A stretch of DNA of 22,828 nt from a virus: the IMG/VR virus record IMGVR_UViG_3300011115_000283, positions 1 through 22,828 of that record; one strand, written 5' to 3'. The notes under the pieces were generated by a model that worked only from the letters and a program-made list of their open reading frames with translations, had not been told where the DNA came from and searched no databases. The stretch's first letter is position 1. The number at the start of each line of letters is the position of its first letter. Shown here piece after piece: positions 1 through 22,828 of the stretch. Made by a program: the position numbers and the translations under genes.

Positions 1-807
1 AAAAATAGAGCAATCAGAAACTGCAAAAGTACCTGTTGGTGAAGCTGCAGGGTTGTAAACAGTATTACCAGTGTAATCTCCATATACGTATTCAACATCA
101 GGGCTAGGAGCACCTTCTAGAAGAATCGTGTCTGTCTGTGGAATGTTTAGGACATTCTTTGCAACAACATAATTTACCTTAGGTGTAATAACAGCACCCT
201 GAGCATCATACTCAGTAACAATGCCTTCAAGAATTTGAATGTAATCAGAACCAAAAGCCAATACTGTAGGCGCATAATCACCAGAGGTTGCGTCATGAAA
301 AAGTACTCCATTAAACTGCTCTACAATTGTATCGTCTGTAATAGTATTAGTAACAGGGTTATTTGCATCGTAATAGACAGTGATGTCATAATATCCATCT
401 AGACGAACCGCTCTTGAAGCGGCAATCACTACGCGGATATTGTTACCGTCTACACCACGGTGTTTAGCTGCAATAGTACACAGGGTACCACCACTATTAC
501 CTGTGAAAGTAACAGCTTTCTTTGCAACCTTCTTTGAAGAAACAGGGAAAATACGCTTTACGTAAAGCTCACTTCCACCATTCTTAAAGAACGAACCAAT
601 GCTAAAAGTAGCTGGGTATAGTGCGTTGTAGCCACCAAACTTCTGCGTAAAGTCATACCATGACGTTACTTTAGTAATCTGGTCTGAGCCACGCTCAAAT
701 GCTGCAATTACAGCACCTGCGGCGTTAGCCGTTGCAGCTAGATTTACTGGGGCTGCAGCCAGTGGAAGTTCATTAATGAACACTCCAGGACGATTATATG
801 TCGCCAT
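1..807 (-). CDS. Tail sheath protein, N-terminal part (runs off left edge)
   Basis: The 269 visible codons start at ATG 807, preceded by AAGGAG. The protein opens with MATYNRPGVFINELPL, the typical opening of contractile-tail sheath proteins (tail sheath family, as in T4 gp18-like proteins), followed by an Ala-rich stretch and a segment (about residues 38-85) containing SWYDFTQKFGG and FFKNGGSELYVKRIF, the usual sheath N-terminal domain pattern. The sheath forms the contractile outer tube around the tail tube. The conserved C-terminal domain lies beyond the window. It follows two small neck/tail-completion-like genes, as expected. It is the evidence that this phage has a contractile tail. The frame is open to base 1. 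The role is confident; full length is unknown. Confidence 0.88.
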   Translation of the reverse strand, partial: MATYNRPGVFINELPLAAAPVNLAATANAAGAVIAAFERGSDQITKVTSWYDFTQKFGGYNALYPATFSIGSFFKNGGSELYVKRIFPVSSKKVAKKAVTFTGNSGGTLCTIAAKHRGVDGNNIRVVIAASRAVRLDGYYDITVYYDANNPVTNTITDDTIVEQFNGVLFHDATSGDYAPTVLAFGSDYIQILEGIVTEYDAQGAVITPKVNYVVAKNVLNIPQTDTILLEGAPSPDVEYVYGDYTGNTVYNPAASPTGTFAVSDCSIF

Positions 808-851
808 TTTTTCTCCTTAACTAGGGGGTTGTTATTTCAGGGGGTTCCAGA

Positions 852-1520
852 TTATTTCGTTATAGTAAACACATCAATATTATCCCAGCCCACAGAAGCA
901 CTTGTTCCTGTAGGAGGATTGACGGTAACTGTTTGCACCTTGTAAAGTTGACGGAATACACCCTGTACTACCTCGGATGAGACTCGTACAGAGATTGCGT
1001 TAACGAACAAGCGCTTTGCCTGCTCGGTTACGTCACGCTTGGCGACGTTCATGACATCTAGGCGTCTCATAGTAATAGTATTAGTGGTGGTATCACCAAC
1101 AGTAACACTTTTTTCTGGGATTTCTAGATAGCCAAATCTAAGTGGAAACTTCTGGGTCAGAAGTTGCGCCAATATTGCTCGGTCATGACGCGGATGACGA
1201 GAGTAAGTTGTAATCTGATAGTCAATATAAACTGGAATAGGTATATCAACCAAGAAGTCCTGGGTCTCTGTGTCAATTCCATCAGGAGTTAGGTAGTCAG
1301 GGTTAACCAAACCGCGCATTTCACGCTCACTATCGCGTTGAATATCTACCATATCAATAGTTATATAAGGGTAAGCCTGAGCAGTGATTTCTTGGTCTGG
1401 TTGGCCAAAGAACACCCGTACCTGGCGAGGAACATCCTGGCCGTCTGACTTTTGGTCAGCAACAACCATGCCCTGAAGCTTGTTACGAAGGGCTTCATCT
1501 TCAGAAAGAATAAAGGTCAT
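852..1520 (-). CDS. Putative tail terminator / neck completion protein
   Basis: 222 residues, ATG at 1520, overlapping the upstream gene by four bases (ATGA). I recognise no catalytic motif. The N-terminal part contains FFGQPDQEITAQAYPYITID, where 'YPYITI' followed by strands is common in tail terminator or completion proteins of contractile phages. The middle (about 100-150) is rich in beta strands and polar residues, and the C-terminus is a Val/Thr-rich strand region. It sits directly before the sheath gene and after a small gp10-like gene, where tail terminator proteins are often encoded. It would sit at the head-proximal end of the tail tube. The role is inferred from place and general appearance; a baseplate or other neck protein cannot be excluded. 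Confidence 0.6.
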   Translation of the reverse strand: MTFILSEDEALRNKLQGMVVADQKSDGQDVPRQVRVFFGQPDQEITAQAYPYITIDMVDIQRDSEREMRGLVNPDYLTPDGIDTETQDFLVDIPIPVYIDYQITTYSRHPRHDRAILAQLLTQKFPLRFGYLEIPEKSVTVGDTTTNTITMRRLDVMNVAKRDVTEQAKRLFVNAISVRVSSEVVQGVFRQLYKVQTVTVNPPTGTSASVGWDNIDVFTITK

Positions 1521-1822
1521 TTGCTACCTTTCTCTATTTTGGCGTTAAACAAAATAACGAATACTTTACCAAACTCAGCATTCATATTACCAAAACGGCG
1601 AAGAGTACCCTTGTTATCTCCCTGGTATTCTAAATCAAATACTTGACTACGGTAACTAGCGCTATCAATTTTGTATGCTTTATTACCCGGCTTTACAGTA
1701 AGAGAGCTAGCAATATTTGCTGGCCAGCCTTGAGTTTGGGTATAGATTCGCACCTTCTTAGTTATCTCTTTAACTAAGTCTTTTTTAGCTGCTTCGAATG
1801 CGGGCTTTAAATAGTCTAACAC
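1517..1822 (-). CDS. Small neck / head-tail joining protein (HK97 gp10-like appearance)
   Basis: 101 residues. The start is GTG at 1822, sharing its bases with the TAG stop of the gene before it (TAGTG), which implies translational coupling; the Shine-Dalgarno is weak. An N-terminal amphipathic helix (residues 1-27, Lys-rich) is followed by the pattern WPANIASSLTV, then VFDLEYQGDNKG and LRRFGN. That layout, with a helix, 'SL.V' strand and 'DLEYG' strand, resembles small tail-completion proteins of the HK97 gp10 type. It lies between a 65-residue gene and the probable tail terminator, where such a protein is expected. The assignment is by pattern and position only. Confidence 0.55.
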   Translation of the reverse strand: MLDYLKPAFEAAKKDLVKEITKKVRIYTQTQGWPANIASSLTVKPGNKAYKIDSASYRSQVFDLEYQGDNKGTLRRFGNMNAEFGKVFVILFNAKIEKGSK

Positions 1823-2019
1823 TAGGGCTTCTTACCTGTATGGGATTGCGGTCTTTCGAATTTATCGTTCATGTAGCCTGAGCTAAGCATACCCATGAGT
1901 ACATCGTGGCGAAGATTAGGGTTCATACCATTGGCTCCTTGAACAAACTGAGTTCGTTCTTGAAACGCTAGGTAATCGTTCACCTTCGTCCACCAGGGCT
2001 TAAATTCTGGAGAAGACAT
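1822..2019 (-). CDS. Small protein of unknown function, first gene of the tail-sheath operon
   Basis: 65 residues, ATG at 2019 with AAAGGA eight bases upstream. I do not recognise it. It is polar, with aromatic residues at the N-terminus (PWW, residues 8-10), a short helical middle and the segment RHDVLMGMLSSGYMNDKF. It is the first gene after the terminator at 2096-2116, so it probably opens a new transcript that continues into the neck and sheath genes. Its stop overlaps the next start as TAGTG. The size and place would suit a small neck or assembly factor, but that is inference. Confidence 0.6.
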   Translation of the reverse strand: MSSPEFKPWWTKVNDYLAFQERTQFVQGANGMNPNLRHDVLMGMLSSGYMNDKFERPQSHTGKKP

Positions 2020-2077
2020 CGCAAAATCCTTTACAGGCGCAAACTACATAAGTAGATAGGTTCCGCACGGTTCCTAT

Positions 2078-2116
2078 ACTATAAGGATAAAGAAAAACCC
2101 TGACGTTGTCAGGGTT
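2078..2116 (-). promoter_or_regulatory. Possible promoter region for the neck-sheath operon
   Basis: On the minus strand, downstream of the terminator hairpin, a TATAGT hexamer (2078-2083) could be a -10 box, but there is no convincing -35 box at 16-18 bases. Just after it lies a direct repeat, GGTTCC spaced ten bases apart (plus strand 2059-2074), which could be a binding site. A promoter is expected here because a terminator precedes it. The exact site is uncertain. Confidence 0.3.
2096..2116 (-). terminator. Rho-independent terminator after the basic-protein cassette
   Basis: A perfect inverted repeat: AACCCTGAC (2096-2104) and GTCAGGGTT (2108-2116) with a three-base loop. Read on the minus strand the stem is followed by TTTCTTTATCC, a usable U-rich tail. 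It lies 22 bases beyond the stop of the gene at 2138-2557, so it ends the transcript of the small basic proteins. Confidence 0.8.
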
Positions 2117-2137
2117 AATCTAAATGTTTGTGTTGGA

Positions 2138-2557
2138 TTATCTAGTAGACTTCTTAGCCGGTGCTTTAACAGCAGGTTTAGAAACCATACCAGGATTAGG
2201 TCTAGTTGCTGTCTTTACAGGTGCTTTAACTGCAGGCTTAGAAACTACAGGCTTGGTTGTTGGTCTAGTAGTTACTCTATCTGGGTGCTGTGGACCATTA
2301 GGAGTAATTTTCTTAGTCTTAACAGTAGTGTCACCTTCATCAGGTCCTGGCTTCCTTTTAGTAGAGATACTACCCTTAGGTTCTGCGTGAACTGAATTAG
2401 GGTCATTAGGCTTATAATTATTTCTTTGACCATTTGGTAGTCTATCACTAGTAATTACTTTAGTAGCTGCACCCTTTTTCTTAGGAGTAGCGCCCTTTTT
2501 AGTCTCGCCTGCTACGCGCTTACGTGCGCCACCAGTTCTTGCATTTCTAATTGCCAT
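2138..2557 (-). CDS. Basic, low-complexity Lys/Pro/Ala-rich protein (histone H1-like tail)
   Basis: 139 residues, ATG at 2557 preceded by AAGGAAGAAATA. No folded domain is apparent. The N-terminus (1-35) is Lys/Arg/Gly-rich, with KKGATPKKKGAATK. The C-terminal 50 residues hold repeats of KPAVKAPVK and VSKPAVKAPAKKS, the style of histone H1 or HU-type tails that bind DNA or RNA without sequence preference. The repeat is visible in the DNA as two similar segments around 2141-2175 and 2205-2250. It is the last gene of the small basic-protein cassette, just before the terminator. Nucleic-acid binding is an inference from composition; a disordered virion protein is an alternative. Confidence 0.75.
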   Translation of the reverse strand: MAIRNARTGGARKRVAGETKKGATPKKKGAATKVITSDRLPNGQRNNYKPNDPNSVHAEPKGSISTKRKPGPDEGDTTVKTKKITPNGPQHPDRVTTRPTTKPVVSKPAVKAPVKTATRPNPGMVSKPAVKAPAKKSTR

Positions 2558-2567
2558 TATTTCTTCC

Positions 2568-2879
2568 TTACTTTTGTAACTTCAAAACTGCTACGTTGCT
2601 GCTAGCGCTTGAGATAGCGTACAACTGTAGACCTGTATCTAAATTGGTTAGCTGAAGGGACGCTCCAGCGGCAAGCTTATAACCATAAGCTGTTGAGGTA
2701 ACACCAGAACCACCTAGGTAAACTGTAGCTGTACCGTCTACGTTTTGGATAACCAAATCCATACCATTCCAGCTAGTCCCTTGAGTACCGCTTACTGGGT
2801 GAACAGTGTTTGTAAAAGAGTTTAATAGTACAGCAGTGCTGCTGTTAAGCGCGGTAAGCGCGTGGACTACAGACGACAT
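2568..2879 (-). CDS. Small beta-rich virion-type protein of unknown function
   Basis: 103 residues, ATG at 2879 coupled to the stop of the previous gene (TAATG). Unlike its neighbours it is not basic: it is rich in Ser, Thr, Val, Leu and Gly, with the pattern VIQNVDGTATVYLGGSGVT, then YGYKLAAGASLQLTN, then LYAISSASSNVAVLKLQ. This looks like a single beta-sandwich of the kind seen in small phage structural or decoration proteins ('VYLG', 'YG..L.AG', 'LYAI' strands). I recognise the pattern from phage proteins but cannot name a function. It may decorate the capsid or a fibre. It lies inside the basic-protein cassette between two Lys-rich genes. Confidence 0.7.
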   Translation of the reverse strand: MSSVVHALTALNSSTAVLLNSFTNTVHPVSGTQGTSWNGMDLVIQNVDGTATVYLGGSGVTSTAYGYKLAAGASLQLTNLDTGLQLYAISSASSNVAVLKLQK

Positions 2880-3094
2880 TACTTCTTCTTACCCTTAATA
2901 CGGGCTGCTAGAGCCTTATCCTTCTTGATGTCTTCCTTCTTGGAAGGCTTCTTAGCGTCCATCTTCTTGTCAGCAGCTTCAAACTTCTTCTTTTGTGCTG
3001 GAGTCATGCCCTTTTCAAGCTTCTTGTCTTGCTTTTCATCGGCTTTTGAGTTAATCCATGGTGGCATCTTCTTGCCAGATTTCTTTTTTTCCAT
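2879..3094 (-). CDS. Very Lys-rich small protein
   Basis: 71 residues, more than a third of them lysine, with clusters KKK and KK all along and Asp/Glu between them. ATG at 3094 shares its A with the stop of the previous gene (TAATG) and is preceded by AAAGGAAAG, a good Shine-Dalgarno. A central segment, MTPAQKKKFEAADKKMD, would form a charged helix. No domain is recognised. The composition suggests binding to nucleic acid or to an acidic protein surface. It belongs to the row of small basic proteins between the fibre and sheath genes. Function unknown. Confidence 0.7.
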   Translation of the reverse strand: MEKKKSGKKMPPWINSKADEKQDKKLEKGMTPAQKKKFEAADKKMDAKKPSKKEDIKKDKALAARIKGKKK

Positions 3095-3222
3095 TATTTC
3101 TTTCCTTTTGCTTTAGTCATTGAGTGTTTTGTACGAACTGTAAGGCTCTGCTTACGCTTCATAGCAGGGTTTTTTGAGGTCTTGCACGCTGGGCAGACTC
3201 CGCATGAACAGGCTTTAGCCAT
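3094..3222 (-). CDS. 42-residue Cys-cluster, basic microprotein
   Basis: Translated by eye from ATG 3222 to TAA 3094. The protein begins MAKACSCGVCPACKTSKN and continues with a Lys/Arg-rich tail ending in KAKGKK. Cysteines at residues 5, 7, 10 and 13 (CxCxxCxxC) can make a small metal site, probably zinc, joined to a basic tail. The stop overlaps the next start as TAATG, and its start overlaps the end of the 19-residue ORF by eight bases (ATGGCTAA). Start context: AAGAAGAAAACA upstream, a moderate Shine-Dalgarno. Support comes from tight packing, the Cys pattern and basic composition matching the neighbours. A nucleic-acid-binding mini zinc protein is a guess. Confidence 0.65.
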   Translation of the reverse strand: MAKACSCGVCPACKTSKNPAMKRKQSLTVRTKHSMTKAKGKK

Positions 3223-3274
3223 TGTTTTCTTCTTTCTTACCGCAACCGCAGTTGCCACATGGACAATCAGACAT
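3215..3274 (-). CDS. 19-residue cysteine-rich microprotein
   Basis: ATG at 3274, TAA ending at 3215. Sequence MSDCPCGNCGCGKKEENNG: four cysteines within residues 4-11 as CPCGNCGC. The start has a good Shine-Dalgarno (GGAG, seven bases before ATG) and overlaps the previous stop as TAATG; the end overlaps the next start by eight bases. These three signs make translation plausible in spite of the size. It resembles a metal-binding knuckle or a fragment of metallothionein-like sequence. It may be a real microprotein, or only a translational relay to the next gene, which also begins with a Cys cluster. Confidence 0.5.
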   Translation of the reverse strand: MSDCPCGNCGCGKKEENNG

Positions 3275-3426
3275 TATTTTACTCCGTAATTTGAAGAGGC
3301 ATTCTTAGCTTTTACCACTTTAGGCTTAGCAACCTTGCCCTTATTATGTGGTTTTATTGTAGCAGGTGCCTCAGCATTTTTTCTAGGTCTACTGTTTCTA
3401 CTTTTCTTAATTTTAATTTCAGCCAT
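3274..3426 (-). CDS. 50-residue basic protein
   Basis: Translated by eye from ATG 3426 to TAA 3274; both ends overlap neighbours as TAATG. Start is preceded by GGAAAAAAGAAATA. Sequence begins MAEIKIKKSRNSRPRKN and continues with KPHNKGKVAKPKVVKAK, so it is Lys/Arg-rich, almost without acidic residues, and probably disordered. No domain recognised. It fits the surrounding row of small basic proteins and is likely to bind nucleic acid or an acidic partner. It is too short for most gene finders. Confidence 0.65.
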   Translation of the reverse strand: MAEIKIKKSRNSRPRKNAEAPATIKPHNKGKVAKPKVVKAKNASSNYGVK

Positions 3427-3737
3427 TATTTCTTTTTTCCTTCGTTAGCTTTACGGATAGATGCAGCCTTCTTGCGTGCGTCCGCTTTAGATGATGCTCC
3501 CCAGGCCTGTAAGGACAGTAGGAGGCGTGTAGGCTCTCCGTTGGGTTTGTGCTCAGGTCCAGGGTTACCGGCCATTCTAGATAGGAATGCAGCCCTTCTA
3601 GGGTTGTTTCCTGACTTGACTGGGGCCTTCAAATTTGAGCCTGGATTCTCACGTTCGTAAGACTTACGGCCCTTTTCATTTAGGCCACCCTTTGGGTTCT
3701 TTCCCTCTTTACGAGACCATGCCGCTGATTTAGCCAT
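3426..3737 (-). CDS. Conserved small basic phage protein (AAWSRKEGKNPKGGLN family)
   Basis: 103 residues, ATG 3737 coupled by TAATG to the HNH gene, with AGGAAAG as Shine-Dalgarno. Motifs in order: SAAWSRKEGKNPKGGLNEKG (4-23), KSYERENPGSNLKAPVKSG, NPRRAAFLSRMAGNPGPE, then a helical WGASSKADARKKAASIRKAN tail. I recognise this arrangement as a conserved family of small proteins found in many phages, especially aquatic ones, with no established function; I believe it carries a DUF number but do not state one. Strongly basic. Conservation of Trp, Gly and Pro positions suggests a real fold rather than disorder. It may bind DNA. Confidence 0.75.
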   Translation of the reverse strand: MAKSAAWSRKEGKNPKGGLNEKGRKSYERENPGSNLKAPVKSGNNPRRAAFLSRMAGNPGPEHKPNGEPTRLLLSLQAWGASSKADARKKAASIRKANEGKKK

Positions 3738-4018
3738 TATTTCTTTCCTGCTCTCCGCTTATTTTCTTTAGCGGTATTCTTTCCATGCTTCATAGGCTGT
3801 AGGTTAGACTTACGGTCATCAGCATGTTTGTTGTTTTTGTGGTCAACGTCAGTTCCTCTAGGGAGCTTACCGTTCTTTTCTTCGTACTCGGCACGAGCCT
3901 TATTCTTGCTCGTAGTGTGCCATTTACCATCTTTGCCCTTAGTCTTATAGACATAGATAGGACGGCCTCCATTGGCCGCTGAGCCCTTATACGGGCCAAA
4001 TTTCTTAGTCTCTGCCAC
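3737..4018 (-). CDS. Small HNH-type endonuclease
   Basis: 93 residues. The start is GTG at 4018, overlapping the previous TAG stop (TAGTG), with GAGG eight bases upstream. The N-terminal half (about 1-50) has GGRPIYVYKTKGKDGKW, a strand-rich segment seen in HNH proteins that grip DNA. The HNH core is at 55-85: GTDVDHKNNKHADDRKSNLQ, with D59-H60, N72 and N81, followed by NTAKENKRR. These are the His and Asn positions of a metal-dependent beta-beta-alpha nuclease of the HNH_3 style. It would nick or cut DNA. It stands alone, 13 kb from the terminase, so it may be a homing-type endonuclease rather than a packaging helper. Confidence 0.8.
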   Translation of the reverse strand: MAETKKFGPYKGSAANGGRPIYVYKTKGKDGKWHTTSKNKARAEYEEKNGKLPRGTDVDHKNNKHADDRKSNLQPMKHGKNTAKENKRRAGKK

Positions 4019-4254
4019 TATCTGTGCCTCGCTGTCTTTTTAGCAATCTTCTTAGGTTGAGCCACAAACTGCTCACCCTTTTTGTTTCCTTTAGCCTTAG
4101 CTCTGTTAGTGGCTTTTTTCTCAGCAGGAGTCAGGTCTTCCCAGGCCTTCTTAGGAAGGTAGCGTTTTTTACCCTTAGACGGTTTTCCGTCTGAGGTTCC
4201 CCACTCTTCCTTAGTCCACTTGTCTAACGACCTTTGGGACTTTGCTTTAGCCAT
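4018..4254 (-). CDS. Conserved small basic phage protein (LDKWTKEEWGTSDGKPS family)
   Basis: 78 residues, ATG 4254 coupled by TAATG to the previous gene. Motifs: SLDKWTKEEWGTSDGKPS (9-26), KRYLPKKAWEDLTPAEK and FVAQPKKIAKKTARHR at the C-terminus. I recognise this order (W-x-T/K-E-W-G-T, then RYLP, then QPKKIA..T..HR) as a conserved family of small proteins frequent in aquatic phages and some bacteria, function not established. The family normally has about this length, so the gene looks complete. Strong positive charge. It shares the cassette with several other basic proteins and is probably co-translated with them. Confidence 0.75.
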   Translation of the reverse strand: MAKAKSQRSLDKWTKEEWGTSDGKPSKGKKRYLPKKAWEDLTPAEKKATNRAKAKGNKKGEQFVAQPKKIAKKTARHR

Positions 4255-4442
4255 TAGTTCTTGTAGCCTCCGCCAGCCTTCTTGTACTCAGCCGCTAGTA
4301 GTTGTGCCTTACGAGCAGACCACTCACCTGGGTCTCCGCCCTTAGAGCCAGCCTTAATTCTGTTAAAAATTGTTTTACGTAATCCAGGCTTAGTGTAGTT
4401 GCCAGCCTCGTTAACCTTGGACTTACTTTTTTTTGCTGCCAT
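4254..4442 (-). CDS. Conserved small basic phage protein (WSARKAQLLA family)
   Basis: 62 residues from ATG 4442. A longer reading from 4481 is open, but the 4442 start has AGAGGA at the right distance and the longer one has no Shine-Dalgarno. Motifs: NEAGNYTKPGLRKTIFNRIK, KAGSKGGDPGEWSARKAQLL and a KAGGGYKN end. The pattern 'YTKP.LR..IF..IKAG.KGG.PG.WSARKAQ' is one I recognise as a widespread small phage protein of unknown function. The C-terminal helix plus GGGY ending are characteristic. Overlaps the end of the preceding gene by twenty bases. Likely a structured nucleic-acid- or protein-binding module. Confidence 0.72.
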   Translation of the reverse strand: MAAKKSKSKVNEAGNYTKPGLRKTIFNRIKAGSKGGDPGEWSARKAQLLAAEYKKAGGGYKN

Positions 4443-4668
4443 TTTTAGTCCTCTTTTGTGGGTGCTTGTCATGCCAATCACGGGTTGCTTTAATACCCTG
4501 TTTTACGGTTTTAGAGCCAGCAACTTTTGTTAAGTCCATTTTATCGTATTTGCCCTTTTTAGTCCCTGTATGGTCAACTATAATGTCGCCCTTTTTACCA
4601 ATTCCTTTATCAGACTTCTTCTTAGTGACAACGTGGCCTATGCCATCTTTTGTACGAACCCTAGCCAT
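4423..4668 (-). CDS. Lys-rich small protein of unknown function
   Basis: 81 residues, ATG 4668 with AAGG upstream; its first eight bases overlap the end of the 39-residue gene. N-terminal half has strands around a glycine-rich stretch (GIGHVVTKKKSDKGIGKKGD, 9-28) and DIIVDHTGTKKGKYDKMDLT; the C-terminus is a helix TRDWHDKHPQKRTKNGSKKK. One-third basic residues. I do not recognise a domain with confidence. The mixture of beta segment and basic tail suggests a small fold with a nucleic-acid-binding tail. Ends within the next gene's start region. Confidence 0.7.
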   Translation of the reverse strand: MARVRTKDGIGHVVTKKKSDKGIGKKGDIIVDHTGTKKGKYDKMDLTKVAGSKTVKQGIKATRDWHDKHPQKRTKNGSKKK

Positions 4669-4780
4669 TGTTTACCTTCTTAACTAATTTCTTTTTTTTG
4701 GTGTGCTTTTCCCACTTTTTTGCCATTTCCGGCTTATTAGCGTACATCCATGCACGTTGGGCTTGAGATAAAAAAGGCAT
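4661..4780 (-). CDS. 39-residue conserved phage microprotein (SQAQRAWMYANKPE type)
   Basis: Translated by eye: ATG 4780 to TAG 4661. Sequence starts MPFLSQAQRAWMYANKPEM and continues AKKWEKHTKKKKLVKKVNNG. The motif S-x-A-Q-x-x-W-M-Y-A-N-K-P-E-M-A-x-x-W is one I recognise as very common in tiny proteins of many phages, so this is almost certainly translated, though its function is unknown. It is one base downstream of the previous stop, and its last eight bases overlap the next start (ATGGCTAG). First member of the basic cassette in transcription order. Shine-Dalgarno weak (GGTAAT), so coupling is likely. Confidence 0.78.
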   Translation of the reverse strand: MPFLSQAQRAWMYANKPEMAKKWEKHTKKKKLVKKVNNG

Positions 4781-4781
4781 A

Positions 4782-4997
4782 TTACCAGCTAGTTAACGCA
4801 GTGCGCTTCCAGGTATTGGTTGCAACACAAACATATAAGAATCCTGAAGCGTAGGCTACTTGGCCTGCTACTCCGGTAGAGGTAGCGGTTGTGGGCACTG
4901 TTACCCAAGGACCAACCTTAGTATCAAGATAATCTAGGGCGGTGTTTAGGGTTGTACCCCAAGCGGTTTGTCCTACTGTAGGTTTAACAAGTGCCAT
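4782..4997 (-). CDS. Small virion-type protein with LYVCVATNTWKR module
   Basis: 71 residues, ATG 4997 with CGGAGAG upstream. It opens MALVKPTVGQTAWGTTLNTALDYL, a helix typical of phage fibre-associated proteins, followed by Pro/Thr linker VTVPTTATSTGVAGQ and then AYASGFLYVCVATNTWKRTALTSW. That last part is a widespread phage module: a short beta hairpin with Tyr-Val-Cys-Val and Trp-Lys-Arg, found at the ends of many fibre proteins. It may be a fibre cap or attached accessory. Stop codon TAA lies one base before the next start. It separates the connector-like gene from the basic cassette. Confidence 0.7.
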   Translation of the reverse strand: MALVKPTVGQTAWGTTLNTALDYLDTKVGPWVTVPTTATSTGVAGQVAYASGFLYVCVATNTWKRTALTSW

Positions 4998-4999
4998 TA

Positions 5000-5602
5000 T
5001 TACTCTCCGTAACTGTCTGAGCCGTATGCACCATTGCCATAACCAATTGTTCTAGGGTCTGGCTTTGATAGAGATGCATAGGTTTGGAATTGTGGGTCAT
5101 TAACAAGTTCATCTGGGTTTAGTTGGTTGCAGTCAATTGTAAGAACTGCGTAGTTGTAGCCAAATGAACCACGAGGCAAAACACGCGTTGGAACAAATAC
5201 TTCGCCTCTATATATAATTCTATCTTTAATATGGTTGTTTGAATCGGTAATTAAAGAAGGTAAAAGACGCTGGGCATCTCCAATATTGATAACCAATCTC
5301 AAGGTGTCGGTAACGTAGAAACCACGTTGGTTCATAATATTAGTACCACGAACAAACTGTGCCATAACTGCAGGCATCTTAAATGGCAGCATCCATCGTC
5401 TACCTTTGTCAGGCTCAGAAGATGAAACATCGTAGATAGGGTCTACAATACTGGTGTAGTTTCCTTCAAGGTAGTACTCTTGCCATCTAAACCAGTCGAC
5501 TTCAACACCAACAGTGCCACCAAGGTCTTCGGCAATACCTTCATACATAGACTTACTTTCGTAGTCTAAGTTGAATCTCCCTTGTAGTTTAGCGCCTCTC
5601 AT
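5000..5602 (-). CDS. Probable connector/neck virion protein
   Basis: 200 residues from ATG 5602, chosen because it overlaps the previous stop as TAATG like many junctions here; an in-frame start at 5611 would add three residues. Sequence is rich in aromatic and charged residues: VEVDWFRWQEYYLEGNYTSI (35-54), PDKGRRWMLPFKMPAVMAQF, then beta segments GEVFVPTRVLPRGSFGYNYAVLTIDC and a conserved-looking NPDELVNDPQF. The pattern resembles head-closure or neck proteins that follow head-tail connectors in myophage genomes. I do not recognise a named family. Its place between fibre genes and small basic genes is odd for a neck protein. Role inferred. Confidence 0.55.
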   Translation of the reverse strand: MRGAKLQGRFNLDYESKSMYEGIAEDLGGTVGVEVDWFRWQEYYLEGNYTSIVDPIYDVSSSEPDKGRRWMLPFKMPAVMAQFVRGTNIMNQRGFYVTDTLRLVINIGDAQRLLPSLITDSNNHIKDRIIYRGEVFVPTRVLPRGSFGYNYAVLTIDCNQLNPDELVNDPQFQTYASLSKPDPRTIGYGNGAYGSDSYGE

Positions 5603-6786
5603 TAAGCCCACGCACTAGAGTTGCTATCCATAGGAATAACTTTACAGAAAGAACCTACAGCAACAGACGCTGCGGTAACGCTTGGTGCTCCAGAATAGGA
5701 AGCTTCTATCCAAAAAGTTCCAGGAACAACGACTTTAAAAAAGCCTTTAGCTTTATAGTATCCACAAAAATAACCATTTTGGTCTGTTCCCTCTGAACGG
5801 GTAAGGTTTTTAGCAGTAAGAGTTCCTGAAGTAGCGGAGTATCTTAAGGCTGGAGTATTTGATATTGCAGTAAAAGCCTGAGCATCAAATACATAGGATG
5901 CGGATGTAGTGCGTTTGTATAATTCCTCAGAAAAACTAACTAGGCTTACAGTAGCGCCACCTAGTATTCCAAAAGTCATAGAAATGTTGTTAGCTCCTGA
6001 GCTAGACTTTTTAAACAAAATTAAAGTTTCAAACTCATATAGACCAGTATCCAGTGTAATTGATGTGCCTGCAAATGCCGGAGAAGGACTAGCTAAATAA
6101 CCAATGCTATAGTCAGCAGTAGACAACGAAACATAATACGGAGTAGAAACAATTGCCGGTTTGCTACTGACGTTCGCATTAGTTACAAAGAAGTTACCAT
6201 TATATTCAACAGCACCTGATGCAGGCGAGGAAACTAATGTACCGGAAGTTAGTTTAAGTGGGGGGTTAGTACCTGCGGAACCTGCAATAGTCAACTTGGT
6301 GAGTGTTCCTACCGAAGTTAAACTTGAAGAAGTTGAAGTACTGGTAAGCATTGCTCCACCGCTAGCCGGGATAGTCGTACCGTTTACAGTAGTAACGTTA
6401 GGCAATGAAGTGATGCCAGTTGGTAGGGAAGTAGCACCAGTAGTTACTAAAGTTGAACTAGAAGGAATAGTAGTTCCATTAATAGTTCCAATAGTCATAT
6501 TACCTAGCGTATTACTAACTAGGATTCCATATAAACCAGCTTCAATATTCTTAAGACGAGCAGCTAGACCATCATTGGAATACCAGTTAGTTATAGAGGT
6601 ACCAAAAGTACCAGTTCCCCAAGTACTAGTAGTAACACCAATACCGCCAGCACCAGTTGTAAACCCGCCTAATTGGCGTTCAATTTCAGTAATTTCTGTA
6701 TATGCGGTATTAACATCCTCAGCAATAACCTTATCAATGTTATTTCGCTTAAATGTAAACGACTTAATGCTTGTTGGATAAGCCAT
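5602..6786 (-). CDS. Fibre protein with Ser/Thr-rich shaft and C-terminal beta head
   Basis: 394 residues, ATG 6786 with TAGGAG upstream. The N-terminus (MAYPTSIKSFTFKRNNIDKV, then EDVNTAYTEITEIERQLGG) matches a common attachment domain of phage fibres. Residues about 45-220 are a Gly/Ser/Thr shaft with repeated TTVNGTTIPS and VGTLTKLTI patterns. From about 225 the sequence turns into a compact beta domain (YYVSLSTADYSIGYLASP, GLYEFETLILFKKSSSG) of C1q/TNF-like appearance, likely to bind the host surface, and ends in ASYSGAPSVTAASVAVGSFC. Shares the shaft style with the next two fibres. Receptor binding is inferred. Confidence 0.75.
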   Translation of the reverse strand: MAYPTSIKSFTFKRNNIDKVIAEDVNTAYTEITEIERQLGGFTTGAGGIGVTTSTWGTGTFGTSITNWYSNDGLAARLKNIEAGLYGILVSNTLGNMTIGTINGTTIPSSSTLVTTGATSLPTGITSLPNVTTVNGTTIPASGGAMLTSTSTSSSLTSVGTLTKLTIAGSAGTNPPLKLTSGTLVSSPASGAVEYNGNFFVTNANVSSKPAIVSTPYYVSLSTADYSIGYLASPSPAFAGTSITLDTGLYEFETLILFKKSSSGANNISMTFGILGGATVSLVSFSEELYKRTTSASYVFDAQAFTAISNTPALRYSATSGTLTAKNLTRSEGTDQNGYFCGYYKAKGFFKVVVPGTFWIEASYSGAPSVTAASVAVGSFCKVIPMDSNSSAWA

Positions 6787-6827
6787 TATAATCTCCTAAA
6801 GTCTTCTCTTTTATTGTAAAGGTTTAT

Positions 6828-7019
6828 TTAGCCCAGTAGAGCCTGAACTTCTTCTTCTGTTAGACCTAGGGCTTGTAGTTTAGCCAAAGCGGATTGTCTA
6901 GTTGCTAATGCTTCTGCTTCTTGTTGGGCGGCTTGTTCTCTTGCCGCTAATTCTTCAGAGGTTTCATCTCTTTCAACAATTTCTCCAGTTTCGCAATTTA
7001 CTTCAATTATTCTTTCCAT
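6828..7019 (-). CDS. Small coiled-coil protein between fibre genes
   Basis: 63 residues, ATG 7019 with TATGGAG upstream. N-terminus MERIIEVNCETGEIVERDET is two short strands, followed by a long Ala/Glu/Gln helix (about 20-50) and a conserved end, LAKLQALGLTEEEVQALLG. I recognise this layout (a 'CETGE' hairpin then helix with LGLTEEE) as a small protein often found beside fibre genes in phages, possibly a fibre-assembly helper or trimerisation chaperone. It is acidic, unlike the small proteins further left. Gap to the next gene is 41 bases. Function not proven. Confidence 0.68.
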   Translation of the reverse strand: MERIIEVNCETGEIVERDETSEELAAREQAAQQEAEALATRQSALAKLQALGLTEEEVQALLG

Positions 7020-8374
7020 TAATTAACTCCATAAAGGTATGCGGTTCCAGTAGCACAAGTAAAACTTCCAGCACAAGCCGTAAAAGTTATTTGATTAATT
7101 GCAGCACTTGTTGATGCGACTCCCCATCTTGAAGATGCTGACGATGCACCTGTTCCACCTGAAATCCACATAGTAGGTCTTGTTTGAGCATAATTTGGTA
7201 TTTCTACTGTCATTAAATCTCCTACTGTTGGTGCTCCAGAACTTAATACAATTGATGTTCCAGCGGTGGTAACAGTTGCTGTTGTTGAACCTGTACTGTA
7301 GATTGTGCTTGATATTGTAGCAGCACTATTGACAGTCATCTGTATAGCCCCGCTGAGTGACCCAGTGGCTGTAAATGTTATTTGTACAACAAGTTTTTTG
7401 TAAGTTCCTGGAATTGAAGTAAATGAAGGTGCTGCTCCAGAGAAAGCAACAGAGTTACCTGATGGAAGTAGTGTATACCCTATGTTTGTCCAGGTAGGTG
7501 CGGAAGTAGCGTTAGAGGTCAATACTTGACCAGCAGTGCCAGCAGCAGTTTGAGCCAAAGCAGTTGAAGAAGCACCGTATGCGACACCGTATTGCGTAAA
7601 TGACGTTTGACCAGTGCCACCATAACCAGCAGCAATAGCAGTGCCATTCCAAGTACCCGCAGTAATAGTTCCAACGCTTGCTAGTGAAGACGCAGTAGTT
7701 AATCCAGAAGCAGTTGTAATTCCAGAGGCTAAAGATGAGCCTGTGAGAGAACCCGCAGGAGCAGAGGCTACAAGAGTTCCAAGTATTGTAGTAGTGCTTC
7801 CAGAAGACCCAATTCTTATAGTATTGGTACCAGTAACAGAACCAGAAAAATAACCGATGTCGATTGTAGACGTTCCAGGTAACGTAGCACCGCCACCAAT
7901 AGAAGTAGTAGAAGTACCGACAACTGAATAGTAGTTGTTTAAATTAACAGTTGAAGTGACACCTGTTGATACTGCGGTTGCCCCCGCTGCCCCAGAAATG
8001 TATACACTTTTGCTAGTGCCTAAACTACTTTGACTTTGCCCTAAAGTGACAGAAGTGGCTGCTGAACCTACTGACACAGTATTTGCAGTTGTTCCACCAA
8101 TAGTTATAGTTCCAGGGGCTGAAGAACCAGAAGTTCCAGAGTCAATAGTGATAGCACCAGATGCGGCAGCCGAATTTCCAGATTTTATTGAAATTGCACC
8201 AGTTGTACCAGAAGTCGTTGTAGCACCTGTAATAATGCTAATTGCACCAGAAGCCGCAGAAGTAGTTGCCGCACTATTAAGTGCAATGTCTGTTGTTCCA
8301 GTTCCCCCAGTAATAGTACTAGCAGTTATTGTACGCCCAGTAGCATCTAAATCAGTTAATATCTTTTTAGTCAT
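7019..8374 (-). CDS. Large fibre protein with GAISI repeats
   Basis: 451 residues, ATG 8374, three bases after the previous stop; its own stop overlaps the next start (TAATG). Residues 40-110 contain four units of a repeat G-[AT]-I-[ST]-I (starts near 43, 59, 73 and 88, spacing 14-16), typical of a beta-helical or beta-solenoid shaft. Further along is AGYGGTGQTSFTQYGVAYG and GTAGQVLTSNATSAPTW (about 250-295), a shaft motif common to many phage fibres. Residues about 300-451 form a different, beta-rich C-terminal domain (PSFTSIPGTYKKLVVQITFT) that could be the receptor-binding head. Ala, Ser, Thr and Gly make up most of it. Confidence 0.8.
   Translation of the reverse strand: MTKKILTDLDATGRTITASTITGGTGTTDIALNSAATTSAASGAISIITGATTTSGTTGAISIKSGNSAAASGAITIDSGTSGSSAPGTITIGGTTANTVSVGSAATSVTLGQSQSSLGTSKSVYISGAAGATAVSTGVTSTVNLNNYYSVVGTSTTSIGGGATLPGTSTIDIGYFSGSVTGTNTIRIGSSGSTTTILGTLVASAPAGSLTGSSLASGITTASGLTTASSLASVGTITAGTWNGTAIAAGYGGTGQTSFTQYGVAYGASSTALAQTAAGTAGQVLTSNATSAPTWTNIGYTLLPSGNSVAFSGAAPSFTSIPGTYKKLVVQITFTATGSLSGAIQMTVNSAATISSTIYSTGSTTATVTTAGTSIVLSSGAPTVGDLMTVEIPNYAQTRPTMWISGGTGASSASSRWGVASTSAAINQITFTACAGSFTCATGTAYLYGVN
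8045..8251 (-). repeat. DNA encoding four GAISI-type beta repeats
   Basis: Within the 451-residue fibre gene, the coding sequence repeats a G-A-I-[ST]-I unit about every 14-16 residues. Repeat units have diverged at the DNA level but keep the pattern of a short hydrophobic strand followed by a Gly/Ser/Thr turn, so the unit is visible mainly in translation. Such repeats are places where fibre length can change by recombination. Confidence 0.6.
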
Positions 8375-8377
8375 TTA

Positions 8378-9760
8378 TTATCCAATAATTACGTATTGGT
8401 ACCCATTCAAAGAAACACCAAATGGAGTAAAGGTAGTAATCCCGCTGGCTGTAGAAACGTCTACTTCTACTTGAACACCGCTTGAATCAAAAACTTGAGC
8501 GATTACTAATCCCCAACCATGGTTTACAGTAACGGCAGTACCGACAGCAGGACTTCCGCTAAATGTACCAGTTGCTTTACGTCCTGAAGTAGTAGTTACA
8601 GCAGCAGCATAAGTAGTAACAGTAGTAGTTCCAGTAGCAAGGGCAGTAAATGGAACTGCTGCATAAGTAGTTGCAGTTACACGACCATAAGTATCCACAG
8701 TATGTGACTGTACAACAGTTCCAGAACCAGCGGTACCAGTTGTAGTTGGGCTAACAGACGCAAGGTCAATATTATCTGCGTTTACAACGATACGACTAGT
8801 ACTAGCAGTACCAACATCAATTTGGTTAGGGTTAGTTCCGTTAGTAACAAGACCCGCACCAGCAAGAGTATTTGCTGCTCCAGAGAACTGTGACCAAGAG
8901 ATTACCGAAGTACCAACAGTAACAACTACTAAAGTCTGAACAAATCCATTACCACCATTTGCAGTACCAGCAATAACGTAAACAAGGTCACCCTGACTAA
9001 GTTCTGGAACTTGGTCGCTGTCAGTAGCACGAGTAAAGACAAATGAAGTAGTAGTTCCAACAGTACCTACGGTAGTAACTGTATAAATACCATTTTGTAA
9101 GTTTGAGGTTGTTCCACCTTGGTTCTTAATAAGAATACGGTCACCAACAACTAGTGACTGACCATCAACTGTGATAGCGGTCCAGTTAGTGGACGTAGCA
9201 ATAGTCAGAGTTGCACCAACACCAGTAGTGTTGTTGTTGTAAGTTGTGGTAATTGTTCCACCGACAAGGTTTCCAGTAGTACCTAGGGCACCAGTAGTTG
9301 CATAAGCAACAGCATCGTGAGCGTTAATGCCAGAAGCAATTCCATCAACGTATGACTTGTTTGCGGCGTCATATGGGTTAGATGGGGTCTTAAGACCAGT
9401 AATCTTGTAGCCAGTGATACCATCGGTACTGCTCAAATCAATGGCACCAGTCATGGTTCCACCAGTCTTTGGCAAAGCAGCATTTGCTAGGTCATAGGCT
9501 GCCTTAACAGCAGTGGCAGAGGCACCAGTAGTAGAACTTGTGGTACTAGTGCTATCAGTAAGTGCGTTACCTACCTGAACCCAAGCAGTTCCATTAAAGA
9601 TATAAAGAGCACCAAGATAGGATGAAATTTGACCCTGCACAGCAGTACCACTGCCTGAGGGAAGAGTAGTTCCAGTAGGTGTTGAACCCCACGCTTGAAT
9701 CTTAGCGTTAAGCAGAACATTTGTATTAAGGTTAATGTCCGTTAAATAGGATTTTGCCAT
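8378..9760 (-). CDS. Large fibre protein (collar-like DAANKSYVDG repeat, C-terminal beta domain)
   Basis: 460 residues, ATG 9760 with AAGGAAAAACA upstream. Residues 1-65 form an attachment part containing SSYLGALYIFNGTAWVQVG, a small module shared in style with the 71-residue gene at 4782. Residues 85-140 hold KAAYDLANAALPKTGGTMTG and PYDAANKSYVDG, a classic phage fibre segment seen in short- and long-tail fibres. A long Thr/Gly/Val beta region follows (about 150-390), containing WTAITVDGQSLVVGDRILIK and ATDSDQVPELSQGDLVYVIAG. The end, VNHGWGLVIAQVFDSSGVQV, is a beta-sandwich style C-terminus. Probably trimeric. Host binding inferred. Confidence 0.8.
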   Translation of the reverse strand: MAKSYLTDINLNTNVLLNAKIQAWGSTPTGTTLPSGSGTAVQGQISSYLGALYIFNGTAWVQVGNALTDSTSTTSSTTGASATAVKAAYDLANAALPKTGGTMTGAIDLSSTDGITGYKITGLKTPSNPYDAANKSYVDGIASGINAHDAVAYATTGALGTTGNLVGGTITTTYNNNTTGVGATLTIATSTNWTAITVDGQSLVVGDRILIKNQGGTTSNLQNGIYTVTTVGTVGTTTSFVFTRATDSDQVPELSQGDLVYVIAGTANGGNGFVQTLVVVTVGTSVISWSQFSGAANTLAGAGLVTNGTNPNQIDVGTASTSRIVVNADNIDLASVSPTTTGTAGSGTVVQSHTVDTYGRVTATTYAAVPFTALATGTTTVTTYAAAVTTTSGRKATGTFSGSPAVGTAVTVNHGWGLVIAQVFDSSGVQVEVDVSTASGITTFTPFGVSLNGYQYVIIG

Positions 9761-9769
9761 TGTTTTTCC

Positions 9770-10186
9770 TTAGGATAGGTAAGCAGTTCCGTACACTGCT
9801 TGAGAAAAAGTAAGAGTTAGGGAGTTACTATTAGTGTACGAAATTTGCCCAAAGTATTCAGTGCCAACAGAATCTGAAACAGTTACGTTAGGGTTAAACC
9901 CTAGATTATGAGCAATAATCCAAGTAGTTCTAGCATCTACTGGAGTATAAGTAAATGATTGTCCTGAAGGACCTTGCGGTCCTGTAGCACCAGTAGCACC
10001 TGTTGGTCCAGCAGGGCCACGTTGTCCAGGAACACCTGGAAGCAGTGTAATATCAATTACCTGATTAGCTTCCTCATTTGGATTTCCAAAATCTAAATCA
10101 GTATAACCAGGAGGCGGAGTAACCACTTCTTCAGTATATTGCTGAAGAAGTGCTATATCTTTTTCTGGTAATGGTAGGGGAGACAT
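9770..10186 (-). CDS. Collagen-like short fibre
   Basis: 138 residues, ATG 10186, TAATG with the previous stop. The N-terminus (1-50) is an acidic, Pro-rich linker. Residues about 53-75 have Gly-X-Y triplets (GPAGPTGATGATGPQGPSGQ), which form a short collagen triple helix. The C-terminal part contains TWIIAHNLGFNPNVTVSDS and GQISYTNSNSLTLTFSQAVYG, a beta knob often attached to phage collagen stems. It should trimerise into a short rod with a globular end. It sits directly after the connector-like protein, so it may be a collar or head fibre instead of a tail fibre. Confidence 0.78.
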   Translation of the reverse strand: MSPLPLPEKDIALLQQYTEEVVTPPPGYTDLDFGNPNEEANQVIDITLLPGVPGQRGPAGPTGATGATGPQGPSGQSFTYTPVDARTTWIIAHNLGFNPNVTVSDSVGTEYFGQISYTNSNSLTLTFSQAVYGTAYLS

Positions 10187-11484
10187 TAAATAATCACCGT
10201 GCTAGAACGAGCAGTAAAGAAGTTACCGCCCTTAATTTCAATGATATTACCACTAAAGTCATCTACTGTAGAAAGTGACCAGTAAGAACGTTCAGCTAAG
10301 CGTAGAGTCTGGTCTTTAGTTAACGAGAATGTAAATGTATATCCCTTAGAAGCGTTTGTTTCAACTTGACCAGTCAATCCAGTTAATGACAAAGCAGTTG
10401 TGGCAGTTCCAGTAACTGTAAAGGTTGTGTTTGCTGGATTAGCACTTAAAATTGTGTATGCGTTATCTACCGTGCTGTCTACACCAGTAATAACAACTAA
10501 GTTACCTGTGCTCAAACCATGGGCGGCACTAGTAGTAATAGTGATGGTTGTGCTTCCTGAAGTTCTAGACGCAGAAGTAATAGTGTCAATACCAGGAGCA
10601 TCTACAGAAAGAGTAAAGTTTTGTATTGCGAGAACAGAACCACGTTGATTAAGTAGTTTTGCTGTAAATGATTTTCCAGCAAAGTTGTCTGTAACATCTA
10701 GTGAAGTGCTAAATGAACGGCCTTGGTAAGCAGTAAGTTCTCCGGCATCAGTAGGCCAAGCAACGGGCTTATCACCGTATGTAGGGGCCGGAACGTCTGA
10801 CCTCTGAGGGTATGAGCGGTCATCTACTTCTTGTGGCTTATACACTGGTACGTATCTACCAGTTGCCTTAGAAATACGCTTAAGGTTAAATACATCAATC
10901 TTGTATAGGCCAACACCTAAATGTACACAAAGTTCACGGTATTGCTGCTGTCTAGTTTGAACCATTTCCATAAGCTGACGAAACCGCTCTGCACGTGGAA
11001 TAGTGACGCCATCTGGAGCCTGAATGTCAATATCAAAGGCAGCATCAGTGGCTAGAGTATATAGGGCAATAGTAGTAGCATAAATAGCTACTGGGTATTC
11101 TTCAATAAAAGGAAGATTAGTAATTCCATCTTTACGACCCAAAGAGTCAACATGACCAGCAGTATGTTGAGCAAGAGCATCATTAACAATAGTAGTTAGC
11201 TCGGCACCAGTAAAGTATCTGTAATAGCTTCCGCTAACAGTAACTTCAGTCATATCGGCTAATACGCTTGCGGTAACTAAAATACCTGTAGATTCTTCGA
11301 TATAACTAGTGCTAGTAATATCAGTATTGCCCGAGTATACAACAACAGTAGTTGCATCTAGAGGGGCGTAGTGTAATTTAAATCTGTTTGTTGTACCATC
11401 CGCAACAAATTTAGTTACGAAGGATTTTCCAATGTCACCAAGTTCGAGGCGAACTCTGTCAACAAGGCTAGAAGTGGTAGCCAT
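10186..11484 (-). CDS. Connector-like protein with C-terminal Ig-like (BppU-like) domain
   Basis: 432 residues, ATG 11484 with GGAGG upstream. N-terminal part (1-225): LVDRVRLELGDIG, a beta domain (FKLHYAPLDATTVVVYSGNT), a helical region with YPVAIYATTIALYTLATDA and RQLMEMVQTRQQQYRELCVH, then LKRISKATGRYVPVYKPQE. This architecture is common in phage proteins that follow the capsid gene and act as head-tail connectors. Residues 250-300 and 380-432 look like two halves of one Ig-like domain (BppU N-terminal type), and 300-378 is a separate beta domain inserted in the middle (AAHGLSTGNLVVITGV). First gene after the terminator at 11524-11589, so it likely opens the fibre transcript. Confidence 0.6.
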   Translation of the reverse strand: MATTSSLVDRVRLELGDIGKSFVTKFVADGTTNRFKLHYAPLDATTVVVYSGNTDITSTSYIEESTGILVTASVLADMTEVTVSGSYYRYFTGAELTTIVNDALAQHTAGHVDSLGRKDGITNLPFIEEYPVAIYATTIALYTLATDAAFDIDIQAPDGVTIPRAERFRQLMEMVQTRQQQYRELCVHLGVGLYKIDVFNLKRISKATGRYVPVYKPQEVDDRSYPQRSDVPAPTYGDKPVAWPTDAGELTAYQGRSFSTSLDVTDNFAGKSFTAKLLNQRGSVLAIQNFTLSVDAPGIDTITSASRTSGSTTITITTSAAHGLSTGNLVVITGVDSTVDNAYTILSANPANTTFTVTGTATTALSLTGLTGQVETNASKGYTFTFSLTKDQTLRLAERSYWSLSTVDDFSGNIIEIKGGNFFTARSSTVII

Positions 11485-11523
11485 TAATCCTCCAAAGTCT
11501 TATATAACTATGTTCTCTTAAAA

Positions 11524-11542
11524 TACCATAAAATGCATGGTA
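11524..11542 (-). terminator. Second, AT-rich terminator-like hairpin
   Basis: Inverted repeat TACCAT (11524-11529) and ATGGTA (11537-11542) with a seven-base loop. On the minus strand it comes directly after the U-rich tail of the strong terminator and is itself followed by TTTTAAGAG. It may be a weak back-up terminator. It also lies in the leader of the connector gene, so another role is possible. Confidence 0.45.
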
Positions 11543-11546
11543 AAAA

Positions 11547-11589
11547 GTCCGCCCTGCTGGTGAGGAGGGCGGGGACCAGCAGGACGGAC
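11547..11589 (-). terminator. Strong rho-independent terminator after the capsid genes
   Basis: A 15-base-pair stem: plus-strand arms 11547-11561 and 11575-11589 with a 13-base loop. On the plus strand one pair is a C/A mismatch, but in the minus-strand RNA this is a U-G wobble, so the stem is unbroken. It is followed on the minus strand by TTTTTA. It lies 17 bases after the stop of the gene at 11606. An alternative seven-pair stem (CCGCCCT, 11549-11555, with AGGGCGG, 11566-11572) can form inside it. Confidence 0.9.
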
Positions 11590-11605
11590 AGCTTTTGGGG
11601 GCGTA

Positions 11606-11986
11606 CTACTGACGCCAGACGTAACCAAGTTGCTCTAGGTGTTGTGCAAGAGCGCGGGGAACAGAGTAACGAACTCCAGCCTTAAAGGTGAAGTTTTGTG
11701 GTGCTCCATTAATTACACCAAAAGTCATATCTTCTATGTCATGGTGTGTACGGATAACAACCTTGTCGTTATTTACTGATACTCCAACTTCTTCAATTTC
11801 ATCAATTAAAAGAGGTTGACTTGGATTCTTTGGGTCAAAAATGTCATTCTCAAGGCTAACAGCCTCTACTTTACGTGAGATTGACATTTCTTCTTGGCGA
11901 GCTTGTATCTCTGCCGCGTTACGCTTTGCAGCTTCTTCAGCTGCACGTCCAGTTGCGTCCTGTGGACTAGTGGGTTTATTTGCCAC
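11606..11986 (-). CDS. Conserved protein downstream of the major capsid protein
   Basis: 126 residues. Start codon is GTG at 11986 with AAGGAG nine bases upstream. N-terminus (1-40) is a charged helix with Ala/Glu/Arg (GRAAEEAAKRNAAEIQARQE), then a compact part with VEAVSLENDIFDPKNPSQ, VVIRTHHDIEDMTFGVIN and a conserved-looking end, FKAGVRYSVPRALAQHLEQLGYVW. The 'IEDMTFG' plus 'F..G.RY.VP..LA.HLE..GYV' pattern is one I recognise from proteins encoded next to phage capsid genes; function is not established. It could be a minor capsid or head-completion protein. It is the last gene before the strong terminator. Confidence 0.68.
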   Translation of the reverse strand: MANKPTSPQDATGRAAEEAAKRNAAEIQARQEEMSISRKVEAVSLENDIFDPKNPSQPLLIDEIEEVGVSVNNDKVVIRTHHDIEDMTFGVINGAPQNFTFKAGVRYSVPRALAQHLEQLGYVWRQ

Positions 11987-12024
11987 GATATTTATTCTCC
12001 TTGTTTTAGTTTATTGTTTGTGTT

Positions 12025-12049
12025 GGGGAGGCCCTTTTGGGGCCCCCCC
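12025..12049 (-). other. GC-rich RNA hairpin between capsid gene and its downstream neighbour
   Basis: Plus-strand arms GGGGAGGCCC (12025-12034) and GGGCCCCCCC (12040-12049), loop of five. One A/C mismatch on the plus strand becomes a U-G wobble in minus-strand RNA, giving ten continuous pairs. No U-run follows on the minus strand, so it is not a classical terminator. It may protect the capsid mRNA 3' end or reduce read-through. Confidence 0.6.
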
Positions 12050-12068
12050 TCGACGAGAGGTTTGGCTA

Positions 12069-13208
12069 TTAGTTGGTGTAAACCTTGTTGATAGCCTGGT
12101 CTGTAATGATACCTAGACCCCAGATGGCGTACCATGCTAGTGCGTGCTCACGACCGAAGTCTAGAACACCACCATCACGAAGCTCAACTGGAAGTGCAAT
12201 GGCGTGACCGAATGCGTTGTCACCAATCATGATTGATTCGTAGACATCAGCAGTGTTACCAGTTGCAGCAGATAGGTAACCCTTTTCAGCAGTGTAATCA
12301 GCTGATAGTGGGTTTCCACCTGAACCTGGGTTGGTGTTAGCCTTTACAGGGTAAGTGTACTGGTCAGCCAAAGCGCCAACTAGGCCAGTAGTAGTGTAAC
12401 CAGCCTGGTTTGCAGCCAACTTCTTCACCTGAGTGGTCTCGATGAATACGACGTCATATAGACGACCGATTTCACCTAGCATGAAGTTACCTGGAGCAGC
12501 GTACTTGGTTACTTCGATGAACTCTGGGTTCGAGCGAAGGTCACGAGACTGCTTAGGGTGGATGAACTGGACGTAAGTCTCACCAATTCTTGGGATGTTC
12601 TTAGACGCAAGCACAAGTGCTGAGTCCTTGATAGCACCAGTGGTCAACTTGTGGTTACCATCTAGGTCACCAATTGCGGTACCAACGGTACCTTCTGCAT
12701 AGGTGTTGAAGGTGGTAGATGAAGTTAGACCTGAACGGTCGTAACCGAAGGTTGCTGAGGTAGCAGCCGACAGTGTGTCACGAGCCTGTACGTCTAGGTA
12801 CTGTGCCATGTGGCGACCAAGCAAACGTGAAGCAGAAGCCATGATGTCGTCGAACGAAGCGTTCAGTAGCAGTTCTGAAACTGCAACTGCATAGCCGTGC
12901 TCAGCAACGGTGATAGCAATCTGCTCTGCGGTTAGAGCGTTAGTTGTCATACGGACACCTTCAGTCAGTGGAGTTGCGTCCACTGTGAAGTTCTTGTAAC
13001 GAAGGAAGTTAACACGAAGACCAGGTGAAACACCTAGTTCTGTCTTCTTAACTGCAAACTGCTCAAAGCGAAGAATAGGCATCGCCTGGAACAGAATTTC
13101 CTTCGACCAGATGGTTTGGATAGCCTGCGAAAGCTGACTATTTGAACCTGAATATGCGGTAGGCGCGCCAGCTAAGGCAGCGGTACCGGTAACAGCAGAA
13201 CCTGCCAT
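12069..13208 (-). CDS. Major capsid protein, N4-gp56-type
   Basis: 379 residues, ATG 13208 with AAAGGAG upstream. The order of features fits the N4 gp56 family of HK97-fold capsid proteins: N-terminal arm (1-30), AMPILRFEQFAVKK, VNFLRYKNFTVDATPLTEG (67-84), EQIAITVAEHGYAVAVSELL (95-114), RLLGRHMAQYLDVQARDTL, IGETYVQFIHPKQSRDLRSN (208-227) and MLGEIGRLYDVVFIETTQ (243-260). Length is in the normal range. It forms the icosahedral shell, built on the scaffold encoded just upstream. The coding sequence shows strong synonymous choice (many GTA, ACT and GGT codons) as expected for a highly expressed gene. Confidence 0.9.
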   Translation of the reverse strand: MAGSAVTGTAALAGAPTAYSGSNSQLSQAIQTIWSKEILFQAMPILRFEQFAVKKTELGVSPGLRVNFLRYKNFTVDATPLTEGVRMTTNALTAEQIAITVAEHGYAVAVSELLLNASFDDIMASASRLLGRHMAQYLDVQARDTLSAATSATFGYDRSGLTSSTTFNTYAEGTVGTAIGDLDGNHKLTTGAIKDSALVLASKNIPRIGETYVQFIHPKQSRDLRSNPEFIEVTKYAAPGNFMLGEIGRLYDVVFIETTQVKKLAANQAGYTTTGLVGALADQYTYPVKANTNPGSGGNPLSADYTAEKGYLSAATGNTADVYESIMIGDNAFGHAIALPVELRDGGVLDFGREHALAWYAIWGLGIITDQAINKVYTN

Positions 13209-13261
13209 TTTTTGCTCCTTTCAGAAGCGGTCGTTAGATTATTGTTTTAGGGGTGTTGCGG

Positions 13262-13267
13262 ATTATA
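13262..13267 (-). promoter_or_regulatory. Candidate -10 box before the capsid gene
   Basis: The minus strand has a perfect TATAAT about 55 bases before the capsid start, directly downstream of the inverted repeat at 13270-13294. At a 17-base spacing the -35 hexamer is TTATAA, a poor match. It might add a separate capsid transcript. Needs start-site data. Confidence 0.35.
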
Positions 13268-13269
13268 TG

Positions 13270-13294
13270 GTTGTTATGAAACATTTATAACAAC
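13270..13294 (-). other. Inverted repeat between scaffold and capsid genes
   Basis: GTTGTTAT (13270-13277) and ATAACAAC (13287-13294), eight perfect pairs with a nine-base loop. Not followed by a U-run on the minus strand (CATATAATCC follows), so it is unlikely to be a terminator. It could be a binding site overlapping the promoter-like TATAAT, or an RNA processing site that separates the scaffold and capsid messages. Confidence 0.5.
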
Positions 13295-13309
13295 GCATAA
13301 CTTCCATAT

Positions 13310-14065
13310 TTATCCAAAGAGCCCTTGTCCACTGTTTTTACCTGAGCCAAGAAGCTTGGCTCTATTCTTCGCATAGTCTGCCATTGACATGTTATTAATG
13401 TCGTTAGGTGAATACGTACGTGAGTCCGAGTCGTTGTCGAGGGGTCCGGAGGCCGGGCTCGTAATACGAGTTCCAGCCATTTCCTTGCGGCTCTGCTGTG
13501 CAACTTGCGCAACAGAATCGAAGATTTTCGCAGAGCGTTCTTTGAGACCAAGGATGCTCTGCTCGATTTCATCCTTAGAATTACCAGAAATTAGGTCAAC
13601 TAGTTCTGGAATAATACTGTCACGTTCTACTTCAAGACGCTGTTGGCGATAAGCCGATAGCTCCTGAAACTCACGTTCACGTTCAAGAAGGGCAAAGGCT
13701 CTTTCACGCTCTTGGCGTTCTGAATCTAACTTTGTTGACCATTCTTGTTCTTTTTTAGCAAGTAGGTCACGAACTTCAAGTTCTGATTCTTCTTGCTTCT
13801 TACGTTCAGCCGCACGCTCAGACTCACGAGTCTGACGTTTTGCTGCACGGTCAGCCTCTAGGGCTGCACGTTCGTCACGTTCCTTCTTAAGAAACGCAAG
13901 CTCCTCCTGCAGTTTTTCTACCTGTGGGTATAGCTTTGCCTTTTCCTGAGCACGAGCCTTCGCAATATCGTCGACTGTGAACTGGTTTTGCAATGCTACC
14001 TCTTCAGTAAAATCTGCATTAGTGGTTAATTCAGTAGTATCTACTACTTCTGTATTTTCATCCAT
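13310..14065 (-). CDS. Capsid scaffold protein
   Basis: 251 residues, ATG 14065 with AAAAGAG upstream. Almost no folded core is visible. An acidic N-terminus (MDENTEVVDTTELTT) is followed by a long charged coiled coil (about 35-150: KLQEELAFLKKERDERAALE, ERAFALLEREREFQELSAYR), then a helical segment, IIPELVDLISGNSKDEIEQS, and a Gly/Ser/Asn C-terminus with MSMADYAKNRAKLLG. This composition and its place between portal and capsid genes are those of phage scaffolding proteins, which guide shell assembly and then leave or are cleaved. No protease motif seen. A frame-shifted 95-residue reading over the same bases is a shadow. Confidence 0.82.
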   Translation of the reverse strand: MDENTEVVDTTELTTNADFTEEVALQNQFTVDDIAKARAQEKAKLYPQVEKLQEELAFLKKERDERAALEADRAAKRQTRESERAAERKKQEESELEVRDLLAKKEQEWSTKLDSERQERERAFALLEREREFQELSAYRQQRLEVERDSIIPELVDLISGNSKDEIEQSILGLKERSAKIFDSVAQVAQQSRKEMAGTRITSPASGPLDNDSDSRTYSPNDINNMSMADYAKNRAKLLGSGKNSGQGLFG

Positions 14066-14149
14066 TATTATTCTCTTTTCATTCTCTTGGTCGTTTTCCG
14101 TATTAGTGCCACATGACCTTGTCAGTTGTGTGTATTAAGTAACATCATA

Positions 14150-14155
14150 AGTATA
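14150..14155 (-). promoter_or_regulatory. Candidate -10 box ahead of scaffold gene
   Basis: TATACT on the minus strand within the 128-base gap between portal and scaffold genes, in an AT-rich stretch. No good -35 hexamer stands at the expected distance. The box is flanked by GTAACA and TGTTAC, six-base inverted arms (plus-strand 14139-14144 and 14158-14163 approximately), which might be an operator. Weak evidence. Confidence 0.3.
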
Positions 14156-14175
14156 TTTTGTTACCTAATTAAATA

Positions 14176-14194
14176 ATGCCTTAAAGTAAAGCAT
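14176..14194 (-). terminator. Weak hairpin at the end of the portal gene
   Basis: ATGCCTT (14176-14182) and AAAGCAT (14188-14194), loop of five, overlapping the portal stop codon. On the minus strand a T-G wobble completes seven pairs, followed by TATTTAATTAGG, a partly U-rich tail. It may be a leaky terminator that lowers read-through from portal into scaffold. Confidence 0.4.
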
Positions 14195-15924
14195 TAATCT
14201 TTGTCAACTGTTCTGCGTGTTGGAATTTGTGTCCCATACGCTCCAGCTACCAAAGAATTCCTTATTTCATCTTCACCCTGCAGTTGCTCTTGAGCTACTG
14301 CTTGGTCTGCCTCTGCAGCTATTCCTGAACCTTGTGGGCCCAGTTGTCCATCGCCCATCACATCTCCATTGCCCATCATTAGTGGGTCCATAGGAGTAGC
14401 AGTACCGTCAGGTCCTACCATCATTCCCGTTAGGTCCATTAGTTGCTTAGAGATTTGAGCACGTACAAGGTTAAGGGAACCCTCAGACTTAGCGTCCTCA
14501 ATAAGCTCTTGACGAATTTCTTGCAGCTTCTCTTCAGGGAATTCTTCTCCAAGAGAACGCAAAGCACCCTCTTTAGATTCAAGACCCATAGACATTTTCT
14601 GCTGAAGTTCGTTCAACATAACAATCTTATCTAGAGGTAGAGGTGGCTCAAAGTGTACGTGGTTACTATACGTAATTGGGTCATTAGGGTCTAGCTGTGG
14701 AAGCTGACCTTCTTTAATTGGCCCATCCTCATTAGGATTGTAAACCATAGTTTCTGGTTCTTTAATTGCAAGGTTAAGAATAACTAACTCATTAATCTTT
14801 TCAATTCCCTTGCCATATTGAGTAGACTTTTGAGAAAAACGGTTCATTAAAGGTTGGAACTGGATAGAAAGCGCAACACCAGAGGTATTAGAGATAGGCT
14901 GAGCTTGTCCAAGTGCAGACTCTGGGATGTTCATCATTTCGTGCATAGAACGCTTTAAAGTCTCTAGGTACTGTAGAGCACCTTGAATACCTGCACCGCC
15001 ACCTTCAAGGTTGAATACCTGAGCGTCTTTAGGTAGACCACCCCACACCTTCTTTGCACCCTTTTCAAGGTTAGAAGCCTTAGCACCAACGATAACTGTA
15101 ACAGGGGCAGCGTGATAGTTGATGATGTCTGCAATGTCTGTAGAAATCTCATTATATGCGCGGTTGATAGTAATAATATCATGAGCATCTGACAATCCCC
15201 ATGGAGAACCGGATACCGGAATGTTAGGAATATGTACAACAGGAATCAAACCTAGTGGGTTTGGACGAGAGTCAATTAGCTCATCATTAACGTATTCTTC
15301 AATAACGTCATCTGTAAGAATTTCAGTGTAGGTAAAGACTTGACGGGTACCTTCTAGGGATGTTCCCCAAAAACGGTACTTCTGTTTAAATCTAAGAAGT
15401 CTTTCGCGGTCATGGGGGTGAAATTCAGGAAAACAGAAGGCTGGGTTTAATGGGAGGATACGAACACGTCCAGGGTGCATACGACCAATGGTGTCTTCCC
15501 AAGCCTCTTCGTAGGCAACCTTTACAAAACAGTCACCAGTAATTCCACCAGTTTGAGCCATTTCAAATAGAATACGTTGTTTGCTGTTATCTACTTCCCA
15601 GACACGTTCTAAACGGTCAGGAATAATGGCTTCAGTAACTTTAGGGCTACGGAAGTGAACTCCGTTACCAAAAGTAAATCTAGCTAGGTAATCAATGAAG
15701 GCACGGTAATAGTTTACCGAAATTTGCATTTCGCCTTGTTCGCGGCGGTAACCCCAGTGGTGACCAAGATACATGGCCCAGTTAAGGGAATAACGGTTTA
15801 GACGAGGACCGTGAACCTCAAATTCTTCATCAGCAAGTTCTACAAGACCCAGCGGGGAAATACTGATGGTAAGGTCAGAAGATGACGCCCTATAGCTTGG
15901 AGGAGAAAAGTCTAAGAATGACAC
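14194..15924 (-). CDS. Portal protein
   Basis: 576 residues. Start is GTG at 15924, overlapping the previous TAG stop (TAGTG), with AAGGA nine bases upstream. Order of motifs fits SPP1 gp6/HK97-like portals: an N-terminal stretch WAMYLGHHWGYRREQGEMQI with YYRAFIDYLARFTFGNGVHF (about 75-95), then a beta clip with RFWGTSLEGTRQVFTYTEIL, then PLGLIPVVHIPNIPVSGSPW and SDAHDIITINRAYNEISTDI (the stem and tunnel helices), QPISNTSGVALSIQFQPLMN, and a long Gln/Met/Gly-rich C-terminus. It forms the dodecameric ring through which DNA enters, partnering the terminase encoded upstream. Confidence 0.9.
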   Translation of the reverse strand: MSFLDFSPPSYRASSSDLTISISPLGLVELADEEFEVHGPRLNRYSLNWAMYLGHHWGYRREQGEMQISVNYYRAFIDYLARFTFGNGVHFRSPKVTEAIIPDRLERVWEVDNSKQRILFEMAQTGGITGDCFVKVAYEEAWEDTIGRMHPGRVRILPLNPAFCFPEFHPHDRERLLRFKQKYRFWGTSLEGTRQVFTYTEILTDDVIEEYVNDELIDSRPNPLGLIPVVHIPNIPVSGSPWGLSDAHDIITINRAYNEISTDIADIINYHAAPVTVIVGAKASNLEKGAKKVWGGLPKDAQVFNLEGGGAGIQGALQYLETLKRSMHEMMNIPESALGQAQPISNTSGVALSIQFQPLMNRFSQKSTQYGKGIEKINELVILNLAIKEPETMVYNPNEDGPIKEGQLPQLDPNDPITYSNHVHFEPPLPLDKIVMLNELQQKMSMGLESKEGALRSLGEEFPEEKLQEIRQELIEDAKSEGSLNLVRAQISKQLMDLTGMMVGPDGTATPMDPLMMGNGDVMGDGQLGPQGSGIAAEADQAVAQEQLQGEDEIRNSLVAGAYGTQIPTRRTVDKD

Positions 15925-16166
15925 TACTTATCGTCCTTGTCTTTACCCCGGTTGTGTGCCAGGATTTCTCTGCGATGCTCTATAACTCTCTTCATTAGAG
16001 ACTTACGTTCTGCAAGTTTTTCACTATCCTCATATCTTCCGCCAAGTTCTAAGTAACGTTGATGAACCCAGTGACTTGCGCCAGGAGAAGGATAAATACG
16101 GTATTTAGCCTTAGCCTGGCCTACGACCATAGCATAAAGCTTTTCGTTCAAAGGAACGTCTGCCAT
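15924..16166 (-). CDS. Small conserved phage protein before the portal
   Basis: 80 residues, ATG 16166 with GAGGAG upstream. Motifs: LYAMVVGQAKAKYRIYPSPG (10-29), ASHWVHQRYLELGGRYED (30-47), then a charged helix KSLMKRVIEHRREILAHNRG. The pattern 'V...AK.KY..YPSP.A..WV...Y...GG.Y' is one I recognise as a widespread small domain in phage genomes with no established function. Ends TAG overlapping the portal GTG, so the two are translationally coupled. It may bind DNA or an assembly partner near the portal. Confidence 0.72.
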   Translation of the reverse strand: MADVPLNEKLYAMVVGQAKAKYRIYPSPGASHWVHQRYLELGGRYEDSEKLAERKSLMKRVIEHRREILAHNRGKDKDDK

Positions 16167-16188
16167 AATTCTCCTCTAGTTGAAGGTA

Positions 16189-16208
16189 CCCCACCTGTTA
16201 GGGTGGGG
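16189..16208 (-). other. GC-rich RNA hairpin upstream of the small pre-portal gene
   Basis: CCCCACC (16189-16195) and GGTGGGG (16202-16208) with a six-base loop, in the 59-base gap after the 131-residue gene. No U-run follows on the minus strand. Sits about ten bases before the Shine-Dalgarno of the next gene, so it could stabilise the downstream message or be an RNA processing site. Similar in kind to the hairpin at 12025-12049. Confidence 0.55.
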
Positions 16209-16225
16209 GTCCATCAAATCCCTAA

Positions 16226-16621
16226 TTAGTCATTAACAACTGTTGGATTAAGACGCATTGTACGTCCACCCGAAACCAACTTGGTCTCAATGATTTGCTC
16301 AGCGTTGTTCGAGAATGAACCGTGTGCAAATTCACCAAGGAAAGTCGGAGCTTCAATCCATGCACAAGAACCTACGTGAGCACGTTCTTGCATGGTTTCT
16401 TCGGCTGTCTTCTGCCATACTGGTGCATTTCTGTTTGGTCGACCTGGAGCGGCTGCAAAGCCACTCATAATGCCTACCTGGAAGTCGTTTGGAACATCAG
16501 TATCGGTTGCGATACCCTCTTCGAAACGTAGAGGACCACGACGCTCAAGGTTACCGGAACCCTTCATTTCGTAGCTCTGTGGTGCGCGTTCTGGGAACTG
16601 TGGTTGTGGGGAAAGGCCCAT
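16226..16621 (-). CDS. Conserved phage protein of unknown function after the terminase
   Basis: 131 residues, ATG 16621 with AAGGAG upstream. Sequence is Pro/Gly-rich at the N-terminus (LSPQPQFPERAPQSYEMKGS), includes FQVGIMSGFAAAPGRPNRNA and the segment WQKTAEETMQERAHVGSCAW (68-87), then IEAPTFLGEFAHGSFSNNAE and a beta end. The 'W.KTA.ETM.ERAH.GSAAW' pattern is familiar from phage genes near terminase and portal, but I know no function. It could be a virion or head-assembly protein. Its leader (16622-16715) holds interleaved inverted repeats. Confidence 0.65.
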   Translation of the reverse strand: MGLSPQPQFPERAPQSYEMKGSGNLERRGPLRFEEGIATDTDVPNDFQVGIMSGFAAAPGRPNRNAPVWQKTAEETMQERAHVGSCAWIEAPTFLGEFAHGSFSNNAEQIIETKLVSGGRTMRLNPTVVND

Positions 16622-16641
16622 GATAACTCCTTAAAAGTTAG

Positions 16642-16676
16642 ATTGGAAAGAAACTAGTATTTCCAATATCTAGTTT
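16642..16676. promoter_or_regulatory. Two interleaved inverted repeats in the leader of the 131-residue gene
   Basis: Repeat B: ATTGGAAA (16642-16649) with TTTCCAAT (16660-16667). Repeat A: AAACTAG (16651-16657) with CTAGTTT (16670-16676). Each is perfect, and the arms alternate B-A-B'-A', so only one can form at a time as RNA (loops would be too short for a pseudoknot). This could be an attenuator or a double operator. About 20-50 bases upstream of the start at 16621. Confidence 0.5.
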
Positions 16677-16715
16677 GGCTGTTTTATTTAAATATTTCAT
16701 AGTCAACTCGGATTT

Positions 16716-18374
16716 TTAATAAAAAGATGAATTAGAGACTTCAACCTCTGGCATAACTAGTGACTGGGTTAGAGAACACGCAATTGCCAAAGAGTCTACG
16801 AAGTCATCGTGAGCATACGATTCTGCCGGAGCTTCAACTATGAAGTTTGGTCCTTTGTATTTTATTTCAGCATCTGTCATTTGCTGTATAAAACGTTTAT
16901 GTACTCTTAGTCTACGTGTTTTTGCATGATTTGGGTAGCTAAGTGACTTCCTTTGAATTAAAGCTTGTAGATGTTTAAAGCGCTTTGATTGCTCTGATTG
17001 AGAGGAGGTTAATGGAAATACATCAGAACGCCCTAATAGTAACTTAAGACGTTGGGCTACTGCGTCACCGACACCATTTGCATCAACTCCAATAGCAAGT
17101 ACATCGTAGTTAGATAAGAAGTTAACTATTTGGAAGTATTGTTCTTCCCAGTCATCGCCTTGTATTTCCAGCCAGTTGAGGACTCGATGGTCAAAATAGC
17201 CAAACTCATCGGGACGGTCCCAGTCAACCCAGACAACTGTAACAACAGTGGAGTCCATTTTTCTAGCAGGGTCGATTCCAACAACAACAGGGGTCTTGTG
17301 CCATACTTTGACGAGCTCTTGAGACGTGTCACCCAGTTCATCCAGTAGTGAAGTTGTAACAAACATGCCTCGTTCAAGTAGCCATTTGCAGTTGTACGAC
17401 ATTTGGAACTCATCAGAGTCTTCTCCAATTCTTAGCATCTCTTGCTTAATGAACGTTTTATAGTTTGTGTTGACTTTAGAGACATCCCGCCAGTCCCACT
17501 GAAAGTGGCTCTGTCTACGTCCTCGTTCAGTCTGTAGTCTTTTGTTTAGTTGAATAGCTTTATAGAAGTTATTTTTACTAGTAGTTGGTGTGCCTGTCTT
17601 TACCATAATACCAGCATAATAAGCCAGCATAGGGGCAATAGATTTAGATACTACAAAATCATCGGCTTCCTGGCACTCATCAATAACAATGAGATGAAAG
17701 GACTTAGACTCAATCTTTGCACGGGGGTTAGCAGTCATCATTGTTATGCTACTGCCTGAATTCTTAAGGCGAACCATTCTAGTTACACCACCAATTTTAG
17801 CAGCTTGGTCGTCAATCTCAGGGTCGCCAAGAAGCTCTTGAGCATGTTCAGAGGTTAGGCGGCTAACTGTACGGCCAAACAAAGTTTCTGCCTGTCCTTC
17901 TGTAGGGGCAAACAATCCCACCCAAATACCATTTTTATATTTATCTAAAAGTTCTGGATATAAAACAGAAAGCTTAGGGAGCAGTACCATTAGTGTAGCT
18001 ACTGTGTTAGCAATAGTTTCAGATTTTCCTGACTGACGAGAAGCTAGTGCAGTGATTTCGTCACCTTTACCAATCAATACTGCTTCAATAATCCTTTTAG
18101 CCAAGGGCTGCTGATAGGCATGAAGGGGATGGCCAACTAGGCCTTCCATAAAAAGCATAATCTTGTCAATTAATCGGTCAATGAAGTCTTGAGAAAAGAC
18201 ATCCTCTTCCTCGTCGTCTTCTTCCTCTTCCTCTTCAAACTCAGAATTTCTGTAATACTTTGGGTCAATTTCCTCGAACTGAGGTGTCTCTTCCTCTGGT
18301 TCTAAATCCCAGGCAGAAGTGTCAACCTTTTCATAGTTATTAAACTCTTCATACTCTTCTTCTTCGGAATTCAT
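16716..18374 (-). CDS. terL: Terminase large subunit
   Basis: 552 residues, ATG 18374 (TAATG with the gene before). The N-terminus (1-60) is extremely acidic, with runs of Glu and Asp. ATPase: Walker A ASRQSGKSETI (111-121), Walker B SFHLIVIDECQEADD (225-239; Asp232-Glu233), coupling motif GTPTTSKNNF (261-270). Nuclease (RNase H-like): VVVGIDPARKMDST (363-375, Asp368), VLAIGVDANGVGDA (425-438, Asp430) and AHDDFVDSLAIAC (521-533, Asp524/527). All packaging-motor and cleavage motifs are intact. It translocates DNA into the capsid through the portal and cuts the concatemer. No small terminase subunit is obvious; it may be one of the unrecognised genes to the right. The acidic N-terminus is unusually long. 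Confidence 0.95.
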   Translation of the reverse strand: MNSEEEEYEEFNNYEKVDTSAWDLEPEEETPQFEEIDPKYYRNSEFEEEEEEDDEEEDVFSQDFIDRLIDKIMLFMEGLVGHPLHAYQQPLAKRIIEAVLIGKGDEITALASRQSGKSETIANTVATLMVLLPKLSVLYPELLDKYKNGIWVGLFAPTEGQAETLFGRTVSRLTSEHAQELLGDPEIDDQAAKIGGVTRMVRLKNSGSSITMMTANPRAKIESKSFHLIVIDECQEADDFVVSKSIAPMLAYYAGIMVKTGTPTTSKNNFYKAIQLNKRLQTERGRRQSHFQWDWRDVSKVNTNYKTFIKQEMLRIGEDSDEFQMSYNCKWLLERGMFVTTSLLDELGDTSQELVKVWHKTPVVVGIDPARKMDSTVVTVVWVDWDRPDEFGYFDHRVLNWLEIQGDDWEEQYFQIVNFLSNYDVLAIGVDANGVGDAVAQRLKLLLGRSDVFPLTSSQSEQSKRFKHLQALIQRKSLSYPNHAKTRRLRVHKRFIQQMTDAEIKYKGPNFIVEAPAESYAHDDFVDSLAIACSLTQSLVMPEVEVSNSSFY

Positions 18375-18517
18375 TAAGCCCTCTTTTGTAGTTCTTTAAT
18401 AATAGCTACTAGAGCATCTGCGCCCATAAGGGCCTCTTCAAGAGCAAACTCACTATTATCACGCTGGTAATGGGTAATCTCTTTACCTATAACATACAGG
18501 GCATTTTCAGCCCACAT
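18374..18517 (-). CDS. Small conserved helical protein before the terminase
   Basis: 47 residues if started at ATG 18517, seven bases after the previous TGA. A longer in-frame ATG at 18601 would overlap that gene by 77 bases, and its first 28 residues look like the wrong frame of the neighbour, so I prefer 18517; neither has a good Shine-Dalgarno. Sequence: MWAENALYVIGKEITHYQRD, then SEFALEEALMGADALVAIIK and a KELQKRA end. It is a short helical hairpin with 'EALMGADAL' in the second helix. It ends at the terminase start (TAATG). Function unknown; a small-terminase-like role is possible but unproven. Confidence 0.58.
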   Translation of the reverse strand: MWAENALYVIGKEITHYQRDNSEFALEEALMGADALVAIIKELQKRA

Positions 18518-18524
18518 AATTAAA

Positions 18525-18845
18525 TCAGGCGTCCCAATCCCAGATACCCTTTTCTCCAGTTTTGTGGGCTGCCGGGGTCCATCCCTCTTCAAAATCTTCA
18601 TCAGTTAGTATCCGTCCTTGTATCGCGTTATTTAATGCCGACTCTTCGTCATGTTGTTGTCCAGTCCATTTACCAAAGACTACTGCCCTGTGAAAGGGTA
18701 GCCTAAAAATTAACGGCGTTGATGTTCTAAATGGATACTTGATTTCTTGCGTCCATCCTCTTACTACTAGTTTATACCCCCATTTTACAGGAAAGTCTAT
18801 AAACTGTACAAATCTTTTATTTCCGATGTCGTGTGTCCGTGGCAT
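18525..18845 (-). CDS. Unknown 106-residue protein
   Basis: Start chosen at ATG 18845, which has AAGGA six bases upstream and follows the previous stop directly; a longer reading from 18917 would overlap that gene by 65 bases. Sequence: MPRTHDIGNKRFVQFIDFPV, KWGYKLVVRGWTQEIKYPFR, LIFRLPFHRAVVFGKWTGQQ, then an acidic EDFEEGWTPAAHKTG and a short Trp-rich WDWDA end. It is beta-rich with several Trp and Arg. I recognise no family. Place between KTSC protein and terminase suggests an assembly or DNA-related function, but there is no direct sign. Confidence 0.65.
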   Translation of the reverse strand: MPRTHDIGNKRFVQFIDFPVKWGYKLVVRGWTQEIKYPFRTSTPLIFRLPFHRAVVFGKWTGQQHDEESALNNAIQGRILTDEDFEEGWTPAAHKTGEKGIWDWDA

Positions 18846-18852
18846 GTATTCC

Positions 18853-19815
18853 TTATGGTGTTTTTGGTTTTCCTGCGTTTCTATTTGGATTGTACCCATT
18901 TTTTTTAGCTGCTGCATTTAAATTGCGTTTACGCTTAGCCCTAGTGTTCTGTCCAGAACCAGAGGTTTCTCTACCTTTGTAAGTGTACGCTTTACCAGTA
19001 GCAGGATTTACTCTAGCAGAACGTTCTCTATTATAAATCTGAACTGTTCTAGCTGCTTTATATAAAAACTCTTGAGCAGTTTGGCTTAGTGCTGACATAT
19101 CTGCAGGGCCATGTTTATAAGACAGTAGTTTACCATCTATAGCTTGACCCCCATTTTTAGTTTTACGGTTAAGCATTGGGCCTTTTGAAAAAGAGTCATG
19201 AAACTCAATCCATACAGAAGGTGGTACATCATAATAATTATAGAACGTTCCGTCGCGAAACACAACCGTAAGTACACCGTTATCTTTATCTGAGTTGTAA
19301 TCGTAACCTGCGGCTACTGTCCGGGGGCGTTTCCAGTTTGTTGTTGAAGTTGGCAAGTCGTATAAAGCTGACGGTGCTACTGCCGTACCTTTAAATGTCC
19401 AACCAGTTTTTTTCCCCTGAGTTCTTTCGGAAGATTCGTAGTCTCGACCTAAATACCAATCTGCAGTAAGACCCGCTTCATAGTATTCATCAGAAAACTC
19501 TTTAAATTCTTTTAATTCTACTTGGTTTTTATAACGAGTATTATTAACGTTAAAAATAGCTTCTTGAATTGCAGCTTTTCTAGAAGCTGTAGTTGATGAG
19601 TCTAAACCTCCAAGAAAACCACGTTCATCGTATGTTTCTCCAAGAAGGTCTGCTGCTGTGCGAAGGACATCCACATCTGCAACCGGAGACTCTGAGATTT
19701 GGCGCATAGTTCTATCACTAGCACCAAGTTGTTTACCTACTGGGTCAGATGCTTGAACGCCTGAACTCCCCAAGGCAAATTGGCCTAGGTTACTAGAGTT
19801 CAGGCGCTCAGCCAT
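18853..19815 (-). CDS. KTSC-domain protein with basic C-terminal tail
   Basis: 320 residues, ATG 19815 with AAAAGGA upstream. N-terminal half (1-130) is polar and unrecognised. Residues about 160-220 have the KTSC signature: VLTVVFRDGTFYNYYDVPPS, VWIEFHDSFSKGPMLNRK, i.e. 'L.V.F.DG..Y.YYDVP..VW..F..S.SKG..LN'. KTSC domains are small beta folds often found in phage and mobile-element proteins with nucleic-acid links. The last 60 residues are very basic (NTRAKRKRNLNAAAKKNGYN), likely to bind DNA or RNA. It could take part in packaging or in the virion. Role inferred. Confidence 0.72.
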   Translation of the reverse strand: MAERLNSSNLGQFALGSSGVQASDPVGKQLGASDRTMRQISESPVADVDVLRTAADLLGETYDERGFLGGLDSSTTASRKAAIQEAIFNVNNTRYKNQVELKEFKEFSDEYYEAGLTADWYLGRDYESSERTQGKKTGWTFKGTAVAPSALYDLPTSTTNWKRPRTVAAGYDYNSDKDNGVLTVVFRDGTFYNYYDVPPSVWIEFHDSFSKGPMLNRKTKNGGQAIDGKLLSYKHGPADMSALSQTAQEFLYKAARTVQIYNRERSARVNPATGKAYTYKGRETSGSGQNTRAKRKRNLNAAAKKNGYNPNRNAGKPKTP

Positions 19816-19834
19816 TACTTAATCCTTTTAGCTA

Positions 19835-20494
19835 TTAGCTAGCTGCAGCCCAAGGAGTTACTGTGATTGTAGTACCTAGTGCAATGCTGTCTGCAAGAGC
19901 AGCAACTGACTGAGTCTTTACAGTGCCAACAGCACCAACTACAGTACCAGTGCCTGAGGTAAGGACAGTACTTGCAGTTGAGGTGAACTTAACTACGTTA
20001 GTGCTTGAGTTACCAGTCACAGTCCAAGTACCGTCAACGGTTCCTGTAGATGAAACGGTAATCTTAGTACCTACTGGATAAGCAGCTACTGCACCGGTTG
20101 CGGTGATAGATACTTCATATGAACCAGCAGTACGTGTTACAAGAGTGATGCTCTTACCAGCGTTAGCTGCAGCAGATGCAGTTGTGATGTCTGCTGCTAC
20201 GTAACCAGCGTCCTTAAGTGCATCCAAAGCCAAAGCAGTGGTTAGACCTAGAACGTTAGGTACAACGATGAATGGGGTTCCTGAAACGTACTCACCATCG
20301 GTGTTTGGCTCGTATAGTGGGTAGCCGTTCCATGCGGTTTCTGCGATAACGTGGTTATCTAGAGCGTAGTCTAGACGACCCGCTACTGTGTCTGGGCGTA
20401 CATCGTTTGGCTGTAGAGGAAAGTTTCCCCATACGAAGTCAACGACTACGTTTCCTGCTGAATCTAGCAGGTGTCCGTTATTATTTATTGCCAT
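19835..20494 (-). CDS. Virion-type protein with PASTA-like and beta domains
   Basis: 219 residues from ATG 20494, with AGGAAGAAG upstream and two bases after the previous stop; a longer start at 20518 lies inside that gene. N-terminal part: AGNVVVDFVWGNFPLQPNDV (13-32), then DYALDNHVIAETAWNGYPLY, a pattern I associate with actinophage head proteins. Residues 78-107, VVPNVLGLTTALALDALKDA, resemble one PASTA repeat. The rest is a Thr/Val/Ser beta domain with ISSTGTVDGTWTVTGNS-like motif, related in style to the insertion in the connector protein at 10186. It may decorate the capsid and bind cell wall or sugars. Inferred. Confidence 0.68.
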   Translation of the reverse strand: MAINNNGHLLDSAGNVVVDFVWGNFPLQPNDVRPDTVAGRLDYALDNHVIAETAWNGYPLYEPNTDGEYVSGTPFIVVPNVLGLTTALALDALKDAGYVAADITTASAAANAGKSITLVTRTAGSYEVSITATGAVAAYPVGTKITVSSTGTVDGTWTVTGNSSTNVVKFTSTASTVLTSGTGTVVGAVGTVKTQSVAALADSIALGTTITVTPWAAAS

Positions 20495-20496
20495 TT

Positions 20497-20739
20497 TTAT
20501 TCTTCTTCCTGATTGCAATCATGGTTAGTTAGTTCATCCTCGTAAAGTATGTCAGTGCAATATTTACAACGAAACATGCGTACATCGTCTAATGCTTCGT
20601 GTAAGGAGTCCGAATCTAAAAAGTCATCTTCCGCCCGGGGATTCTGCGCGAAAATCTCAGGAGGGAATGGTCCACGAGGACTTGAGTAGCCACTAGGGAC
20701 GGCATGTCCCTGAATAGCAAACTTTCGAATGATAGGCAT
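20497..20739 (-). CDS. Small zinc-binding protein
   Basis: 80 residues, ATG 20739 with AAGAAGGTTGGG upstream. N-terminal half (1-45) is Pro/Gly/Arg-rich and probably disordered. The C-terminal part, VRMFRCKYCTDILYEDELTN followed by HDC, carries Cys58, Cys61, His73 and Cys75: a CxxC-HxC zinc finger of the treble-clef or C2HC type. It ends in an acidic EEE tail. Such small zinc proteins in phages bind DNA or proteins. Followed by the PASTA-like gene after two bases. Function unknown, fold reasonably clear. Confidence 0.75.
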   Translation of the reverse strand: MPIIRKFAIQGHAVPSGYSSPRGPFPPEIFAQNPRAEDDFLDSDSLHEALDDVRMFRCKYCTDILYEDELTNHDCNQEEE

Positions 20740-20803
20740 TTACCCAACCTTCTTTAAGTCTAATACTAGAGTGCAGCATTTTAACATATTTTTCAGCCTA
20801 AAT

Positions 20804-21544
20804 TTAAACAATCTGAGTAGTAGGGTGGTTTTTCCCTGGAGGTGGAGTTACGGTATTTCCTCTTCCACCTCTAGAGACATAAAGCTTAGTAACTGGAATT
20901 TCAGCCATGTCTTTTGTAGAAACTCTAAGAGGTCTAATTGCTGCAAGTATGTGGTTACTTGGGTTAAAAGCTTGTTGACGAGATAGCGCACCATTGTATT
21001 CTACCGCGTGGCTCTTCCAATCATCTAGTTGAGGACCACTTCTAGGCCTTGTTCCTGGTCTACCAACTCCTTGCGGTGCTGTTGCGTTTGGAGCTAAAAC
21101 TATTTTATTGGTTTTGGAATCTCTAACGTAAACAGAGGCTTCACGTAGTCTAGGATTTTCAGCAAATACATTTTCTCCTCTATTCCATTCAAATTTTCCA
21201 GTGTGCTTTCCAGCTGCATTTTTAATAGGGTTTCCAAGCTGGCGGACTGATGTGACTGGTGCATGACCTATAACAGGGCCAACTGATGGGGTTGCACCCA
21301 AACGTTCCATATCACGACTATGTCTAGCGTTAGCAACTTGTGTTGTTAATGCTGCTAATGGACGTGTTCTAAGAACTCTATCACGGTTTTCTGTCATTAC
21401 CTGAGAAACAGATTTAGTAGGACCTTTGCCCGTCCATTTTAAAAATTGTTTAGGGCTCTTAATAAGAGATACGGAAGGTTTTCCTGCTAGCTTTCCTTTA
21501 GAGGCTGCAAGTGTATAGCCCTGAGTTTTAGGCGCACTAGCCAT
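20804..21544 (-). CDS. Unknown basic 246-residue protein
   Basis: 246 residues, ATG 21544, first eight bases overlapping the end of the next gene to the right (ATGGCTAG). Sequence is basic and rich in Arg, Lys, Thr, Gly and Pro with few hydrophobic runs: SAPKTQGYTLAASKGKLAGK, MTENRDRVLRTRPLAALTTQ, ANARHSRDMERLGATPSVGP, GTRPRSGPQLDDWKSHAVEY and a Pro/Gly-rich end. I recognise no domain. There is no catalytic motif. It could be a DNA-associated virion or internal protein, judged only by charge. It is followed by a 64-base gap with no gene. Confidence 0.65.
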   Translation of the reverse strand: MASAPKTQGYTLAASKGKLAGKPSVSLIKSPKQFLKWTGKGPTKSVSQVMTENRDRVLRTRPLAALTTQVANARHSRDMERLGATPSVGPVIGHAPVTSVRQLGNPIKNAAGKHTGKFEWNRGENVFAENPRLREASVYVRDSKTNKIVLAPNATAPQGVGRPGTRPRSGPQLDDWKSHAVEYNGALSRQQAFNPSNHILAAIRPLRVSTKDMAEIPVTKLYVSRGGRGNTVTPPPGKNHPTTQIV

Positions 21545-21884
21545 TTATACGTCCCTCAATATTATCGAAGCGTTTGTTTCCCTCATCAAGTCTAGCATCA
21601 ATTTGCTCTAGCTTCTTTTCAACTCGATTTATTGCGTCTTTCATAGAAGAGCCGCCGTTTCGCTTCAATTCACCGTCAATACGGTTTAAGCGCTCCATAA
21701 CACCTGGCACGGCGGAACGTCCAGGTGATGCCGGTTCCCCAGCCCAATCTCTCATAAAGGTGTCCCAGTTATCCATAAGAGCGTGTAAACGGACGCACAC
21801 GGGCTTTAAAAGCCTCCAAAGCATTCCGAGTGCAGTCCCAAATGTTATGACGCCTGCAGCCCAATATAGGACGATTTGGTCCAT
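21537..21884 (-). CDS. Membrane-anchored coiled-coil protein (possible lysis accessory)
   Basis: 115 residues, ATG 21884 with AAGGAAT upstream, one base after the previous stop. Residues 5-26 form one membrane segment (VLYWAAGVITFGTALGMLW), then VCVRLHALMDNWDTFMRDWA, AGEPASPGRSAVPGVMERLN and the pattern GELKRNGGSSMKDAINRVEK, followed by a coiled coil to the end. The 'N-G-G-S-S-x-D-A' and 'W...F..DW.GEPA' signatures are familiar from actinobacteriophage proteins near holin and lysin genes. Likely a holin-like or spanin-like lysis accessory, with the N-terminus in the membrane. Supports an actinobacterial host, not proof. Confidence 0.68.
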   Translation of the reverse strand: MDQIVLYWAAGVITFGTALGMLWRLLKPVCVRLHALMDNWDTFMRDWAGEPASPGRSAVPGVMERLNRIDGELKRNGGSSMKDAINRVEKKLEQIDARLDEGNKRFDNIEGRING

Positions 21885-21885
21885 A

Positions 21886-22002
21886 TTACTTTATTCCTTT
21901 TTTTACTCGGTAGCCTCCACCAAAACCTTCTCCGGTAGGACGACCGGGGCCAGTCCACGAAATTTGTGAACTAAGCGCGGAATGTCCTACGGAGCCTTGC
22001 AT
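21886..22002 (-). CDS. 38-residue Gly-rich protein in the lysis module
   Basis: Translated by eye: ATG 22002 to TAA 21886. Sequence starts MQGSVGHSALSSQISWTGP and continues GRPTGEGFGGGYRVKKGIK. It begins two bases after the endolysin stop and ends just before the next start, so the space is fully used. No clear Shine-Dalgarno (TTTAAGTAAA). Not recognised. A Gly-rich short peptide with a basic end; could be a small structural or regulatory peptide. Support is mostly from spacing. Confidence 0.55.
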   Translation of the reverse strand: MQGSVGHSALSSQISWTGPGRPTGEGFGGGYRVKKGIK

Positions 22003-22003
22003 T

Positions 22004-22462
22004 TTACTTAAAAAGAGTTAGAGGGTCTACTAGACGCTCAAATGGAAGCAAGTGTGCTTCTACGCCTTGATAGTTCTTTCCCATTGTTGCAACAGTCATG
22101 TGTAGATGTGCACCAGTAGACGCTGAACCTGAAGGGGTGTTCTTTCCACCACCAACTAATCCAAGAACAGTTTTGCCACCTTCAACCTTGTCACCTTTTT
22201 TAAGAGTGCTTGGTTTTGCTAAGTGAGCATAAAGCACCCAGTGTTTAGCGTCTTTTGAAGAGTGAACAATAAAGTTACCTAAAACATCAGACCAGTCAAC
22301 TAACCCGACAGTTCCATCACAGATAGCATGGATTGGTGAGTTTTCTTTTGGTGCCCAGTCTTGTCCACGGTGTGGTCGCCCATTACGGTACGGAGCCAAG
22401 TTACCTAGTTCATCGCCTCTAAGTTTTTTATCAAATGGTTCATGATATACAATTTCAGACAT
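22004..22462 (-). CDS. Endolysin, M23 metallopeptidase
   Basis: 152 residues, ATG 22462 with AAAGGAC upstream. It is a single M23 (LytM-like) peptidase domain: the His-x3-Asp zinc motif is PHRGQD (His31, Asp35), then GTVGLVDWSDVLGNFIVHSS (beta core), LYAHL (His80), GDKVEGGKTVLGLVGGG, and the HLH motif TGAHLHM (His119, His121). All zinc and catalytic residues are present. Such enzymes cut peptide bridges in peptidoglycan. No signal peptide, so it probably depends on the holin encoded upstream. No cell-wall-binding domain is fused, which is compact for a lysin. It could also be tail-associated, but the holin next door favours lysis. Confidence 0.85.
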   Translation of the reverse strand: MSEIVYHEPFDKKLRGDELGNLAPYRNGRPHRGQDWAPKENSPIHAICDGTVGLVDWSDVLGNFIVHSSKDAKHWVLYAHLAKPSTLKKGDKVEGGKTVLGLVGGGKNTPSGSASTGAHLHMTVATMGKNYQGVEAHLLPFERLVDPLTLFK

Positions 22463-22496
22463 TGTAGTCCTTTCAGGTAGTTACTTTTATTATCTC

Positions 22497-22685
22497 TTAT
22501 TCATCGCGATTACGCAGTGGAAACGTAGCAATCCAAATAAGAAGAGTAATACCAATCAACTTACCTACAATGTCACGAGCAGAGCCTTCAAGAAGTACCC
22601 AACCAAGTCCTAGACCTAGAAGGGTCCAAGCCTGGTCAAGCAAGTCTCTAAACAAAGCCACTAGGAATTTCTGTATTTTTTTCAT
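22497..22685 (-). CDS. Holin
   Basis: 62 residues, ATG 22685 with AGGAGA upstream, sharing its A with the previous stop (TAATG). N-terminus MKKIQKFLVALFRDLLDQAW is basic and helical. Hydrophobic segment 1 spans about 17-34 (WTLLGLGLGWVLLEGSA) and segment 2 about 42-56 (LIGITLLIWIATFPL), followed by a charged RNRDE end. Two short membrane segments, small size, charged ends and position directly before an endolysin fit a class II-type holin that forms lesions for the M23 enzyme. Assigned from topology and context. Confidence 0.75.
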   Translation of the reverse strand: MKKIQKFLVALFRDLLDQAWTLLGLGLGWVLLEGSARDIVGKLIGITLLIWIATFPLRNRDE

Positions 22686-22828
22686 TATTTTCTCCTGTTT
22701 GTTCTATTAGAAGAGGATGAACCACCTGAAGCGGATGCTAGGGCGGCTGTTTGAGCAATTTGCCCAACAATTAGGGTAGTAACGACAAGTGTCTGAGCCA
22801 TCTTACGGGCTTTAGGCGAAATGTCTGC
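22685..22828 (-). CDS. C-terminal part of a small hydrophobic protein (runs off right edge)
   Basis: 47 codons plus TAA, open to the edge. Visible end: ADISPKARKMAQTLVVTTLI, VGQIAQTAALASASGGSSSS, NRTNRRK. There is one hydrophobic segment (about the MAQTLVVTTLIVGQIA part) followed by a Ser-rich stretch and a basic tail. The stop overlaps the holin start as TAATG, so the two are coupled. It may be another lysis or membrane protein. An internal ATG exists but has no Shine-Dalgarno, so the real start is probably outside the window. Confidence 0.6.
   Translation of the reverse strand, partial: ADISPKARKMAQTLVVTTLIVGQIAQTAALASASGGSSSSNRTNRRK

Follow-up and report, generated by a model that had tools for sequence, protein, structure and literature searches.

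The window analysed here, a complete viral record of 22,828 nucleotides, carries twelve small overlapping genes on the minus strand between positions 2138 and 4780, and raises the question which role a freshwater-type phage assigns to such a row of tiny, mainly basic proteins. Their preliminary description as overlap-joined and nearly all basic was borne out. All twelve reading frames are present at the stops given in Table 1, and ten of the eleven junctions overlap, by TAATG, TAGTG or the 8-nt ATGGCTA(G/A), or by 20 nt in the case of g02/g03; the sole non-overlapping junction is the 10-nt gap between g11 and g12 (2568/2557). Ten of the twelve proteins are strongly basic (pI 10.1-11.3, net charge +9 to +25), and the two exceptions already pointed out, g11 and the Cys protein g08, hold. 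The start of g09 is most likely the ATG at 3222, which is favoured over the GTG at 3258. The observation of a basic-protein cassette in this phage is confirmed.

The cassette had been placed between fibre and sheath genes, which is correct for the region. Smaller genes intervene on both sides, however: towards the fibre genes these are 4782-4997 and 5000-5611, towards the sheath gene 1822-2019, 1517-1822 and 852-1520. The large fibre and sheath genes are therefore not in direct contact with the cassette. A hairpin followed by a T-run was detected at the cassette end in 43 of 66 relatives (those with a gap of at least 30 nt there), compared with 0.5% of shuffled gaps and one of 561 internal junctions. 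The proposal of a single translational unit with its own terminator is well supported as a prediction from the overlaps and the conserved hairpin. RNA families and tRNAs were not found within the window.

Table 1. Predicted features of the cassette and its conserved borders (positions in the window).
Feature	Position	Strand	Remarks
Upstream boundary gene of slot, conserved	5000..5611	-	LuckySocke homologue 1.4e-16
Small protein related to end of phage tail proteins	4782..4997	-	phrog_17312 1e-12
g01, 39 aa, pI 10.4, family F7 (31/78 relatives)	4661..4780	-	dN/dS 0.29
g02, 81 aa, pI 10.4, family F3 (45/78 relatives)	4423..4668	-	dN/dS 0.28
g03, 62 aa, pI 10.3, family F8, phrog_17747	4254..4442	-	dN/dS 0.08
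g04, 78 aa, pI 10.5, family F6, phrog_14910	4018..4254	-	dN/dS 0.10
g05, 93 aa, pI 10.2, HNH_3, family F4 (42/78 relatives)	3737..4018	-	dN/dS 0.18
g06, 103 aa, pI 10.9, DUF6321, family F5, phrog_4689	3426..3737	-	dN/dS 0.12
g07, 50 aa, pI 11.0, family F22 (7 relatives)	3274..3426	-	dN/dS 0.53, weaker support
g08, 19-aa Cys-rich microprotein MSDCPCGNCGCGKKEENNG	3215..3274	-	tblastn matches in 35 loci
g09, 42 aa, pI 10.4, CxCxxCPxC motif and basic tail, family F14	3094..3222	-	dN/dS 0.39
g10, 71 aa, pI 10.1, 38% Lys+Arg, family F0	2879..3094	-	dN/dS 0.46
g11, 103 aa, pI 6.7, neutral beta-type, family F26 (4 members)	2568..2879	-	dN/dS 0.05, single usable pair
g12, 139 aa, pI 11.3, Lys/Pro/Thr-rich	2138..2557	-	clusters with no relative
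Terminator hairpin closing the cassette	2096..2116	-	9-bp stem, 3-nt loop, T-rich tail
Downstream boundary gene of slot, conserved, adjoins sheath	852..1520	-	LuckySocke homologue 6e-22

The cassette was compared with the corresponding slot, defined as the interval between the homologues of 5000-5611 and 852-1520, in 78 dereplicated relatives. The preliminary description had named conservation of the group and purifying selection as its tests, and the cassette passes both. Most cassette genes were found again in the same slot, and the recurrent families show dN/dS values far lower than 1 (0.08-0.3 for g01-g06, with weaker selection on g07 and g10). The family of g10 is present in 76 of the 78 intervals, frequently in two copies. 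The evidence is not even along the operon: g07, g10 and g11, the latter with one usable pair, are less well supported, and g12 is the weakest-supported gene, having no relative in its cluster and only four tblastn matches. Chance or spurious reading frames are ruled out by the homologues, the dN/dS values and the conserved terminator.

The 856 ORFs called in the slots of these relatives (63% with a pI above 10, 84% with a pI above 9) fall into 138 families, 82 of them singletons and about 25 recurrent. With 66 different arrangements among 78 relatives the content varies, which rules out a single fixed system, and the 92% consistent relative order of the families rules out free shuffling of the members. 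Each phage carries a variable subset out of about 25 recurrent families, one pair of which is a split protein. Such turnover could also be expected of an accessory-gene hot spot, in which independent small genes of unrelated functions accumulate and their basic character has no common purpose; the identity of the g01, g03 and g06 homologues to the window does not track that of the flanking genes, which agrees with this explanation. The order of the families and the distribution of charge argue against it. In the window, 91% of the small ORFs in the cassette have a pI above 10 versus 22% elsewhere (p=4e-4), and in a 94-kb relative the same applies to 12 of 13 small proteins (92%) in the slot versus 13 of 90 (14%) elsewhere (p=4e-8), the latter share also standing against the 84% of slot ORFs with a pI above 9. 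Taking furthermore into account that unrelated phages carry the same families together and also as fusions of one with another, a hot spot of this kind is considered unlikely.

The earlier affiliation of three or four members to small phage families of unknown function is correct for g03, g04 and g06. In addition, g05 matches HNH families (Pfam HNH_3, PF13392: 26.8 bits, curated cut-off 24.8). Its residues H60, N72 and N81, assigned to the HNH motif by inspection, are invariant in 42 of 42 family members, and g05 is accordingly a predicted HNH protein; a tblastn search (1e-5) revealed no homologues in isolated phages. For g01 a weak match to phrog_1375 was obtained. Cyanophage proteins with the SKKQQRFFG (DUF3008-like) motif were considered as relatives of g01 and dismissed, as the g01-family HMM gave no significant match. 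None of ten scanned members matched an NCBIfam profile.

The genes g03 and g04 encode the N-terminal and the C-terminal half, respectively, of one DUF5872-like protein. The g03 family immediately precedes the g04 family in 30 of 31 relatives. Two unrelated phages have both as a single fused gene, and so do bacterial contigs, on which the fused protein resembles DUF5872 (PF19197). Neither g03 alone nor g04 alone matches the Pfam model. Since the fused bacterial relatives score 21.6, 25.2 and 27.5 bits and thus at most reach the curated cut-off of 27.5 bits, only the label “DUF5872-like” is used. Both genes match the two halves of the protein from the bacterial contigs, but in this phage it is split over two overlapping genes. 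A literature search on DUF5872 yielded one genome paper naming it, and the domain is known from the algal giant virus CpV-BQ1 (PMC12085832). A fold search of g04 against the PDB returned no match with a Z of 2 or more, and neither g04 nor g06 matched the PDB by sequence.

The families of g03, g04 and g06 were found again in podoviruses and pelagiphages, in their late regions, and thus among structural and lysis genes of otherwise unrelated aquatic phages. This bears on the possibility that the cassette encodes tail or fibre accessory parts, for instance assembly helpers for the neighbouring fibre genes, as might be suggested by its position, flanked in all relatives by fibre genes and by genes of the sheath side, and by the DUF6321 gene adjoining tail fibre genes in S-SCSM1 and RN05-S. 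The same families, however, are located near terminase genes in MEP401 and CRP-9 and near lysis genes in S-CRES1 and HTVC033P, and they are present in phages of different tail types. A Lys+Arg content of 24-38% is also unusual for tail proteins. A role as tail or fibre parts therefore seems very unlikely.

Evidence on packaging comes from homologues of g06, a full-length stand-alone member of DUF6321 (PF19846: 2.4e-24, 86.2 bits, curated cut-off 28.5, profile positions 1-72 of 72). The domain, to which phrog_4689, phrog_727 and phrog_3477 correspond, was matched in 483 phage records, and a literature search on DUF6321 turned up no paper. In T4-like cyanophages it forms the terminal domain of proteins of 165-994 aa, whereas here it is a separate 103-aa cassette protein. 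The AlphaFold2 model of g06 (pLDDT 85.7) led to no useful assignment to a solved fold, the best hit being the VPS4B MIT domain (VIA Z 3.1). The protein gp137 of S-CREM2, which carries DUF6321, and its basic neighbour gp136 were detected by mass spectrometry in CsCl-purified virions (PMC10665884 Table 3); the peptides of gp137 cover only 4.1% of the protein and may lie outside its DUF6321 part. S-SCSM1_29, which combines DUF6321 with a module of family F19, is annotated as a virion protein in its record, and virions of S-SCSM1 have been analysed by mass spectrometry (PMC9602691). In S-SZBM1 the DUF6321 protein is absent among 30 detected virion proteins (PMC9146016). The earlier suggestion that the cassette proteins could be packaged is thus supported indirectly, through homologues in S-CREM2 (by mass spectrometry) and S-SCSM1 (by annotation), while the S-SZBM1 result speaks against it.

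The S-SZBM1 result would be in line with unpackaged host-takeover factors, produced within the infected cell and coating or disrupting the nucleoid or the ribosomes of the host, their diversity reflecting adaptation to hosts and host defences. The variable content within a fixed slot, the strong charge and the conserved catalytic-type residues of g05 likewise fit this explanation, as does the absence of the cassette from syntenic Streptomyces phages, which indicates that it is dispensable for particle architecture. However, in every lineage examined the genes are located amid structural genes and not in an early region, and virion DUF6321 proteins are reported for two cyanophages. Host takeover by unpackaged proteins appears rather unlikely on this basis.

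We tentatively favour a modular set of small cationic proteins that for the most part enter the particle and bind nucleic acid, and assign it a probability of roughly 0.4, because a conserved basic operon, swapping of its members, sharing by unrelated phages and the link to cyanophage virions coincide. The cassette would represent a modular operon in the tail-gene region, presumably expressed late as judged from its location. Most of its products, the window phage's own small proteins included, would enter the phage particle and, given their charge, bind DNA or RNA, the target being either the packaged genome or host nucleic acid after ejection. They may shield or compact the bound nucleic acid; the preliminary description had likewise suggested that they could condense DNA or act against host nucleic acids. 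The turnover of members may reflect the host or the environment. A more elaborate version, in which several small cationic proteins from a pool common to unrelated aquatic phages are co-packaged as an exchangeable phage chromatin, set the packing of the genome and, once injected, act on host nucleic acids, is distinctly doubtful.

The internal head proteins IPI-IPIII of T4 are packaged and ejected phage proteins, and the cassette proteins resemble them in being small, basic, encoded with structural genes and, as proposed here, packaged with the DNA. They differ in forming a large co-translated and variable array without visible sequence relation to IPI-IPIII, and a prohead protease was not identified in the window. 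Algal giant viruses have basic virion proteins associated with DNA, among them DVNP, which are also small with a pI above 10; DVNP was found in virions, and a genome-condensing or charge-neutralising role has been proposed (PMC11953307, PMC7019647). However, one or few proteins are involved there, compared with many different short ones in the cassette, and the ten scanned members gave no Pfam or NCBIfam match to histone-like, nucleoid-associated or DVNP families. In T4-like cyanophages, the hypervariable region that separates the terminase genes from the sheath genes, as outlined in the text of PMC3037559, is similar in its variable genes beside terminase and sheath, and DUF6321 genes are located there, but that text does not describe it as a set of basic proteins.

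Several widespread protein families of aquatic phages thus fall into one guild of small, basic proteins that are encoded among structural genes, co-occur and are sometimes fused, which gives a common and testable role to families so far annotated singly as hypothetical. Since trypsin yields very short peptides from lysine-rich proteins, standard trypsin-based proteomics may have overlooked a class of virion proteins.

The window spans the full length of an IMG/VR record (22,828 bases) and is a fragment of the genome of a contractile-tailed phage. On its minus strand the terminase is followed by the portal, the gene in the usual scaffold position, the capsid gene, fibre genes, the cassette, small tail-region genes and the sheath gene. 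The closest isolates according to the capsid protein are the Streptomyces phages LuckySocke, Alone3 and BRock (~60% identity), which makes an actinobacterium the probable host. Near the start of one gene lies a stem-loop of 29 nt, with a stem of 13 bp, a loop of 3 nt and a TATATCTTT tail.

Coordinates of features in the window
Feature	Position	Strand	Remark
Terminase	16716-18374	-	
Gene in usual scaffold position	13310-14065	-	follows portal
Major capsid protein	12069-13208	-	
Stem-loop	10124-10152	+	near start of gene 9770-10186
Upstream boundary gene	5000-5611		
Cassette, g01 to g12	4780-2138	-	
g08	3215-3274	-	Cys protein
g09	3094-3222	-	start at 3222 most likely
Hairpin with T-rich tail	2116-2096		
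Downstream boundary gene	852-1520		
Sheath	1-807	-	end of gene order

All twelve cassette genes proposed in the preliminary description were recovered, including the Cys microprotein g08 (19 aa). Ten of the products, described as strongly basic, have a pI of 10.1-11.3, the overlapping junctions were found at 10 of 11 positions, and the predicted terminator corresponds to a hairpin with a T-rich tail immediately past the final cassette stop.

Three IMG/VR searches provided 234 loci on metagenomic contigs, one contig sometimes being repeated among them, and 107 of these loci contain homologues of both boundary genes. Among those of the 107 that were listed, the slot between the boundary genes measures 1.2-5.4 kb and contains cassette homologues, so that the genes are kept as a group. 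Removal of near-identical intervals left 78 (window included), in which ORFs were called mechanically with a simple purpose-written gene caller. Of the resulting 856 ORFs, a count that takes in a few flanking tail genes, 63% have a predicted pI above 10 and 84% above 9. They form 138 families, about 25 of them recurrent, mostly of 40-100 aa with 22-35% Lys+Arg; many recurrent families are missing from the window, and g12 has no clustered relative among the slot families. Slot content is variable (66 arrangements among the 78 intervals), and the relative family order is 92% consistent, which rules out free scrambling. The g10 family (F0) was detected in 76 intervals with a total of 101 members, and two copies, often adjacent, are present in many phages. 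Another HNH-like protein (F15), which contains Cys pairs and is absent from the window, was observed at the cassette end in 17 relatives.

In a 94-kb relative a pI above 10 was found for 12 of 13 small slot proteins versus 13 of 90 elsewhere (p=4e-8). A terminator-like hairpin lies 3' of the cassette in 43 of the 66 relatives having a gap there. Such a hairpin was found in 0.5% of the gaps after shuffling and at a single one of 561 internal junctions. Median Nei-Gojobori dN/dS values, which are approximate given the nearly saturated dS of many pairs, lie between 0.08 and 0.53 for nine genes (g03 0.08, g04 0.10, g06 0.12, g05 0.18, g02 0.28, g01 0.29, g09 0.39, g10 0.46, g07 0.53) and thus bear out purifying selection, more weakly for g07 and g10. 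The median identity to the window across relatives is 85% for g03 and g04, equal to that of the capsid protein (85%) and above that of the flanking genes (64%) and the sheath (44%). Based on the homologues in the slot, the dN/dS values and the counts of basic proteins and hairpins, the cassette is a conserved, protein-coding and separately terminated unit.

HMM searches against unrelated phage isolates detected cassette families in structural or lysis regions. The g06, g03 and g04 families are consecutive immediately ahead of terL in the Zobellviridae phage MEP401 and close together next to an amidase gene in HTVC033P, while Roseophage CRP-9, HMO-2011 and S-CRES1 encode the g03 and g04 families plus the cassette family F12. 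The g06 product is a DUF6321 protein. In T4-like cyanophages this domain is located at or close to the C-terminus of longer proteins, whose genes adjoin terminase and tail genes (another region in S-SSM7), and it occurs together with the cassette family F19 in RN05-S, S-SSM7 and S-SCSM1_29. As lysine-rich sequences can give inflated matches, the HMM searches of cyanophage proteins included shuffled sequences, and these gave no match. The syntenic Streptomyces phages retain the boundary genes with tailspike or fibre genes in place of the cassette, and DUF6321 is absent from their whole genomes.

DUF6321 was also detected in gp137 of S-CREM2 (108049-109521; Pfam 3.5e-10), a protein identified in CsCl-purified virions by 4 unique peptides that cover 4.1% of it (PMC10665884 Table 3). 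The same table lists the neighbouring gp136 with 8 peptides; gp136 is basic (pI 10.0). Virions of S-SCSM1 have also been analysed by MS (PMC9602691). Its DUF6321 protein is annotated as "virion protein", a label that we read as MS detection since it is given to capsid, tail and neck proteins and not to the terminase, prefoldin or sigma factor. The 165-aa DUF6321 protein of S-SZBM1 was not among 30 detected virion proteins (PMC9146016 Table 1). Thus, two of three phages place a DUF6321-bearing protein in the particle. Near the S-SZBM1 gene (locus L238) are encoded a 707-aa basic protein with an S-adenosylmethionine lyase domain close to the C-terminus (S-SZBM1_194, 1502-3625; Pfam 6.8e-8) and a small neutral protein (S-SZBM1_195, 1237-1500), which is abundant in the virions (emPAI 2.66; PMC9146016). 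By analogy, g11, the neutral beta-type protein of the cassette, may play a similar part to S-SZBM1_195.

AlphaFold2 models DUF6321 confidently as a small helical fold (pLDDT 86), and no convincing counterpart was found in the PDB. The domain structurally matches parts of two uncultured-phage proteins in BFVD, named Ferritin/DPS domain protein (A0A6J5N5R9, 679 aa) and AAA domain protein (A0A6J5R4H4, 1143 aa). Since Dps proteins bind DNA, the former match may be a hint at the function of DUF6321.

The operon most likely encodes virion-borne nucleic-acid-binding proteins. The gene location suggests late expression, packaging is supported indirectly, through homologues only, and the charge of the products together with the HNH member g05 suggests that they may bind DNA or RNA. 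The summed charge of one copy of each cassette protein is about +97 (median), and a genome of ~94 kb has ~190,000 phosphates, so that full neutralisation would require each protein in ~2,000 copies; at most a part of the genome charge could be neutralised by the set. It may be speculated that the proteins shield or compact the genome in analogy to basic proteins in the virions of algal viruses (PMC11953307, PMC7019647).

The g05 protein contains an HNH_3 domain, and its residues H60, N72 and N81 are invariant (42/42). Of 31 genomes, 30 have the g03 family immediately ahead of the g04 family, against an expectation of 3.2, and both form a single protein in Pelagibacter phage EXVC031P and Synechococcus phage S-CRES1 as well as on bacterial contigs of Odyssella, Pyrinomonadaceae, Chlamydiia and Saccharibacteria (132-178 aa); g03 and g04 belong together as the halves of a split protein. 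Three fused bacterial proteins match Pfam DUF5872 with scores at or under the cut-off. The Odyssella contig (722 kb), with cytochrome oxidase-type and methyltransferase-type genes recognised nearby by inspection, looks chromosomal, at least in this case. On the Pyrinomonadaceae contig (L256, 3152-4055) the gene of the fused DUF5872-like protein immediately follows that of a 114-aa protein, and the surrounding genes appear stress-related by inspection. This gene context could reveal the cellular function of the fused DUF5872-like protein.
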